From: Kribbella capetownensis
Lineage (GTDB): Bacteria > Actinomycetota > Actinomycetes > Propionibacteriales > Kribbellaceae
Length of the DNA: 64,000 nucleotides
Direction of reading: 5' to 3'
NCBI RefSeq assembly: GCF_004331485.1
Contig: NZ_SJKD01000006.1
Span: forward strand, 62,001-126,000
This document shows, one piece after another, positions 1 through 64,000 of this stretch (within the stretch, counting starts at the first letter, position 1; each line of letters begins with the position of its first letter). The notes under the pieces are model-generated. The model searched no databases. It was not told the DNA's origin and worked only from the letters and a program-made list of their open reading frames with translations. The translations under genes were made by a program, and so were the position numbers.

Positions 1-418
1 TGGCAAGCGGGTGGTCGTGGTCCAAGGCACCGTCCAGGACGACTACGCCACCGGCAAGGGCCTGGACCCGGTCCGCGTTCCGAACTACAACGCCGCGCTC
101 GGGCAGCTCAAGGCCGGTACGGCGGACGCCTGGGTGTCGCCCGCCGAGATCGGCGAGAAGATGGCCAAGGAGCAAGGCGGCGGCACGGTGATCCTGGCGG
201 CCAAGGAACTCAGTGACGCGCCGATGGCGTTCGCCGTGGCCAAGAGCAACGACAAACTGCGGGGCGCGGTGAACAAGGCGCTCGACGAGGTGATCGCCGA
301 CGGCACCTGGTCCACGCTGGTCGAGCAGTACTACCCGGGCCGCGCCGTACCGGCGACCTTCAAGCCGGGTAGCGGCAGCGTCACGCCGGCGGCGAGCACC
401 ACCGCAGCGGCCGGCTGA
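1..418 (+). CDS. Polar amino-acid ABC transporter substrate-binding protein, C-terminal part
   Basis: Open reading frame entering from the left edge (first full codon at base 2), so the signal peptide and N-terminal lobe are missing. The visible 138 or so residues match the C-terminal lobe of periplasmic/lipoprotein SBP_bac_3 solute-binding proteins: a GTVQDDYA segment (the ligand-dependent hinge strand), an aliphatic PMAFAV strand, then the terminal LDEVIADGTWSTLVEQYY helix typical of glutamine/polar amino-acid binders. It ends in a low-complexity Gly/Ser/Ala tail. Its TGA overlaps the ATG of the permease (TGATG), so the three genes to 1906 form one operon. The function is importing a polar amino acid; the exact ligand cannot be read from this fragment. 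Confidence 0.9.
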   Translation, partial: GKRVVVVQGTVQDDYATGKGLDPVRVPNYNAALGQLKAGTADAWVSPAEIGEKMAKEQGGGTVILAAKELSDAPMAFAVAKSNDKLRGAVNKALDEVIADGTWSTLVEQYYPGRAVPATFKPGSGSVTPAASTTAAAG

Positions 419-1173
419 TGGACGTCTGGTCCACGCTCGGTGACACCTTCCTCGACTGGGAGTCGATGAAGGCGGTCCTGCCCGAGATGCTCAAGGTGGG
501 ACTGGTCAACACGCTCATCCTGGCGGCCGCCTCGGTCGTGCTGGGCACCGTGCTCGGCATGGCCGTGGCGGTCCTGGCCTTGTCTCGGAAGCGTTGGCTG
601 CGCTGGCCGGCCAAGATCTACACCGACATCTTCCGCGGCCTCCCGGCCATCCTGACCATCCTGTTGATCGGCCAGGGCCTGTCTCCCATCACCCGGCACT
701 GGTGGGGCCCGAACCCGTACCCGCTCGGCATCCTCGCGCTGTCCCTCATCGCCGCCGCATACATCGGCGAGATCTTCCGCTCCGGCATCCAGAGCGTGGA
801 GAAGGGTCAGCTCGAAGCGGCGCGAGCACTCGGATTCAGCTACTCGGACGGGATGCGGCTGGTCGTCATCCCGCAAGGGGTACGCCGGGTCCTGCCCGCG
901 CTGGTCAATCAGTTCATCGCGCTGGTGAAGGAGTCGAGCCTGGTCTACTTCCTCGGCCTGCTCGCCAGCCAGCGGGAGCTGTTCCGGATCGGGCAGGACG
1001 CGGCCGCGACCAACGGCAACCTGTCGCCGTTGCTGCTGGCCGGCATCTTCTATCTGATCATCACGGTCCCGCTCACCCACTTGGTGAACTACTTCGACAA
1101 GCGGCTGCGGGAGGGACGTCCAGCCGAGTCGGAGGACGTCGTACTCGAGGAGTTGGCCCATGCAAACCGTTGA
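418..1173 (+). CDS. Polar amino-acid ABC transporter permease
   Basis: 251-residue HisM/GlnP-type inner-membrane permease. Hydrophobic segments are seen near residues 20-45, 75-100, 110-125 and 200-220, and the EAA loop that docks the ATPase is readable as EAARALG with a following proline-rich stretch (about residues 140-155). FRGLPAI just before the central membrane span is a family signature. It starts at the ATG that shares bases with the stop of the binding protein, and its last 14 bases overlap the ATPase gene, so translation is probably coupled. It works with the upstream binding protein and downstream ATPase. Confidence 0.93.
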
Positions 1174-1906
1174 GGTCACGACAGCCGCCAGCCTCGAGGT
1201 GTCCGGGGTCGAGCTCGCGTTCGGCACCAACAAGGTCCTGCGCGGTGTAGATCTGCAGGTGCCGACCGGGCGTACGGCGTGTGTGATCGGGCCGTCCGGC
1301 TCCGGGAAGTCGACGTTGCTCCGAGCCATCAACCGGCTGCTCGAACCTGACGCCGGCGACATCCGGCTGGCCGGGGAGTCGGTGCTCACGGGCAACCCGG
1401 ACGATCTGCGGCGCCGGATCGGGATGGTGTTCCAGCACTTCAACCTGTTCCCGCACAAGTCGGTGCTGGAGAACGTCACGCTCCCGCTGCGCAAGCTCAA
1501 GAAGCTCGACCCCGACCAGGCACGAGCCGCGGCGCTAGGACAACTCGAGCTCGTCGGGCTGAGCCAGAAGGCCGCAGCGCGACCGGGCAACCTGTCCGGC
1601 GGTCAGCAGCAGCGGGTCGCGATCGCCCGCGCGCTGGCGATGGAGCCCGAGGTGATGCTGTTCGACGAGGCCACGTCGGCCCTCGACCCGGAGCTGGTCA
1701 AGGGTGTGCTCGCCCTGATGGCCGACCTCGCCCGGACCGGGATGACGATGGTCGTCGTCACCCACGAGATGGGGTTCGCCCGCGAGGTCGCGGACCAGGT
1801 CGCGTTCATGGACCACGGGGTCGTGGTCGAGTCCGGCGTACCCGAGCAGGTCTTCACCGCGGCGGAGTCACCGCGGCTGCGGCAGTTCCTCTCGCAGGTG
1901 CTCTAG
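1160..1906 (+). CDS. Polar amino-acid ABC transporter ATP-binding protein
   Basis: 248-residue GlnQ/HisP-type ATPase. Walker [10 protein letters not shown] near residue 43, Q-loop in [10 protein letters not shown], signature LSGGQQQR, Walker [13 protein letters not shown] and the switch histidine in VVTHEMGFA are all present and in the expected order. It closes a three-gene importer operon (binding protein, permease, ATPase). The 14-base overlap with the permease supports the ATG used. No terminator is obvious immediately downstream. Confidence 0.95.
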
Positions 1907-2006
1907 CGACAGGAAGCAACGCCGAAGCGTCCGCTATGCGTAGTTTGTTGACGCGGCAGCGGCGTGGATCCCGGCGCTCGGCGTGATCCCACCGATCGTG
2001 GACGGG

Positions 2007-2035
2007 TGAGGTAGTGAGGTAGTGAGGTAGTGAGG
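2007..2035. repeat. Short tandem repeat of the 8-mer TGAGGTAG
   Basis: Three perfect copies of TGAGGTAG in tandem followed by a partial fourth (TGAGG). It ends 27 bases before the deacetylase ATG, in the probable promoter or leader. Stop codons are generated in two of the frames. It may be a slippage-prone tract that changes promoter or leader spacing; nothing in the sequence proves that. Confidence 0.8.
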
Positions 2036-2062
2036 CCCGCCCGCCCACGTCCGGGAGGACGC

Positions 2063-2797
2063 ATGGATGTTCGCTTGACGCGCACCGGCCATCGGCTCAT
2101 CGGTCTGGCGATGATGATGGTGGTCAGTGCGGTGATCGGCACCGTCGTCGTCGCAGCCGCCCGCAATCCGAGCCAGCAACCACAGACCGCACCGCCACCG
2201 CCACCGTCCGCAGCGCCGGTGAAGGTGGCCCTCCCCACCAAGTACGTCGTGCTGACCTTCGACGACGGGCCCGATGCGGCGTACACCCCGAAGATCCTCG
2301 ACATCCTGGCGAAGTACGAGGCGAAGGCGACGTTCTTCGAGATCGGCAAGAACGTCACGAAGCATCCGGAGCTTTCCAAACGCATCCACGACGCCGGGCA
2401 CAGCGTGCAGAACCACACCTGGACGCATGCCGACCTGCGGCACCTGTCCGCCACCGCGTTCCGGCAGCAGGTGATGTCGGCCGACCAGGCCATCCAGGCC
2501 GCGATCGGCAGTACGCCGGCCTGCCTGCGCCCGCCGTACGGCGGGATGGACCCCACCGTCCGGCAACGCGCCAAGGCACTCGGCAAGGACCTCGTGGTGT
2601 GGACCGTCGACTCACGTGACTGGACCAAGCCCGGTACGACGGCGATCGTCCAGCGCGTACTGAAGAACGTCCACAGCGGATCGATCATCCTGATGCACGA
2701 CGGCGGCGGCAACCGCACTCAGACCGTGGCCGCCCTCCCCACCATCCTGAAATCCCTCAAGGCAAAGGGCTACGGCTTCCGCACACTGAACTGCTAG
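2063..2797 (+). CDS. Membrane-anchored polysaccharide deacetylase (NodB domain)
   Basis: 244 residues from the ATG at 2063, preferred over the upstream in-frame GTG at 2030 because GGGAGGA lies just upstream. A basic start and one hydrophobic segment (about residues 10-30) make a signal anchor, followed by a Pro-rich linker. The NodB domain carries VLTFDDGPD (catalytic and metal Asp), the H-x3-H pair in NHTWTH, the RPPYGG motif and the late LMHDGGG histidine, so the metal-dependent CE4 active site looks intact. It likely removes acetyl groups from peptidoglycan or another cell-surface polysaccharide. It is convergent with the HAD gene; the two stop codons share the palindrome CTAG. Confidence 0.93.
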   Translation: MDVRLTRTGHRLIGLAMMMVVSAVIGTVVVAAARNPSQQPQTAPPPPPSAAPVKVALPTKYVVLTFDDGPDAAYTPKILDILAKYEAKATFFEIGKNVTKHPELSKRIHDAGHSVQNHTWTHADLRHLSATAFRQQVMSADQAIQAAIGSTPACLRPPYGGMDPTVRQRAKALGKDLVVWTVDSRDWTKPGTTAIVQRVLKNVHSGSIILMHDGGGNRTQTVAALPTILKSLKAKGYGFRTLNC

Positions 2798-3585
2798 TCG
2801 AGGGCGGCGACCAGGGGGACGACGTCGGCGATGGATTCGGCGATGCGGGTTGGGCGGTAGGGAAAGCGCTCCACCTCGTGTCCGCCGGTGGAGCCGGACA
2901 GGACCAGGACGGTGCGGAGGCCGGCTTCGAGGCCGCTGATGATGTCGGTGTCCATGCGGTCGCCGATCATCACGGTGGTCTCGGAGTGCGCCTCGATCCG
3001 GTTCAGCGCGCTGCGCATCATCAGCGGGTTCGGCTTGCCGACGAAGTACGGCGCGATGCCGGTGGCGCGGGTGATCAGCGCGGCCACCGACCCGGTCGCG
3101 GGCAGCGGCCCCTCGGTGGACGGGCCGGTCGGATCGGGGTTGGTCGCGATGAACCGGGCTCCGTCGGAGATCAGCCGGATCGCCTTGGTGATCGCCTCGA
3201 AGGAGTAGGTGCGCGTCTCACCCAGTACGACGTAGTCCGGCGCGCGCTCGGTCAGCACGTACCCGACCTCGTGCAGCGCCGTGGTCAGTCCCGCCTCGCC
3301 GATCACGTACGCCGTACCGCCCGGGCGCTGGTCGTCGAGGAACTGGGCGGTGGCCAGCGCACTGGTCCAGATCGCGGTCTCGGGGACGTCGATGCCTCCG
3401 GCAAGCAGGCGGGCGCGCAGGTCGCGGGGCGTGAAGATCGAGTTGTTGGTCAGCACCAGGAACTTCTTCCCCGACGCCTGCAACGACGCGATGAACTCAC
3501 CTGCTCCGGGGATGGCGCGCTCTTCGTGCACCAGCACGCCGTCCATGTCCGTCAGCCAGCTCTCCACCGGCTTGTGCTCGGTCAT
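2794..3585 (-). CDS. HAD-IIA family (NagD-like) phosphatase
   Basis: 263 residues. HAD motif I reads LTDMDGVLVH, motif II LTNNS, and motif III/IV is seen in VGKPNP and MIGDRMDTDI, giving a complete Asp nucleophile and Mg site. The cap between motifs II and III is of the NagD/4-nitrophenylphosphatase type (class IIA). A cytosolic sugar-phosphate or nucleotide phosphatase is the family expectation; the substrate is unknown. It is last in the minus-strand run that begins with the cobalamin genes, 30 bases after rpe. No convincing Shine-Dalgarno precedes the ATG. Confidence 0.88.
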   Translation of the reverse strand: MTEHKPVESWLTDMDGVLVHEERAIPGAGEFIASLQASGKKFLVLTNNSIFTPRDLRARLLAGGIDVPETAIWTSALATAQFLDDQRPGGTAYVIGEAGLTTALHEVGYVLTERAPDYVVLGETRTYSFEAITKAIRLISDGARFIATNPDPTGPSTEGPLPATGSVAALITRATGIAPYFVGKPNPLMMRSALNRIEAHSETTVMIGDRMDTDIISGLEAGLRTVLVLSGSTGGHEVERFPYRPTRIAESIADVVPLVAALD

Positions 3586-3615
3586 TGGGCAATCGTAGGG
3601 GTGCCCGAGCCGGCT

Positions 3616-4281
3616 CTACCGGCCGGTGGCCTGCTCGGCGAGACCGCGCAGCTGCTCGACCATCGCGTTCGGGTCGTCGGCGGCGTACACCGCGGAGCCT
3701 GCGACGAAGACGTCGGCTCCAGCCTCGGCGCAGCGCTCGATCGTGTCGGCCGAGACGCCACCGTCGATCTCGATCCACAGGTCGAGGCCGTGCTTGTCGA
3801 GCATCTGGCGGGTCCGGCGGATCTTCGGGACGCACACGTCGAGGAACTTCTGCCCGCCGAAGCCCGGTTCGACGGTCATGATCAGGATCATGTCGAGCTC
3901 GGACAGCATGTCCTCGTACGGCTCGATCGGCGTGGCCGGCCGCAGCGCCATCGCGGCCCGCGCACCCTTGGCCCGGATCTCGCGGGCGGTGCGGATCGGT
4001 GCGCGGCAGGCCTCGACGTGGAAGGTGACGCTGCCGGCCCCCGCCTCGACGTACCCGGGAGCCCATCGGTCCGGGTCCTCGATCATCAGGTGGCAGTCGA
4101 GCGGCGTACTGGTCGCCTTGGCCAGCGACTCGACGACCGGCATACCGATCGTCAGGTTCGGCACGAAGTGGTTGTCCATCACGTCGACGTGCAGCCAGTC
4201 GGCGTTCGACACCGCCGTCGCCTCGTCGGCCAGCCGGGCGAAGTCGGCGGACAGGATGCTCGGCGCGATCTGAATCCCCAT
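3616..4281 (-). CDS. rpe: Ribulose-phosphate 3-epimerase
   Basis: 221 residues, full length for the family. The N-terminus [12 protein letters not shown], the metal-binding [16 protein letters not shown] strand, the CHLMIEDP motif with its metal His, the [12 protein letters not shown] loop and the WIEIDGGV strand are diagnostic of the TIM-barrel epimerase that interconverts ribulose-5-phosphate and xylulose-5-phosphate. A TAGATT hexamer ends 7 bases before the ATG and there is no Shine-Dalgarno, so a leaderless transcript starting inside the end of cobK is possible. It sits between cobK and the HAD gene on the same strand. Confidence 0.97.
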
Positions 4282-4290
4282 GGCGTCAAT

Positions 4291-5013
4291 CTACCGACGT
4301 GCCTCGACCCATTCGACGACCCGGTCCATCGACTCGACCACGGCGACGCCGGCCGGCAGCGGTGGCCGGCGGATCACGACGACCGGGATGCCGAGCAGTT
4401 GGGCCGCGGTCAGCTTTGCCGCGGTCTGCGGGCCGCCGCTGTCCTTGGTGACCAGGACGTCGATCCGGTGGTCGCGCATCACGGCCAGTTCGCCGTCCAC
4501 GTCGTACGGGCCGCGGGCGAGGATCAGCGTGCACCAGGTCGGTCGTGGCTCGGGCGGATCGACACAGCGGGCGAGCATCCAGACTCCGGCGTGCTCGAAC
4601 GCATGCAGTCCCTGACGTCCGATGGTGAGGAGCGCCCGGGAACCCAGCGTCGGCAGCAACTCGGCTGCGGCCGCCGTGGTGTCGGCCCAGTGCCAACGCT
4701 CACCAGGCGTCCACCCCGGACGGCGAAGAACTAACAGCGGTACGCCGACCTCCCTGGCAGCGCTGTCGGCGTGCTCGGTCATCGTCGCGGCGAACGGGTG
4801 GGTCGCGTCGACCACTGCGTCCACCGGAGTGTCGCGGAGCCACTGGGCCAAACCGGCCGCTCCGCCGAAGCCGCCTTGGCGGACAGCACCGACAGGCAAC
4901 CGGGCATCGGCGGTCCGGCCGGCCAGGGACGAGACCACGTCGACCCCAGTGGACGCCAGGGTTTGCGCGAGTTCACGCGCCTCGCCGGTTCCGCCGAGCA
5001 GCAGGACCTTCAT
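4291..5013 (-). CDS. cobK: Precorrin-6A (cobalt-precorrin-6A) reductase
   Basis: 240 residues starting [16 protein letters not shown], the dinucleotide-binding start of CobK/Cbi[15 protein letters not shown] and the late VLVTKDSGG strand are family landmarks. CobK reduces the precorrin-6A macrocycle with NADPH during aerobic corrin-ring synthesis. Its ATG overlaps the TGA of cobM (ATGA), so the two are translationally coupled; cobL is upstream in the same run. No cobalamin riboswitch is visible near this cluster. Confidence 0.94.
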
Positions 5014-5750
5014 CGGGCGCGCGTTGCCGAATACAGGTGGCTGTCGCGGAACGCCGTCGCCGCCAGCACCTTCCCGACGATGATCACCGCCGTACGGCGG
5101 ATGTCCGCGGCGCGCACCTGATCCGCGATGTCGGCGAGCGTGCCACGCAGGACGACTTCGTCATCGCGGGACGCCCGGGCCACTACGGCGACCGGGCAGT
5201 CGGCGCCGTAGCTGGGCTCTAGTTCGTCGACCACGCGATCGATCTGCTGGACGGCGAGATGCAGCACGAGTGTGGAGCGGCTGGTGCCGAGGGTGGCCAG
5301 GTCCTCGCCGGACGGCATCGCCGACGCCCGGCCGGCGATGCGGGTGAGGATCACGGTCTGGCCGACTTCCGGCACGGTCAGCTCGCGCGCGAGAGTCGCG
5401 GCGGCGGCCGCGTAGGCGGGTACTCCGGGGATCACGTCGTACGGGATGTCGAGGGCGTCGAGGCGGCGCATCTGCTCGGCCATAGCGCTGAAGACGGACG
5501 GGTCGCCGGAGTGCAGGCGGGCTACGTCGAGTCCGGCGGCGTGGGCGGCGTTGAGCTCGGCGATGATCTCGTCGAGGTTGAGTGCAGCCGTGTCGACCTT
5601 GCGGGCGCCGGGCGGGCAGTGGACGAGGAGTTCGACCGGGACGAGCGCGCCGGCGTACAGGCAGACTGGCGACGAGGCGATCAGGTCGCGGCCGCGGACC
5701 GTGATCAGATCGGCCGCTCCGGGGCCGGCCCCGATGAAATGCACGGTCAC
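5010..5750 (-). CDS. cobM: Precorrin-4 C11-methyltransferase
   Basis: 246 residues. The SAM-dependent corrin methyltransferase fold is recognised by [18 protein letters not shown] at the start, the YAGALVP segment, [11 protein letters not shown] and the [13 protein letters not shown] strand. CobM methylates C-11 of precorrin-4. GTG start at 5750 with AGGAG ten bases upstream. Followed by cobK in a 4-base overlap and preceded by cobL after 52 bases, giving the order cobL-cobM-cobK. Other cob genes are not in the window. Confidence 0.95.
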
Positions 5751-5802
5751 CTGGTCACGCTCCTGCTCGTCGCTGGCATCGCGGGCCTGATCGTCGCGGA
5801 CG

Positions 5803-7005
5803 TCACTTGGTGACGCTCCAGATGGTGACGGGCATGGCGGGGCGCCAGCCGGTCATGGTTCCGATGGCGGAGGCTCGTTGGACGTCGAGGCGGATCAGGT
5901 CGCCGCCGAGTTCGCCGTACCAGTGCGCGATCAGGGTCTCGGTCTCCAGCGTCACACCGTTCAGCACGAGGCGTCCGCCGGGTCGGAGTGCGTTCCAGCA
6001 GGTGTCGATCAGGCCCGGTGCCGTCGCTCCCCCGCCGATGAAGATCGCGTCCGGCGTCTCCAGCCCTTCCAGGGCTGCGGGTGCTGCGCCGACGACTGTG
6101 GTGACCAGAGCGCCGAGGTTTGCGACGTTGCGGTCGAGGCGCTTGGCCCGCTCGGGATCACGTTCGATCGCGATCGCCCGGCAGGCCGGGTGGTGGCGCG
6201 ACCACTCGATCGCGATGCTTCCCGCACCGCCGCCCACGTCCCACAGCAACTGCCCTGGCACCGGCGCCAGCCGCGACAACGTCACCGCCCGCACCTCGCG
6301 CTTCGTCAACTGCCCGTCGCTCTCATAGGCCTCATCCGGCAGTCCGGGCACAGTAGGCAGCAGCGCCGCGTCGGCACTGGCGTGGCACAGCACACCGATC
6401 ACGTTCAAAGCGTCGACGTCGTACGACCACTCGGAGGCGGTCGCAGTACGCACCCGCTCCGACGGACCACCGAGCTGCTCGAGCACAGTCAGTTCGCTGG
6501 CGCCATAGCCGCGTTCAACAAGCAGCGCGGCGATCTCAGCCGGCGTGTGAGCACCCCAGCTCAGCACTAGCAGCCGCCGCCCCGGCTGAACGTGCGGGTG
6601 TACGCGTTCAGTCGGGTGCCCGACCAGACTGACCATCTGCACCTGGTCCTGCGGCCACCCGAGCCGCGCACACGCCAGCGACACACTCGACGGATGCGGA
6701 ATCACCCTTACGGCGTCCGCCCCGAGCAGCCGCGTCAGCGTCGTACCGATGCCATGGAACGTCGGGTCACCACTGGCCAGCACGCACACCGCCCGGCCCG
6801 CGTACTGCGACAGGAGCCCGGGCAACGCCTCGGACAAGGGCGACGGCCACTTGACCCGCTCCGCCTCGACGGATGGCACGAGAGCGAGTTGCCGGGCGCT
6901 TCCCATGAGTACCTCGGCCGCCAGCACAGCAGACTGAGCCGCCGGAGACAGCCCCTCCCAACCGTCAGCGCCGACACCCACGACGGTGACGACTTCAGCC
7001 GGCAT
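5803..7005 (-). CDS. cobL: Precorrin-6Y C5,15-methyltransferase (decarboxylating), CbiE-CbiT fusion
   Basis: 400 residues, the normal length of fused CobL. Residues 1-200 are the CbiE methyltransferase half ([23 protein letters not shown]); residues 210-400 are the CbiT half with the SAM loop [16 protein letters not shown] and FIGGGA. The enzyme methylates C-5 and C-15 and removes the C-12 acetate carboxyl of the corrin precursor. ATG at 7005 with GAAGGTG upstream. The start lies 11 bases inside the 3' end of the PPOX gene, so the genes are coupled. Confidence 0.95.
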
Positions 7006-7384
7006 TGCCCAACACCTTCGTGATCGTGATCTCGATGACCACCCGGCGTGGGTTCACCCGCGGCTCGCGGTACCGCTTCGCATAGCGGCGTACGGCGTCC
7101 TCCACCCGGTCCGGGTCGTCACTGACGACCGCCCGGCCCTCGAGTGTGGACCAGTGGCGTCCATCCACCTGCGTCACCGCGACCGCAGCGCCCTCGGGTC
7201 CCGCCTTCCGGATCGTCCGGGCCTTGTGCGACGTACCGGAGCAGATCACTCGGGCTATCCCCGCCTCCGGGTCCAGCGTCGCGCCCACCGGTGTCGCGTG
7301 CACCGTGCCGTCCGCCCGGACGGTACTCAGCACGCACAGGTGCCGCTCCGTCCAGAACCCGATCAGTCCCTCAGTCCAACGCAC
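6995..7384 (-). CDS. PPOX-class flavin/F420-binding oxidoreductase-like protein
   Basis: 129 residues from a GTG at 7384 (VRWTEGLIGFW). A longer frame to 7495 exists, but its first 37 residues run back into the secreted-protein gene and look unlike a protein N-terminus, so the short form is preferred. The split beta-barrel of the pyridoxamine-phosphate-oxidase/F420 superfamily is suggested by LCVLSTVRADGTVHATPVG, then a HKARTIRK segment and RHWSTLEGRAVV. Such proteins bind FMN, F420 or heme; the substrate is unknown. It leads into cobL with an 11-base overlap, so a link with corrin chemistry is possible but unproven. Confidence 0.75.
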   Translation of the reverse strand: MRWTEGLIGFWTERHLCVLSTVRADGTVHATPVGATLDPEAGIARVICSGTSHKARTIRKAGPEGAAVAVTQVDGRHWSTLEGRAVVSDDPDRVEDAVRRYAKRYREPRVNPRRVVIEITITKVLGNAG

Positions 7385-7422
7385 CCCGCGATCGTAGACA
7401 GCGGGTGCGACGAGGTCAGTGA

Positions 7423-7854
7423 TCAGGGGCTCACCGTCAACGCCTTCGGGATGAACAGAGCCTCCCCGGACGTCGACGCGACCATCAGATCCCACGCCCC
7501 GGGTGCCGCCTTCGTCAGATCGACGGCCACTGTCGCCGCGCTGTGGTCGGCCGACACCGACGTCACCACCCCGGCCACTGGGAGTCGGCCCCTTGCCGTG
7601 AACCGCACGACGTCCGTCGACTCGAGCAGCTCACCGTGCACCGTCAGCGTCGCCGTCGTCCCTGCCGCCGCCACCGCCGGCGTGATGCCGCTGAGCCCGA
7701 AGACAGGGGCCGGAGCCTCGCCGGCCAGCGGCGCGGACTCGAACGGTCCGGTCGCGCAGGCGGGAACGAGCGCGAACAGGATCGCGAGCAGAACGACGCA
7801 GAGGCCGCGGACCGCCCGTTCGGGCGTGCGCAACCTCCGTGCGTGCACGCTCAT
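7423..7854 (-). CDS. Small secreted or lipid-anchored protein with an IPT/Ig-like domain
   Basis: 143 residues from the ATG at 7854, chosen over 7881 because GGGGAGGA lies about nine bases upstream of it. The N-terminus is basic, then a long hydrophobic core ends in LVPAC, a possible though imperfect lipobox. The rest (FGLSGITPAVAAAGTTATLTVHG onward) resembles a single IPT/TIG beta-sandwich domain. No enzyme motif is seen. It lies upstream of the PPOX-cob run with 38 bases between; a 14-bp palindrome lies about 77 bases before its start. The function is unknown. Confidence 0.7.
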   Translation of the reverse strand: MSVHARRLRTPERAVRGLCVVLLAILFALVPACATGPFESAPLAGEAPAPVFGLSGITPAVAAAGTTATLTVHGELLESTDVVRFTARGRLPVAGVVTSVSADHSAATVAVDLTKAAPGAWDLMVASTSGEALFIPKALTVSP

Positions 7855-7930
7855 CGACCCATTCCTCCCCAGAATGCCCACCCCGAGCGGGCGGAGCCTA
7901 ACAGGGAGATGTCCGGGACGGGGGAACGGT

Positions 7931-7944
7931 TGCAGCTAGCTGCA
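7931..7944. promoter_or_regulatory. Perfect 14-bp palindrome upstream of the secreted-protein gene
   Basis: TGCAGCTAGCTGCA reads the same on both strands. It lies in the gap between the exporter terminator and the minus-strand gene starting at 7854. A dimeric regulator site or a simple cruciform are both possible. Confidence 0.4.
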
Positions 7945-7968
7945 GATCTGACGCTGCCGCTTGACAGG

Positions 7969-8001
7969 CCGGCCCGCCCGGTGAGGCACCGGGCGGGCCG
8001 G
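7969..8001 (-). terminator. Strong GC-rich hairpin terminator after the ABC-2 exporter operon
   Basis: Perfect 15-bp stem with a 3-base loop (7984-7986), 41 bases beyond the stop of the exporter permease. No long T-run follows on the minus strand, as is common for actinobacterial terminators. Confidence 0.8.
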
Positions 8002-8041
8002 AGGCGCTGGACCCCTCAGACCAGCGCAGTCGTTGCGGCGG

Positions 8042-9640
8042 TCAGCCCACGTCCCGGCGTCGGAAGCCGGCGAACCCTGCCCCGGTCAGACCTGCTGCGA
8101 TCGCGGTCAGCCAGATGACCGGAGCGACAGAGAAGTCGCCGCCCGGGAGCCGCGGAGTGTGCCCGTAAGGGCTGAGGTTCATCACCGACTGCGGCAGGTC
8201 GAAGATGCTGCCGAACTGCCCGATCAGCAGGAAGATGCCGAACAGGACCCACGCACCGGTGACCAGCTTCGGAGCGAATCCGAACAGTACGACGACCAGT
8301 CCGGTGACCAGCCAGATCGCAGGCAACTGCACAGCGGCCGCAGCGAGCATGCGGGGCACCTGATGTCCCATGTTGCCCAGCGAAGCACCACTGGAGATGC
8401 CGGACCCGAGTCCTGCGACCAGGATCAGCACTGCGGTACCGAACAGCGCCACCAGCACGTGGCTCCCGACCCACTGAGCGCGGCTGACACCAGTCGCGAG
8501 CAACGGCTCGGCCCGGAGCGCAGTCTCCTCCGACCGGAGCCGGAGCGCCGCCTGGATGCCGAAGGCCGAGGCGAGCAGGCCGACCATCCCCATCTCGGTC
8601 GCCAGGAACGCGTCAGTGATGCCGTTGACGCCACCGAGCTTCTCGACCATCTCCCTGGCGCTGTCGCTGGTCACGAACCCGTCCACGTTGCTGGCGATGT
8701 TGCCGACCAGCAGCCCGAGCAGCAGGAACGCGAAACCCCAGCCGTACAAGGAACCCCGGTGCAGTCGCCAGGCAAGCGCCAGCGGCGACCGCAGCGACGG
8801 CGCAGCGGTGGCCGGCCCCGGACGCGGCCGCACCAGGCCCGCACCGACATCGCGGCGCCGGATCAGCGCCATCGAGGCGGCCACCAGCACAGCCATGAAG
8901 GCCAACGGCACCAGGACGACGACGAAGCGGTCGCCGGCGTACGCACGGATCTGCTGCGACCAGCCGATCGGCGACAGCCACGACACCCACTCGGACTTGC
9001 CGTCGGCGGACGAGTCGCCGATCGCCCGCAGTACGTACGAGACACCCAGGACGATCCCGGTGAACCCGTTGGCGGTCCGGGCCCCCTCGGTCAGCTGTGC
9101 GGTCAGCGCACCCACACCGGCGAAGGACAGACCGGCCGACGCCCACAGCAGTCCGAACGCCAACGAACCGGATGCCGGCAAGCCGACGCCGATCAACGCC
9201 AGCGCGGACAGCAGTCCGATCAGTACGACGGTCCCCGACGACACGATCAGTGCAGCGGCCAAGGCGGCGTACCGGCCGACGACTCCGGCGCTGAGCAGCT
9301 CGAGCCGGCCGGCCTCCTCTTCGGTCCGGGTGTGCCGGACCACCAGCATCGCGGCGAGCAGTCCCACCAGGACGGCGCCGAACGCGGTCAACTTGAACAG
9401 CGAGAGCTCTCCGAGCGAGGTCTCGTCGAAGATCCGGCCATACAGCGACACCAATGCGGGCGAGGCGTTCGACGTCCGCGCCGCCTCGATCCGGGACTGC
9501 ACATCCGGGTAGAGGTCGATGGACGCCTGCGCGGACCCGGCCGCCGTGATCACGAACACCACGATCCACACCGGGATCAGGATCCGGTCCCGGCGCAGCG
9601 CGAGCCGCACCAGGGTGCCGGTACCGACGAAGTCGTTCAT
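8042..9640 (-). CDS. ABC-2 type exporter permease (antibiotic-export type)
   Basis: 532 residues with about twelve hydrophobic segments arranged as two repeats of six. The N-terminal [16 protein letters not shown] start, the [10 protein letters not shown] cytoplasmic motif after the third span and its second copy [28 protein letters not shown] belong to the large exporter permeases of tetronasin/anthracycline-type ABC systems. It pairs with the ATPase whose TGA overlaps this start (ATGA). The exporter is divergent from a GbsR/MarR-type regulator, so induction by an exported compound is likely. The substrate is unknown. Confidence 0.88.
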
Positions 9641-10551
9641 CGCAAGGCCGCCTCGGGCTCGGCCGCGACGTCGTCCTCGTAGTGGCGCAGGAACAGCTCC
9701 TCCAGCGTCGGGGGCTGGGCGACCAGGCTCTTGATCCCGCTCGCGGACAGTTGCCGCATCACCGCGTCGAGCTGCGCGGTGTCGACCTCGCAGCGGACCC
9801 GGTTGCCCTCGACATCGAGGTCGTGGACGCCGGGCAGCTGGGCCAGACCGTTCACGGTCCCGGCCAGCTCGGCCTGGATCGACGTACGGGTCAGGTGCCG
9901 CAGGTCCGAGAGCGTGCCGGTCTCGACCACCTTGCCGCGGCGGATGATGCTGATCCGGTCACACAGAGCTTCGACCTCGGAGAGGATGTGGCTCGACAGC
10001 AGGACGGTGCGGTCGTGCTGGCGCTCCTCCTCGATGCACTGCCGGAACACCTCCTCCATCAGCGGGTCCAGGCCGGACGTCGGCTCGTCCAGGATCAGCA
10101 GCTCGACGTCGGACGCGAGCGCCGCGACCAGAGCGACCTTCTGCCGGTTGCCCTTGGAGTAGGTGCGGCCCTTCTTGGTCGGGTCGAGGTCGAACCGGCG
10201 CAGCAGGTCGTCCCGCTTCTTGGAGTCCAGGCCGCCACGGAGCCGGCCGAGCAGGTCGATCACCTCGCCGCCGGTCAGGTTCGGCCACAGGTTCACGTCA
10301 CCGGGGACGTAGGCCAGCCGCCGGTGCAGCTTCGCCGCGTCGTGCCACGGGTCGCCGCCGAGCAGCGACACGTCACCCTCGTCACCGCGCAGCAGACCGA
10401 GCAGCACCCGGATGGTCGTGGACTTCCCCGCGCCGTTCGGGCCGAGGAATCCGTGCACCTCACCGGTCGCGACGTCCAGGTCGAGACCGTCGAGGGCGTG
10501 CGTACTGCCGTACGACTTGTGCAGTCCTGAGACCACGATGGCTGATGTCAT
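9637..10551 (-). CDS. ABC exporter ATP-binding protein
   Basis: 304 residues, DrrA/CcmA-type. Walker [10 protein letters not shown] (about residue 38), Q-loop in [16 protein letters not shown], signature YSKGNRQK (a YSKGN variant of LSGGQ, usual in this subgroup), Walker [15 protein letters not shown] and switch His in [11 protein letters not shown]-terminal extension of about 80 residues is typical of drug-exporter ATPases. There is no Shine-Dalgarno before the ATG at 10551; a TACGTT hexamer ends 7 bases before it, so the mRNA is probably leaderless. Confidence 0.93.
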
Positions 10552-10553
10552 GA

Positions 10554-10592
10554 TTCATAACGTACACTTCATTCAGAAGATTGTGAATCTTA
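10554..10592 (-). promoter_or_regulatory. Exporter promoter overlapped by an inverted-repeat operator
   Basis: On the minus strand TTCACA (-35-like) is followed after exactly 17 bases by TACGTT (-10-like), which ends 7 bases before the exporter ATG. The -35 lies inside AAGATT-GTG-AATCTT (10577-10591), a perfect 6+6 inverted repeat. A repressor bound there would block the exporter promoter. The divergent GbsR/MarR-type gene is the natural candidate. The region is much richer in A and T than its surroundings. Confidence 0.6.
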
Positions 10593-10648
10593 CTAACTGA
10601 TCTCTCACACGTCAGGTTTTTCGGTCACCTAGAGGGGATGATGGGGCG

Positions 10649-11158
10649 GTGAGTGCACAACGAGACGACGAAGCCGTCAGGCGGTACGCCGAACAGTTCG
10701 GCAACCTGCTGGCCGACACGGGCTGGCCGCGGATGGCAGCCCGGGTCTTCGCCGCCATCCTGTCCAGCGAAGACGGCCGCTTGACGGCGGCCGAGCTGTC
10801 CGACCAACTGCAGGCCAGTCCGGCCGCGGTTTCCGGCGCGGTCAACTACCTGCTCCAGCTCCGGCTGGCCAACCGTGAGCGCGAGCCCGGCAGCAGACGC
10901 GACGTGTACGTCGTCCAGGACGACTTCTGGTACCAGAGCATGATGAGCCAGGACCAGGCGCTGGCCCGCTGGTCCGACTCGCTCCGCCACGTCCTCGACG
11001 CCGCCGGCGAAGGCACCGCGGCCCACCGCCGCGTCCGCGCCTCCCTCGCCTTCATCGATTTCATCGACGAAGAGGTGAAGGGTCTCAGCGAACGCTGGTT
11101 CAAACGCAAAGCCGAAATCGACGCCGACCTGGACGCCCAATACGGCCCCCGCGACTGA
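10649..11158 (+). CDS. GbsR/MarR-type winged-helix transcriptional regulator
   Basis: 169 residues, GTG start. RMAARVFAAIL then LTAAELSDQLQASPAAVSGAVNYLLQLRL forms the winged helix-turn-helix, followed by the wing (REREPGSRRDVYVV) and a helical C-terminus. Length and layout match the GbsR-like MarR group that is often divergent from ABC-2 exporters. It probably controls the exporter at 8042-10551 through the inverted repeat at 10577-10591 and perhaps itself. A stem-loop follows at 11181-11231. Confidence 0.88.
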   Translation: MSAQRDDEAVRRYAEQFGNLLADTGWPRMAARVFAAILSSEDGRLTAAELSDQLQASPAAVSGAVNYLLQLRLANREREPGSRRDVYVVQDDFWYQSMMSQDQALARWSDSLRHVLDAAGEGTAAHRRVRASLAFIDFIDEEVKGLSERWFKRKAEIDADLDAQYGPRD

Positions 11159-11180
11159 CCACCGCCGGACCAACGCGGAG

Positions 11181-11231
11181 GGCTTGAACAGCACGGCGAG
11201 GGCTTGCACAGGCTCTTTCCTGTTCAAAGCC
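11181..11231 (+). terminator. Imperfect stem-loop after the GbsR/MarR gene
   Basis: GGCTTGAACAG (11181-11191) pairs with CTGTTCAAAGCC (11220-11231) with one bulged base and a 28-base loop. The sequence closely matches the stem at 12081-12118, so the same stem-loop family flanks the broken AbiEi-like gene on both sides. Confidence 0.5.
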
Positions 11232-11262
11232 ACAGCTTGGTGTGCCCTGTCCCCGCGCCTGG

Positions 11263-11271
11263 TTATCCACA
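11263..11271 (+). promoter_or_regulatory. Perfect DnaA-box-like 9-mer
   Basis: TTATCCACA matches the DnaA box consensus exactly. It stands alone, about 50 bases before the broken AbiEi-like gene. A single 9-mer is expected by chance about once per window of this size, so it is recorded only as a site. Confidence 0.3.
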
Positions 11272-11321
11272 AGCGAGGATCCGTGCCCGGCCGGAGTACG
11301 GATCAGCGGCATGTTCCCGGT

Positions 11322-12195
11322 ATGAACCCGAAGTTGAGTGTGCTGACCGCCGCCCGCCGTGGCTGGTTCACCCGAGCGGACGCAAGGGACGCGGGCTACA
11401 GCGAGAGCGAGCTCCGGCGCCGGCTGCGGGCCGGACAGTGGAACCCGCCTGTCCCGTGACGTGTACGTCGAACCTGCTGCCTGGCCGGTGTCCGAGGCCA
11501 TCGTGGAAGTCCACCGATCGCGGTTCGAGCCCGGCGAGATCATGGTGCTCGATGGCCTGCAGGTTGTCACGCCCGGCCGAGCGATTGTCGAGACCGCCTG
11601 CGTCTCGTCGTACGAGGTGGGGGTGGTGCTGGGCGACGCTGGCCTTCACCAGCGCCTTGTCACAGCAGACGCGCTGGTGACGATGGCGGACCGGCACATG
11701 TACTGGAGCGGGTCTCCCGCGGCTCGGGCTGCGGCCCGGTTCGCGGACGGGCTGTGCGAGTCGGTCGGTGAGTCGCGACTGCGGGTGCTGATGGCAAACC
11801 ACGGCTTGCCGACACCGACCCTTCAGGTGGAGATTCGCGATACGGCCGGGGTGTTGGTTGGCAGGGTCGACTTCCTGCTGGCCGGTCGGCTGATCGTCGA
11901 GTTCGATGGCGTGGAGAAGTACGGCGACACGGCGAGCGCCGTACTGGCGGAGAAGTGGCGTGAGGACCGGCTCCGCGACTGTGGATATCGCGTGGTGCGG
12001 GCGAGCTGGGCCGACCTCGACCAGCCGGGGCCTACCGCCGCTCGGATCCGCCGGGCCTTGGGGGGATGCGGACATGACCCGGTGGCCTTGAACAGGACAT
12101 TGCCTGTTCAAGGCCACCGCGTCTTGTGCTCGCCGGCTGCTACCGGAGGGTGGTGGTGGCTACTGTGTCGAGGGCCCGTTGGAGGAGGGGGTTGA
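11322..12195 (+). pseudogene. Frameshifted AbiEi-antitoxin/DUF559 endonuclease-like gene
   Basis: From the ATG at 11322 the first frame gives an AbiEi-type winged-helix domain (LSVLTAARRGWFTRADARDAG, then LRRRLRAGQW) and hits a TGA at 11457. The next frame continues without a break (TRLSRDVYVEPAAW) through a long middle region into a DUF559/Vsr-like nuclease domain: VDFLLAGRLIVEFDG, EKYGD, RVVRASWADL. One extra A in GTGGAACCCG near 11443 would explain the break. The second frame runs past the natural end into a stem-loop and over the S33 gene, so the tail after about 12060 is probably not native; a six-G run at 12060-12065 could be a second frameshift. A sequencing error cannot be excluded. 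Confidence 0.75.
12081..12118. terminator. Perfect 16-bp stem-loop after the AbiEi-like gene
   Basis: GGTGGCCTTGAACAGG (12081-12096) and its exact complement (12103-12118) flank a 6-base loop. It separates the convergent broken gene and the S33 peptidase. The right arm matches 14 of 15 bases of 11219-11233 in the same orientation. Confidence 0.75.
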
Positions 12196-13999
12196 CGGTG
12201 TGGCGGGACTTCGAGTTGGGCAGGTGGACGGCGTTGCCGTCGACCGGGCCGTTGACCGGGTAGACGGACAGCTCGGCCGGTAGTGGGCTGGTGCCGCAGA
12301 CCTGATCCTTGCCGGGCAGTTCGCCGCTGAACACGAACCTGTCACCGATCGCCTCGGCGCAGGCCGACGCGGAACCGACGTACTGGCCGTGCTGGCCCTC
12401 GTCGTCGATGGCGACGAAGCGCGTCACCTTCGAGGTGTCCTTGTGGGTGCGCAGCGCGCCCTCGTACGCCGTCGCCGGGTCGACCTCACCCTGGATCATC
12501 AGGATTCGTGGCGAGCCGGTCAGGTCGAGCTTGCGGTCCTGGGGCTTGTACGGCCAGAAGGCACAGAACGGTACGCCGTTCATGTAGCCGAAGAAGGTGT
12601 ACTTCTTCGCCATCCTGTCGGCCTCGCGCAGGTAGAAGTTCGGGTCCTTGTTCCATGCGGTGTCGTTGCAGCGGACCGTCGTACCGATCGGCCCGAGGTC
12701 GACGGTGGCGTCGCCGGAGGACTTGGCCGCGGCCGCTCGGGCGTCGGCCAGGATCGACCGGGTCGAGTCGACCGGCACGACCGAGTCGGTGCCCGCCGCG
12801 GCCGGCGTCACGCCGTACCGGGCCCGGATCGCGGCGAGGCTGTCGAACGCCTGCAGCTCCGGGGACAGCCGTGCCCACGCCTTGTCCACGTGCCGCAGCT
12901 CGATCTCACCCGACGCCGACGGGTCCTTGACGTACTCGTCGTGCACCAGGATGTCGACCGTCGCCCGGATGAACCGGACGTTGCCGTAGATGGTGCTGTA
13001 GATCGTCCCGTCCAGGTTGTCACCGCGGACGTTGCTGGTGCCGGCCTTGACCAGCTTCACCAGATCGGCGCGGACCTGGTTGTACTTCGCCGTCACCTGC
13101 TTCGGTGTGGACCCGAGCCCCTGGATCTGGTCGGCGTGCCGGGCGATCCACGGGAAGAACTGGGTGTCACGCCGGCGCTGGCCGGAGAACGGGTCGAAGT
13201 TCACGTTGTCCCACTGGGTGTGGGTCCAGTCCATGTTCGAGTCGATCACGAACCGGCCGACCCGGGACGGGTAGGTGTCGGCGTACCAGCCGCCGAGCCA
13301 GGTGCCGTAGCTGTAGCCGATGAGGTTCAGCTGGCGTGCGTTGAACAGCGCCCGCAGGAACTCCATGTCGTACACGGTCTGCTGGCTGCTGACGAACTGG
13401 CTGAACTCCGTCGACGAGCACGCCTCGGCGTACAGCTTCGCCTCGGCCACCTCGGTCTTGTGGGTCTGCCGGGTGCGCTCCTTGTAGTCGGGCGTGGTCG
13501 GCAGTGCGTTCAGCTTGTCGGTGGTGGTCAGACACTGCAGCGGCGTGCTCTGGCCGAAGCCGCGCGGGTCGAAGCCGAGCAGGTCGAAGTCGGTGAACAG
13601 CTGGGTCTTGTCGATCGCCAGCGAGGCCGACAGCGTCAGCCCGGCGCCACCCGGTCCCCCGGGGTTGGTGGTCATCAGGCCCTTCGACGTACCGGTGGCC
13701 TGGCTGTAGGCGATGGCGACCTGGACGTCGGGGTGCGCGTCCGGGTGGGCCCAGTCCATCGGGACGGTCACCTTGGCGCAGTTGGTGGTGGGTGCCTGCG
13801 GGTACAACGCCTTCACCGCGGCATCGAAGGAGCACACCGACCACTGGATCTGCTGGTCGAGGTACTTCTGTGGGATGGATGGGACCGGCGGATCCACCGG
13901 ACCCCTGGCCGGGCGGGTTGCCGAGGCCGAGCTGATGGCCAGCTGGGGCACGACCAGTGCCACAGCCAGGGCCAGAGCGATCTTGTGGAATCTGATCAC
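12140..13999 (-). CDS. Secreted S33-family alpha/beta-hydrolase peptidase (tripeptidyl aminopeptidase type)
   Basis: 619 residues, GTG start with CAGGAG eight bases upstream. A Sec signal peptide (residues 1-27, ending SSASA) precedes the mature protein. The oxyanion loop is NPGGPGGAG, the nucleophile Ser230 is in GYSYG, and the C-terminal TAP-like domain supplies the acid in MIQGEVDPATAY and the His in DDEGQHGQY. Streptomyces relatives cleave N-terminal tripeptides outside the cell. A pair of cysteines near the C-terminus may form a disulfide. The last 56 bases overlap the spurious tail of the frameshifted gene on the other strand. Confidence 0.93.
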   Translation of the reverse strand: MIRFHKIALALAVALVVPQLAISSASATRPARGPVDPPVPSIPQKYLDQQIQWSVCSFDAAVKALYPQAPTTNCAKVTVPMDWAHPDAHPDVQVAIAYSQATGTSKGLMTTNPGGPGGAGLTLSASLAIDKTQLFTDFDLLGFDPRGFGQSTPLQCLTTTDKLNALPTTPDYKERTRQTHKTEVAEAKLYAEACSSTEFSQFVSSQQTVYDMEFLRALFNARQLNLIGYSYGTWLGGWYADTYPSRVGRFVIDSNMDWTHTQWDNVNFDPFSGQRRRDTQFFPWIARHADQIQGLGSTPKQVTAKYNQVRADLVKLVKAGTSNVRGDNLDGTIYSTIYGNVRFIRATVDILVHDEYVKDPSASGEIELRHVDKAWARLSPELQAFDSLAAIRARYGVTPAAAGTDSVVPVDSTRSILADARAAAAKSSGDATVDLGPIGTTVRCNDTAWNKDPNFYLREADRMAKKYTFFGYMNGVPFCAFWPYKPQDRKLDLTGSPRILMIQGEVDPATAYEGALRTHKDTSKVTRFVAIDDEGQHGQYVGSASACAEAIGDRFVFSGELPGKDQVCGTSPLPAELSVYPVNGPVDGNAVHLPNSKSRHTVNPLLQRALDTVATTTLR

Positions 14000-14109
14000 G
14001 CTGCGACTCCTGTTGTCCGGGCGGGTTCAGGAGACAGCAACGTATGCCGGACCAGGCGGTTCTGCATACCCGTCGACGCAAGGTCAAGGGCATTCCCTAG
14101 CACTGAACA

Positions 14110-14793
14110 CTAGAGCTCGTACACAGTGAAGATCGTGCAGTACATCGGTGGTGACTCCAGTCCGGGGTAGTACAGACGCCCTGCGTCATCGGTGATCTTG
14201 AAGTACGCCGTCGACGCCCCGACCTGGGACGGCGCCTGCAACCGCATCGTCACCGTCACGGTCTCGCCCGGCACGGCGTCCGGCAGCCGCTCGCGCTGCG
14301 GTGATCGCAGCCAGCCCGGCGCCCCAGCGGCACCCTGTCTGGTCAGCCAACGATCCAGCCAAGGCCGCTCGCCGCTGTTCCGGATCTCCCAAGCCTTCTC
14401 GAACGACTCATCCCGGCACACCCGCGTCCCATCCGGCACGGTCTCCCCCACCAACTCGGCTCGGTCCTCCGGATGGTGGTCGACCGGCACCGACCCACCC
14501 AGCAGCACCGGCTGGACATGCCGCCGGATGTCCCGCTGGGACATATCGCGACCGGCCCGGACCGCGGCGTCCAGCTCCACCAGCTGGTTCACCAGCGCCT
14601 GGCCGGCGCCGAACGAGGCGTCGTACCACTCGATCAGCTCGCGGCTGGGCTTGGTGTGGCCACGCTCGACCCGGGACAGATGGCCCTTGTCCCAGCCGGA
14701 CAGTACGGCGGCCCGCGACAGCGGTACGCCGGCGGCCTCCCGGAGCTCGCGCATCCGGCAGCCGATCACAAAGCGAGCCTGGGCTGGCCTCAC
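14110..14793 (-). CDS. XRE-type HTH protein fused to an NBR1-type Ig-like domain
   Basis: 227 residues, GTG start with GGGAG upstream. Residues 10-65 are a lambda-repressor-type helix-turn-helix (MRELREAAGVPLSRAA, GWDKGHLSRVERG, KPSRELIEWYDASF). After a linker, residues 125-227 look like the FW/NBR1 Ig-like domain: CRDESFEKAWEIRNSGERPW, a Pro/Gly-rich middle, PGETVTVTMRLQAP, then AYFKITDDAGRLYYP. In eukaryotes this fold is in the autophagy receptor NBR1; in actinobacteria it occurs with HTH domains and its role is not settled. It lies between the S33 peptidase (same strand) and the CHAP-like gene (divergent), either of which may be its target. Confidence 0.8.
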   Translation of the reverse strand: MRPAQARFVIGCRMRELREAAGVPLSRAAVLSGWDKGHLSRVERGHTKPSRELIEWYDASFGAGQALVNQLVELDAAVRAGRDMSQRDIRRHVQPVLLGGSVPVDHHPEDRAELVGETVPDGTRVCRDESFEKAWEIRNSGERPWLDRWLTRQGAAGAPGWLRSPQRERLPDAVPGETVTVTMRLQAPSQVGASTAYFKITDDAGRLYYPGLESPPMYCTIFTVYEL

Positions 14794-14901
14794 ACCGCAC
14801 TCCCCGGTCGATCGTTGCCCACTGCGACAACACCGTAACCCTCTGATTCTCTGTAAATCAGTGTCAGTTCGCCACTCTCCGAGCGAAAAGGACCACCGCC
14901 C

Positions 14902-15597
14902 ATGCGTACCGCCCTACTGCGCATCACCGCCCGCCTCGCCGCCACCGCCCTGCTCGGCGGAGCGGCAGTCTTCAGCCTCGGCGTCCTGCCGGCCAGCGCC
15001 GCCACCGGCACCGTCGTCACCGACAGCGGCCTCGGCGTGACCATCCGGTCCGGCAACGCCGTCAGCTTCGGCGCCGTCGGCACCCAGCCGAACGGCTCCG
15101 TCGAGATCGACTGCCAGCTCTACGGCGAGCCGGTGACCGGCAAGTTCGGCCGCAGCCTGATCTGGGACCACGTCCCCGGTAAGGGCTACATCTCCGACGC
15201 CTACGTGAACACCGGCAGCTCCGGGCTGGTCGCCCCGCTGTGCACCAGCAACCCCCGCGCGGACAAGGCGATCGCCTGGTACGCCGCCCGCAACGGCTCG
15301 ACCGCCTACCAGGAGTACTGCGAGAAGGCCGCCGAGAACTCCTTCGGCAAGGACCTGATCTGGGGCTCGGCCAAGATCGACTGGAACGACGCCGTCGCCC
15401 GCGGCGTCGCGCATCGCGGTGACCTGAACCCGCCGAAGGGCGCACTGGTCTTCTGGGACCTCGCGGCGCCGTACGGCCATGTCGGCGTGGCCCGTGGTGA
15501 CGGCTACTTCTGGGCCACCAGCGTCAACGGCAAGATCGGCCTGGCGAAGCTGCCGTACTTCTCGAGCTACCTCGGCTGGGCCTGGCCGAACTTCTGA
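14902..15597 (+). CDS. Secreted CHAP/NlpC-P60-like cell-wall hydrolase
   Basis: 231 residues with a Sec signal peptide ending PASAA (about residue 34). Residues 40-110 resemble a bacterial SH3 module (GLGVTIRSGNAVSFG, GKFGRSLIWDHV). The C-terminal part has a candidate catalytic Cys in AYQEYCEKAAENSFG and the distal GDLNPPKGALVFWD-APYGHVGVARGDG with the likely catalytic His, the layout of CHAP/NlpC cysteine amidases or endopeptidases of peptidoglycan. It is divergent from the HTH-NBR1 gene and is followed by a bidirectional stem-loop. Confidence 0.8.
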   Translation: MRTALLRITARLAATALLGGAAVFSLGVLPASAATGTVVTDSGLGVTIRSGNAVSFGAVGTQPNGSVEIDCQLYGEPVTGKFGRSLIWDHVPGKGYISDAYVNTGSSGLVAPLCTSNPRADKAIAWYAARNGSTAYQEYCEKAAENSFGKDLIWGSAKIDWNDAVARGVAHRGDLNPPKGALVFWDLAAPYGHVGVARGDGYFWATSVNGKIGLAKLPYFSSYLGWAWPNF

Positions 15598-15609
15598 CCC
15601 TTCTCACCC

Positions 15610-15652
15610 GAGCACCCGGACGCAGAACCGCCCCTCACGCGTCCGGGTGCTC
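15610..15652. terminator. Bidirectional stem-loop between convergent genes
   Basis: GAGCACCCGGACGC (15610-15623) and its exact complement (15639-15652) enclose a 15-base loop. The right arm lies in the last codons of the minus-strand alpha/beta hydrolase. Confidence 0.7.
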
Positions 15653-16375
15653 CTCCATGCGCCGGACCCAGTCCGACACCAGCGCTTGGTACAGCCCGTT
15701 CCGCCGGACCGGCAGGTCGTGATCCTCCTGGTCGAGTACGGCGTACGTCGCGCGCGGATAGTCCTCGACGACGGACCACGCATCGGCGTACCCGGTCATC
15801 GTGTCCTGGCGGCCGGTGACGATCAGAGTGGGCCGCTCGAACCGGGTCGCCGGGTCCTCGCGCAGCGCGTACCTGCTGATGTCGCTCTGGATGTGAGCCA
15901 GGAACTCCAGGTCGGCCTGCTGTTCGGCGGGGTCGTAGTACCGGTCCTGCTTGTCCTGCCAGGCGGCGGCGAAGGCCTCCGAGCGGAGCAGGAATTCATC
16001 GGTCGGCAGGGTGCGCTTCGTCCGGTCGACCACTATGCCGGGGACGCGCAGCAGCAGACCGAGAATGCGCGACGGGTCGCGCCTGACGAGGCCGCGGGCG
16101 TGCAGGCCGCCGGCCGACGTACCGGCCAGCGCGAACCTCTCGCCGCCGACTACGTCCTCGATCGTGGCCGCGATGGCGTCGAGCAGGCCGTCCTGGTCGG
16201 TGATCGACGGGACCGACGGCGTCTTGCCGGTGCCCGGCGGGTCGACGTAGATCCGTCGCCATCCCGGATGCTCCTCGAACACCGGCTCGTGGACGTCGCG
16301 GCCCTCGCCGTTGGCACCACCCCAGCCGGGCAGGAACACGATCGGGCGGCCCTCACCGAAGGTCTCGTAGTACAT
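15635..16375 (-). CDS. Alpha/beta hydrolase
   Basis: 246 residues, cytosolic. Oxyanion segment VFLPGWGG, nucleophile elbow LAGTSAGG, acid residue in VTGRQDTMTGY and catalytic His in DQEDHDLPV make a complete triad. IYVDPPGTGKTP resembles proline-iminopeptidase-like hydrolases. The substrate is unknown. A terminator-like hairpin overlaps its 3' end. Confidence 0.85.
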   Translation of the reverse strand: MYYETFGEGRPIVFLPGWGGANGEGRDVHEPVFEEHPGWRRIYVDPPGTGKTPSVPSITDQDGLLDAIAATIEDVVGGERFALAGTSAGGLHARGLVRRDPSRILGLLLRVPGIVVDRTKRTLPTDEFLLRSEAFAAAWQDKQDRYYDPAEQQADLEFLAHIQSDISRYALREDPATRFERPTLIVTGRQDTMTGYADAWSVVEDYPRATYAVLDQEDHDLPVRRNGLYQALVSDWVRRMEEHPDA

Positions 16376-16403
16376 GCACCGACCCTAATCGGGCCGCCGA
16401 CGG

Positions 16404-17450
16404 TCAGCGAGGCTTTCTGTTGCCGGCAGAATCCGGTGGGCGTTCGCCCGAGCCGCGCTGGATCAGGGCACAGGGCAGGACGATCCGCTGGGGCGGTCGG
16501 CGGTCCGCAGCCGAGGCGCGGTCGAGCAACAGCCGGGCCGCGCTCCGGCCGAGTTCGGCGATGTCGGAGGCAACGACCGTCACCGGGGTCGGCAGCATGT
16601 CGGCCAGCCGGAAGTCGTCGAAGCCGACCACGGCCGGCTCCCGGCCGAGTTCGCGCAGGGCCCGCAGGACGCCCTCGGTGAGGAAGTTGGTCGAGGCAAA
16701 GATCGCCGTCGGCGGATCGGCGCGGAGCATCACCTCGCGGGTCGCCTTCTCGGCGGCCTCGGCGTTGCCTTCGGGCAACTGGATGACGAGTGACTCGTCC
16801 ACGGTGGCGTCGACCTCGCGGTGCGCCCGCCGGTACCCCCGCAGCCGCCGGCCGGTGGTGTAGTACGACGGCGCGAGCAGGATCGCGATCCGCCGATGTC
16901 CCTGCGCCAGCAGGTGTGCGGCGGCGAGCCGGCCGCCGCCCTCGTTGTCGACCATCACGATGTCGGCGTCGAGCCCGGTGGCCGGCCGGTCGACGAACAC
17001 CACCGGTACGCCGGCGCCGGCCAGGAACGAGTGGTCGCCCTGGTCCGGCACGATCATCAGCCCCGCGACCTGACGGCTGACCAGCTCCTGGATCGCCCGC
17101 TTCTCCCCCTCCGGATCCTCGTCGACGCTGCCCAGTACGACGGCGAAGCCGGACTGCCCGGCGACCTCGAGCGACGCCTTCGCGATACTGGCGAAGAACG
17201 GGTTGGTCAGGTCGCCCAGCACCAGCGCGAGACTCGACGACTTCTTCCCCGGCCGGAGCGCCCGGGCGACCTCGTTGCGCTGGAAGCCGAGCTCGTCGAT
17301 CGCCTTCCGGACCCGTTGCGCGGTCTCGTCCCGCACTCCGTGCCCGCCGTTGACCACCCGGGACACAGTGCCCAGGCCGACCCCCGCCCGGCGGGCGACG
17401 TCGATCATCGTCGGCCGGCTGGCCTCGGGCGGTGGAAACGTTTCGGGCAC
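16404..17450 (-). CDS. LacI-family transcriptional repressor of the adjacent sugar importer
   Basis: 348 residues from a GTG at 17450 with AGGAAG about nine bases upstream; ATG at 17480 is an alternative, and the open frame reaches 17654. Residues 10-60 are the LacI headpiece (TMIDVARRAGVGLGTVSRVVNG, hinge GFQRNEVARALRPGKK), followed by the periplasmic-binding-like effector domain (ALVLGDLTNPFFASI, FVDRPA, IFASTNFLTEGVLRAL, VVGFDDFRLADML). It is divergent from the sugar ABC genes. Two CG-centred LacI-type sites lie at its start and in the shared gap, so self-repression and control of the importer are likely. Confidence 0.92.
   Translation of the reverse strand: MPETFPPPEASRPTMIDVARRAGVGLGTVSRVVNGGHGVRDETAQRVRKAIDELGFQRNEVARALRPGKKSSSLALVLGDLTNPFFASIAKASLEVAGQSGFAVVLGSVDEDPEGEKRAIQELVSRQVAGLMIVPDQGDHSFLAGAGVPVVFVDRPATGLDADIVMVDNEGGGRLAAAHLLAQGHRRIAILLAPSYYTTGRRLRGYRRAHREVDATVDESLVIQLPEGNAEAAEKATREVMLRADPPTAIFASTNFLTEGVLRALRELGREPAVVGFDDFRLADMLPTPVTVVASDIAELGRSAARLLLDRASAADRRPPQRIVLPCALIQRGSGERPPDSAGNRKPR
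17435..17444. promoter_or_regulatory. LacI-type operator GAAACGTTTC
   Basis: Perfect 10-bp palindrome with the CG centre typical of LacI/GalR-family sites. It lies just inside the LacI gene if the GTG at 17450 is the start, or further inside if 17480 is used. Confidence 0.65.
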
Positions 17451-17502
17451 GGTGTTGACTTCCTGTTCACGACACGGCATCGTCACCCAACAGTAAGTCT
17501 TG

Positions 17503-17512
17503 GAAACGTTAC
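17503..17512. promoter_or_regulatory. Second LacI-type operator GAAACGTTAC
   Basis: One mismatch from GAAACGTTTC and 68 bases from it centre to centre, in the gap before the permease gene. Two sites at this distance could support looping or separate control of the two directions. Confidence 0.6.
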
Positions 17513-17559
17513 CGTCCAGGAGGCCGAATGAGTCCTTCCGCGACCTCAGCGAGGCGAGA

Positions 17560-18486
17560 ATGAGCCGGGCCTCCCGCGGTGGCATGAGTCGCAACGCCGG
17601 GTCCGACATCAAGGCAGCGTACCTGTTCATCGCACCGGCGATCATCGGGTTCACGGTCTTCGTGGTCTATCCGCTGGTCCGCTCGTTCTACCTCGCGCTG
17701 ACCAAGTACAACGGCCTGACCGACCCGATCTTCGTTGGCCTGGGCAACTTCCGCCGGCTGTTCACGGTCGACCCGGCGTTCTGGCCGTCGCTGCGTGCGA
17801 CCGGCTATCTGGTCGTGCTCTATGTGCCGTTGTCACTGATCCTCGGGCTGGCGCTGGCGATGTTCTGCAACCAGCGGTTCGCCGGGGTGCGCGTCGTCCG
17901 GACGCTCGCCTACCTGCCCGTCGTCCTGCCGGCGATCGCGACGATCACGTTGTGGAAGTTCATCCTGGATCCGCAGGTCGGCCTGCTGAACGCGGTCCTG
18001 GACCGGCTCGGCCTGCCGACCAGTCTGTGGTTGCAGAGCCCGAGCATGTCGATGCCCGCAGTCGTGCTGGTGATGCTGTGGGGTGTCGGCGGCACGATGA
18101 TCATCTTCCTTGCCGCGTTGCAGGCGGTGCCGAACGAGTTGTACGAGGCGGCCCGGGTGGACGGCGCCGGGTCGTGGTCGGTGTTCTTCCGGATCACCAT
18201 GCCGATGATCAGCCCGATCATGTTGCTGCAGGTGATCCTGCAGACCACGGCCGCACTGCAGACGTTCAACCAGCCGAAGATCCTCACCAACGGCGCCCCC
18301 GGCTTCAGCACCAACGTGCTGATGCTGTCGATCTACAAGAACGGCTTCCCCAACCTCGGCCAGATCCCGCAGCTCGGCTACGCGTCGGCGCAGGTGTGGG
18401 TGCTGTTCGTGCTCATCATCGCCGTGATCGCCCTGACCGCGAAGTTCTCCTCGCTCTGGACCTACAGTGACAACACTCCCGACTGA
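17560..18486 (+). CDS. Sugar ABC transporter permease (MalF/UgpA type)
   Basis: 308 residues from the ATG at 17560 with GAGGCGAG before it; 17584 is a second possible ATG. Six membrane segments are visible, starting with AAYLFIAPAIIGFTVFVVYPLV. The EAA loop reads ELYEAARVDGAGSWSVFFRITMP, the contact point with the ATPase. FVGLGNFRRLF before the second span is typical of carbohydrate CUT1 permeases. It overlaps the next permease by 20 bases. Confidence 0.93.
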   Translation: MSRASRGGMSRNAGSDIKAAYLFIAPAIIGFTVFVVYPLVRSFYLALTKYNGLTDPIFVGLGNFRRLFTVDPAFWPSLRATGYLVVLYVPLSLILGLALAMFCNQRFAGVRVVRTLAYLPVVLPAIATITLWKFILDPQVGLLNAVLDRLGLPTSLWLQSPSMSMPAVVLVMLWGVGGTMIIFLAALQAVPNELYEAARVDGAGSWSVFFRITMPMISPIMLLQVILQTTAALQTFNQPKILTNGAPGFSTNVLMLSIYKNGFPNLGQIPQLGYASAQVWVLFVLIIAVIALTAKFSSLWTYSDNTPD

Positions 18487-19378
18487 AGCCGCCGAAGGCA
18501 CGGTCCTGACCGCCCAGACCGCGCGCTCCCCCAAGAAACCCCGCCTGATCGGTACGACGTCCTGGTACGTCGTCGCGTTGTTCATCAGCGCGGTCATGGT
18601 CGTCCCGCTGCTGTGGATGATCACCATCGGCCTGAAGAGCCGGACCGCGGTGTTCGACCTCCCGCCGAAGCTGCTGCCGCACGAGTTCACCTGGAGCAAC
18701 TTCGTCAACGGGCCGGAGGCGATCCACTTCCCACGGCTGCTGCTGAACTCGACCATCATCACCGCGCTCAGCGTGCTCGGTGGGGTGATGACCGCGATGA
18801 TGGCCGGCTACGCGCTGGCCCGGCTGCGCTTCCCCGGCCGCAAGGTGTGGTTCTACCTGTTCGTCGGGAGCATGCTGCTGCCCGGTGTGGTCGGGCTGAT
18901 CCCGTTGTTCCAGCTGTACAAGAGCATCGGCTGGTACGACACCTGGCTGCCGCTGATCGTGCCGGCCTTCCTGGGCGGGAACCCGCTGTTCATCTTCCTG
19001 GCCCGGCAGTACTTCCTGGCGATTCCGTACTCCATCGACGAGGCGGCCAAGATCGACGGCGCCGGGCACTTCCGGATCTTCACCAGTGTGATGCTCCCGC
19101 TGACCCGGCCGGCCTGGATCACGATGGCGATCCTGGCCTTCCAGGCCTCCTGGAACGACTTCCTCAACCCGCTGGTCTACCTGTACTCGTCGAACAAGTG
19201 GCCGCTGTCGGTCGGGATGGCCTCGTTCATCTCGCCGTTCGCCGGGAAGACGCCGGACTGGAGCTACTACATGGCCACCAACCTGCTCTACATGCTGCCG
19301 CCACTGATCGTCTTCTTCGCCGCGCAGCGCTACTTCATCCAGGGCCTCGGCTCGCTCGGCAGCACGACCCAGAAATAG
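18467..19378 (+). CDS. Sugar ABC transporter permease (MalG/UgpE type)
   Basis: 303 residues, GTG start inside the end of the previous gene. Six membrane segments; the EAA loop is SIDEAAKIDGAGHFRIFTSVMLP, and LARLRFPGRKV precedes it as usual in MalG-type permeases. It forms the heterodimer with the upstream permease. No ATPase gene follows; CUT1 systems of actinobacteria commonly share a distant MsiK-type ATPase. Confidence 0.93.
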   Translation: MTTLPTEAAEGTVLTAQTARSPKKPRLIGTTSWYVVALFISAVMVVPLLWMITIGLKSRTAVFDLPPKLLPHEFTWSNFVNGPEAIHFPRLLLNSTIITALSVLGGVMTAMMAGYALARLRFPGRKVWFYLFVGSMLLPGVVGLIPLFQLYKSIGWYDTWLPLIVPAFLGGNPLFIFLARQYFLAIPYSIDEAAKIDGAGHFRIFTSVMLPLTRPAWITMAILAFQASWNDFLNPLVYLYSSNKWPLSVGMASFISPFAGKTPDWSYYMATNLLYMLPPLIVFFAAQRYFIQGLGSLGSTTQK

Positions 19379-19391
19379 AGGGGATCCTCCT

Positions 19392-20693
19392 GTGAAACGC
19401 ACCTTCCTGGTAACCACCCTGGCCTGTGCCGGGTTGCTGACGGCAACGGCCTGCAGCGGATCGGACTCCGGCGGCGGGTCGAGCGACGGACCGGTCACCG
19501 TGACCGTGATGACGTGGGAGTCGGCCCAGACCAACGCCGCGATCAACAAGGCACTGGCCGACTTCAAGGACGACAACATCACCGTCCAGTTGCTCGACAC
19601 CCCGGCCGGCAACTTCGGCGACAAGCTCGCCTCGCTGACCCAGGCGAAGAAGCTGCCGGACCTGTTCTGGTGCGGCAACGACACCGAGCAGCAGTACACC
19701 TCGCAGGGCCTGCTGGTCGACTGGACCGACAAGATCAAGGACGGCGACGGCGACTTCAAGGCGGACAAGTTCGTCCCGTCCGCGATGGAGAACTGGAAGA
19801 CCGCCGACGGCCAGATGGGCGGTCTGCCGTCGCTGATGAACACCTACGGCGTCTGGTACAACGCCGACGCCTTCACCGCCGCCGGCGTACCGGTGCCGAA
19901 GGCCGGCTGGACCTGGGACGAGATGTACGCCGCCGCCGCGAAGCTGGCCGGAAAGAACGGCGCGAAGTACGGGCTCGTGGCCGACCAGCTCACCTCCCTG
20001 GACGGCCCGTTCACGATGAGCATGTACTCCGTCTCGGCCGGTGGCGCACCGTTCACCGACAACGTGAACCACCCGACCAAGGCCGAGGCGGACGCCAAGT
20101 TCACCGAGGGTGTGCAGAAGCTCGTCGACGCGATCAAGAGCGGCTCGGTCTCCCCGCCCGGGTACGACGCCGCGAACGTGCAGTCGCTGTTCTCCGCGGG
20201 CAAGGTGCCGATGATGTTCGGCGGGCAGTGGCTGGCGGCCGGGTTCCAGACCGACAAGCCGAAGGTGAAGTACGGGTTCGCGCCGTTCCCGCAGGTCGAC
20301 ATCCCGGCGACGCTGTACGACTCGGTCGGCATCTGCACGCCGCAGTACACGAAGAACCAGGACGCGACGTTCAAGGTGCTGGAGTACATCAACACCAAGG
20401 TGTGGGACGCCGTACTCCCGGCTTCTCCGGTCGCGCCGCCGGCGTACACCCCGGCGCAGACCAGCTACTTCGACGCGCTGACCAAGGCGCAGCAGCCGAC
20501 TGTCGTCGACACGGTCAAGGCCGACCTGGCCGCTGAGAAGACGGTCGGGGTCCGGTTCACCACCCAGTGGGCGCAGCAGGTCGGCGACCTGACCACGGCG
20601 AACTACCAACCGATCCTCAGCGGCAAGAAGCCGGTGTCCGAGCTGCCGGCGTACATCGACAAGATCAACGGGCTGATCAAGTCGGCCGGCTGA
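19392..20693 (+). CDS. Sugar ABC transporter substrate-binding lipoprotein
   Basis: 433 residues, GTG start with GAGGGGATCCTCCT before it. A signal peptide ends in the lipobox TATAC-S (Cys about residue 21), followed by a Gly/Ser linker. VTVTVMTWESAQTNAAINKALADF, the KLPDLFWCG and GQWLAAGF segments belong to the SBP_bac_1 carbohydrate-binding family. Surface anchored, it feeds the two permeases upstream. The gene stops 2 bases before the convergent egtD stop. Confidence 0.92.
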   Translation: MKRTFLVTTLACAGLLTATACSGSDSGGGSSDGPVTVTVMTWESAQTNAAINKALADFKDDNITVQLLDTPAGNFGDKLASLTQAKKLPDLFWCGNDTEQQYTSQGLLVDWTDKIKDGDGDFKADKFVPSAMENWKTADGQMGGLPSLMNTYGVWYNADAFTAAGVPVPKAGWTWDEMYAAAAKLAGKNGAKYGLVADQLTSLDGPFTMSMYSVSAGGAPFTDNVNHPTKAEADAKFTEGVQKLVDAIKSGSVSPPGYDAANVQSLFSAGKVPMMFGGQWLAAGFQTDKPKVKYGFAPFPQVDIPATLYDSVGICTPQYTKNQDATFKVLEYINTKVWDAVLPASPVAPPAYTPAQTSYFDALTKAQQPTVVDTVKADLAAEKTVGVRFTTQWAQQVGDLTTANYQPILSGKKPVSELPAYIDKINGLIKSAG

Positions 20694-20695
20694 CG

Positions 20696-21661
20696 TCAGA
20701 CGGCCTGCCAGAGCGAGAGGGCGAAGCGGGCTTCGGAGTCGGTCCACCACGCGGCCGACCCGAAGCCCGCTGTATCCAGCTCGGCCTCGACACCGGGGCG
20801 GTGGAACTTCGCGGAGATCTCGGTGTGCAGCACCTCTCCCTCGGCGAAGTCGAGCTCGAGGTGGACCTCCGGGATCAGCACGCGCATCGCACGGTCGGCC
20901 CGCAGCCGCATCTCGATCCACTCGTTCTCGGCGTCCCAGATCGCCACGTGGCTGAACGCCTCCACGTCGAAGTCCGCACCCAGCTGCCGGTTGATCACCC
21001 GCAGCACGTTCCGGTTGAACTCCGCGGTGACGCCCGCGCTGTCGTCGTACGCCGCGACCAGCGTGGCCGGGTCCTTCACCAGGTCGGTGCCGAGCAGCAG
21101 CCACTCCCCTGGCTCGAGCACCTCGCGGATCGAGGTGTAGAACGTCGCGCGCTCGCTCGGCAGGAGGTTGCCGATGGTGCCACCGAGGAACGCGACCATC
21201 CGTGGCGGATCGCCCGGCAGCTTGTCGAGATGCGCGGTGAAGTCACCGACCACGCCGTGCACCTCGAGCGCCGGGTAGTCCACGTTGATCGCGTCCGCCG
21301 CGTCCCGCAGCGCTGACTCCGACACGTCCAGCGGCACGAACGTGGTCAGCGTGCCCCGGTCGCGCAGTCCGTCGAGCAGCAGCCGGGTCTTCTCCGACGA
21401 TCCGGAGCCGAGCTCGACCAGCGTGTGTGCCTTGGTGATGGCCGCGACCTCACCGGCCCGGGCCTGCAGGATCTCGCGCTCGGCGCGGGTCGGGTAGTAC
21501 TCCGGCAGCCGGGTGATCTGCTCGAACAGGTCACTGCCGCGGGCGTCGTAGAACCACTTCGGGGGCAGCCACTTCGGGTCGGCGGTCAGCCCGGCCCGGA
21601 CGTCCTCGCGCAGCGCGCGGCCGGCGTAGTCCGGGGTCAGATGTACGTCGATCGGGGTCAC
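20696..21661 (-). CDS. egtD: L-histidine N-alpha-methyltransferase (ergothioneine synthesis)
   Basis: 321 residues from the GTG at 21661, which overlaps the TGA of egtC (GTGA); the longer open frame to 21799 is a shadow of egtC. WLPPKWFYDARGSDLFEQIT and LPEYYPTRAE are hallmarks of EgtD, then the SAM loop VELGSGSSEKTRLLL and YVKDPATLVAAYDDS-type segment. The enzyme converts histidine to hercynine with three SAM-dependent methylations. It is last in the operon egtA-egtB-egtC-egtD. Confidence 0.96.
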   Translation of the reverse strand: MTPIDVHLTPDYAGRALREDVRAGLTADPKWLPPKWFYDARGSDLFEQITRLPEYYPTRAEREILQARAGEVAAITKAHTLVELGSGSSEKTRLLLDGLRDRGTLTTFVPLDVSESALRDAADAINVDYPALEVHGVVGDFTAHLDKLPGDPPRMVAFLGGTIGNLLPSERATFYTSIREVLEPGEWLLLGTDLVKDPATLVAAYDDSAGVTAEFNRNVLRVINRQLGADFDVEAFSHVAIWDAENEWIEMRLRADRAMRVLIPEVHLELDFAEGEVLHTEISAKFHRPGVEAELDTAGFGSAAWWTDSEARFALSLWQAV

Positions 21662-22398
21662 TCTGGTCCTTCCATCGGCGTGATGCTCAGCGTTGTGGCG
21701 GTGGCCACGAGCAACGAGCGGTCCGGTACTTCGTCCCAGTCGCCGCCACCGAACCGCTCGGAGGCGACCGTGGTGGAGTCGGCGGTGTGTTGCACCCACA
21801 GCGAATGCGTCCAGGAGGTCGCGACGATCTGCTCGCCGTCGGTCAGCAGCACGTTCAGCCGCGACCCGGGCGCCGCCGCCTCCACGTCCCGTACGACGGA
21901 CGCGACGGCATCAGCCGCCGGAACATCCTTCAAGCGGTTGGCGATGAGCGCCCACAGCAGCTGGGAGTCGACCGGCGCCTCCAGCTGGAGCAGATCGACG
22001 ACCGGCAGCGTCTCCGCCAGTTTGAGGGTCGACTCCGGCCACCCCGGGATCCGGCCGTTGTGGCTGAACAGCCAGTCCCCGGTCTGGAACGGCGCGACGA
22101 CGGCTTCGCCGTACGGCATGCCCACCGTCCCGTCGCGGACGGCAGCCAGCACGGCGCGGGATCGGATCGAGCCGGCCAGCCCCGGCAGGTTCTCGTCGGT
22201 CCAGATCGGTACATTCCGCCGGTAGCGCACCGGTCGGCCGTCGACGTACCAGCCGAGGCCGAAGCCGTCGGCGTTCACTGTGCCGCCTCCGCGCATGTCG
22301 TGCGGGGACCAGCTTTGTTCGTACAGGGAGTGGGTGGGGTCGAGGACGAGGGAGGCCAGCGTGACCGGTGGGCCGACATAGGCCAGATGGCGGCACAT
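21658..22398 (-). CDS. egtC: Gamma-glutamyl-hercynylcysteine sulfoxide hydrolase
   Basis: 246 residues. It begins MCRHLAYVG, giving the N-terminal nucleophile Cys2 of class-II glutamine amidotransferases after Met removal; NADGFGLGWY and FSHNGRIPGW complete the active-site frame. EgtC removes the glutamyl group from the EgtB product. The ATG shares one base with the TGA of egtB, and its end overlaps egtD, so the operon is tightly coupled. Confidence 0.96.
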   Translation of the reverse strand: MCRHLAYVGPPVTLASLVLDPTHSLYEQSWSPHDMRGGGTVNADGFGLGWYVDGRPVRYRRNVPIWTDENLPGLAGSIRSRAVLAAVRDGTVGMPYGEAVVAPFQTGDWLFSHNGRIPGWPESTLKLAETLPVVDLLQLEAPVDSQLLWALIANRLKDVPAADAVASVVRDVEAAAPGSRLNVLLTDGEQIVATSWTHSLWVQHTADSTTVASERFGGGDWDEVPDRSLLVATATTLSITPMEGPE

Positions 22399-23735
22399 CA
22401 GCCGTGCAGCTCCTCGGGCCGGGGGTCGCGGGCACACCGGAAGCCGGCGAAGATCTGCCGCCGGATCGGGTAGTCCCAGTTCCGGAAGGTGCTTCGGGCA
22501 ACGACCTCGTCGGTCCCGAACGAGCCACCGCGGAGAATCTTGTAGTCCGGCCCGAAGAAGACCAGCGAGTACTCGTCGTACGGCCAGGCGCGGAAACCCG
22601 GGTACGGCCGGAAGTCGCTGGACGTCCACTCCCAGACATCGCCGATCAACTGCTCGACACCCAGCGGCGACGCGCCCGCCGGATACGCACCGACCGGCGC
22701 CGGCGCGAGGTGGCGCTGACCGAGGTTCGCGTGCTGCGGACCAGGGCTCTCGTCACCCCACGGGAAGCGCCGGGTCCGCCCGGTCGCCGGATCGAACCGG
22801 GCTGCGAACTCCCACTCCTCCTCGGTCGGCAGCCGCTTCCCGGCCCACTTCGCGTAGGCCTCGGCCTCGTAGAAGCAGACGTGCATCACCGGCTCGTCCA
22901 GCGGCAGCAGCTCACGGTTGCCGAACCGCGTCCGCCACCAGACACCATCGATCTGCTCCCAGAACCGCGGCGCGACCAGCGACGCCTTCTGGACATGGGC
23001 CCAGCCGGCCTCGGACCACCACTGCGGATCCTGGTAGCCGCCGCCGATCACGAACCGCAGGTAGTCCTCGTTCGTCACCGGCGCGGTGTCGATCACGTAC
23101 GGCGCGACGTGGACGGCGTGTGCCGGTCGCTCATTGTCGAGCGCCCACGGCTCGACCGACGTACCCATCTCGAAGACTCCGCCCGGCACCAGCACCTCGG
23201 GCGCGGCCAGACGACGTCCGGTCGGTGGAGGCGGTGCGTCGAGCACCGGGACCCCGATCCGGAGCTGGTGTGTCGCCAGCATCGTCTCATCGTGCTGCTG
23301 CTCGTGCTGCACGATCATCCCGAAGGCGAACGCGTTGTCCACCAGCTCTCGCCCGCCGTCAAACTTCACGTGGTCGAGTACGTCCATCACCTTGGCCCGC
23401 ACCTCGGTCACGTACGACCGGGTCTCGGCCGGGCCGAGCAGCGGCAGCGTCGGCCGGTCCGCGCGCGGGTGCATGAACGCGTCGTACAGCTCGTCGATGT
23501 CCTGCCGCAGCGGCTCGCGGCCGCCGACGTCGCGGACCAGCCAGAGCTCCTCCTGGTTGCCGACGTGCGCGTAGTCCCAGACCAGCGGCGACATCAGTCG
23601 GGAGTGCTGCTTGACCAGATCGTCGGTGTCGACGGCGTCGGTGAGGTGGACCGTCCGCGCCCGGGACCGCTCGAGCTGCTCGGCGACGAACGCGCGCAAG
23701 CCCTCGGGAGACAGATCGGACAGTTGGTGATTCAT
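22398..23735 (-). CDS. egtB: Hercynine oxygenase (iron-dependent sulfoxide synthase)
   Basis: 445 residues. The N-terminal DinB-like part carries the iron ligands, an early His (HSRLMSPLVWDYAH region) and the HEQQH pair in MIVQHEQQHDETML. The C-terminal part is a formylglycine-generating-enzyme-type domain (VPGGVFEMGTS, RLPTEEEWEFAARF, EWTSSDFRPYPGF, RGGSF). EgtB joins gamma-glutamylcysteine to hercynine with oxygen. It overlaps egtA by ATGA and egtC by one base. Confidence 0.97.
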   Translation of the reverse strand: MNHQLSDLSPEGLRAFVAEQLERSRARTVHLTDAVDTDDLVKQHSRLMSPLVWDYAHVGNQEELWLVRDVGGREPLRQDIDELYDAFMHPRADRPTLPLLGPAETRSYVTEVRAKVMDVLDHVKFDGGRELVDNAFAFGMIVQHEQQHDETMLATHQLRIGVPVLDAPPPPTGRRLAAPEVLVPGGVFEMGTSVEPWALDNERPAHAVHVAPYVIDTAPVTNEDYLRFVIGGGYQDPQWWSEAGWAHVQKASLVAPRFWEQIDGVWWRTRFGNRELLPLDEPVMHVCFYEAEAYAKWAGKRLPTEEEWEFAARFDPATGRTRRFPWGDESPGPQHANLGQRHLAPAPVGAYPAGASPLGVEQLIGDVWEWTSSDFRPYPGFRAWPYDEYSLVFFGPDYKILRGGSFGTDEVVARSTFRNWDYPIRRQIFAGFRCARDPRPEELHG

Positions 23736-24958
23736 GAAGCTCGCCTTCCGTGGGTTTCGTCGACGATGCGATGGAGCCGGGTCGCGACTTCATCGATGAG
23801 TTCGGTGTCGGCACCGGTCCGGTCCAGCACCCTGGCTCCCAGCTCGACCACGTCCTCCGCGGCCTGCCGGGCCAGCTTGTCCTCCAGCCCGTCCCGGGCC
23901 GCCTCGATCCAGCGTCCCGCAGCCGGCTCGGCAGCAGCGAGGACGTCGTCGAGCACGGCAGGGTCGGACATCAGCGCGGTGAGCAGCAGGGTCGGGGCGA
24001 TCCACCCGTCCCCCGGCTGCGCATCGAGGTAGCGCACCTCCAGATACCCACGCGCCCGGACCGGCGGGAACAGCGTGGACAGGTGATAGGTCAGGTCGTC
24101 GTACGTCGGTCTGTCGCCGGGCAACTCGCCCTCCGCCCAGGCACCGAAGGTCAGTCCGCGAGGCGCATCCCAGCGGTCGCCGCGGCGGAAGCACAGCACC
24201 GGCGCCTCCATCGCCAACCGCGCCCACGCGGCGGCCGGGTCGCCGTTGAGCGATGGCGGCTCGGTGAACGGGGCGTAGGTGCCGAAGGTGGCCTCGGTCC
24301 GCGCCGACGCCCAGCCGGTGTCGCTGCCGGCACGGTGGCGGGAGTTGGCGAACAGCGCGACCAGCGCCGGACCGAGATCATGCACGGCGCGCCAGCGCAG
24401 AGCGGTCTGATCCACTTCGCCGGCATCGAGGCAGATCTGCAGACCGGCGGTGCTGCACATCATCCGGGGACCGTGGGGCCCGAGTCGTTGCAAGGCGCGT
24501 TCCATCGCCGCGTAGCGCGGGACGGTGAGGATGCGGCGGGGAGTGCGGTAGGCGTCCAGGCCGTGATCGCCTGGAACCAGGTCCGCGGTGCGAAGGAGAG
24601 CCGTCAGCTCGGCCGCGTCGGCGGCGGTGTCGTCGATCAGCCCGGCGACCGAGGCCGCGGCGGGACCGGAGATCTCGACCTGGCCACCAGGCTCCACAGT
24701 GACCAGAGCGCCCCGGCCGAGCGGCAGTTGCGGGCTGCCGGGGACCAGGGTCGCGGGCGCGTGCGCGCCCAGGGCGGTGCGTAATCGGTCGGCGTCGAGC
24801 GGCCGGCGCGGATCTTCCGCATGATGCACGGTCCATTCGAGTTCGACGCCGTGCAACCGCGGCGGACCGTGCTTGAAACAGACCATCGCGACGAACCCCT
24901 CCGCTTCGGCCCGGGAGCCGATCGGAGTCGTCGCCGGAGTACCACCGGGCGAGGTCAC
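23732..24958 (-). CDS. egtA: Glutamate-cysteine ligase of ergothioneine synthesis
   Basis: 408 residues from a GTG at 24958; the open frame reaches 25033 but the extra residues look random. CFKHGPPRLHGVELEWTVHH is the start of the GCS2-type glutamate-cysteine ligase fold, with MMCSTAGLQICLD, RARGYLEVRYLDAQPGDGW and RTEATFG-type segments further on. It supplies gamma-glutamylcysteine to EgtB. First gene of egtABCD; no egtE is linked. The promoter should lie between 24959 and 25133. Confidence 0.93.
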   Translation of the reverse strand: MTSPGGTPATTPIGSRAEAEGFVAMVCFKHGPPRLHGVELEWTVHHAEDPRRPLDADRLRTALGAHAPATLVPGSPQLPLGRGALVTVEPGGQVEISGPAAASVAGLIDDTAADAAELTALLRTADLVPGDHGLDAYRTPRRILTVPRYAAMERALQRLGPHGPRMMCSTAGLQICLDAGEVDQTALRWRAVHDLGPALVALFANSRHRAGSDTGWASARTEATFGTYAPFTEPPSLNGDPAAAWARLAMEAPVLCFRRGDRWDAPRGLTFGAWAEGELPGDRPTYDDLTYHLSTLFPPVRARGYLEVRYLDAQPGDGWIAPTLLLTALMSDPAVLDDVLAAAEPAAGRWIEAARDGLEDKLARQAAEDVVELGARVLDRTGADTELIDEVATRLHRIVDETHGRRAS

Positions 24959-25133
24959 GTCAGCGAACCTAACGCCGGACCTGCGGCCGGACAACTGACG
25001 GCGGGTTACCCGTCGGTGACGCCTGCAGCGCATCTCGAGTCATGCTCGCGATGCTGCCCGGCGCCACCGACAATTTCCGGGCCGGATCAGTCCGGAGCGG
25101 CCAGGTTCGCTCTCAGCGAAATCCTCACCAGGG

Positions 25134-27746
25134 TCAGCTCGGGCCTGGGTAACCGGCGCCGTACGCCTCGATCTCGTCGACGAACATCCCGGTGTTGCGG
25201 TCGTTGGTCCGCTTCTTGTCGAACGTGACCCGCACCCAGCGGGCAGCGGCGGGCGAGAACGACAGGTCGTACCAGACGTTCGAGGCACCGTTCACGGCCG
25301 TCGCCTCACCCCGGTCGGTGAAGTGCACACCGTCGACACTGGTGGCCACGGTGATCTTGTCCGGCCGGTAGTCCGGGTACTCCTCGTAGGCGTGCACCCG
25401 CACCGTCCCGACCGCCTGCCGACGACCGAGGTCGATGCTGACCACCGGCTGCACACTGTCGCCGACGTTCAGCAGCTCGTAGCCGAAGCTCTTGCCGTCG
25501 CCCCAGTCGTCACCGATCACACCGTCGGTCGCCTCCGTCTTGGCCGCATCCGGGAAGCGAGTCGACGGCTCGGTCCGCTCGTACGGCTTCCCCGCCGCGA
25601 GGTTCTGCTGGTGCAGCTGGTTGCCCGCCACTTCGAGGTCGAGCAGCTGGTACGGCGCCGTACCGCCGCTGGAACCAGTCGCCTCGATCCGTAGGTACTT
25701 CGCCTTGGCGTTCAGCCCGATGAAGTCGTCACCACCGTCACCAGTGCCCAGACCGGCCTCGGCCCACTTGGTCCCGTCGGCCGAGACCAGCACGCGGTAC
25801 TTGTTCGCGTAGGTGCTCCCCCAGCGCAGCCGCACGCCGTCCACCTGCGCCTGGCGGCCGAGGTCCACCTGCATCCAGTTGGTGCCGCTGCCACTGGCCG
25901 GCTGCCAGGCGGTGGTGCCATTATCGTCGACTGCCTTCGCGGCGTTGCCACTGGAAGCGGCGGTCGGCTGGTGCCGGGCCAGGTCCTTGGCTACGACCGG
26001 CTTCCCGGCTGCAGCGTCCAGAGCGATCGCCCGGATCCGCTGCATGTAGGACACATCCGGCGAGTACTTGTCACTCCGCTGCACCACACTGGTCGCGAGG
26101 TCGTGTGCCAGGCCCGGATTGGTCTTGCCGAGCTGGTTGAGGACCTCCCAGTCCTCCATTCCGTCCCGCAGCGACTCGTAGCGCGGCGAGGCCTCGATGG
26201 TGTTGTGTTCCTTGTCCGGGCGAACGATGTACCCGTCACCCTTCACGTCCTGGTCGTCCATCGCGTACTGCCAGTTGCCGTAGGCCCAGTGCAGATAGCC
26301 GGTCGCCCCACGGCCGTACGCGAGCCACATGGTCTGCCGCTGGCTCCACTCCGGCTGGTCGATGAACCTGTTCAGGTGATTCCCGACCGGGATGTTGCAG
26401 TTGTAGAACCACAGCGGCTTGCCCTTGGCCTTCTCCGCGTCGTACGGCGCCGGATTCGCGGTGTAGGTGTGCAGGTTCGGGATCACGATGTCCTCGGCCT
26501 TGGCCACGCTCGGCGCCAACTGGTTGACGATCGCGTCGCCGATCTGGACATCCGGCCAGTACTGCCGAAGCTTCTGCTCCACACCGAACCAGCCGGTGTC
26601 ACCGCCGGCGCCCGGCTCGTCGCCGACATGCATCCAGAACATGTCCTTCCAGCCCTTGTCGGCCAGGTGCTGGCGCAGCGCCGGGTAGAACTGCTTGTAC
26701 CAGTTCTCCGCCTCCGGGGTGTCCCACCAGACGTAGTCCGGGACCTGCCGACCGGTCTCCTTCGGCGTCACCTCGACCAGGTACCGCGGCCACTGGCTGT
26801 TGTGCTCCGCGTTCTGCGGCCCGGCGCCGGTGAAGCCCTCGAGCCGGTTCACCACGCCCTTGTCCAGGAACCGCTGCACCACCTCGTCGAAGCGGCTGAA
26901 GTTGAAGCTGTAGTTGCCAGCGGCATCGACCTTGCTGCCGCCGTCGGTGAGCAGGTTGAGCAGCGGCAACTGCAGGTTGTTCTGCCGGTACCGCTTCATC
27001 GTGTCGGCCCAGTTGTCGATCAGCTGCCACCACTGCGGCGAGTACCGGTCGTGGCCGTAGAACAGCTTGACCGTGTCACCCTTGCCGGGGTCGTACGAGG
27101 TCAGCCCGAGGAAGTTCGTCCACATCACGTTGGTGAACTCGCTCTGGTTCGCCGGCGGGATCACCACGTTGCGCGCGTTCACCGTGATCGGCACGTGCAG
27201 GTCGCCGTTCGTCGTCCGCACCGTGGCCCGGCCCCGGTAGATGCCGCCGTGCGCGGTCGCGGGCACGTGCACGCGGACCCACAGCGACTGCGTCTGGCCT
27301 GCCGGTACGGCGATGCCCGTCTCGTTGAGCAGCCGGTCCGGGAAGTCGCCCGGCGCCTGTCGTGTCGTCGGCACGACGAACTGGTTGCCGCCGAAAACCG
27401 AGTTGTGGTTGAGGTACTCGTACCCGACCGGGTTGTAGCTGAGCTCGCTCGCCGGGATCGCGTCCGACGGTCCGGTCAGCGCCGTGAAATCGACCTTGTT
27501 CACGGTGAACGCCGCCGGGCCGCGCACCACGATCTGCGCTGCCTCGTAGTCGTTCTTGGCCGTGTCGAGCTGGATGTCGTCGCGGGCCTCCGGCGATCGC
27601 CCGCTGTCCTTGAAGACGGAGTTGTACGCCGTCTCGGTCCAGACGCCGGGCTTCACGCCGGCCGCCTCTCGTGCCTGCGCGACCGGCACGAACGCTGCCG
27701 AAGTCACCAGGAGTCCGCCTGCCACCACCGCATGTGTCCACCGCAT
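25134..27746 (-). CDS. Secreted DUF4091/GH123-like glycoside hydrolase with two F5/8-type C domains
   Basis: 870 residues from the ATG at 27746 (signal peptide ending VAQARE); an upstream TTG at 27782 is less likely because its SD-like purine tract abuts it. Residues 30-190 form beta-rich N-terminal modules (VPAGQTQSLWVRVHVP, GIYRGRATV). The central barrel carries FWMHVGDEPG, the Asp-Glu pair expected for GH123-type catalysis, and YLHWAYGNWQYAMDDQD near its end. Two discoidin/CBM32-like domains follow (about residues 590-720 and 735-868: WMQVDLGRQAQVDGVRLRW and VVSIDLGRRQAVGTVRVH). It should act outside the cell on a glycan; the substrate is unknown. It lies between the FhuF-like gene and egtA, all on the minus strand. 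Confidence 0.87.
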   Translation of the reverse strand: MRWTHAVVAGGLLVTSAAFVPVAQAREAAGVKPGVWTETAYNSVFKDSGRSPEARDDIQLDTAKNDYEAAQIVVRGPAAFTVNKVDFTALTGPSDAIPASELSYNPVGYEYLNHNSVFGGNQFVVPTTRQAPGDFPDRLLNETGIAVPAGQTQSLWVRVHVPATAHGGIYRGRATVRTTNGDLHVPITVNARNVVIPPANQSEFTNVMWTNFLGLTSYDPGKGDTVKLFYGHDRYSPQWWQLIDNWADTMKRYRQNNLQLPLLNLLTDGGSKVDAAGNYSFNFSRFDEVVQRFLDKGVVNRLEGFTGAGPQNAEHNSQWPRYLVEVTPKETGRQVPDYVWWDTPEAENWYKQFYPALRQHLADKGWKDMFWMHVGDEPGAGGDTGWFGVEQKLRQYWPDVQIGDAIVNQLAPSVAKAEDIVIPNLHTYTANPAPYDAEKAKGKPLWFYNCNIPVGNHLNRFIDQPEWSQRQTMWLAYGRGATGYLHWAYGNWQYAMDDQDVKGDGYIVRPDKEHNTIEASPRYESLRDGMEDWEVLNQLGKTNPGLAHDLATSVVQRSDKYSPDVSYMQRIRAIALDAAAGKPVVAKDLARHQPTAASSGNAAKAVDDNGTTAWQPASGSGTNWMQVDLGRQAQVDGVRLRWGSTYANKYRVLVSADGTKWAEAGLGTGDGGDDFIGLNAKAKYLRIEATGSSGGTAPYQLLDLEVAGNQLHQQNLAAGKPYERTEPSTRFPDAAKTEATDGVIGDDWGDGKSFGYELLNVGDSVQPVVSIDLGRRQAVGTVRVHAYEEYPDYRPDKITVATSVDGVHFTDRGEATAVNGASNVWYDLSFSPAAARWVRVTFDKKRTNDRNTGMFVDEIEAYGAGYPGPS

Positions 27747-27810
27747 GCCGAACAGCCAACGCGCGGAACCGCACGGCGGCAATCCTCTGGATGAAGGCGG
27801 CCTAGACCAA

Positions 27811-28470
27811 TCAGCGGAAACGCGGGCAGGTGGTGCAGGCGTTCACGTTCGGCAGCACATAGACGTAGCAGCACGACGTTCGCAGCTTCTGCTCCAGCGA
27901 CACGGCGAACGCCTCAGCGGCCTGTTCGGCGTACGGCGCCTCATCCGGCAAGCGGATCGCGGCCCGCACCTCGTCGTCGACGGCACCGAAGCGCTGCAGC
28001 GACCCAAGCTTCACAGCGGGCAGATAGGAGTCCAGAAACGCTGTCGTGTGGGCCTTCAGCTGTGCGGCCGCTGTGGCCATCGGCACGGCCTCCTGTGACA
28101 GCAGCGCGACCTCGACCGGGTAGTGCGCGGTCGGGTGCCGCCGGAACGCCAGTGCGGACGGCGAGACCTCGGGTGAGACACCGGCTGCGGCTGCCGTCAC
28201 TCCGGCCACCAGCGAGGGGACCTGGACGTACCACATCAGCGTGAACATGGCTGCGACCTGCACCGGCGGATCGATGGCGTACTCGCGCCCGTAGTCCTCC
28301 TGCACAGCAGTCCGCCACGCGTACGTCGGATCGCCGCCGGCCTGCTGCTCCGAGATCACGTCAGCACACGACACCCACTCCGGTCCGGGCACGGAGTCCG
28401 CCGTACGCACGGACATCCAGGTCACCGAGTCGGCGAGGACGTCCGCGAGATCGCTGACGGATTGGCTCAC
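27811..28470 (-). CDS. FhuF-like (2Fe-2S) ferric-siderophore reductase
   Basis: 219 residues. The C-terminus SCCYVYVLPNVNACTTCPR has the C-C-x10-C-x2-C pattern that binds the 2Fe-2S cluster in FhuF-type reductases; the rest is mostly helical and aliphatic. It would release iron from imported ferric siderophores in the cytosol. Its GTG overlaps the TGA of the ATPase gene (GTGA), making it the last gene of the iron-uptake operon. Confidence 0.88.
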   Translation of the reverse strand: MSQSVSDLADVLADSVTWMSVRTADSVPGPEWVSCADVISEQQAGGDPTYAWRTAVQEDYGREYAIDPPVQVAAMFTLMWYVQVPSLVAGVTAAAAGVSPEVSPSALAFRRHPTAHYPVEVALLSQEAVPMATAAAQLKAHTTAFLDSYLPAVKLGSLQRFGAVDDEVRAAIRLPDEAPYAEQAAEAFAVSLEQKLRTSCCYVYVLPNVNACTTCPRFR

Positions 28471-29243
28471 CCAACCAGCCTACGGTCCGGGACGACGACG
28501 GGTGCTCCCCCGACGTCGACCACGGTGGCCTGCAGACCGAACACGTCTTCCAGCAGTTCCGCGGTCAGTACGTCGACCGGTCGTCCCTCGGCGGCAATCC
28601 GGCCCTCGCCCATCACCACGAGGTGGTCGGCGTACTGCGCGGCAAGGGTGAGGTCGTGGAGCACGACAACCACAGTCCGGCCGGAGCCGTGAGCCGCCGC
28701 GTGGACCACGTTCATCACGTCGACCGCGTGGGCCAGGTCCAGGTACGTCGTGGGTTCGTCCAGCAGCAGGTGTGGCGTGCCCTGGGCCAGCACCATCGCG
28801 ATCCACACCCGTTGCCGTTGGCCACCAGACAGCTGGTCGACCGGGCGCTCACGCAGTTCGGTCAGCTCGACGGCCGCGAGTGCCTCGTCGATCGCGGCGT
28901 CATCCTCAGCGGTCAGCCGCCCGAACAGTCCGCGGTGCGGATGGCGTCCGCGCGATACCAGCTCGGCAGCTGTGATCCCCTCCGGCGTCACCGGCCCTTG
29001 CGGCAGCACACCGAGCTTCCGGGCCAGCTCACGCGCCGGCAGCTTGTGGATGTCCTTGCCGTCCAGCAACACCTGACCGCTCTGCGGAGTGAGCAGTCGG
29101 CTCATCCCCCGCAGCAGCGTGGACTTACCCGATCCGTTCGGCCCGACCACAGCGGTCAGCTGCCCGGCCGGCACCTCCAGCGTCAACCCGGACACCACCG
29201 GCGCATCCCCGCCGTACGCGAGGGTGAGGTTCTCGACGTGCAC
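28467..29243 (-). CDS. Iron-siderophore ABC transporter ATP-binding protein
   Basis: 258 residues, FepC/FhuC type. Walker A GPNGSGKST, signature QLSGGQRQR, Walker B LLLDEPTTYLDLAHAVDVM and switch His in VVLHDLTLA are intact; TTYLDLAHQ-like wording is characteristic of siderophore ATPases. GTG start with AAGGGA upstream. It lies between two permease genes and the FhuF-like gene in one operon. Confidence 0.95.
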   Translation of the reverse strand: MHVENLTLAYGGDAPVVSGLTLEVPAGQLTAVVGPNGSGKSTLLRGMSRLLTPQSGQVLLDGKDIHKLPARELARKLGVLPQGPVTPEGITAAELVSRGRHPHRGLFGRLTAEDDAAIDEALAAVELTELRERPVDQLSGGQRQRVWIAMVLAQGTPHLLLDEPTTYLDLAHAVDVMNVVHAAAHGSGRTVVVVLHDLTLAAQYADHLVVMGEGRIAAEGRPVDVLTAELLEDVFGLQATVVDVGGAPVVVPDRRLVG

Positions 29244-29246
29244 TGA

Positions 29247-30275
29247 TCAGCGTCCCTTCTGCTGACGGCCGATGAGGTGTAGGAGGTACGGCGCTCCGCA
29301 CGCAGCTGTGATGATGCCGACCGGAAGCTCGTACGGACCGACCTGCAACCACTGCAGTCCGTTTCGGGCGACCAGATCGGCCAGTACGACGAACAGTGCG
29401 CCGAGCATCGCGGTGGTGAGCAACGGGGGCCGCTCCATCCGGGTCAGCCGCTGCGCGATCTGCGGCGCCACCAGTGCGACGAACGCGATCGGGCCCGCTC
29501 CCGCGGTTGCCATCGCGGCGAGCACCGTCGCCACGATCAGCAACGCCAGCCTGATCCGCGCCACCCGCACGCCGAGCGACGACGCGACGTCGTCCCCGAG
29601 CACCAGCGCGGACAGGTCCCGGTTGAACATCATTGCCACCGGCAACAAGAGCACCACGGCGAACAGCACCGGAATTGCATCACTCCAGGCTCGCGCGTTG
29701 AGTGAACCGGCCAGCCATGCGGCCGCCCGGCCTGCGTCGTTGACATCACCGATCACCAGCAACCACGCGACGAGTGAGTTGGCCGCGGCCGCGATCCCGA
29801 CCCCGATCAGCACCACGCGCCCGGCGTCCACCACGCCACGCTGGATTGACAACGCACCGACGATCAACGTCGCGATCAGCCCGCCCAGTACGGCGGCCAG
29901 CGGGATGCCGACCTTGGCCGCGGCACCCGAGATGTTCCCACCGCCACTGCCGGCGAGCACGATCACCGCGACGGCACCCGCGGACGCACCGGAGTTGACA
30001 CCGACGATGTCCGGACTGGCCAGCGGGTTGCGGGACAAGGTCTGCAGCAATGCGCCCGACACGGCGAACGCGATGCCGACCAGCAGGCCGGTGGCCACAC
30101 GTGGCAGCCGCAACTCGAGCACGACGAGACGCGTACCGTGGCGGCCACCTCCGAGCAGTACCTCGATCACGTCGGCGAGCGGGAGTTTCGTCGTACCGAC
30201 GCTCAGGGAGACGAGCGCGATCACGATGGCGAGGACCGCGAAAGCCACGCTGAGCATTACCGTCCGCGACTTCAC
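29247..30275 (-). CDS. Iron-siderophore ABC transporter permease (FecCD family), second subunit
   Basis: 342 residues with about nine to ten membrane segments. The FecCD motifs TLSRNPLASPDIVGVNSGAS and GPIAFVALVAPQIAQRLT are present, and GLQWLQVGPYELPVGIITAACGAPYLLHL near the C-terminus is typical of the FepG/FhuB-type second subunit. It overlaps the other permease gene by GTGA. Confidence 0.94.
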   Translation of the reverse strand: MKSRTVMLSVAFAVLAIVIALVSLSVGTTKLPLADVIEVLLGGGRHGTRLVVLELRLPRVATGLLVGIAFAVSGALLQTLSRNPLASPDIVGVNSGASAGAVAVIVLAGSGGGNISGAAAKVGIPLAAVLGGLIATLIVGALSIQRGVVDAGRVVLIGVGIAAAANSLVAWLLVIGDVNDAGRAAAWLAGSLNARAWSDAIPVLFAVVLLLPVAMMFNRDLSALVLGDDVASSLGVRVARIRLALLIVATVLAAMATAGAGPIAFVALVAPQIAQRLTRMERPPLLTTAMLGALFVVLADLVARNGLQWLQVGPYELPVGIITAACGAPYLLHLIGRQQKGR

Positions 30276-31321
30276 AGCGCCACCGCCCGGCGGCGTACGA
30301 CGATCACGAACAAGGGCGCGCCGACGATGCCGAGGACGACGCCGGCCTGGACCTCACCGGCACCGCCGACCAGCCTCCCGACCAGGTCGGCGAGCACCAG
30401 TGCGGTCCCGCCGATGACAGCCGCGCCCGGGATCAGCCAGGTGTTGCGGGCGCCGAAGATCCGGCGAGCGACATGGCCGGCGAGCAGTCCGAGGAAGCCG
30501 ATCGGACCGCAGGCCGCGACTCCCGCAGCAGTGAGCAACCCGATCGAAACCAGCCCGACCAAGCGCGCCCGGCGGATCGACAAACCCAGACCAGCGGCCA
30601 CATCGTCGCCGAGCGCCAGCAGATCGAGGTCGCGAGCGTTGATCAAGGCAAGGATCAGACCGACCGCCGCGAACGGCAGCACCTGCCCCGCGACATCCAG
30701 GCCGCGGCCTGCGACCGAACCGACCGCCCAGAAGCGATAGCCGTCGAGGGTGTTGGCGTCGAGCAGCACGATCGCCGAGGTCAACGCACCGAGCATCGCG
30801 GCCACCGCGGCGCCGGTCAGCGCCAGCCCGACCGGCGACGCTCCGTTCCCCCGCGAGGCCAGGCGCTGCACACCGAACGTCGCCACCAACGCGCCCACGA
30901 GCGCGACCCACACCGTCGACGAGACCGACTCGACCCAGCCGAGCTGCAACCCGAGTACGACGGCGAACGCGGCGCCCGAGCTCACACCGAAGATCCCCGG
31001 CTCGGCCAGCGCGTTGCGGGTGTGGCCCTGCATCAACGTCCCGGCGACGCCCAGGCAGACGCCGATCAGGACGGCCACCACCGTGCGCGGGAAGCGCAGG
31101 CTGCGGACGATCACGTCCGGATCGGACCCGTCGTTCGCGGTCAGTGCGTGCCACAACGCGCCAGGCCCGAGCCCCCTCGACCCGAATGCGAGGCTGGCCG
31201 CGAAGGCCAGCACCAGAACGACGACGAGCACGAGCAGCGCGGCAGTACGACGTACTGCGGGACGGCCGGTGCGGACCGGTGGCGGCGCGGCCGGGCGTGC
31301 GGTCGGGACGGCGGAGGACAT
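30272..31321 (-). CDS. Iron-siderophore ABC transporter permease (FecCD family), first subunit
   Basis: 349 residues. Signature stretches GTLMQGHTRNALAEPGIFGVSSGA and GPIGFLGLLAGHVARRIFG identify a FecCD permease; DLVGRLVGGAGEVQAGVVLGIVGAPLFV is the usual C-terminus. It is the first gene of the operon and starts only 5 bases from the iron box at 31326-31344, so a leaderless, iron-repressed transcript is likely. Confidence 0.94.
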   Translation of the reverse strand: MSSAVPTARPAAPPPVRTGRPAVRRTAALLVLVVVLVLAFAASLAFGSRGLGPGALWHALTANDGSDPDVIVRSLRFPRTVVAVLIGVCLGVAGTLMQGHTRNALAEPGIFGVSSGAAFAVVLGLQLGWVESVSSTVWVALVGALVATFGVQRLASRGNGASPVGLALTGAAVAAMLGALTSAIVLLDANTLDGYRFWAVGSVAGRGLDVAGQVLPFAAVGLILALINARDLDLLALGDDVAAGLGLSIRRARLVGLVSIGLLTAAGVAACGPIGFLGLLAGHVARRIFGARNTWLIPGAAVIGGTALVLADLVGRLVGGAGEVQAGVVLGIVGAPLFVIVVRRRAVAL

Positions 31322-31325
31322 ATGG

Positions 31326-31344
31326 TTAGGGTTGCCTTAGTTCA
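31326..31344. promoter_or_regulatory. IdeR/DtxR-type iron box 1
   Basis: TTAGGGTTGCCTTAGTTCA agrees with the 19-bp IdeR consensus at 13 positions. It lies against the start of the FecCD operon. Confidence 0.6.
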
Positions 31345-31352
31345 ACGTTGTG

Positions 31353-31371
31353 GTGAGTCACCTTAACCTGC
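31353..31371. promoter_or_regulatory. IdeR/DtxR-type iron box 2
   Basis: GTGAGTCACCTTAACCTGC, read on the minus strand, contains AGGTTAAGG and agrees with the consensus at about 11 of 19 positions. It lies 26 bases before the binding-protein gene and probably serves the plus-strand promoter. Confidence 0.45.
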
Positions 31372-31396
31372 GAGCCGTCCTGACCAGGAGACACCT

Positions 31397-32380
31397 GTGC
31401 GCCTGCCCCGAATCACCGCCCTGCTCGCCGTCGCCGCACTGGCTCTGACCGCCTGCGGCTCCGCCGCGGACTCCGAGGACTCCCCGGACGCGGCCGGAGC
31501 GTCCTCGGCCGGGTTCCCGCGCACCGTCGAGCACGCGATGGGCAAGACCGAGATCCCGGCCAAGCCGAAGCGGGTGGTGGCGCTGGACGCGAGCTTCGTC
31601 GACGCGACGCTGATCCTGGACACACCGGTGGTCGGGTACACCGACTACCGCAGCATCAACGGGAAGCTGCCGGACTACCTCGGCGACGACCGCAACACCC
31701 TGGGCGGCGAGGCGGAGGCGGTCGGCACGCTGGCCGAGCCGAACCTGGAGAAGATCGCCGCGCTGAACCCGGACCTGATCATCACCGCGAAGGTCCGGCA
31801 CGAGAAGCTGTACGACCAGTTGTCCGCGATCGCGCCGACGGTGATGTCCGAGACCACCGGGCCGACCTGGAAGGACAACATCCGGCTCGAGGCGAAGGCG
31901 CTCGGCGCGGAGGACCTGGCCGAGAAGGAGCTCTCGTCGTACGAGAAGGCGGCCAAGACCGTCGGCGACGCGATCAACGCGAAGGCGAAGAACCCGGCGA
32001 TCTCGGTGGTCCGCTTCGTCGACGGGCCGACCCGGCTGTACCAGAACGCCAGCTTCTCCGGCATCGTGCTGAAGGACGCCGGCCTGAAGCGGCCCGCGCC
32101 GCAGGACGTGAACGACTTCGCACTCGAGATCAGCCCGGAGCGGATCAAGGACGCCGACGGCGACGCGATCTTCGTCACTGTGTACGCCGACGAGAAGGGG
32201 CTGAGCGCCAAGACCGCCGGGCAGTTCAAGGCCAACCCGCTGTGGACGCCGCTGGCGCCGAAGGTGCACGAAGTCCCCGACCTCACCTGGATGACCGCGG
32301 TCGGTCTGCAGGGCGCGTGGTCGATCCTGACCGACCTGGCCAAGACCTTCGACGTCCCGGCTCCGGTCAAGGCCGACTGA
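31397..32380 (+). CDS. Iron-siderophore ABC transporter substrate-binding lipoprotein
   Basis: 327 residues, GTG start with CAGGAG upstream. The signal peptide ends in the lipobox LALTAC (Cys about 18). FPRTVEHAMGKTEIPAKPKRVVALDASFVDATLIL and AALNPDLIITAKV are typical of FecB/FepB-type proteins with a rigid helical backbone. Divergent from the permease operon across a 75-base gap with two iron boxes; together the genes form a full siderophore-uptake unit. Confidence 0.94.
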   Translation: MRLPRITALLAVAALALTACGSAADSEDSPDAAGASSAGFPRTVEHAMGKTEIPAKPKRVVALDASFVDATLILDTPVVGYTDYRSINGKLPDYLGDDRNTLGGEAEAVGTLAEPNLEKIAALNPDLIITAKVRHEKLYDQLSAIAPTVMSETTGPTWKDNIRLEAKALGAEDLAEKELSSYEKAAKTVGDAINAKAKNPAISVVRFVDGPTRLYQNASFSGIVLKDAGLKRPAPQDVNDFALEISPERIKDADGDAIFVTVYADEKGLSAKTAGQFKANPLWTPLAPKVHEVPDLTWMTAVGLQGAWSILTDLAKTFDVPAPVKAD

Positions 32381-32428
32381 GACGTCCGCGGCGATCGACG
32401 CCTAAGGGCGGTAGATAGGGTCGGCAGT

Positions 32429-33073
32429 ATGACGGCTCTGACCCGGTGGCATGTCGGTCCGTGGACCACGCGCGGTACTCGCCCCGGCTCGCCGTTCGAG
32501 CCGGGGCTGAAGCGGACGCCCGACGAGTTGAACTTCGACATCGTCGGGCTGTCGCGCATCCTCGGCCGGCGGCAGACGCTGCCGGAGGAGATGCTGGTAC
32601 GCCGCTGCCAGGCCGCATTGCGCCCGACCGATCCACGGCCGTGCGGCGTCCAGACCCTGACCGACCCGGACCTCGCCCGCGACCTCGCCGAAACCGCCGA
32701 ACGCGCCTTCACCTGGATCGCCGCCCAAGCCCCCTCCGGCTACGAGTTCGCCCTGACCGACGCCGTAGAACTCCGCCCCCTCCTGGACCTGGATGCTCCC
32801 GTCGTCGCGATCGAGGCCGTCATCCACCAGGCCGCCGTACCCCTCCCGGCTGCCCGCCTAGCCACCTCCCACGTACGCCGCTCCACCTCAGGCCACTGGT
32901 ACGCCGGCAACGCCGTCTGCAACTGGTCCGGCCCCCACGACACAGCAGCCGAAGCAACCGCCGCCGTACAAGCCGCACGCGAAGACCTGGTCACTCAACT
33001 ACAAGCCACCGGCCGAGAAGACCTCGCACGCACCGCAAGCCGCTGGCCACCAGTCCCCGCCGAACCCGCGTAG
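32429..33073 (+). CDS. Conserved hypothetical protein
   Basis: 214 residues, no membrane segment or signal peptide and no recognised motif. The region LNFDIVGLSRILGRRQTLPEEMLVRRC and the C-terminal part with several Trp residues (GHWYAGNAVCNWSGPHDTAAEATAAVQAAREDLV) look like a soluble alpha/beta protein. The codon pattern is like its neighbours. It lies between the siderophore-binding protein and a palindromic repeat; no operon partner is evident. Confidence 0.65.
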   Translation: MTALTRWHVGPWTTRGTRPGSPFEPGLKRTPDELNFDIVGLSRILGRRQTLPEEMLVRRCQAALRPTDPRPCGVQTLTDPDLARDLAETAERAFTWIAAQAPSGYEFALTDAVELRPLLDLDAPVVAIEAVIHQAAVPLPAARLATSHVRRSTSGHWYAGNAVCNWSGPHDTAAEATAAVQAAREDLVTQLQATGREDLARTASRWPPVPAEPA

Positions 33074-33078
33074 TCCCC

Positions 33079-33161
33079 TCTGCTGGGCTGACCCACCAGA
33101 TGGTGGGTTGGCCCACCGGATTCTCGTTGGCCAACCCACCTTCTCGTGGGCTGACCCATCC
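33079..33161. repeat. Dispersed palindromic intergenic repeat, copy A
   Basis: Begins TCTGCTGGGCTGACC, exactly as copy B at 52411. The core is a hairpin with GGTGGGTTGGCC (33102-33113) pairing with 33129-33140 around a loop containing CGGATTC; an upstream CCCACC could pair alternatively with GGTGGG. It fills the gap between convergent genes and can serve as a bidirectional terminator. Confidence 0.8.
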
Positions 33162-33180
33162 CAGGGCGCGGGAGGTCGGG

Positions 33181-34107
33181 CTAGGCGGACTGGGTTAGGG
33201 GTGGGTGGGTTGGGGTGGTGGGATCCAGGAGGTGTTGGCGGAGGAAGGTCAGTTCGGCTTCGACTGCGGCCTCGTGGCTTTCGAGGAAGGGGGCGTAGTG
33301 GTTGCCGGGGAGGCGGACCAGCTCGGCCTTGGAGGACTTGGCGGCGGCTGCGACGGCCGGAGCAGCTAGGGCGGAGCGGTCGTCATTGCAGACCACGTAG
33401 AGCAGTGGGCAACGGATGTCGGCGGCGTACTTCGCTGGGCGGTAGAACGCGGCACGCGGAATCGAGCGCGCGGCCAGGGTCTGCTGCCAATCGGGGTACT
33501 TGTTGCCCGGGTTGAGGACGGCATCGCCGAGCTGGGCGTCAGGGGTGTTGAGCAGCGCGACTGTCCCACGCGGGCCGGACAGCGCCACCAGCTTCGGAGG
33601 TCGCCCGACCAGAGCGCCAAGGGTGTCCAGGAGGGTTCGACCTGCCAGTCGGAGTGCGCCGAGCGGGCTCTGGTAGCGAGACGCCGTGCGAGTCACGACC
33701 GGCCCATCGACGTTCGGAGACTGCGCGATCGCGGCGGCAATCCGATCATCTTCCGCGGCGAGCTGTACGACGTACCCGGCGCACAACGAGAACGACCAGA
33801 GCGCGACCCGCTCGACCCCGGGAAGGGTCGCGGCGAAACCGATCGCCGCCCGCCAATCCGTCAGCTGCCCGCCGATCGGCGCGACCTGCCGCGGCTCACC
33901 ACCACTCTCACCGAAGTTGCGATAGTCGAACGCCAGCACACTGAAACCAGCCGCCGCGAAGCGCTCGGCGAACCGGTCGGTGCCCGGCTCCTTGGTGACC
34001 CCGAACCCACCGGTCATCACCACGCAGCCGCCGTTCGACCCCGGATAGTGCCAGCCCGCGCACTCCACACCCGCACTGCTGAACCACACCTTCTCGCGCA
34101 TACTCAA
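33181..34107 (-). CDS. Alpha/beta hydrolase (dienelactone-hydrolase/peptidase S9-like)
   Basis: 308 residues. VVMTGGFGVTKEPG is the oxyanion region, LAFDYRNFGESGGEPR the usual strand-loop after it, and VALWSFSLCAGYV holds the nucleophile Ser in a G/A-x-S-x-C variant elbow (SFSLC, lacking the final Gly). LLYVVCNDDRSALAA gives the acid and LPGNHYAPF the His. The variant elbow makes the substrate uncertain. It lies downstream of a TetR gene and behind the palindrome GAACCACGTGGTTC, suggesting TetR control. Confidence 0.82.
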   Translation of the reverse strand: MSMREKVWFSSAGVECAGWHYPGSNGGCVVMTGGFGVTKEPGTDRFAERFAAAGFSVLAFDYRNFGESGGEPRQVAPIGGQLTDWRAAIGFAATLPGVERVALWSFSLCAGYVVQLAAEDDRIAAAIAQSPNVDGPVVTRTASRYQSPLGALRLAGRTLLDTLGALVGRPPKLVALSGPRGTVALLNTPDAQLGDAVLNPGNKYPDWQQTLAARSIPRAAFYRPAKYAADIRCPLLYVVCNDDRSALAAPAVAAAAKSSKAELVRLPGNHYAPFLESHEAAVEAELTFLRQHLLDPTTPTHPPLTQSA

Positions 34108-34109
34108 AA

Positions 34110-34123
34110 GTGAACCACGTGGT
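34110..34123. promoter_or_regulatory. Perfect 14-bp palindrome before the alpha/beta hydrolase
   Basis: GAACCACGTGGTTC, ending 3 bases from the hydrolase ATG in the 62-base gap to the TetR gene. A TetR-family operator is the simplest reading. Confidence 0.5.
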
Positions 34124-34169
34124 TCGCAAACTGTCCATGACTCTGCTCAGAACCACCGGAACGCAGGAA

Positions 34170-34769
34170 TCAGGCGGACTCTTCGCGCTCGAGCGCCCGG
34201 ACCAGCGCGGCGAACCCGGCCTCGATCCCGGCGCCGTCACCACTGGTACGCCACTCGATCAGGAACCCTCGCAGCGTCGCGAGGATCAACTCCGCGACCT
34301 CGCCCTTGCGCCGCTCGGACCACGCCGCCGGGCAGATCGACAGCAACGCCGGCAGGTACTGCTTCGACGCCTCCCGGGCCAGATCGGCGTACCGCGCCGG
34401 GTCGTACATCGCCAGGCCGATCGCCTGGTCCAGCACCCACGACTCCGGGCCGACCAGGACCGGCCACATCGACCGGACCCGATCAGCCAGCGGCCGATCG
34501 GCGCCCTCGGTCGCGGCCGCGAGACTGCGACTGATCCGCCGCTCACGCAACTGCAGGACGGACTCCGTCAGCAACTCCTCGGGACCGGCGAAGTGATACA
34601 GCAGCACCTTGTGCGTCGTACCGGCCGCACGGGCGGCCCGCCGGAGCGAGAAGTCCACCAGCCCGTTCTGGCCGAGGTCGTCGGCGACGCGATCGAGCAG
34701 TTCCCGCCGCCGCGCCTCCCCGCGCGGCGACTTCGCCGACCGCCGGTAGCCCGCCCGTTCCTCAGTCAC
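34170..34769 (-). CDS. TetR-family transcriptional regulator
   Basis: 199 residues from the GTG at 34769; the open frame continues upstream to 35192 only as a shadow of the LigB-like gene. Residues 18-65 are the TetR HTH (RRELLDRVADDLGQNGLVDFSLRRAARAAGTTHKVLLYHFAGPEEL in overview), and the helical C-terminus is the ligand/dimer domain. Candidate operators lie at 34780-34791 before its start and 34110-34123 after it. It may regulate itself and the flanking hydrolase. Confidence 0.9.
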   Translation of the reverse strand: MTEERAGYRRSAKSPRGEARRRELLDRVADDLGQNGLVDFSLRRAARAAGTTHKVLLYHFAGPEELLTESVLQLRERRISRSLAAATEGADRPLADRVRSMWPVLVGPESWVLDQAIGLAMYDPARYADLAREASKQYLPALLSICPAAWSERRKGEVAELILATLRGFLIEWRTSGDGAGIEAGFAALVRALEREESA

Positions 34770-34779
34770 CCGGACAGTG

Positions 34780-34791
34780 TCACTTAAGTGA
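34780..34791. promoter_or_regulatory. Perfect 12-bp palindrome before the TetR gene
   Basis: TCACTTAAGTGA, 10 bases upstream of the TetR start and overlapping the stop codon of the LigB-like gene. Confidence 0.45.
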
Positions 34792-35467
34792 AGCTGGCAA
34801 CGAAGTACCCGACGCCATAGGGGGCAGCGCCATACGTCAGGTTGCCGGTGAGGGTGGTCGCCCTGAGTGCACCCGCGAGGACCTGCCAGGGAGCGCGGCC
34901 TGCCGCTTGCAGGACAGTCGCCAGGTCCGGATCGAGGGCGGCAAGAACGTCCAGATCGACGCTCCGCAAGGCCTCTGCGACCGTCGCGTCGAAGATCTCG
35001 GCCCGGGGATGCAGATGCACCGGCGCGTGATCGCTCCGGCGGGCCGAGCCGTCGCCCATCACCAGCAACCCGATCCGATCGTTGCCCTCGGCAATCTCCC
35101 GCCCGAGGGCCAGGCAGGTCTCTGGCGAGTCGTCGGCCACCGAGATCGACGTACGCCGTACGCCGGCCGCCTTGCTCTGGCCGACCAGCCAAGCCCCGAC
35201 CAGCAAGGAAAGCGGCAACACCGGCTCACCGTCCCCGACTCGCACCTGCGGAGCGCCGTACGCCGCGAAGCTGCCGCCCGCGGATGCGTCGTACCGGCGC
35301 CCGACCGGGCCGGATCCGACGATCACCAGGCTGTCGGCAGCTGCGAGTCCGTCGATCGCCGCCAGGCAGGCCGCGCGCAGCGGATCGAGCTCGGGCGCGG
35401 CGCCGAACGCGAGCTCGGGCACGATCACCGGCGGATGCGGACAGACCGCGGCAACGACGACCGGCAC
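34784..35467 (-). CDS. Class III extradiol dioxygenase subunit B-like (LigB-fold) protein
   Basis: 227 residues from a GTG at 35467 that shares its G with the TAG of the RibD-like gene. It opens VPVVVAAVCPHPPVIVPELA, the LigB start with a potential metal His, followed by LVIVGSGP and LLVMGDGSARRSDHAP. A second metal-site region of true dioxygenases is not clear, so a non-catalytic or different activity is possible. Similar proteins are conserved in actinobacteria without a known role. It is the third member of the FolP2-like/RibD-like/LigB-like run. Confidence 0.75.
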   Translation of the reverse strand: MPVVVAAVCPHPPVIVPELAFGAAPELDPLRAACLAAIDGLAAADSLVIVGSGPVGRRYDASAGGSFAAYGAPQVRVGDGEPVLPLSLLVGAWLVGQSKAAGVRRTSISVADDSPETCLALGREIAEGNDRIGLLVMGDGSARRSDHAPVHLHPRAEIFDATVAEALRSVDLDVLAALDPDLATVLQAAGRAPWQVLAGALRATTLTGNLTYGAAPYGVGYFVASFT

Positions 35468-36210
35468 TAGCGGAGTCCCCGGCCGTGGCGCAGAAACAGG
35501 AACCCTTCGTCGGTCGTGAGGACCTGCAGCAACGGCAACGATCGTGCCTCGGTGGCCGCCAGGCCGTCGGTGATCCGGCGTGCACCCGGTCCCGCGAGCA
35601 GCGGCGACACGGTCAGGCAGAGCTCGTCGACCAGATCGGCACCGGTGAGTGCGCCGAGAAGATGCGGACCGCCTTCGCACAAGATCTGCGGCAGTCCGCG
35701 CTCGACCAGCCCGGCCACCGCTTGGTTCAGGTCCACGGTCTCGTCGCCACAGATCATCACGTCCGCCACCTTGGCGAGAGCCTCGCGCTGGTGGTCCGGC
35801 GAGGACGCACAGGTGATGACGATCGGCCGTACGGGCGCCTCGGTGAAGACCGTGCTGTCGGCAGCCAACTCGAGTCGCGCGGAGACCACGGCCAGCGTCG
35901 GGTTCTCCGGCCAGCCCTGCTCGTTCCGCCAGCCACGCCGCTTCGCGCCGAGCCGGAGCCCGCCGTACCCCTCGGCACGGAGCGTGCCCGCACCGACCAG
36001 GACCACGTCGGCGAGCATCCGCAGCCGGCCGAGCATGCTCTGGTCGTCCTTGCTGGACAGGCCGCCGGACAGACCCTCCAGCGTGACGGCTCCGTCGAGG
36101 CTGGTGACGAAGTTCGCCCGCAGTCGAGGGACCGACCGATCGGGCACCGTGTAGGCGGCGATCAGGTCGTCCTCGGTCAGCTCGGCCCCGACAGCACAGT
36201 TCCGGATCAC
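35467..36210 (-). CDS. RibD C-terminal-domain (pyrimidine/dihydrofolate reductase-like) protein
   Basis: 247 residues without the deaminase half of RibD. LRANFVTSLDGAVTLEGLSGGLSS is the substrate-side start of the RibD-C/DHFR fold, followed by DVVLVGAGTLRAEGYG and the NADPH-binding ILCEGGPHLLGAL. The related M. tuberculosis protein Rv2671 has dihydrofolate-reductase activity, so a folate role is a fair inference given the FolP-like neighbour. Coupled by GTGA to the FolP2-like gene and by one base to the LigB-like gene. Confidence 0.85.
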   Translation of the reverse strand: MIRNCAVGAELTEDDLIAAYTVPDRSVPRLRANFVTSLDGAVTLEGLSGGLSSKDDQSMLGRLRMLADVVLVGAGTLRAEGYGGLRLGAKRRGWRNEQGWPENPTLAVVSARLELAADSTVFTEAPVRPIVITCASSPDHQREALAKVADVMICGDETVDLNQAVAGLVERGLPQILCEGGPHLLGALTGADLVDELCLTVSPLLAGPGARRITDGLAATEARSLPLLQVLTTDEGFLFLRHGRGLR

Positions 36211-37088
36211 ACCAGGCTCCTTCGGGTGTACGCAGGCGTCGCCGTCTTCCGCAGGACGGCGATCAGGTCGAGGGCCTGCCGGGTCCCGGCGATGTCGTGG
36301 ACCCGGAACACCCGGGCGCCGAGCCAGGCCGCGATGCTGACGGCCGCCAGCGTCGCCGGCCCGCGCCGGCCGGACGGCAGGTCGAGGGTCTCGCCGAGGA
36401 AGTCCTTGTTCGACATCGCCACCAGCACCGGCCAGCCGGTCGCGGCCAACTCGTCGATCCGGCGGGTCACCTCGAGCGAGTGCAGGGTGTTCTTGCCGAA
36501 GTCGTGGGTCGGATCGATGACGATCCCGTCCGGCCGTACCCCGGCCGCGATGGCCCGCTCGGCCAGTGCGGTGGTCGTCCGGATCACGTCCGCGACCACG
36601 TCGTCGTACGCCATCCGGTGCGGGTCGGTCCGAGGTTTCAGCCCGCCGACGTGACTGCAGATCAGCCCGGCCCCGGACTCAGCCGCCGCGGCGGCGATGT
36701 CGGGATCGTGGCCGGACCAGGTGTCGTTGATCAGGTTCGCGCCGGCCGCGCCGACCCGGCGGGCGACGCCGCTGCGGTAGGTGTCGACGCTGATCAGGAG
36801 CTCGGGGTGGCGATCGCGCACGGAGGCGACGAAGTCCACGGTCCGGCGCAGTTCCTCGGTCTCGTCGACCGCTTCGCCGTACCCGGCCTTGACGCCGCCG
36901 ATGTCGACCAGGTCCGCGCCGTCGGCGACGGCCTGGTCGATCGCCGACAACGCGGCCTCTTCCGCGAAGGTGGCGCCGCCGTCGAAGAACGAGTCCGGGG
37001 TGCGGTTCACGATCGCCATCACCGCGAACTCCCCCGGCCCGAACGACCGAGTGCCGAGCCGCAGCACACCACTGGGTTCCGGATCCAC
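36207..37088 (-). CDS. folP2: Dihydropteroate-synthase-like protein of the FolP2 type
   Basis: 293 residues, TIM barrel. The first DHPS motif is present as [16 protein letters not shown]. The second, which in active DHPS reads DIGGESTRPG and builds the pABA/sulfonamide site, is here [11 protein letters not shown], as in M. tuberculosis FolP2, which is reported to lack DHPS activity. Later motifs are recognisable ([32 protein letters not shown]). The gene symbol follows that resemblance. It leads the run of three coupled genes; the start is a GTG at 37088. Confidence 0.85.
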
Positions 37089-37231
37089 GCGCCGACTCTA
37101 TCGGCCGGACCTGCGGCACTCACCAACCCCCGCGAAGGGCCGGACACAGCTGGCAGCCGAGCGTGCGTCGCCCGGATCGAGCGTCGTTGCTGAGTGCCTG
37201 AGGTCCGCGGCCAGTGTCGCTCGCGCCACAT

Positions 37232-37243
37232 ATCCTATAGGAT
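37232..37243. promoter_or_regulatory. Perfect palindrome ATCCTATAGGAT before the fucose genes
   Basis: A 12-bp perfect palindrome 41 bases upstream of the dehydratase ATG, where the -10 region should be. The shape fits a GntR/FadR-subfamily operator. A GntR-FCD gene lies at 44376-45047, about 7 kb away. Confidence 0.6.
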
Positions 37244-37284
37244 TCCCCGCGACAGACCGCCCACAGCTGCAGAATGGGTCTTCG

Positions 37285-38601
37285 ATGCCACGGTTCACCG
37301 AGTTAGAGACGTACGACGTCCGCTTCCCTACGTCGCTGGACCTGGACGGCTCCGACGCGATGAACACCGACCCGGACTACTCGGCGGCGTACCTGATCCT
37401 GCGCACCGATGCCGGCGACGGGCTCGAGGGGCACGGCTTCGCCTTCACCATCGGCCGCGGCAACGACGTCCAGACCGCGGCGATCGAGGCGCTCCGCGAC
37501 CACGTGATCGGGCTCGACCTGGACGCGACGCTGGCCGACCTCGGTGGGTTCTGGAAGTCGCTCGTGCACGATTCGCAACTGCGCTGGCTCGGCCCGGAGA
37601 AGGGCGTCATGCACATGGCCATCGGCGCCGTCGTGAACGCGGTCTGGGACCTGGCCGCCAAGCGGGCCGGCGTACCGCTGTGGAAGCTGTTGTCCGACCT
37701 GACGCCGGAGCAGATCGTCGACCTGGTCGACTTCCGGTACCTCACCGACGCGCTGACCCGGGACGAGGCGCTGGAGATCCTGCACGCCGCCGAGTCCGGT
37801 CGCGCGGACCGCGAGGCGACCCTGCGCGAGCGCGGGTATCCGGCGTACACCACGACTCCGGGCTGGCTCGGATACGGCGACGACAAGCTGGTCCGGCTGT
37901 GCCACGAGGCGGTCGCCGAGGGCTTCACCCAGATCAAGCTCAAGGTCGGCGCGAACCTGGACGACGACATCCGCCGGATGCGGCTGGCCCGCGAGGCCGT
38001 CGGCCCGGACATCCGGATCGCGATCGACGCCAACCAGCGCTGGGACGTCGCCGACGCGATCCGGTGGGTCGAGGCGCTCGCGCCGTACGACGTCTGGTGG
38101 GTGGAGGAACCGACCAGCCCGGACGACGTACTCGGGCACGCGGCCATCGCTCGCGCCATCGCCCCGATCCGCGTCGCGACGGGCGAGCACGTGCAGAACC
38201 GGGTCGTGTTCAAGCAGTTGTTGCAGGCCGAGGCGCTGTCCATCCTGCAGCTCGACTCGGCCCGGGTCGCCGGGGTGAACGAGAACGTCGCCATCCTGCT
38301 GCTGGCCGCGAAGTTCGGCGTACCGGTGTGCCCGCACGCCGGTGGAGTCGGGCTGTGCGAACTGGTCCAGCACCTGTCGATGTTCGACTACGTCGCGGTC
38401 AGCGGGTCGATGGAGAACCGGGTGATCGAGTACGTCGACCATCTGCACGAGCACTTCCTGGACCCGGTGGTGATCCGCGACGGCCACTACGTGGCGCCGG
38501 TGCGGCCCGGGTTCGGCGCCGAGATGGATGCCGAGACGCTCTGCGACTTCCGGTATCCGAGTGGCAAGATCTGGACCGACCTCACAAAGGAGAACAAGTG
38601 A
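37285..38601 (+). CDS. fucD: L-fuconate dehydratase (enolase superfamily)
   Basis: 438 residues from the ATG at 37285; the open frame further upstream is a shadow of the FolP2-like gene. It follows the Xanthomonas L-fuconate dehydratase throughout: [56 protein letters not shown]. Catalytic residues are visible as KLKVG (about residues 217-220), [20 protein letters not shown] and the general base His in CPHAGGVG. It converts L-fuconate to 2-keto-3-deoxy-L-fuconate. The stop overlaps the SDR start (GTGA), and the aldo-keto reductase follows in the same way. Confidence 0.95.
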
Positions 38602-39350
38602 CGGACTTCGCCGGCCTCCGTGCAGTTGTCACCGGTGGCGCGTCGGGTATCGGCCTCGCGGCCGCCCAACTGCTGGCCGCCCGTGGCGCCCGGGTGGTTG
38701 TCTTCGACCTCAAGCCCGATGTCGCCGAACCGCTGACCGGGATCGCAGCTGACGTGACCGACGACAGCTCGGTCCGGGACGCCGTCGCGGCGGCCGCGCT
38801 GCAACTCGGCGGGATCGACATCGTGGTGAACAACGCCGGCATCGGCGCCCAGGGCACGGTCGCGGCCAACGATGACGACGAGTGGCACCGCGTCCTCGAC
38901 GTCAACGTGGTCGGGATCGCCCGGGTGACCCGGGCCGCGCTGCCGTACCTGCGCAAGTCCGAGTCCGCCGCGATTGTCAACACCTGCTCGATCGCCGCCA
39001 CCGCGGGCCTGCCGAACCGAGCCTTGTACTCCGCGAGCAAGGGCGCCGTACTGGCTCTGACGATGGCGATGGCGGCCGACCACGTCCGCGAGGGGATCCG
39101 GGTGAACTGCGTGAACCCGGGCACCGCGGACACGCCGTGGGTCGGCCGGCTGCTCGACGTCGCGGACGACCCGGCCGCTGAGCGGGCGGCCCTCGAGGCC
39201 CGGCAGCCGATGGGTCGGTTGGTGTCGGCCGACGAGGTCGCGCAGGCGATCGCCTATCTGGCCAGTCCGTTGTCGGGTTCGACCACGGGTACGGCGATCG
39301 CCGTCGACGGCGGGATGCAGAACCTGCGGCTCCCGGCGGTGAAATCGTGA
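38598..39350 (+). CDS. SDR oxidoreductase, probable 2-keto-3-deoxy-L-fuconate dehydrogenase
   Basis: 250 residues, GTG start with AAAGGAG upstream. Classical [11 protein letters not shown] cofactor loop, NNAGIG, catalytic Ser in [15 protein letters not shown] (Tyr/Lys) and the C-terminal [14 protein letters not shown] after the second strand favours NAD. Its place directly after the fuconate dehydratase, overlapping by 4 bases, makes oxidation of 2-keto-3-deoxy-L-fuconate the likely step. Confidence 0.88.
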
Positions 39351-40309
39351 GGCTCTTCCCGGAAGACCAGCGGATCGGGCTCGGCGGTGCACCGCTGGGG
39401 AACCTGCTCGGTGAGGTCCACGACGCCGACGCGGTCGCGACCGTGAACGCCGCCTGGGACGAGGGGTGGCGGTACTTCGACACCGCTCCGCACTACGGTC
39501 TCGGGTTGGCCGAGGAACGGCTCGGAGTCGGCCTGCAGGGCAAACCGCGGGACGAGTTCGTGCTGTCGAGCAAGGTCGGCCGGATCATCTACGAGGCCGA
39601 GGACGCGGCCACCGACGACGAGGGGTTCGAGGTCAGCTCGAAGCGGCGGCGGCGCTGGGACTTCTCTCGCGACGGCGTGCTGCAGAGCATCGAGGACTCG
39701 CTGCGCCGGATCGGTACCGACCGGCTGGACGTCGTGTTCGTGCACGACCCGGACGACCACTACGAGGAAGCGGTCGCGACCGCGTTCCCGACGCTGATCG
39801 AGCTGCGCGACCAGGGTGTGATCGGCGCGATCGGCTCCGGCATGAACCAGACCGCGATGCTGACCCGGTTCGTCCAGGAGATCGACATCGACGTGATCAT
39901 GCTGGCCGGCCGCTACTCGCTGATCGACCCCGACGGGCTGGACGACGTACTGCCGGCCTGTCTCGAGCACGACGTACAGGTAGTTGCTGTGGGCATCTTC
40001 AACTCCGGCCTGCTGTCCCAGCCGCGGCCCGCACCCGGCGCCACGTTCAACTACGAACCGGCGGCCGCATCCCTGGTGGACAAGGCGAATCGGCTGGCCG
40101 ACGTCTGCGAGGCCCACAACACCACGCTCCCCGCTGCGGCCCTCGCCTTCCCGCTCTTCCACTCAGCAGTAGCCGGCATCGCCGTAGGCTGCCGCACGCC
40201 CGACGAGGTCCACACCAACGCGACCCTGGCCCGGACCGAGGTCCCCAAGGCCCTCTGGTCCGACCTGAAGTCCGAAGGCCTCCTCCGCGAAGACGCCCCC
40301 ACGCCGTAA
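39347..40309 (+). CDS. Aldo/keto reductase, probable L-fucose 1-dehydrogenase
   Basis: 320 residues. AKR tetrad residues are seen in YFDTAPHYG (Asp, Tyr), SSKVGRI (Lys) and VFVHDPDDHY (His). GLGGAPLGNL at the start and the long EVSSKRRRRWDFSRDGVLQSIEDSL segment match the D-threo-aldose/L-fucose 1-dehydrogenase group. In this context it should oxidise L-fucose to the lactone. No lactonase gene is linked, so the lactone may open spontaneously or by a distant enzyme. GTG start overlaps the SDR stop (GTGA); it ends 6 bases from the convergent copper ATPase. Confidence 0.87.
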   Translation: MRLFPEDQRIGLGGAPLGNLLGEVHDADAVATVNAAWDEGWRYFDTAPHYGLGLAEERLGVGLQGKPRDEFVLSSKVGRIIYEAEDAATDDEGFEVSSKRRRRWDFSRDGVLQSIEDSLRRIGTDRLDVVFVHDPDDHYEEAVATAFPTLIELRDQGVIGAIGSGMNQTAMLTRFVQEIDIDVIMLAGRYSLIDPDGLDDVLPACLEHDVQVVAVGIFNSGLLSQPRPAPGATFNYEPAAASLVDKANRLADVCEAHNTTLPAAALAFPLFHSAVAGIAVGCRTPDEVHTNATLARTEVPKALWSDLKSEGLLREDAPTP

Positions 40310-40315
40310 AGCGTC

Positions 40316-42388
40316 TCAAACAGCCGTCACCTGTTGAGGTGAGAGGTTGAGGTGGCGCAGTAGTTGGGCGTTGAGGGCCACGACGATGGTGGAGATGGAC
40401 ATCAGGACGGCGCCGACGGCCGGGGAGACGAGGATGCCGGCGAAGGCCAGTACGCCGGCGGCCAACGGGACCGTGATGACGTTGTAGCCGGTGGCCCAGA
40501 TGAGGTTCTGCCACATCTTGCGGTAGCTGGCCTTCGAGAGAGTGATCACGGAGAGGACGGCCCTCGGGTCGTCGGCGGCGAGTACGACGCCGGCGGATTC
40601 AATCGCGACATCCGTGCCGGCGCCGATCGCGATGCCGACCTCGGCGCGGGCCAGGGCGGGCGCGTCGTTCACGCCGTCACCGACCATGGCGACCTTGAGC
40701 CCGCGGGCCTGCAACTCAGCTACCTTGGCGTCCTTGTCCTGCGGGAGGACCTCGGCGAAGACTTTGTCGATCCCGAGTTCCTTGGCAACCGCGTCGGCCA
40801 CCTGATGTGCGTCACCGGTGATCATCGCGACCTTCACGCCATGCCGATGCAGCGCGTCCACGGCCTGGCGGGATTCTTCGCGAACCTCGTCCTCCAACGC
40901 GATCGCCCCGAGCACCCGGCCGTCACGAACCACGTGCAGCACCGCGGCCCCGCGCCCCTTCCATGCCTCGACATCCGCCTCGACATCCGCCTCGAGCCCG
41001 GCCGGCTCAGGTACGCCGTACTCCCGCAGGAACGCCGGACCGCCGACGGCAACCTCGGTGCCGTCGACAACAGCCTGCACGCCTCGCCCGGTCAGCGAAC
41101 GGAACTCCGACGCAGTCAACCGAGCCGCCCTACCCGCGCCAACAGCAGCCCGGACCTCATGCGCGCGGACGATTGCCCTCGCCAACGGATGTTCGCTGTC
41201 CGCCTCGACCGCGGCCGCGAACTCCAGCAACTCCTCGTCGGACACCGATCCGACTGTTGTCACCCCAGTCACGGCCGGCTCGCCCTTGGTCAGCGTGCCG
41301 GTCTTGTCGAACAACACCACATCGATCGTCCGCATCCGCTCCAGCGCCAACCGGTCCTTCACCAGTACGCCGGCCTTCGCGGCACGCTCGGTCGAGATCG
41401 CGATCACCAGCGGAATCGCCAGCCCGAGCGCGTGCGGGCAGGCGATCACCAGCACCGTCACGGTCCGCGTCACGGCCTCGTCGAGCTCACCGAGCAACGT
41501 CCAGACCACGAACGTGATCAGTCCGGCGATCGACGCGAAGTAGAAGAGGAACGCCGCGGCCCGATCCGCCAGCGCCTGCGCGCGGGACGACGAGGCCTGT
41601 GCCTCCGCCACCAGCCGCTGGATGCCGGCCAGCGCGGTGTCGTCCCCGACGGCGGTGATCTCGACCCGCAGAGCGTTGTCGGTGGCAACGGTTCCCGCGA
41701 CCACAGAGTCACCGACCGCACGGGCGACCGGCCGCGATTCGCCGGTGATCATCGACTCGTCGACCTCGGCCTGCCCCTCGACCACGGTGCCGTCGGCGGG
41801 CACACGTCCACCCGACCGCACCAGTACGACGTCCCCTTCGCGCAGGTCGTGCAGCATCACCTCGACCACGCCGTCGTCGGTCACCTTCTCGGCCGAGTCG
41901 GGCAGCAAGGCGGCCAGCGCGTCGAGCGCACCGGACGCGGCGCCGAGCGCCCGCATCTCCAGCCAGTGACCGAGCAGCATGATCACGATCAGCAGCGCGA
42001 GCTCCCACCAGAAGTCCAGATCGAACCCGCCGATCTCCAAGGTGGTCACCCACGACGCGACGAACGCGACCGTGATCGCCATCGAGATCAGCAGCATCAT
42101 CCCTGGCCGGCGGGACTTCAGTTCGCTCCATCCGCCGGTCAGGAACGGCTGGCCGCCGTACACGAAGATCACGGTGCCGAGGACCGGCGCGATCAGCCCG
42201 GAGCCGGTGAAGTCCGGGCGGTTGTAGCCGAGCAGGTCGGCGAACATCTCGCTGAAGAACACCACCGGAACCGCCAGCGCCAGGCTGATCCAGAACCGGT
42301 CCTTGAACTGCGCCGCATGATCCCCATGCCCGCCATGACCTGAATGCCCGGCGTGATCCGCGTGCGCGCCGTGCTCGTGCTCTTCCAT
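40316..42388 (-). CDS. Copper-translocating P1B-type ATPase (CopB-like, CPH motif)
   Basis: 690 residues. A His/Gly-rich N-terminus replaces the usual CxxC metal domain. The membrane metal site is VIACPHALGLAIP (Cys-Pro-His near residue 316), the CPH type seen in CopB/P1B-3 pumps, rather than CPC of CopA. Actuator TGES, phosphorylation DKTGTLT (Asp near 360), SEHPLARAI nucleotide-binding His and GDGVNDAPAL hinge are all intact. Eight membrane segments are visible. It exports copper, possibly Cu(II). A CsoR-like box lies 11 bases before the ATG. Confidence 0.93.
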   Translation of the reverse strand: MEEHEHGAHADHAGHSGHGGHGDHAAQFKDRFWISLALAVPVVFFSEMFADLLGYNRPDFTGSGLIAPVLGTVIFVYGGQPFLTGGWSELKSRRPGMMLLISMAITVAFVASWVTTLEIGGFDLDFWWELALLIVIMLLGHWLEMRALGAASGALDALAALLPDSAEKVTDDGVVEVMLHDLREGDVVLVRSGGRVPADGTVVEGQAEVDESMITGESRPVARAVGDSVVAGTVATDNALRVEITAVGDDTALAGIQRLVAEAQASSSRAQALADRAAAFLFYFASIAGLITFVVWTLLGELDEAVTRTVTVLVIACPHALGLAIPLVIAISTERAAKAGVLVKDRLALERMRTIDVVLFDKTGTLTKGEPAVTGVTTVGSVSDEELLEFAAAVEADSEHPLARAIVRAHEVRAAVGAGRAARLTASEFRSLTGRGVQAVVDGTEVAVGGPAFLREYGVPEPAGLEADVEADVEAWKGRGAAVLHVVRDGRVLGAIALEDEVREESRQAVDALHRHGVKVAMITGDAHQVADAVAKELGIDKVFAEVLPQDKDAKVAELQARGLKVAMVGDGVNDAPALARAEVGIAIGAGTDVAIESAGVVLAADDPRAVLSVITLSKASYRKMWQNLIWATGYNVITVPLAAGVLAFAGILVSPAVGAVLMSISTIVVALNAQLLRHLNLSPQQVTAV

Positions 42389-42398
42389 ACCCCGAAGG

Positions 42399-42413
42399 TA
42401 CCCCCTAGGGGTA
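42399..42413. promoter_or_regulatory. CsoR-type copper operator
   Basis: TACCCCCTAGGGGTA, a near-perfect copy of the TACCCC/GGGGTA dyad recognised by CsoR copper sensors, between the ABC-F stop and the copper ATPase start. No csoR gene is in the window. Confidence 0.75.
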
Positions 42414-42421
42414 TGGAATCT

Positions 42422-44002
42422 CTACAGAGGGTCGATGTCGGTCAGGCTGTCCGGGGTCAGCTCGAGCCAGCGGGTGATGCCGATCTCGCGCAGGAACGGC
42501 ACGTCGTGGCTCGCGATGATCACCGCACCGCTGTACGACGAGAGCGCGTCCTTGAGCTGGGCGACACTGGACAGATCGAGGCTGTTGGTCGGCTCGTCGA
42601 GCATCAGCAACTGCGGCGGCGGCTCCGCCAGCAGCAGCGCGGCCAGCGTCGCCCGGAAGCGTTCGCCACCGGACAAGGTGCTGATCAGCTGATCGGCGGC
42701 CCGGCCCCGGAACAGGAAGCGTGCCAGCCGCGACCGGCGTTCCTGGTTCTCCGTGCCCGGCGCCAGCAGCGCCAGGTTGTCCACGATCGACAGGTCGTCG
42801 CGGAGCAGGTCGAGCCGCTGCGGGAGGTACCGGAACGGCACGACCGGCAACGAGTCACTGGTGATCGACTGCAACAGCGTCGTTTTACCTGCGCCGTTCG
42901 GGCCCGTCAGCGCGATCCGCTCCGGCCCACGGATCTCCAGATCCACGGTCGCCCCGGTGCGCAGCTTGTGCTCCTCCAGCCGGAGCACGACCCGCCCTGC
43001 CGGTACGGCGGTCTTCGGCAGGTCGACGCGGATCGCCTCGTCCTCGTGGACCTTGGCCTCCGCCTCGGCCACCGCGTCCTGTGCCGACTCGAGCCGGTCG
43101 GACTGCATCCCGAGATGCTTGCCCGCCGACACCTGCGCCGACCGCTTGAGCCCGCCCGCGATGATCTTCGGGATCCCGCCCTGTTCGAACGCCCGCTGGC
43201 CCCGCGCCCGGCGCTGGTCCATCTTCATCCGCGCCTCGACCAGATCGCGCTTCTGCTTGCGGGCGTCGGACTCGGCCGCCCGAAGCGTCCGCTCCGCGGC
43301 TTCCTGCTCGACCGCCACCGCTTCCTCGTACGCAGTCAGGTTGCCGCCGTACCAGGTGATGTCGCCCTTGCGCAGGTCACCGATCTGGTCAACCCGGTCG
43401 AGTAGTTCGCGGTCGTGGCTGACGATCAGCAACGCACCACGGAACTGGTCGACGGCGTCGTACAGGTGCCGGCGAGCCCGCAGGTCGAGGTTGTTGGTCG
43501 GTTCGTCGAGCAGCAGTACGTCGGGACGCCGCAGCAACTCGGCGGCCAGGCCGAGCAGGATCGTCTCGCCGCCGGACAGCTCACCGACGCTCCGGTCGAG
43601 GTCGATCGCGCCCAGGCCGAGCTTGCCGAGCAACGCCTCGGCGCGTTCGTCGACGTCCCACTCGTCGCCGACGATCGCGAAGTTCTGCTCCGAGGCGTCC
43701 CCGGACTCGATCGCGGTGACGGCACGGCGGATCGCGTCGATGCCGAGCGCCTGGTCGACCCGCAGACCGGTGTCGAGGGTCAGGTCCTGAGGCAGGTACC
43801 CGAGCTCGCCGGCCACCCGGATCGTGCCGCGCTGCGGCGTCAACCGGCACGCGATCAGCCGCAGCAGCGTCGACTTGCCGGCGCCGTTGCGGCCGACCAG
43901 ACCGGACCGCACGGGTCCGGCGACGAAGTTGAGCCCGTCGAACAGGACGTCGCCGTCCGGCCAGGCGAAGAAGAGGTCCGTACAGGTCAGGGAATTACTC
44001 AT
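42422..44002 (-). CDS. ABC-F family ATP-binding protein (ribosomal protection type)
   Basis: 526 residues from the ATG at 44002 with GGAG nine bases upstream; the frame reaches 44155 but that part is leader. Two ATPase domains and no membrane segments: Walker A GRNGAGKST and GPNGAGKTT, signatures LSGGET and LSGGERF, Walker B VLLLDEPTNNLD and LLMLDEPTNSLD. The charged linker between them (VEQEAAERTLRAAESDARKQ onward) is the arm that reaches the ribosomal centre in ABC-F proteins. Antibiotic-protection and housekeeping members cannot be separated by eye; the structured leader favours an inducible resistance type. Confidence 0.9.
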   Translation of the reverse strand: MSNSLTCTDLFFAWPDGDVLFDGLNFVAGPVRSGLVGRNGAGKSTLLRLIACRLTPQRGTIRVAGELGYLPQDLTLDTGLRVDQALGIDAIRRAVTAIESGDASEQNFAIVGDEWDVDERAEALLGKLGLGAIDLDRSVGELSGGETILLGLAAELLRRPDVLLLDEPTNNLDLRARRHLYDAVDQFRGALLIVSHDRELLDRVDQIGDLRKGDITWYGGNLTAYEEAVAVEQEAAERTLRAAESDARKQKRDLVEARMKMDQRRARGQRAFEQGGIPKIIAGGLKRSAQVSAGKHLGMQSDRLESAQDAVAEAEAKVHEDEAIRVDLPKTAVPAGRVVLRLEEHKLRTGATVDLEIRGPERIALTGPNGAGKTTLLQSITSDSLPVVPFRYLPQRLDLLRDDLSIVDNLALLAPGTENQERRSRLARFLFRGRAADQLISTLSGGERFRATLAALLLAEPPPQLLMLDEPTNSLDLSSVAQLKDALSSYSGAVIIASHDVPFLREIGITRWLELTPDSLTDIDPL

Positions 44003-44159
44003 ATGCGTGTACTCCGAACGAGGTCTTGGACGAGACCGCGCACCAGAACGGGCGGCGATCACCGGCTGCAGAAAAGACCTCGGAGTTACAACGCGACCCC
44101 TGACGTCGGGAATGGGACGTCCACCACAGTAGCGGGCCGTACTTCGCCCGTTCAACCAT
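43995..44159 (-). CDS. Possible 54-residue leader ORF of the ABC-F gene
   Basis: Small frame starting at an ATG that overlaps the last codons of the small membrane-protein gene and ending with TAA just inside the ABC-F gene (GCATATGAGTAA region). The product (MVERAKYGPLLWWTSHS and on) resembles nothing known. Its interest is position: it runs through both arms of the stem that covers the ABC-F ribosome-binding site, so a stalled ribosome here could switch folding. It may be only a shadow frame. Confidence 0.3.
   Translation of the reverse strand: MVERAKYGPLLWWTSHSRRQGSRCNSEVFSAAGDRRPFWCAVSSKTSFGVHAYE
44011..44086 (-). promoter_or_regulatory. Probable attenuator leader of the ABC-F gene
   Basis: In the transcript, ACTCCGAGGTCTT (44086-44074) can pair with AAGACCTCGTTCGGAGT (44027-44011), 13 base pairs with a 2-base bulge. 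The second arm contains the GGAG Shine-Dalgarno, so translation would be masked. A competing small hairpin, GGTCT/AGACC (44022-44037), uses part of the same arm and would free it. Confidence 0.5.
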
Positions 44160-44361
44160 TTTCCCGGCGCTTGCGCCAGGCAACGATCACCAGGTCGACC
44201 AACGCGACGACCGCCAGCACCACGCAGGTGATCACCCAGCCGGCCGGTACGTCGTACGCCGCGAACAGGATCGCGGACGTGACGAACAGCGCCACGCCGA
44301 AGCAGGACAGCACCAGTCGCAGCGTCAGCGCACTCCGCGGTGGCGGCGGTTCGAACGCCAT
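44152..44361 (-). CDS. Small two-span membrane protein (DUF6343-like)
   Basis: 69 residues: a Pro-rich start (MAFEPPPPRSALTLRLVLS), two membrane segments (about residues 14-35 and 40-60) and a basic C-terminus WRKRRENG. The layout resembles small actinobacterial DUF6343 proteins; that assignment is tentative. It lies 14 bases after the GntR gene and touches the ABC-F leader, so it may be cotranscribed with either. Confidence 0.6.
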   Translation of the reverse strand: MAFEPPPPRSALTLRLVLSCFGVALFVTSAILFAAYDVPAGWVITCVVLAVVALVDLVIVAWRKRRENG

Positions 44362-44375
44362 ACCACCGGACTACC

Positions 44376-45047
44376 TCAGGGCGCCTTGCGGAGCCAGGTC
44401 TCGACGCCGGCGATGTGGGCCGTCATCCAGGCACGGGCGGCCTCGGCGTCACCGGCCTCGATCGCGTCCAGGATCGCGGCGTGCTCGGACAGCGTCCGCT
44501 CGACCGCCCCGGCCTGGGTGACACCGCGCCAGATCCGGGCCCGCTGGGTCGCGCCGGAGATGCCGTCGAGCAGCGAGCAGACGACCATGTTCCCGGTCGC
44601 CTCGGCGATGCCGCGGTGGAACTGCAGGTCGTTGGCGACCAGCTCCTCCACCTCGGCATCGGGCGTGAGGTCGCTGCACAGCAGCCGCAGGTCGGTCACC
44701 TGCTGCCGGTTGATCCGGGTCGCGGCGAGCGCGGCGACTCCTGGCTCGAGCAGCCGCCGGACCTCGAAGAACTGCAGCACGGAATCGTCGCGGTGCAGGT
44801 CGACCATGAAGTTCAGCGCGTCGAGCAGATGCGCCGAGTCCAGGCTGGTGACATAGGTGCCGTCACCGTGCCGGACGTCGAGGACGTTGACCAGCGTCAA
44901 CGCCTTCACCGCTTCGCGCAGCGAGTTCCGCGACAGGCCCAGCCGCGCCGCGAGGTCGGCCTCCTTCGGCAGCCGGTCCCCCGGACCCAGTTCCCCCGAG
45001 GTGATCATCCCTTTGATCTTGACGATCGCCTCATCCGTCAACGCCAT
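44376..45047 (-). CDS. GntR-family regulator, FadR/FCD subgroup
   Basis: 223 residues from the ATG at 45047 (frame open to 45071). Residues 3-65 are the GntR winged HTH (AIVKIKGMITSGELGPGDRLPKE, LAARLGLSRNSLREAVKALTLVNVL). The FCD ligand domain follows, with the metal/ligand histidines expected in NDLQFHRGIAEATGN and SEHAAILDAIEAGD. It lies 24 bases after the Rid gene. Likely targets are the inverted repeat at 45473-45497 in front of rid and possibly ATCCTATAGGAT before the fucose genes. Confidence 0.9.
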   Translation of the reverse strand: MALTDEAIVKIKGMITSGELGPGDRLPKEADLAARLGLSRNSLREAVKALTLVNVLDVRHGDGTYVTSLDSAHLLDALNFMVDLHRDDSVLQFFEVRRLLEPGVAALAATRINRQQVTDLRLLCSDLTPDAEVEELVANDLQFHRGIAEATGNMVVCSLLDGISGATQRARIWRGVTQAGAVERTLSEHAAILDAIEAGDAEAARAWMTAHIAGVETWLRKAP

Positions 45048-45071
45048 CTGGTCAGTATGCCGCCGAACCAC

Positions 45072-45455
45072 TCAACGACGTACCGCGACAGCATCCACTT
45101 CGAAGCTCATCTCCGGCAGGGCGAGCGAGGCGACGCCGAGCAGGGTCTGGACGGGCGGCCGCTCGGGCCAGTACTTCGCGATCACCTGACCGAGCGCCGC
45201 GAGCTTCTCCGGCGAGTGGTCGACGATGTACGTCCGCAACTGGAACACGCTGTCGTAGTCGAGCCCCACGGACCGCAACGCAATGCCGAGGTTGGCGAAC
45301 GCAAGGTCCAACTGCTCCTCGAACCCGGCGACCGCGACGTGACCGTCAGCACCGGAGGCGTACTGCCCGGCAACGAGAACGAAATCCCCGACCTCAGCGA
45401 CATGGCTGTAGCCGAACCCCGTCGGATCGTGCAGACCGGCCGGATTGCTGATCAT
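45072..45455 (-). CDS. Rid-family (YjgF/YER057c/UK114) protein
   Basis: 127 residues from the ATG at 45455 (AGAGG upstream). DFVLVAGQYASGADG, ANLGIALRSVGLDYDSVFQLRTYIVD, PVQTLLGVASLALPEMSFEVDAVAV are typical of Rid proteins. The Arg that binds imine carboxylates in RidA is represented by LRTYIVD; whether this is true RidA or a Rid2-7 paralogue is not decided. First gene of a rid-gntR unit, suggesting a catabolic paralogue under GntR control. Confidence 0.85.
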   Translation of the reverse strand: MISNPAGLHDPTGFGYSHVAEVGDFVLVAGQYASGADGHVAVAGFEEQLDLAFANLGIALRSVGLDYDSVFQLRTYIVDHSPEKLAALGQVIAKYWPERPPVQTLLGVASLALPEMSFEVDAVAVRR

Positions 45456-45472
45456 CACGCACCTCTGTTCTT

Positions 45473-45497
45473 GTTCTGGACGTCGAATATCCAGAAC
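45473..45497 (-). promoter_or_regulatory. Inverted repeat GTTCTGGA-N9-TCCAGAAC before rid
   Basis: Perfect 8+8 inverted repeat ending 18 bases before the rid ATG. A minus-strand TATGTT hexamer (45495-45500) overlaps its outer edge, so a bound regulator would cover the -10 and start site. The adjacent GntR-FCD protein is the obvious candidate. Confidence 0.55.
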
Positions 45498-45954
45498 ATA
45501 GCAGTCGCCGGAGGTTGGTGGTCGAGGAAGACCAGTGGAGGGGAAGTGGACTGATCCGGAGCGTGACGTTGGCCACATTTCTGCGCAGTCGTGATCATCA
45601 CCTGGGGCGAGTGCGCAACTGCATACAGTGGCCAGTTAGGCTGGAACCGTACACCGTGGGTCACCGTCGGAGTCGCCGGAAACCCTCCACTGCAAGGCGT
45701 CCCGGACCCCCTCGGACCGGACGGCAGAGCATCGGCCGATCACCGTCGCGCCGATGAGCTGAAACACCTGTCAGCGCAGTGTTTCAGGCCTCGAACGATC
45801 CAGCCGCCGAAGCCCGACCACCCGACACACTGGTCCGGTGGTCCCAGGCTGTGGAAGAGGGTCGCGTGCTATTAGCCTTGCCCTGGGGAACCACCCATAA
45901 CATCAGCATTAACCACCGCGGTACCGGACCCGATCGGAAGAGGCGAACTGCCAA
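45498..45954. other. 457-bp gap between the divergent rid and kgd genes
   Basis: No convincing gene. Frames of 60-94 codons here have no Shine-Dalgarno and no protein-like composition. It holds the kgd promoter region, a 9-bp stem-loop (CTGAAACAC/GTGTTTCAG, 45759-45787, 11-base loop) and a less GC-rich stretch at 45885-45920 that includes CATAACAT. AGAGG at 45939-45943 serves the kgd GTG. Confidence 0.6.
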
Positions 45955-48900
45955 GTGGCCACCGAGCCATCAGACACAAATCCCCTAGCAGCCTTCGGTG
46001 CGAACGAATGGCTGGTCGACGAGCTGTACGAGAAGTACCTGCAGGACCCGAACTCGGTGGATCCGGCGTGGCTCGCCTATTTCAAGAGTGACAGCTTCAA
46101 GGCATCCCAGCCTGGTGACGCGAAGCCGGTGACGAGCACCCCGGCCGACGCTCCCCGGCCCGATGCAGTGTCGGACAACAAGACTCCCGAGGCACCGAGC
46201 CGCGGCACCGTGCCGTCCGCGCCGGCCTCGAGCGCACCTGCCGCGGCGGCAGCCGCCACGCAGACCCCGGCCACGCAGGCCGCCGTACCGCAGGCCCAGC
46301 CCGCAGCGAAGCAAGCGCCGGCCAAGACGGCCGCCGCCCCGACCGGAGGCACGGTGAACCAGCCGCCCAGCGCCCAGCCCAAGGCCACTCCCGCCAGCAC
46401 CGCGGACACCGAGCGCAAGATCATGCGCGGCGCGCCCGCACGGACGGCGCAGAACATGGAGACCAGCCTCCAGGTGCCGACGGCGACCAGCGTCCGGCAG
46501 GTCCCGGTCAAGCTGCTGATCGACAACCGCATCGTCATCAACAACCACCTCAAGCGCGCCCGCGGCGGCAAGGTCTCCTTCACCCACCTGATCGGCTGGG
46601 CGCTGGTGAAGGCGCTGAAGACGCTGCCGGAGATGAACGCGTCGTACGACGAGACCGACGGCAAGCCGACCCACGTCCAGCCGCAGCACATCAATCTCGG
46701 CCTGGCCATCGACATGCAGAAGCCGGACGGCACCCGGCAGCTGCTGGTGCCGTCGATCAAGGCCGCCGAGACGATGACGTTCGCCGAGTTCTGGATGGCC
46801 TACGAGGACGTCGTGCGGCGGGCCCGGGACAACAAGCTCGCGCTGCCCGACTTCCAGGGCACCACGATCAGCCTGACCAACCCCGGCACCATCGGCACCC
46901 AGCACTCGGTGCCGCGGCTGATGTCCGGCCAGGGCACCATCATCGGCGTCGGCGCGATGGAGTACCCGCCGGAGTACCAGGGCGCGGCCGACGAGACGAT
47001 GGCCAAGCTCGCGGTCAGCAAGGTGATGACGCTGACCTCGACGTACGACCACCGGATCATCCAGGGCGCCCAGTCGGGTGAGTTCCTGCGCCGGCTGCAC
47101 CAGTTGCTGCTCGGCCAGGAGGGCTTCTTCGACGAGATCTTCCAGTCGCTGCGGATCCCGTACGAGCCGATCCGCTGGGCCGCCGACCTCCCGCACAGCC
47201 ACGAGGAGGACGTCTCCAAGCAGGCGCGCATCCTCGAGATGATCCACGCCTACCGGGTCCGCGGCCACATCATGGCCGACACCGACCCGCTGGAGTACAA
47301 GCAGCGCAGCCACCCGGACCTGGACGTGGCCACCCACGGCCTGACCCTGTGGGACCTGGACCGCGAGTTCGCCACCGGCTCGTTCGGGGCGGCCAGCGAG
47401 CGCAAGTTCATGAAGCTGCGCGAGATCCTCGGCATCCTGCGCGACTCGTACTGCCGGACCACCGGTATCGAGTACATGCACATCCAGGACCCCGAGCAGC
47501 GCAAGTGGATCCAGGAGCGGGTCGAGCGCCCGCACACCAAGGTGCCGCGCGAGGAGCAGCTGCGGATCCTGGCCAAGCTGAACGAGGCCGAGGCGTTCGA
47601 GACCTTCCTGCAGACCAAGTACGTCGGCCAGAAGCGGTTCTCGCTGGAGGGTGGCGAGACCACCATCCCGCTGCTCGACGAGCTCTGCGAGGAAGCGGCC
47701 GGGGCCGGCCTGGACGAGGTCGTCATCGGCATGGCGCACCGCGGCCGGCTGAACGTGCTGGCCAACATCGTCGGCAAGTCCTACGGCCAGATCTTCCGCG
47801 AGTTCGACGGCAACATCGACCCGCGGACCGTGCAGGGCTCCGGTGACGTCAAGTACCACCTGGGCGCCGAGGGCGAGTTCGTCTCCGAGTTCGGCGACAA
47901 GATCAAGGTGTCGGTGGCGGCCAACCCGTCCCACCTGGAGACGGTCGACCCGGTGCTCGAGGGTATCGTCCGGGCCAAGCAGGACATCCTGGACCGCGGC
48001 GTCGCGTTCCCGGTGCTGCCGGTGCTGGTCCACGGTGACGCGGCCTTCGCCGGCCAGGGCGTGGTGGCGGAGACGCTGAACCTGTCCCAGCTGCGCGGCT
48101 ACCGCACCGGCGGCACGATCCACGTGATCGTGAACAACCAGGTCGGCTTCACCACCTCGCCGGCCTCGTCCCGCTCGTCGATGTACTCCACCGACGTGGC
48201 CCGGATGGTGCAGGCGCCGATCTTCCATGTCAACGGCGACGACCCCGAGGCCTGTGTCCGGGTCGCCGACCTGGCCTTCGAGTACCGCCAGGCGTTCAAC
48301 AAGGACGTCGTCATCGACCTGGTCTGCTACCGCCGCCGCGGTCACAACGAGGGCGACGACCCGAGCTTCACCCAGCCGCTGATGTACGACCTGATCGAGC
48401 AGAAGCGGTCGGTGCGCAAGCTCTACACCGAGGCCCTGATCGGCCGTGGCGACATCACGGTCGAAGAGGCCGAGCAGGCGATGCGCGACTTCCAGCAGCG
48501 GCTGGAGCGGGTCTTCGCCGAGGTCCGCGAGGCGAAGAGCCAGCCGGACACCCCGGCGCCGTACGTGACGGTGCCGGTCTACCCGGACAAGCCGGAGGGC
48601 CCGGACGCGACCGCGACCACGCCCGAGGTGCTGAAGAAGATCGCCGACGCGCACACCACGCTGCCGGAGGGCTTCACCGTGCACCCGAAGGTGCTGCCCC
48701 AGCTGCAGCGCCGGGCGACCGCGATCACCCAGGGCCCGATCGACTGGGCCAGCGCGGAGATCACCGCCTTCGGTTCCCTGCTGCTGGCCGGACGGCCGGT
48801 GCGGCTCGCCGGTCAGGACAGCCGCCGGGGCACGTTCGTGCAGCGGTTCGCCGCGATCATCGACCGGGTCAACGGCCAGGACTACGTCCCGCTGCAGAAC

Positions 48901-49770
48901 CTGGACGAGGGCCAGGCGAACTTCCACGTCTACGACTCGCTGCTGAGCGAGTACGCCGCTCTCGGCTTCGAGTACGGGTACTCCGTGGCCCGGCCGGACG
49001 CGCTGACCCTGTGGGAGGCGCAGTTCGGTGACTTCGTGAACGGCGCCCAGTCGATCATCGACGAGTACATCTCGGCCGGTGAGGCGAAGTGGGGCCAGAA
49101 GTCGGGTGTCGTGCTGCTGCTGCCGCACGGGTACGAGGGCCAGGGTCCGGACCACTCGTCGGCCCGGGTCGAGCGCTTCCTCCAGCTGTGCGCGGAGAAC
49201 GCGATGACGGTGGCGCAGCCGTCGACGCCGGCGTCGTACTTCCACCTGCTCCGCCGGCACACGCTCGGCGAGGAGCACAACCCGATGATCGTCTTCACGC
49301 CGAAGCAGTTGCTGCGGCGCAAGGAGGCGGTGTCGCAGCCGGAGCAGCTCACCCACGGCACCTTCCGGCCGATCATCGGCGACGCCGAGGCGGAGGCCAC
49401 CGCGGGTACGGTCGACCGGATCGTGCTGGCGTCCGGGCGGATCGTCTACGACCTGCTGGCCGAGCGGAAGAAGGCCGAGCCGGACAAGATCAGCACCGCG
49501 GTCATCCGGGTCGAGCAGCTCTACCCGCTGCCGAGCGACGAGATCGTCGCGGAGCTGGCGAAGTACCCGAAGGCGACCGAGATCCGCTGGGTCCAGGACG
49601 AGCCCGCGAACCAGGGCCCGTGGCCGTTCATGGCGCTGAACCTGACCGAGCACCTCGGCGGCAAGCCGTTCTACCGGGTGTCCCGGCCGGCCATGTCGGC
49701 GACCTCGGTCGGCTCGATGGGCGCGCACCAGGCCGAGCAGTCCACGCTGCTGAAGCAGGCCTTCAGCTGA
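45955..49770 (+). CDS. kgd: Multifunctional 2-oxoglutarate decarboxylase/dehydrogenase E1 with E2-like domain
   Basis: 1271 residues, the usual size of actinobacterial Kgd. It opens with the E1 N-terminal segment [23 protein letters not shown], an Ala/Pro-rich linker (residues 40-150), then a dihydrolipoyl-succinyltransferase-like domain whose active motif is TYDHRIIQG (about 363-371). The ThDP-dependent E1 part contains [11 protein letters not shown] (about 592), VNGDDPEA and [15 protein letters not shown] (about 797). Kgd releases CO2 from 2-oxoglutarate and feeds the TCA cycle as part of a mixed complex with AceF and Lpd. GTG start with AGAGG. A small conserved gene follows at once. Confidence 0.97.
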
Positions 49771-49771
49771 C

Positions 49772-49948
49772 GTGTACTTCACCGACCGAGGGATCGAGGA
49801 ACTCGAGGGCCGGCGTGGCGAGGAAGACGTCACGCTGGCCTGGGTGGCCGAGCGGCTGCGCGAGTTCGTCGACCTGAACCCCGAGTTCGAGACCCCGATC
49901 GAGCGGTTCGCCACCTGGCTGGCCCGCCTCGACGACGAGGACGACTGA
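49772..49948 (+). CDS. Small conserved protein downstream of kgd (DUF6104-like)
   Basis: 58 residues, GTG start one base after the kgd stop; too short for ordinary ORF cut-offs. The product begins VYFTDRGIEELEGRRGEE and ends with an acidic ARLDDEDD; it is soluble and rich in Glu and Asp. The same kind of short acidic protein follows kgd in Streptomyces (DUF6104), so conserved linkage is likely. The near-zero spacing implies translational coupling with Kgd. The function is unknown. Confidence 0.8.
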   Translation: MYFTDRGIEELEGRRGEEDVTLAWVAERLREFVDLNPEFETPIERFATWLARLDDEDD

Positions 49949-49974
49949 GCTCCCTGCTGTTCTAGAGTGAGCGA

Positions 49975-50700
49975 ATGCCCTTCGCCGAGCAGCCCGTACG
50001 CCGGGTCGCCGCAGCGGAGGGCGTTCGTTCGTCCGGCCCCTGGCCGCACACCATTCCCGCAGTACGGCAACTGCTGACCGACGGTCTGGACCTGGATCCC
50101 GGCGTCACGTTCCTCGTCGGCGAGAACGGCACCGGCAAGTCCACGCTGGTCGAGGCGATCGCGGTCGCGTACGGCCTGTCGCCCGAAGGCGGCTCCACCG
50201 GCGCCCGGCTGACCACCCGGGCGACCGAGTCACCGCTGGCGGACGAACTCCTGCTGACCCGTGGCATCGGTGGCAAGCGGGCCGGCTTCTTCCTCCGCGC
50301 CGAGACCATGCACGGGTTCTACACCTACCTGGAGGACAATCCGCGCACCTCGGGGTCGGCGGACCTGGCCTTCCACGAGATGAGCCACGGCGAGAGCTTC
50401 CTGAGGCTGATCAACGACCGCTTCATCCGGCGCGGGTTCTACTGCCTGGACGAGCCGGAGTCGGCCCTGTCGTTCTCCAGCAGCCTGGCCGTGGTCGGCG
50501 TACTCAACCGGCTGGCCGAGTCGGGATCGCAGGTGCTCTGTGCGACCCACTCCCCCGTGATCGCCGCTTTGCCAGGGGCAACGATCCTGGAGACCGGCGA
50601 CTGGGGGATCCGGAAGACGGTCTGGGAAGACCTCGAGCTCGTGCAGAACTGGCGTGCCTACCTGCGCCACCCCGAGCAGTACCTGCGGCACGTTCTCTAG
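49975..50700 (+). CDS. AAA-type ATPase (RecF/ABC-like P-loop)
   Basis: 241 residues. Walker A FLVGENGTGKST (about residue 48), a signature-like HEMSHGESFL, Walker B FYCLDEPESALSF and a sensor His in CATHSPVIAAL. This is the small single-domain SMC/RecF-type ATPase often annotated as an AAA family ATPase, with no coiled coil. TAGAGT ends 7 bases before the ATG and no Shine-Dalgarno is present, so a leaderless start is possible. The role is unknown. Its TAG and the stop of the ArsR-type gene share CTAG. Confidence 0.82.
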   Translation: MPFAEQPVRRVAAAEGVRSSGPWPHTIPAVRQLLTDGLDLDPGVTFLVGENGTGKSTLVEAIAVAYGLSPEGGSTGARLTTRATESPLADELLLTRGIGGKRAGFFLRAETMHGFYTYLEDNPRTSGSADLAFHEMSHGESFLRLINDRFIRRGFYCLDEPESALSFSSSLAVVGVLNRLAESGSQVLCATHSPVIAALPGATILETGDWGIRKTVWEDLELVQNWRAYLRHPEQYLRHVL

Positions 50701-51053
50701 TCCGCGTGTGGCGGCCGGGTCCTGCGCGGTGGGTCGGGAGCCAGGGTGCCGTCCGGAGCGATGTGCTCGAAGATCTGGTCGACCAGGTTCAGGACGTGCG
50801 GGTCGTCGACGGTGTAGATGTGCCGGCGGCCTTCGCGGCGGGCGGTGATGATGCCGGCCAGCCGGAGCTTGCCGAGGTGCTGGCTGGCGGTGGCGATACT
50901 GACGCCGACGCGGTCGGCCAGCGTGCCGACGTCGTACTCGCCCTGAGCCGCCAGTGAGACCAGATGCAGCCGCACCGGGGCGGACAGCATCGCGAAGGTG
51001 CCGGCGGCGGATTCCAGCTGGGCCTTCGTGGGTTCTGGGAACGGTGTCGTCAT
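50697..51053 (-). CDS. ArsR/SmtB-type winged-helix regulator
   Basis: 118 residues from the ATG at 51053. FAMLSAPVRLHLVSLAAQGEYDVGTLADRVGVSIATASQHLGKLRLAGIITARREGRRHIYTV-type winged helix is complete (residues 20-85), followed by a short helix and a Pro/Arg-rich tail. No ArsR-type Cys pair (CVC) is present in the recognition helix, so metal sensing is not evident. It is divergent from a cation exchanger, with a perfect 20-bp palindrome between them. Confidence 0.88.
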   Translation of the reverse strand: MTTPFPEPTKAQLESAAGTFAMLSAPVRLHLVSLAAQGEYDVGTLADRVGVSIATASQHLGKLRLAGIITARREGRRHIYTVDDPHVLNLVDQIFEHIAPDGTLAPDPPRRTRPPHAD

Positions 51054-51122
51054 CGCGCAGTCATTGTGACCGCTGGAACGGTCCGAGGGCAGTCCGGCGT
51101 GCCGAGGTGAGGACGGTCTCAC

Positions 51123-51142
51123 ACTTTCGCAATTGCGAAAGT
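51123..51142. promoter_or_regulatory. Perfect 20-bp palindromic operator
   Basis: ACTTTCGCAATTGCGAAAGT is identical to its reverse complement. It lies 25 bases before the exchanger ATG in the gap to the ArsR-type gene and is the best single operator candidate of the window. Confidence 0.8.
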
Positions 51143-51167
51143 ATCAAAACGGTGGCAGGCTGGAACC

Positions 51168-52403
51168 ATGTTCCGAGCCGTCCGCCCTGTGGTGATGCTG
51201 CTCGTGGTGGCGATCCCCGCGGTCGCCCTCCGGCTCACCGGCACACACCCCTCGGCCCTGCCGTCGATCTTCATCTTCGGCCTCGCCGTGGTCGCCGCGT
51301 CGTTCGTGCTGGCCTGGGCGGCCGAGGCCGCGGAAGTGGACATCTCGGGTGGTCTGGCGATCGCCCTGCTGGCGGTCATCGCGGTGCTCCCGGAGTACGC
51401 GGTGGACCTGTACTTCGCCCACACCGCGGGCAGCAACCCGGACTACGTCCAGTTCGCCGCCGCCAACATGACCGGCTCGAACCGGTTGCTCCTCGGCCTC
51501 GGCTGGTCCAGCGTCGTCCTGCTCAGCTTGTACGTCGCCTCGCGGCGCAGCGGGCAGTCGATCAAGGCGCTGGTGCTCGAGTCCGGGTACCGCCGCGAGC
51601 TGGGCTTCCTGGCCATCGCCGGTGTGGTCGCCTTCGTCATCCCGGTGACCGGCGAGATCCACCTGGTGCTCGGCATCCTGCTGCTCGCGTTCTTCGCCTA
51701 CTACCTGTACCGCGCGGCGACCTCGGAGCACGACGACGATCCGGACCTGATCGGGCCGGCGGCAACGATCGGTGGGCTGCCGACGGTGCAGCGGCGGATC
51801 GCGGTGATCGGGATGTTCCTGGTCTCGGCCGGGGTGATCCTCGCCTCCGCGGAGCCGTTCGCGGACTCGCTGGTCGAGGGCGGCCACGCGCTGGGAATCG
51901 ACCAGTTCCTGCTGGTCCAGTGGCTGGCTCCGCTGGCCTCGGAGGCACCGGAGTTCATCGTCGCGCTGCTGTTCGCCTGGCGTGGCAAGGGCGCGGCCGC
52001 GCTCGGCCTGCTGATCTCGGCCAAGGTGAACCAGTGGACGCTGCTGATCGGCAGCCTCCCGATCGCGTACGGCATCGGTGGTGGCCCCGTGGCGCTGCAC
52101 CTGGACGGACGGCAGATCGAGGAGTTCCTGCTCACCGCGACGCAGACGCTGCTCGGGATCGCCGTACTGCTGAGTCTCCGCTTCCCGCGCTGGGCGGCCT
52201 GGACGCTGCTGGGCCTGTTCGCGATCCAGTTCGCCGTACCGGGTCAGACCGGGCGGTATGTGATCAGCGGGATCTACCTGGCGCTGGCGATCGTGGCGGC
52301 AGCGCGCAACCGGCGGTACCTGATGGCAACGTTGACCTCGCCGTTCCGGAAGACGGACAAGCCCGTCGACGCGGAGCGCGCCGACGAGCTCGTCCAGGTC
52401 TGA
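51168..52403 (+). CDS. CaCA-superfamily cation:H+/Na+ exchanger
   Basis: 411 residues with about eleven membrane segments. Two inverted alpha-repeat motifs are visible: LPEYAVDLYFAHTAGSN..AANMTGSNRLLLGLGW (residues 62-100) and LASEAPEFIVALLFAWRGKG..LLISAKVNQWTLLIG (250-300), with the ion-binding Glu in each (LPE and SEAPE). A charged cytosolic loop lies between them. It would exchange Ca2+ or another cation across the membrane. Probably repressed by the ArsR-type protein through the 20-bp palindrome. Confidence 0.88.
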   Translation: MFRAVRPVVMLLVVAIPAVALRLTGTHPSALPSIFIFGLAVVAASFVLAWAAEAAEVDISGGLAIALLAVIAVLPEYAVDLYFAHTAGSNPDYVQFAAANMTGSNRLLLGLGWSSVVLLSLYVASRRSGQSIKALVLESGYRRELGFLAIAGVVAFVIPVTGEIHLVLGILLLAFFAYYLYRAATSEHDDDPDLIGPAATIGGLPTVQRRIAVIGMFLVSAGVILASAEPFADSLVEGGHALGIDQFLLVQWLAPLASEAPEFIVALLFAWRGKGAAALGLLISAKVNQWTLLIGSLPIAYGIGGGPVALHLDGRQIEEFLLTATQTLLGIAVLLSLRFPRWAAWTLLGLFAIQFAVPGQTGRYVISGIYLALAIVAAARNRRYLMATLTSPFRKTDKPVDAERADELVQV

Positions 52404-52410
52404 CGAAGCA

Positions 52411-52496
52411 CCTCTGCTGGGCTGACCTACGAGAGGGTGGGTTGGCCCATCGGATTCCGGTGGGCCAACCCACCGTCTGATGGGCGGACCCAGGAG
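52411..52496. repeat. Dispersed palindromic intergenic repeat, copy B
   Basis: Second copy of the element at 33079. It opens TCTGCTGGGCTGACC, and the core GGTGGGTTGGCCCA (52436-52449) pairs perfectly with 52461-52474 around an 11-base loop containing CGGATTCC. It again lies between convergent genes and can act as a terminator in both directions. Confidence 0.85.
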
Positions 52497-52505
52497 ACGG
52501 GGTCG

Positions 52506-52802
52506 TCAGCTGGCCTGCTGCTGGTCGGGGAGGGCGTCGCGGCGGCGTTCCTGGGGGCCGGGCTTGCCGCGGCGGCGGCCGGAGAGGAACTTCTCGCCGG
52601 CCGCGGTGCCGGTGAACTTGGTCCGGCGGGCCCATTCACGGCATTCGTCGATCACCGGGCACGAGTTCAGGCAGACGGCCTGGGCGCGGCGCTGCTCCCA
52701 GTGCGTGGCGGACTCGTCGTACGCCGGGGCCTGGCCGACGCACGCGGCCCGGGTCATCCAGCGGTCGGCGGGGTCGGCGATCACCGTCAAGGTCGGCCTC
52801 AT
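52506..52802 (-). CDS. WhiB-family iron-sulfur regulator
   Basis: 98 residues from the ATG at 52802 with AGGAGG before it. Four cysteines in Wbl spacing: AACVGQ, then AVCLNSCPVIDEC, which bind the 4Fe-4S cluster. After the cluster the usual G[VI]WGG turn is replaced by FTGTAAGEKFLSGRRRGKPG, a basic tail that could contact DNA or the sigma factor. A 7-bp hairpin lies in the leader at 52840-52858. The neighbours give no clear target. Confidence 0.88.
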   Translation of the reverse strand: MRPTLTVIADPADRWMTRAACVGQAPAYDESATHWEQRRAQAVCLNSCPVIDECREWARRTKFTGTAAGEKFLSGRRRGKPGPQERRRDALPDQQQAS

Positions 52803-52951
52803 GGGCCCTCCTGGTCCCTCATCGATCGGGCGGATCGACCCGCGGGGGTTTCCCGCGGTAGGACCAGAGTGCGCCCGCCTCGTTGCCTCACCGCGACGCG
52901 CGTGTTTCGGCTGTGCAACACGGCTGGGCACATCTGTGCCGTTGGCACCCG

Positions 52952-53455
52952 TCAGCGGCGGACCATCCGGATCTCCATCAGGCCGAAGAACGGATCGTGC
53001 TTGCGGGCGCCGTCCTCGACGAAGTCGTTGCGCCGGTAGAACGACCGAGCCCGCTGGTTGTCCTCGAACACCCACAGGCTGGCCGGATCCTTGCCGATGG
53101 CAAGCTCCAGCAGCCGGGCGCCGAGCCCGGTCCCCCACCACTTCTGACGGGTGTAGATCGCCTGCAGCTCGAGCGGAGTCGGGGCGTCGTCGTCACGCCC
53201 GGGTCCGCCGGACGCGAAGCCCACCACCCGGTCCTCCACCGCGGCCGCCGGGTCCGGGTTCAGCGCGATCCAGCGCACCCATCCGTTCTCGGCCGCCGTC
53301 GTCCAGCGGTCGATCCGGCGGTCGATGTTGCTGGTCTGCTCGAGCAGTTGGTCGGCCGGGACAAGGTCGGCGTACGCCTCGCGCCAGCAGAGCAGGTGAC
53401 ACCAGGCGGCAGCCTCGGAGTCCTCGACGGCGGCGCGGCGGATGAGAGGTTGCAC
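52952..53455 (-). CDS. GNAT-family N-acetyltransferase
   Basis: 167 residues, GTG start directly after the stop of the MDR gene (no gap). The acetyl-CoA loop appears as IYTRQKWWGTGLGARLLELAI (R-x-x-G-x-G/A variant), preceded by the VVGFASGG strand and followed by LWVFEDNQRARSFYRRNDFV. The substrate is unknown; the abutting reading frames suggest cotranscription with the oxidoreductase. Confidence 0.87.
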   Translation of the reverse strand: MQPLIRRAAVEDSEAAAWCHLLCWREAYADLVPADQLLEQTSNIDRRIDRWTTAAENGWVRWIALNPDPAAAVEDRVVGFASGGPGRDDDAPTPLELQAIYTRQKWWGTGLGARLLELAIGKDPASLWVFEDNQRARSFYRRNDFVEDGARKHDPFFGLMEIRMVRR

Positions 53456-54424
53456 CTAGACAGTGAAGACGATCTTGCCGAAGACGTCACCTTCATTGAG
53501 CTTGGTGAAGCCCTTGCGGGCGTCGGCCAGCGGCAGGATCGAGTCGATGTGCGGCGAGATCCCGGCGTTCGCCATGAACTGGAGCAGCTCGGCCAGCTCG
53601 GTCCGGGTCCCCATCGTCGAGCCCTGGACCCTGAGCTGCAGGAAGAAGATCCGGTTCAGCTCGGCCGACTTCGGCGCCTGGCCGCTGGTCGCGCCGGAGA
53701 TCACCATCGTGCCGCCCTGCTTGAGCGACTTCAGCGAGTGCGACCAGGTCGCCTGCCCGACCGTCTCCATCACCGCGTCCACCCGCTCCGGCAGCCGTGC
53801 ACCGGACTCGAACGCGCCGTGGGCGCCGATCTCGAGCGCCTTGGCCCGCTTCCCCTCGTCCCGGCTGGTCGCCCAGACCCGGATCCCGGCCGCCCGCGCC
53901 AGCGTGATCAGCGCGGTCGCCACGCCGCCGCCGGCGCCCTGCACCAGCACGGTGTCGCCCGGCTTCAGGCCCGACTGCGTGAACAGCATCCGGTACGCCG
54001 TGAGCCACGCGGTCGGCAGGCAGGCAGCCTGCTCGAAGCTCAGCCCGGCCGGCTTCGGTACGACGTTCCGAGCCGGTACGGCGACCTTCTCGGCGAGCGT
54101 GCCCTGGTAGCGCTCACTCAGCAGCGACCGCTTCGGGTCAAGCGTCTCGTCGCCCTTCCACGCCGGATCGGAGATGACCGCGTGCACGACGACCTCGTTG
54201 CCGTCCGGGTCGATCCCGGCCGCGTCGCAGCCGAGGATCATCGGCAGGTTCTGCTCTGCCAGCCCGACGCCCTTGAGCGACCACAGATCGTGGTGGTTGA
54301 GCGCGGTCGCCCGGACGTCGATCGTCACCCACCCCTCGGGCACCGTCGGGTCAGGGCACTCCCCCACCTCCAGGGCGGCGATCGGGTCGTCGGCGTTGAA
54401 CTTGGCGGTGTAGGCAGCAAGCAT
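53456..54424 (-). CDS. MDR-family zinc-independent alcohol dehydrogenase/quinone reductase-like oxidoreductase
   Basis: 322 residues from the ATG at 54424 with AGGGTGG upstream. GroES-like N-terminal half (LNHHDLWSLKG, MILGCDAAG) and Rossmann half (GDTVLVQGAGGGVATALITLARAAG). NHHDLW in place of the catalytic Cys region and the absence of the structural four-Cys lobe point to a zinc-free quinone-reductase-like member. NADPH is likely; the substrate is unknown. It abuts the GNAT gene and is 22 bases downstream of merR on the same strand. Confidence 0.88.
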   Translation of the reverse strand: MLAAYTAKFNADDPIAALEVGECPDPTVPEGWVTIDVRATALNHHDLWSLKGVGLAEQNLPMILGCDAAGIDPDGNEVVVHAVISDPAWKGDETLDPKRSLLSERYQGTLAEKVAVPARNVVPKPAGLSFEQAACLPTAWLTAYRMLFTQSGLKPGDTVLVQGAGGGVATALITLARAAGIRVWATSRDEGKRAKALEIGAHGAFESGARLPERVDAVMETVGQATWSHSLKSLKQGGTMVISGATSGQAPKSAELNRIFFLQLRVQGSTMGTRTELAELLQFMANAGISPHIDSILPLADARKGFTKLNEGDVFGKIVFTV

Positions 54425-54446
54425 GCGTACCACCCTAGTCAGTGGT

Positions 54447-54812
54447 TCAGTCGGCGTCAGTTACCGAATTCACGACCGGGGCGGAGAGAACGCCGTCGAG
54501 CAGGCGACGGGATTCCTCGAGGGCGGTGATCGAGGCGGTGATCCGGTCGCGCTCCTGGTGCAACTGGTCGATGAGCACCTCGCATCTCGGCTCCAGCTTG
54601 GCCGTGACACACGGCAACACCTGCGAGATCGTCGCCGTCGACAACCCGGCTGCGAGCAGGGTCCGGATCCTGGCCACCACGTCGACGTCGCTCTCGGCGT
54701 ACTCCCGATACCCACTCGCCAGCCGCTCCGGCGTCAGCAGTCCCTGGTCCTCGTAGTACCGGAGCAACCGCTCGCTGACCCCGGTCCGCGCCACCATCTC
54801 GCCCATCCGCAC
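54447..54812 (-). CDS. MerR-family transcriptional regulator
   Basis: 121 residues, GTG start with GGAGG ten bases upstream. Residues 1-70 are the MerR headpiece: MGEMVARTGVSERLLRYYEDQGLLTPERLASGYREY, then DVDVVARIRTLLAAGLSTATISQVLPCV. The coiled dimer helix (LIDQLHQERDRITASITALEESRRLLDGVL) follows and the effector tail is short, with Cys in LPCV and EPRCEVL as possible sensors. The MerR-type promoter at 54835-54864 lies just upstream, and a near copy lies before the hydrolase at 56309. Confidence 0.92.
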   Translation of the reverse strand: MRMGEMVARTGVSERLLRYYEDQGLLTPERLASGYREYAESDVDVVARIRTLLAAGLSTATISQVLPCVTAKLEPRCEVLIDQLHQERDRITASITALEESRRLLDGVLSAPVVNSVTDAD

Positions 54813-54834
54813 CGCGCCGCCACCTCCACGACTC

Positions 54835-54864
54835 GACCCTCACATGCGTGTCGGAGTTTAACCT
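54835..54864 (+). promoter_or_regulatory. MerR-type promoter/operator, copy 1
   Basis: CTCACATGCGTGTCGGAG (54839-54856) lies between a weak -35 (TCGACC) and a -10-like TTAACC with 19 bases between the hexamers, the long spacer expected at MerR-activated promoters. It serves the plus-strand secreted-protein gene and overlaps the merR promoter region. Confidence 0.65.
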
Positions 54865-54915
54865 GTCCCCGGATCGGCAATAAGGGCCATGACCGTAATC
54901 CCCTGAGGAGATCCG

Positions 54916-56268
54916 ATGCTACGCGCGCTGATGGTCGCCGGCCTGACCGCCGTCCTGCTGACCGGACAGACCACGACCGCCCCGGCCATGCCGGCTGAGC
55001 CGGCAGAGCCGACCGCACAAGTCACCGGCGCCTACCTGCAGATCACAGCCGACGGTGTCGCCACCGAGCCGGGCTTCGAGGGCGCGGCGCATGCGCACGC
55101 AGCGTTGGCGGCGATGTACGACGTCACCGGCGACCCGCAGCAACGCCAGACCGCCGACGAACTGCTCAACTACATCCTGGATCGAAAGCCGGGCCAGATG
55201 AGCACGGATCTCGCCCTGCAGTACCTGCGAAGCCCTTACCTCCAGAGCGATCCGCGGTTGGGCGCCAACCTGGAGACCTTCGTGACCGCGCTCCTCGACC
55301 TGTACGCCACTCAGCCCGACAAGGTGCTGCGGACCGGCGACATCCGTACGTTGACGGGACGCGCTGAGCTGCTGGTCGACTACGCCGAGTACGTCGAGCA
55401 CCGGCCCGGCGACCTGTCCCGGATCCAGTCCGCCGACGCCGCGGCCCGGGGGATGCTGGACCGCGTCGCGGCGCTGCAGTACACCAGCGAAGAGGCCGTC
55501 TCGTCGTTCCACAACGACCGGTATGTCGGGGCCTTCCCGCACTTCGTCGCCGGTGACGACGGCAACATGGGCACCTGGGACGTCGAGCACTGGGCGCCGT
55601 CGATGCTCTCACTCGACCAGTACGCCGCCGTCCGGGCACTCGCCACCGGCTACGGCCGGTTCCACACCGCCAGCTACAACAACGCCGCCGCCTCCGGGAC
55701 GCGGCACCTGCTCGGCACGACCCAGATCGACCCGGACCTGATCTACGCCGGCGCTCCCGCGGGCTTCCCGCTGGACGGCGCGAAGTACGTGATCGGCGAG
55801 GAGACCGGCGAGCAGCCGTACCTGATCACCTACGGCTGGTCCCCGAACGCGATCGCCCAGCTGGGTACGGCGTTGAAGGCGGTCCGGGACAACCGGGTCA
55901 AGGTGCCGCAGTCGGCCGCCTGGCTGGCGTCGTACTGGCGTGGCACTCCCCCGCGCAGCGTGCTCGCTCCGGGACAGTTCTGGCACGGGCTGGACTCGAA
56001 GATCGCGTACTCACACCGGTTCATCGAGGCCACCCAGCTCGCGGTCCCCGCCGACTTCCCCTGGCTCGACCTGGACCGCACCACGTTCCCCGGCACGGGT
56101 GACGACGCCATCCGCCGAGGCGGCTGGTACGACGGCTCCGGCCGCGGCACCATGTCAGCGGTCTACTCCCGCCTGGCCATGACCGGCTACGTCCAGTCCG
56201 GCGGCCACGACATCCCCATGCTCAACCAAGCCGCCCAGTGGTGGACCCGCATGATCGTCCGCAGCTGA
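54916..56268 (+). CDS. Secreted helical protein of unknown function
   Basis: 450 residues, ATG with GAGGAG upstream. A signal peptide ends near residue 25 (TAPAMPA). The mature chain is mostly amphipathic helices in pairs (AAHAHAALAAMYDVTGDPQQRQTADELLNYIL, then ANLETFVTALLDLYATQPDKVL), like an alpha/alpha-barrel glycosidase, but no catalytic motif can be named. Acidic or aromatic clusters (GDDGNMGTWDVEHWAPSML, RRGGWYDGSGRGTMSAVYSRLA) may line a groove. It lies behind MerR-box copy 1 and 40 bases before the hydrolase behind copy 2, so all three genes probably act together. Confidence 0.7.
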   Translation: MLRALMVAGLTAVLLTGQTTTAPAMPAEPAEPTAQVTGAYLQITADGVATEPGFEGAAHAHAALAAMYDVTGDPQQRQTADELLNYILDRKPGQMSTDLALQYLRSPYLQSDPRLGANLETFVTALLDLYATQPDKVLRTGDIRTLTGRAELLVDYAEYVEHRPGDLSRIQSADAAARGMLDRVAALQYTSEEAVSSFHNDRYVGAFPHFVAGDDGNMGTWDVEHWAPSMLSLDQYAAVRALATGYGRFHTASYNNAAASGTRHLLGTTQIDPDLIYAGAPAGFPLDGAKYVIGEETGEQPYLITYGWSPNAIAQLGTALKAVRDNRVKVPQSAAWLASYWRGTPPRSVLAPGQFWHGLDSKIAYSHRFIEATQLAVPADFPWLDLDRTTFPGTGDDAIRRGGWYDGSGRGTMSAVYSRLAMTGYVQSGGHDIPMLNQAAQWWTRMIVRS

Positions 56269-56269
56269 C

Positions 56270-56301
56270 TTGACTCTCACACCGATGTCGGAGCTTAGCC
56301 T
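56270..56301 (+). promoter_or_regulatory. MerR-type promoter/operator, copy 2
   Basis: TTGACT (-35), a 19-base spacer with CTCACACCGATGTCGGAG, then TTAGCC. The 18-bp core differs from copy 1 only in the 4-base centre. The -10 ends 8 bases before the hydrolase ATG, so the mRNA should be leaderless. Confidence 0.7.
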
Positions 56302-56308
56302 CCGGGGC

Positions 56309-57118
56309 ATGACCACAGTCCTACTTGCCCACGGTGCGGGCGGCGGTATCGAGGCCAACTACGCCGGCCTCATCGAGGACCTGTCCGCCGACCACACTGT
56401 CATCGGCGTGGATCTCCCCGGAACCGGCAGTGCACCCCGGCGCTCCGTTCCGCTCACCCTTGACGGCCTCGCCGACGAACTCGTCGCGGCTGCCGAGGGA
56501 CATGACCGGTTCGCGATCGTCGGCTATTCGCTGGGTACCGCGATCGCGATCCGTGCCGCCACCCGGCATCCGGATCGCGTGAGCGGGCTCGTCCTGACCG
56601 CACCCTTCGCTCGGCCCAACCCGCGCATGACGATGCTGGTCGAACTCTGGCGTGAGCTGCTGTCCGGCGATCCGGAACAGCTCGCGGCGTTCGTCCATCT
56701 GGTCGGCATCGGCACACCGACGCTGGATCGCCTCGGTGCGGACGAGTTGGCCGGGTCGCTGAGCGCCACGGTCGTCCCGCCGGGGACGCCGGACCACCTC
56801 GACCTGATCGACGTCGTCGACGTACGCGCGGATCTGGCGAGGATCGCCGTCCGCACGCTGGTGATCTCGACGACCCAGGACAACCTGGTGACACCGCACC
56901 ACCACCGGGAGGTTGCCGACGGCGTCCATCAGGCGGAGTACGTCGAACTGGCCTCCGGGCATCTGCCGTTCGTGGAAGCCCCGCAGCGCTGGATCGGCCT
57001 GGTGCGGGGCTTCCTCGACGATCAGGACCGCGCGACTCCGTCGGATTCGGCGGATGCTGCGACCGCGGTGGCGACGGCTGGGGCGACGCGGGGGTCGAAC
57101 GGAGACGGGATGATGTAG
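56309..57118 (+). CDS. Alpha/beta hydrolase under probable MerR control
   Basis: 269 residues from the ATG at 56309. TTVLLAHGAGGGIEANYAGL is the oxyanion region, nucleophile in IVGYSLGTAIA, acid in LVISTTQDNLVTP and His in LASGHLPFVEAP, a full triad. Homologous length ends near residue 240; the last 30 or so residues (ATPSDSADAATAVATAGATRG) are encoded on the antisense of the malic enzyme 3' end, a 97-base overlap, and look like run-on. It is probably activated by MerR. Confidence 0.87.
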   Translation: MTTVLLAHGAGGGIEANYAGLIEDLSADHTVIGVDLPGTGSAPRRSVPLTLDGLADELVAAAEGHDRFAIVGYSLGTAIAIRAATRHPDRVSGLVLTAPFARPNPRMTMLVELWRELLSGDPEQLAAFVHLVGIGTPTLDRLGADELAGSLSATVVPPGTPDHLDLIDVVDVRADLARIAVRTLVISTTQDNLVTPHHHREVADGVHQAEYVELASGHLPFVEAPQRWIGLVRGFLDDQDRATPSDSADAATAVATAGATRGSNGDGMM

Positions 57119-58218
57119 TCGGGGCGGAGGTCGTCGGCGGAGATGAGGCCGGCCAGGGCCTCGGCGGCGGCGAGCTTCATGCCCTCGGTGATACGGGACG
57201 CGTTGGCGTCGAAGGCGCCGCGGAAGATGCCGGGGAACGCGAGCACGTTGTTGATCTGGTTCGGGAAGTCCGAGCGGCCGGTCGCGACCACGGCGGCATG
57301 CCGGTGCGCGATGTCCGGGTGCACCTCGGGGTTCGGGTTCGCCAGCGCGAAGATCATCGACCCCGGCGCCATCCGGGCGATGGCCTCCTCCGGTACAGTC
57401 CCGCCGGAGACGCCGAGGAACACATCGGCACCGTCCAGCGCGTCCACCAGGCGACCGGAAAGCCCACCGGTGTTGGTGTCGCGGGCCAGCGACAGCTTCA
57501 CCGGGTTCAGGTCGGCGCGGTCCTCGTGCAGCACACCCTTGCTGTCGACCACCGCGAGGTCGCCAACCCCTGCCTGCAAAAGGATTCGCGCACACGCGAC
57601 CCCGGCCGCGCCCGCACCGGAGATGACCACGCGGATGTCGCTGATCGACTTGTCCGTGACCCGCAACGCGTTCCGCAGCGCGGCCAGTACGACGACCGCC
57701 GTACCGTGCTGGTCGTCGTGGAAGACCGGGATGTCCAGGCGTTCCTTCAGCCGGCGCTCGATCTCGAAGCAGCGCGGCGCGGAGATGTCCTCCAGGTTGA
57801 TGCCGCCGAACGTCGGAGCCAGCCGGACCACGGTCTCGACGAAGTCGTCCACGTCGGTGCAGTCGAGGGCGATCGGCACCGAGTCGACGCCGCCGAACTC
57901 CTTGAACAGCAGGGCTTTGCCCTCCATCACCGGCAGCGAGGCGGCCGGCCCGATGTCACCGAGCCCGAGGACGGCGGTGCCGTCGGTGACGACCGCGACC
58001 ACGTTGGACTTCCAGGTGTAGCGCCGTACCAGCGCGGGGTTCTCGGCGATCGCGGTGCAGACGCGGGCGACACCCGGGGTGTAGGCCTTGGACAGGTCCG
58101 CGGCGTCGCGGACGTGCACGGACGAGGTGACCTCGATCTTGCCACCGCGATGCAGTTCGAAGACGGCGTCACCGGCGTACGGGTCGGAAACCTCTGGTGA
58201 AAATGGCTGGGCGACCAT
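57022..58218 (-). CDS. NAD(P)-dependent malic enzyme (decarboxylating)
   Basis: 398 residues from the ATG at 58218 with AAAGGG upstream; the open frame runs on to 58968 only as shadow. Short prokaryotic malic enzyme: SKAYTPGVARVC with the catalytic Tyr/Lys region, TDGTAVLGLGDIGP, metal-binding NLEDISAPRCFEIE and PVFHDDQHGTA, NAD loop ISGAGAAGVACA, and SDFPNQINNVLAFPGIFRGA. It converts malate to pyruvate with CO2 release. No phosphotransacetylase domain is fused. Convergent overlap with the hydrolase gene. Confidence 0.95.
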   Translation of the reverse strand: MVAQPFSPEVSDPYAGDAVFELHRGGKIEVTSSVHVRDAADLSKAYTPGVARVCTAIAENPALVRRYTWKSNVVAVVTDGTAVLGLGDIGPAASLPVMEGKALLFKEFGGVDSVPIALDCTDVDDFVETVVRLAPTFGGINLEDISAPRCFEIERRLKERLDIPVFHDDQHGTAVVVLAALRNALRVTDKSISDIRVVISGAGAAGVACARILLQAGVGDLAVVDSKGVLHEDRADLNPVKLSLARDTNTGGLSGRLVDALDGADVFLGVSGGTVPEEAIARMAPGSMIFALANPNPEVHPDIAHRHAAVVATGRSDFPNQINNVLAFPGIFRGAFDANASRITEGMKLAAAEALAGLISADDLRPDYIIPSPFDPRVAPAVATAVAASAESDGVARS

Positions 58219-58378
58219 CAGGGCCCTTTCGCAGAACGTGGGTGGAAGTGTTCGACAACAGGGGATCGCCCGTGCGCACGAGTAAACCACATGGCCTACT
58301 GGTCTGCTGTGAGGGGTCCCACATCCGGTGACGATCCAGTCTCGCTCCGAGACGAACCCCGGGCGCCGGACTGCCTGT

Positions 58379-58393
58379 TGTGTCAGGATGCGG
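58379..58393 (+). promoter_or_regulatory. Shared 15-bp motif before amino-acid importer 2
   Basis: TGTGTCAGGATGCGG, 31 bases upstream of the binding-protein ATG; 14 of 15 bases match 60967-60981 before the next importer. CAGGAT may be the -10 element. Confidence 0.5.
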
Positions 58394-58423
58394 TTTCCCC
58401 CACCATGTCGAGGAGAATTCGCG

Positions 58424-59269
58424 ATGAACATCGTCTCCACCCTCCGCAGGAGCCGCCTGACAGCCGCCACCACCACGGTCGCCGTCCTCGCGCTCGCGCT
58501 CGCCGCCTGTGGCAGCGACGACTCGGGCGCCGGTGGATCCGAGGACAAGGCGAAGGCGGCCGGCATCACGCTGGTCAAGCCCGGCAAGTTCACTGTCTGC
58601 ACCCACCTGCCGTACAAGCCCTTCCAGTACAAGGACGGCAACAAGGTCGTCGGCTTCGACGTCGACCTGCTCGACCTGGTCGCCCAGGACCTCGGCCTGG
58701 AGCAGGAGGTGGTGAACATCGAGTGGGCGCAGGTCACCTCGGGCGCCGCGTTCAAGGCGAAGAAGTGCGACATGGGCATGGGCGCGATGACGATCACGCC
58801 GGAGCGGCAGGCCGCGATCAGTATCACCGACCCGTACATGGACGCCACCCAGGTGCTGATGGCCAAGAAGGACTCCGGCATCAAGGGCCTGGAGGACCTG
58901 CGCGGCAAGATCCTCGGTTCCCAGGCGGACACGACCGGCCACAAGTACGCCGTCGAGAACAAGGACAAGTACGGCTACAAGGTGATCCCGTTCCCCGACT
59001 CGGCCTTGCAGGAGAACAACGTGAAGTCCGGCCGGGTCGCCGCCGCGATCAACGACAACGGCCTGCTGTACGACTTCCTCAAGGACAACCCGGACATGGC
59101 CGTGGTGGCCGAGTTCGACACCGGTGAGCACTACGGCTTCGCCGCCCTCAAGGACGGCAGCGGACCGAAGCTGGTGGAGAAGTTCAACAGCCTGCTGACC
59201 ACGGCGAAGTCGGACGGCAAGTACAACGAGATCTACAAGAAGTGGTTCGGGGTCGAGCCGAAGAAGTGA
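58424..59269 (+). CDS. Polar amino-acid ABC transporter substrate-binding lipoprotein (importer 2)
   Basis: 281 residues from the ATG at 58424 (AGGAGA upstream). Signal peptide with lipobox ALAAC (Cys about 27). SBP_bac_3 fold: FTVCTHLPYKPFQYKDGNKVVGFDVDLLDLVA, the MGMGAMTITPERQAAISITDPYM segment and the C-terminal KYNEIYKKWFG. Ligand-binding residues suggest a polar amino acid. First gene of an operon with permease and ATPase. Confidence 0.94.
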   Translation: MNIVSTLRRSRLTAATTTVAVLALALAACGSDDSGAGGSEDKAKAAGITLVKPGKFTVCTHLPYKPFQYKDGNKVVGFDVDLLDLVAQDLGLEQEVVNIEWAQVTSGAAFKAKKCDMGMGAMTITPERQAAISITDPYMDATQVLMAKKDSGIKGLEDLRGKILGSQADTTGHKYAVENKDKYGYKVIPFPDSALQENNVKSGRVAAAINDNGLLYDFLKDNPDMAVVAEFDTGEHYGFAALKDGSGPKLVEKFNSLLTTAKSDGKYNEIYKKWFGVEPKK

Positions 59270-59280
59270 GCCGACAGGAC

Positions 59281-60102
59281 ATGACCTCTGCCACCGAAAC
59301 CGTTGAGCGGAAGGGGTTGAGCCCGCGGCAACGGGCTCGCCGCTCCCGCGGGATCCAGTACGCCGTCCTCGTCGTTCTCGTCCTGATCGCCGCGGTCAGC
59401 GCGGACTGGGGCCAGATCGTCAGCGTCTTCTTCAAGCCGCAGTTCATCAAGGAGGCCTTCCAGAACGGGCTTCTCACCGCACTGGTCAAGACGCTGGAGT
59501 ACACCGCCGGCGCGTTCGTGATCGGTCTGGTCGGCGGCACCGTACTGGCGCTGATGAAGCTGAGTCAGGTCGGGCCGTACCGGTGGATCGCGACCGCCTA
59601 CATCGAGTTCTTCCGGGGCCTGCCGGCGATCGTGGTGTTCATCGCGTTCAGCCTGCTGCCGCTGGCGTTCGAGGGCATGACGATTCCCTGGGACCCGTAC
59701 GGCGTGGTCTGGCTGGCGCTCGGGATCGTCGCGTCGGCGTACATGGCCGAGGTGATCCGGGCCGGCATCCAGGCGGTGCCGAAGGGACAGGTCGAGGCGG
59801 CCCGCTCGCTCGGGATGCCGGCCGGACTGGCGACCCGCAAGATCGTGCTGCCACAGGCGTTCCGGATCGTGCTGCCGCCGTTGACCAACGACCTGATCCT
59901 GCTGGTCAAGGACTCGTCGCTGGTGTTCATGATCGGTGTGGCCGCGGACGGCTACGAGCTGACCGGCTTCGGCCGCGACCTGGCCAACACCGAGGCCAAC
60001 CTGACGCCGCTCGTCACGGCCGGCTTCTGCTATCTACTGATCACGCTGCCACTCGGCATCCTGGTCCGCCGGCTCGAAGCCAGGACTGAGAGGACGCGCT
60101 GA
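59281..60102 (+). CDS. Polar amino-acid ABC transporter permease (importer 2)
   Basis: 273 residues from the ATG at 59281; a GTG at 59266 overlapping the binding-protein stop is an alternative. The ATG is favoured by analogy with 61936, where TGAGCCGACATG follows the previous stop in nearly the same wording. Five membrane segments; [11 protein letters not shown] and the EAA loop [24 protein letters not shown] identify the HisM/GlnP type. The stop overlaps the ATPase start (TGATG). Confidence 0.92.
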
Positions 60103-60854
60103 TGGCACTCGTCGAGATCAAGAACCTGCACAAATCCTTCGGCAGCAACCACGTCCTGCGCGGCATCGACTTCTCGGTCGAGCAGGGCGAGGTCGTCTGT
60201 GTGATCGGGCCGTCCGGTTCGGGCAAGTCGACGCTGCTGCGGTGTGTGAACCTGCTGGAGAAACCCCAGCAGGGACAGGTGTTCGTGCGTGGTGAGGACA
60301 TCACCGACCCGGACTGCCACCTGGACGCCGCGCGGCAGCAGATCGGCATGGTGTTCCAGCAGTTCAACCTGTTCCCGCACCTGTCCGCGCTGGCCAACTG
60401 CACGATCGCCCAGCGGACGGTGCTGAAGCGCAGTCCCGCCGAGGCGGACCGGGTCGCCCGGGCCAACCTGGAGCGGGTCGGCCTGAGCGACAAGATCGAC
60501 GCCTTCCCGGCGCAACTGTCCGGCGGTCAGCAGCAGCGGGTGGCGATCGCCCGGGCGCTGTCGATGGATCCGGCGCTGATGCTGTTCGACGAGCCGACGT
60601 CGGCGCTCGACCCCGAACTCGTCGGCGACGTCCTCACCGTGATGCGCAAACTCGCGCTCGAGGGGATGACGATGCTCGTCGTCACCCACGAGATGGCGTT
60701 CGCCCGCGAGGTCGCGGACCGGGTCGCGTTCATGGACGGCGGCGTCATCGTCGAGCAGGGGCCGCCGGCCGACGTCATCGGCGACCCGCGGGAGGAACGC
60801 ACCCGGACGTTCCTGCGCCGGGTGCTCGACCCGACCCACGTCGAGCCGACCTGA
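60102..60854 (+). CDS. Polar amino-acid ABC transporter ATP-binding protein (importer 2)
   Basis: 250 residues. Walker [11 protein letters not shown]-loop [10 protein letters not shown], signature LSGGQQQR, Walker [15 protein letters not shown] and switch His VVTHEMAFA are intact. GlnQ-type. It is followed by a strong hairpin at 60862-60903, marking the operon end. Confidence 0.96.
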
Positions 60855-60861
60855 CCGAATT

Positions 60862-60903
60862 GTCACGCTGCGTGCCCGGCTGTTCGACGGGCCGCAGCGC
60901 GAC
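60862..60903 (+). terminator. Long hairpin terminator after importer 2
   Basis: Left arm 60862-60878 and right arm 60888-60903 give about fifteen pairs with one mismatch and one bulge around a 9-base loop. It starts 8 bases after the ATPase stop. Confidence 0.75.
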
Positions 60904-60966
60904 AGCGGGCCAGAACTACGAATAGGTCTCCATTGGCCCCCCTTCGGTGCGCCCCGGCCATCGGCC

Positions 60967-60981
60967 TGTGTCAAGATGCGG
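60967..60981 (+). promoter_or_regulatory. Shared 15-bp motif before amino-acid importer 3
   Basis: TGTGTCAAGATGCGG, 45 bases upstream of the ATG at 61027; one base different from 58379-58393. CAAGAT is a reasonable actinobacterial -10. Confidence 0.5.
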
Positions 60982-61026
60982 ACACATGGCGCCGGGCCCG
61001 TCCGGCACCCAGCTTTGGAGGACTAG

Positions 61027-61929
61027 ATGTCTGTCCTGCGTAGGACGCTCGTGTTGTCCGGCGTCCTGGTTCTCGCGGCCGCCGGATGTGGCTCTGACTC
61101 GCTCGACAGCGGTGCCGGCAGCGCACCGAGCAGCGCCCCGTCGAGCGCGCCGTCCAGTGGTGGACCCGACCTGAGCGGTTCACTGCCGGCCAAGATCAAG
61201 TCCGCCGGCAAGATCGTGGTCGGCGTGGACGCCAGCTACCCGCCGAACGAGTCCCTGCAGGGCGGCAAGACCGTGGTCGGGATGGACGTCGACCTGTTCA
61301 ACGCGGTGGCGCAGAAGTTCGGCGTCACGGTCGAGTGGCAGCCGGCCAGCTTCGACACCATCATCACCGGTGTCCAGGGCGGCAAGTACGACGTCGGCGT
61401 CTCGTCGTTCACGATCAACGACAAGCGCAAGCAGCAGGTCAACATGGTCAGCTACTTCAACGCCGGCACCCTGTGGGCGACCGCGAAGGGCAACCCGAAG
61501 GGCATCAACGCAGACGATGCCTGCGGCAAGACCATCGCGGTCCAGAAGGGTACGACGCAGGAGCAGGACGACCTGCCCAAGCGCCAGGCCAAGTGCAAGG
61601 CCGAGGGCAAGCCGGCGATCAAGACGCTGCCGCGGGACAAGCAGGACCAGTCGACCGCGGATCTGGCCTCCGGCAAGGCCGACGCGATGCTGGCCGACTC
61701 GCCGGTCGTGCTGTACGCGATCCAGCAGACCAAGGGACAGCTCGAGCAACTCGGTGACATCTACGACGCGGCGCCGTACGGCTATGTCGTTCCGAAGGCG
61801 CAGACCGAGTTCGCCGACGCGATCGTCCAGGCCCTGAAGGCGCTCGAGTCCGAGGGCACCTACAAGACCACGCTGACCAAGTGGAACAACGACTCGGGCG
61901 CGATCTCCGACTTCGCCGTCAACCCGTGA
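61027..61929 (+). CDS. Polar amino-acid ABC transporter substrate-binding lipoprotein (importer 3)
   Basis: 300 residues, ATG with GGAGG upstream. The lipobox is VLAAAGC (Cys about 20), followed by a Ser/Pro-rich linker. SBP_bac_3: IVVGVDASYPPNE, TVVGMDVDLFNAVAQKFG, GKYDVGVSSFTINDKR, and the terminal LKALESEGTYKTTLTKWN helix. The low-complexity linker and DASYPPNE ligand loop differ from importer 2, so a different amino acid is likely. Confidence 0.94.
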   Translation: MSVLRRTLVLSGVLVLAAAGCGSDSLDSGAGSAPSSAPSSAPSSGGPDLSGSLPAKIKSAGKIVVGVDASYPPNESLQGGKTVVGMDVDLFNAVAQKFGVTVEWQPASFDTIITGVQGGKYDVGVSSFTINDKRKQQVNMVSYFNAGTLWATAKGNPKGINADDACGKTIAVQKGTTQEQDDLPKRQAKCKAEGKPAIKTLPRDKQDQSTADLASGKADAMLADSPVVLYAIQQTKGQLEQLGDIYDAAPYGYVVPKAQTEFADAIVQALKALESEGTYKTTLTKWNNDSGAISDFAVNP

Positions 61930-61935
61930 GCCGAC

Positions 61936-62898
61936 ATGGCTACTGATACCCAGACACGGCAGGCCGAGCCTGCGTCCGATCGGCCGGGGCGGATCGACGC
62001 CGTCCCGGTCCGGCATCCCGGGCGCTGGGTCGCGATCGCCGTGATCGCCGTTCTGGCCGCGATGCTGGTGCACCTGCTGGTGACCAACAAGGCGTTCGAG
62101 TGGAGCTTCGTCTTCGAGGCGATGAACCAGTCGCAGGTCATCAACGGCTTCCTGAAGGGCACGCTGCTGGTCACCGCGCTGTCGATGATCGTCGGCGTGG
62201 GCGGCGGCGTCCTGCTGGCCGTGATGCGGCTGTCCGACAACCCGATCCTGGCCGGGGTGGCCTGGCTGTTCACCTGGTTCTTCCGCAGCATCCCGCGGTA
62301 CATCCTGCTGTTCACGATGGGCACGCTGGGCATCCTGTTCCAGGACGGCGTCGCGTTCGGGGTGCCGTTCGACTGGAAGATCATCGAGTGGCTCGGGTTC
62401 TCGGGTGACTGGCGGCTGTTCACCCTGGACGCGAACCAGATCTTCACCGGCCTGGTCGCCGGTGTGATCGGCCTCGGGCTGTCCGAGGCGGCGTACATGG
62501 CCGAGATCGCCCGGGCCGGCATCCTCAGCGTGGACAAGGGCCAGGCCGAGGCCGCCGAGGCGCTCGGGATGAGCAGTGGCAAGGTGATGCGCCGGGTGGT
62601 GCTGCCGCAGGCGATGCGGGTGATCGTGCCGCCGACCGGCAACGAGACGATCGCGATGCTGAAGGACACCTCGCTGCTGGTCGCGGTGCCGGTGATCGGC
62701 GAGCTGTTCTACCAGCTGCAGTCGATCGGGAGCACGTACTACAAGACGTTCCCGATCGCCGTCGCCGCCGCGCTGTACTACCTGGCCGTGACGAGCGTCC
62801 TGATGGTCGGCCAGTACTTCCTCGAGCGGCATTTCGGTCGCGGCTTCGGGAACAAGGCACCGCGGGCGGCCCGCCCGGCCGGTGCGGGTGGTGCGTGA
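61936..62898 (+). CDS. Polar amino-acid ABC transporter permease (importer 3)
   Basis: 320 residues, longer than importer 2 because of an N-terminal cytosolic stretch (residues 1-30). Five membrane segments; [15 protein letters not shown] in place of the FRGLP motif and the EAA loop [25 protein letters not shown]. The stop overlaps the ATPase start (TGATG). Works with the binding protein at 61027. Confidence 0.92.
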
Positions 62899-63716
62899 TG
62901 ACGGCCGCGGCCGCCGCTGAGACGGCACAGCCCCGGACCGAGCGCTTGGTGCACGCGGTCAACGTGACCAAGTCGTTCCATCACAACGAGGTGCTCAAGG
63001 GCATCGACCTGGATGTCGACCGCGGTCAGGTGGTCTGCCTGCTCGGGCCGTCCGGGTCCGGCAAGACGACGTTCCTGCGCTGCATCAACCAGCTGGAGAC
63101 GATCGACGGCGGCCGGATCTGGGTCGACGGCCGGCTGATGGGGTACGACGACCGCGACGGGCGGCTGTATCGCCTGAAGAACAAGCAGATCGCGGCCCAG
63201 CGCCGCGAGATCGGCATGGTCTTCCAGCGGTTCAACCTGTTCCCGCACATGACCGCGATCGAGAACGTGATGGAAGCCCCGGTCCAGGTCAAGGGCGAGG
63301 GCAAGAAGGAGTCCCGGGTCCGGGCCCAGGCACTGCTCGACCGGGTCGGCCTCGGCGACCGCTGTACGGCGTACCCGGCGCAACTGTCCGGCGGTCAGCA
63401 GCAGCGGGTGGCGATCGCGCGGGCGCTGGCCATGCAGCCGAAGCTGATGCTGTTCGACGAGCCGACCTCGGCGCTCGACCCGGAACTGGTCGGCGAGGTG
63501 CTCGCGGTGATCCGTGAGCTGGCGGACGAAGGGATGACGATGATCGTCGTCACCCACGAGATGTCGTTCGCCCGCGACGTGGCCGACACCGTCGTGTTCA
63601 TGGATGCCGGCGTGGTGGTCGAGGCCGGCAGGCCGCGTGAGGTGCTCGGGAACCCGCAACACCAGCGCACCAAGACCTTCCTGACCCGGCTGCACTCCGA
63701 ACACGACCACCCGTGA
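62898..63716 (+). CDS. Polar amino-acid ABC transporter ATP-binding protein (importer 3)
   Basis: 272 residues from the ATG at 62898 (a GTG three bases earlier is possible). Walker [21 protein letters not shown], signature LSGGQQQR, Walker [15 protein letters not shown] and VVTHEMSFA. An insert around residues 75-95 ([23 protein letters not shown]) sets it apart from the other two ATPases here. Ends before a terminator at 63728. Confidence 0.96.
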
Positions 63717-63727
63717 TGCCTGCGCGG

Positions 63728-63758
63728 AGGGCCGGCTCGTGCACCGGGCCGGCCCTTT
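63728..63758 (+). terminator. Intrinsic terminator after importer 3
   Basis: Perfect 9-bp stem AGGGCCGGC/GCCGGCCCT with an 11-base loop and a short T-run, 12 bases after the ATPase stop. Confidence 0.85.
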
Positions 63759-63837
63759 CGCCGTGCATCAACCGCTGCGAGCGTGGAAGATGTACGGCAT
63801 GGTGAGCCGAGCGGCCGCCGGACACGAGGGAGGCAGT

Positions 63838-64000
63838 GTGAGCAGCACCGGACGATCCGCCGAGGTCCGACTGAGTATCCCGGCGGACAGTGCCTACATC
63901 GCCGTGCCGCGGTCGGTGGTCGGCAACCTGGCGGCTCGCAACGACTTCACCGTGGACGCGATCGACGACCTGCGGATCGCCGTCGACGAGGCGTGCGCCC
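63838..64000 (+). CDS. Anti-sigma regulatory factor / serine kinase-like ATPase, N-terminal part
   Basis: 54 residues are visible before the window ends. GTG at 63838 with GGGAGGCA upstream. VRLSIPADSAYIAVPRSVVGNLAARNDFTVDAIDDLRIAVDEACA is the start of the RsbW/SpoIIAB-type GHKL ATPase, including the first part of the N-box (RIAVDEACA). Such proteins hold sigma factors in partner-switching. The rest lies outside the window. Confidence 0.85.
   Translation, partial: MSSTGRSAEVRLSIPADSAYIAVPRSVVGNLAARNDFTVDAIDDLRIAVDEACA

Follow-up and report, generated by a model that had tools for sequence, protein, structure and literature searches.

The locus examined here, from Kribbella capetownensis, raises the question of whether one MerR-type regulator, a promoter element that occurs twice, and the genes behind its two copies form a small regulon, and if so how far that regulon extends. 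The window, by which we mean the whole stretch of 64,000 nucleotides that was analyzed, contains a merR gene, a gene for a predicted secreted protein (SEC) and a gene for an alpha/beta hydrolase (HYD), all lying between an MDR dehydrogenase gene and a convergent malic enzyme gene. The features are listed in Table 1. G000 is the genome that holds the window, G001 onward are the comparison genomes, and L numbers designate extracted loci. The explanation that we regard as rather more probable than not is a small MerR regulon, predicted from sequence, in which merR and HYD form the core, SEC has been brought in, and an SDR gene and an LLM gene are controlled in trans.

Table 1. Position, strand and description of the features discussed in the text (window coordinates)
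Feature	Position	Strand	Description
GNAT acetyltransferase	52952..53455	-	neighbour, not unit member
MDR (zinc-binding/quinone-type dehydrogenase)	53456..54424	-	neighbour, not unit member
merR	54447..54812	-	121-aa MerR regulator, GTG start, Cys68 and Cys77
Promoter/operator copy 1	54833..54864	+	predicted; -35 TCGACC 54833-54838, operator CTCACATGCGTGTCGGAG 54839-54856, -10 TAACCT 54859-54864
SEC	54916..56268	+	450-aa predicted secreted protein, signal-like N-terminus (judged by eye), mostly helical
Promoter/operator copy 2	56270..56301	+	predicted; -35 TTGACT 56270-56275, operator CTCACACCGATGTCGGAG 56276-56293, -10 TAGCCT 56296-56301
HYD	56309..57118	+	269-aa alpha/beta hydrolase, Pfam Abhydrolase_1 (PF00561) 2.4e-24

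The two promoter copies and their operator class

A preliminary description of the window had reported the motif CTCACA-N4-TGTCGGAG before SEC and again before HYD, with merR divergent from the first site, and both observations are borne out exactly. The two operators are the sole exact matches, both on the forward strand, in the window and in the 31-contig draft genome (8,831,527 bases, 8.83 Mb); two further matches carry one mismatch, and one of these is the promoter of the LLM gene discussed below. Many unrelated copies had been named as an outcome that would speak against a regulon, and since the genome search returned only the two window copies as exact matches, it does not refute one. 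With up to three mismatches allowed, the window holds 8 matches against a mean of 8.57 in shuffled sequences, so that the case depends on the exact matches. The 35 bp around site 2 (from 56267) and site 1 (from 54830) are identical at 27 of 35 positions, and the next best placement of this stretch on either strand of the window reaches 21 of 35.

With TTGACT and TCGACC as the -35 elements and TANNNT as the -10 element, the spacer is 20 bp in both copies; the 19-base spacer described earlier is obtained only with TTAGCC taken as the -10. Copy 1, situated between the divergent merR and SEC genes, has a weak -35 together with intact half-sites and -10, and is kept in the sister genome G020 as TCGACTCTCACATGCGTGTCGGAG. 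Copy 2 starts immediately past the SEC stop codon and runs into HYD, the mRNA of which is probably leaderless, because its ATG lies 39 nt from the start of the -35. The copy 2 element also precedes the orthologous hydrolase in G033 and G030, with the same spacing. Both copies are thus read, from sequence, as predicted MerR-type promoters.

A TTGAC...ACA-N4-TGT element matching at least 9 of 11 positions is found within 170 bp of the gene for 43 of 49 MerR rows from related genomes, equivalent to 41 of 47 genes, two having been entered twice via locus edges. As a control, random stretches of 170 bp were drawn from these loci, and 41 of 980 reach this score; the control stretches may still include real sites. 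The six rows with no such operator are the broken merR of G001, the MerR genes of G042, G044, G047 and G055, and one of those in G043. Its presence at 41 of 47 genes marks the 18-mer as one version of a general MerR operator and not as a locus-specific element. The fuller pattern TTGACTCT(G/C)ACA-N4-TGT(G/C)(A/G)G is rare, with 24 matches at no more than one mismatch (15 exact) in 58 genomes, in which the reversed pattern gives 0. At 21 of the 24 pattern sites a start codon lies 38-39 nt from the start of the -35, the exceptions being two G057 sites, at 36 and 49 nt, and the SEC site of G020, which lacks a start there; this constant distance suggests leaderless mRNAs. The operator scans reached 110 to 300 bp upstream only.

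The hydrolase, the secreted protein and the variable slot

HYD contains the candidate triad residues Ser74 (GYSLG), Asp191 and His218, which are invariant in an alignment of 6, and its orthologues are 78% (G033) and 77% (G030) identical with dN/dS values of 0.18 and 0.20, respectively. In these two genomes merR is directly divergent from a leaderless hydrolase gene, and one perfect site, TTGACTCTGACACCAATGTCGGAG, with a perfect -35, serves both. The final ~30 codons of HYD run antisense to the 3′ end of the malic enzyme gene. The hydrolase enters that gene at an identical position in G000, G030 and G033, which points to a single origin. In the window, the overlap with the convergent malic enzyme gene covers 57022-57118 (97 bases).

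Across the class, hydrolase matches at E ≤ 1e-35 occur in at least 29 of 394 genomes, the window's included; up to 44, 6, 4, 53 or 45 candidates per genome were scored in the protein searches, so the counts given here for HYD, SEC, SDR and LLM genes are lower bounds and their absences provisional. Seven loci from other families were selected, five for having the closest hydrolase (57-62% identical) and two (L162 and L163) for their MerR (hydrolase 41-44%), and all seven contain a MerR 60-64% identical to that of the window, divergent from an operator of this class, and a hydrolase 41-62% identical to HYD. The half-site is TGTCGGAG exactly in two of them and TGTGAG in five. Of 28 class-wide hydrolase loci (L140-L167), 10, including L162 and L163, have the operator directly before the hydrolase, and in the five closest-hydrolase loci it sits before the upstream gene; no such operator was found directly upstream in the other 13, which counts against the explanation we prefer. 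As judged from these comparisons, the merR-hydrolase link through copy 2 is the conserved connection, and an old one. At locus L173 an intact MFS transporter gene (PF07690, 4.9e-42) comes first behind the operator and the hydrolase second. At L169-L172, also from other families, what separates the operator from the hydrolase is an MFS gene that is frameshifted, broken or largely gone, and MerR and hydrolase are open.

SEC has no Pfam or NCBIfam match, and a PDB sequence search gave nothing below E 0.34. Its structure was modeled from the single sequence (pLDDT 39.4) and from an eight-row alignment (pLDDT 49.8, pTM 0.55). A Foldseek search with the model returned no match at E ≤ 0.001, and VIA-align of the low-confidence model (pLDDT 49.8) gave Z scores of 8.5-11.4 to complement fragments, GH76 and epimerases alike; as several unrelated helical toroids are matched equally, SEC is given no family name. 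At least 7 of the 37 genus genomes contain it, as do G039, in two frames, at least 2 of 394 class genomes with the window's counted, and three Nonomuraea species; dN/dS is 0.15 against G020 and 0.28 against G017. The homologues away from merR (G012, G013, G016, G039 and the three Nonomuraea loci) show no operator, the best score being 7 of 11. A plausible promoter of SEC's own is present in G012, G013, G016 and G017 (TGGTCA, 17 bp, TTTGAT or TTGTAT). The block with this native -10 is missing in G000, G020 and G001, leaving the MerR site as the only recognizable promoter of SEC in G000 and G020. SEC accordingly reads, across the loci compared, as a late recruit to the merR-hydrolase unit. The ATGACCGTAATCCCCTGA stretch before SEC was considered as a remnant of a hydrolase start and rejected; it is the normal SEC leader, present also in G012, G013 and G016.

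The slot between MDR and malic enzyme holds merR-SEC-HYD in G000, merR-SEC in G020 and G017, a broken merR with SEC in G001, merR-HYD in G030 and G033, and SEC alone in G012, G013 and G016. In 28 genus genomes merR, SEC and HYD were all not found between MDR and malic enzyme, some of these slots holding other inserts; in this survey the malic enzyme of G021 lies outside the extracted stretch and that of G035 is inverted and further off. Four outgroup loci have malic enzyme after MDR, without merR, SEC or HYD. All 37 genus genomes have MDR itself (overall, 55 of 58 do), and GNAT adjoins it in every one of the 37 genus loci whether merR is present or not; merR occurs in 6 of the 37 (G000, G020, G017, G030 and G033, plus the broken gene of G001). 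MDR and GNAT are therefore core neighbors and not members of the unit. The regulon proposed in the preliminary description stands, on sequence grounds, in its central part of one MerR, two promoter copies and two predicted targets, with an orthologous merR beside the same operator and hydrolase elsewhere; the tentative inclusion of MDR and GNAT has to be dropped.

Several smaller features of the slot were observed. In G029, G015 and G007 (L105, L107 and L109) the slot is occupied by other genes, amounting to 5.6-5.9 kb, which marks the position as a general insertion slot in the genus. A stretch of ~190 bases that carries long inverted repeats, possibly a small mobile element, lies between merR and MDR in G020 (L080 4973-5161). 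In the window, the 3′ end of merR overlaps the stretch GTCAGTTACCGAATTCAC (54456-54473), probably the promoter region of MDR itself: of the 31 genus genomes without merR, 17 have it, with at most 4 mismatches of 18, equally far upstream of MDR. A merR tail in G012, G013 and G016 was likewise rejected, a GTCAGTTACCGA-type stretch being equally distant from MDR in 17 of the 31 merR-less genomes.

The junctions in G017 and G001 (CTGATCAGG) match the remainder expected from deletion of copy 2 and the hydrolase at a shared GA. Two histories fit: the promoter may have been duplicated as SEC joined a merR-hydrolase unit, or the hydrolase may have been inserted behind SEC together with its promoter. 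We lean toward a G000-like ancestor with later losses, but the mosaic locus tree does not decide between them. This tree is rough, the ABC genes by the slot looking recombined in some genomes (e.g., 71-81% identity where MDR has 93%), and gains and losses were for that reason not counted on it.

Sites before SDR and LLM genes and rival explanations

Two exact pattern sites lie far from the locus in G000. One precedes an SDR gene (C11, PF00106) and the other an LLM oxidoreductase gene (C27, PF00296), and no MerR gene was found within ~1.5 kb of either (3 kb around). The exact operator precedes the SDR gene in G000, G020, G017 and G001 and the LLM gene in G000, G020 and G017. Among the genus genomes with the SDR gene (at least 24), a TTGACTCT-type site stands before it in 4 of 4 with merR (that of G001 broken) and 0 of 20 others; for the LLM gene (at least 19 genomes) the corresponding counts are 3 of 4, the exception being G033, and 0 of 15. 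An exact orphan site is present in 4 of the 6 genomes with merR (one broken) and 0 of the 31 without it (Fisher p 2.3e-4, ignoring kinship); the four genomes are close in the locus tree, so that the co-occurrence may be a single event. Counting against targets in trans, G033 has merR and the LLM gene with no site before the latter, the SDR site of G001 persists despite the broken merR, and the half-site of the trans sites is TGTCAG or TGTGAG, not TGTCGGAG, and could be bound by other paralogues.

Related arrangements occur elsewhere. A TTGACCTT(C/G)ACA-type site precedes the SDR gene in G006, G034, G035 and G036, with its own MerR adjoining in all except G034, which is without the merR of the window; there the related TTGACCTTGACA-type site has no MerR found adjoining, which indicates that such a gene can be under the trans control of a different MerR. 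At least eight merR-less congeners (L201, L202, L205 and L207-L211) have another MerR-like element upstream of the SDR gene, TTGACCTTGACC... followed by a GGGCAAGG-like part. From the differing elements, regulation of this gene seems to have switched more than once, suggesting a regulator swap. G057, from another family, has class sites before hydrolase, SDR, LLM-like and pyridoxamine-oxidase-like genes and also before a 6PGDH-like gene adjoining its own 57%-identical MerR, the LLM-like, pyridoxamine-oxidase-like and 6PGDH-like genes being named from sequence alone. In G042, G044, G047 and G055, a MerR 62-66% identical is without a site of its own, and one site each is found before an LLM-type gene, an identity that is Pfam-backed for G047 only. 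The regulon is probably larger than first thought, with two unlinked oxidoreductase genes as predicted members.

Other explanations divide this evidence differently. The regulon could be local, with MerR acting on HYD and SEC only and the orphan SDR and LLM sites answering to another MerR paralogue. The differing half-sites, the 24 MerR-like matches in G000, the MerR adjoining the SDR gene in G006, G035, G036 and G049, and the orphan site of G034 are all as this would predict; yet exact class sites are missing from 30 of 31 merR-less genus genomes, the one exception (G003) being beside its own 55%-identical MerR, and the closest other MerR of G000 (50%) faces a TTGAACTT-type site, so we judge a purely local regulon unlikely. 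It is doubtful, though worth serious consideration, that site 1 serves merR autoregulation only or is a relic, with SEC outside MerR control. The -35 of site 1 is weak in G000 and likewise in G020 and G017, the site by the broken merR of G001 has decayed, and SEC homologues away from merR do without the operator; against this, site 1 has kept its half-sites and its -10, and the loss of the native SEC -10 in G000 and G020 leaves it the sole recognized promoter.

We consider it very improbable that the two copies are mere recombination scars of the slot with no regulatory meaning, even though the slot varies among the 37 genus genomes (merR-SEC-HYD, merR-SEC, merR-HYD, SEC alone, none or other inserts) and the G017 and G001 junctions resemble precise excision of copy 2 and the hydrolase. 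G030 and G033 retain copy 2 at its distance from the hydrolase, the operator class is kept in the class-wide loci, and merR, SEC and HYD are all under purifying selection. The small MerR regulon with targets both at the locus and in trans remains our preferred reading.

The regulator, the proposed mechanism and known systems

The merR product has an N-terminal MerR winged-helix domain (PF13411, MerR_1, 5.8e-18; PF00376, 7.7e-13; both over cut-off) and is without a ligand-binding domain past the dimerization helix. Its orthologues in four congeners are 98, 83-84, 83-84 and 73-74% identical; dN/dS is 0.07-0.14 against three of these and 0.07-0.20 over all merR comparisons. It scores 39-44 bits against the metal-sensor NCBIfam equivalogs (CueR, ZntR, CadR-PbrR and MerR), whose cut-offs are 147-168, and 33.5 bits against the SoxR equivalog (cut-off 116.9). 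SoxR carries a four-Cys iron-sulfur site; the whole protein here has two cysteines. Of 45 MerR relatives, all have Cys68 and 33 have Cys77, and Cys77 aligns with a Cys of the 4ua1 regulator, which we take to be a Bacillus MerR. Given the short protein, scores far under the metal-sensor and SoxR cut-offs, and Cys68 and Cys77, a thiol-reactive or drug-like signal is a reasonable guess. In G001 (L091 3534-3751) merR is broken by an internal deletion and lies in two frames; the adjoining operator has decayed, and the SDR trans site is kept.

MerR, CueR, ZntR, SoxR, BmrR and TipA are MerR-family activators of promoters with overlong spacers, and untwisting of such promoters is the mechanism of the family. 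The system described here shares with them the MerR HTH, a divergent gene, an operator within a long -35/-10 spacer and few targets. It differs in its cysteines, which are Cys68 and Cys77 only, with none in a C-terminal metal loop, in lacking a large effector domain, and in targets that are leaderless and in part probably in trans. BmrR-Bmr is a pair of a MerR regulator and an MFS pump. The MerR of the relative L173 is similarly divergent from an MFS pump gene, with the hydrolase behind it; in contrast to BmrR-Bmr, the pump is broken or largely gone in four relatives and absent at the Kribbella locus, and a drug-binding domain of the BmrR type is lacking. These genomes also contain other small actinobacterial MerR units, which have the same operator architecture and a mostly leaderless start, but their -35-proximal half is mostly TTGAACCT or TTGACCTT, and their targets are polysaccharide deacetylase, SDR, 6PGDH-like and MFS-like genes.

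By analogy with the family, a MerR dimer on the 20-bp spacer would sense a signal and untwist the promoter, which RNA polymerase could then use. Copy 2 would drive HYD as a leaderless mRNA. SEC, the own promoter of which has lost its -10, would be placed under MerR control by the copy beside merR standing in, and the SDR (C11) and LLM (C27) genes are probably trans targets of this MerR as well. Binding and activation, like a role in detoxification, are what we infer from the sites and gene types. The inducer may be a small molecule, either drug-like or reactive, that the two cysteines might sense. The gene types, namely hydrolase, SDR, LLM oxidoreductase and, in relatives, the MFS pump, agree with a drug or stress response. 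The broader proposal, that a two-cysteine MerR heads a conserved, undescribed actinobacterial detoxification regulon (hydrolase, SDR, LLM and MFS pump), leaderless, with 38-39 nt spacing and partly in trans, to which SEC was newly added when the promoter was duplicated and SEC lost the one it had, is put forward tentatively, at somewhat short of even confidence. Titles and abstract openings among the literature matches listed, subscription papers aside, contain no description of this regulon; the kind of system is already known, and the regulon itself appears to be new.

The loci appear to display stepwise gain of a regulon member, from the merR-hydrolase pair (G030 and G033), through SEC with its promoter kept (G017), to SEC with its -10 gone (G000 and G020). 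The proposal predicts a compact, co-regulated set of detoxification genes that is directly testable, and the fixed operator-to-start distance should make further members easy to find. Among the 24 MerR-like matches of G000, the closest paralogue shares about 50% identity, and the site that it faces is of the TTGAACTT type. This second MerR unit (G000:C27:649816-649845, L194) has a leaderless polysaccharide-deacetylase-like gene divergent from its MerR, and similar units occur in several congeners.
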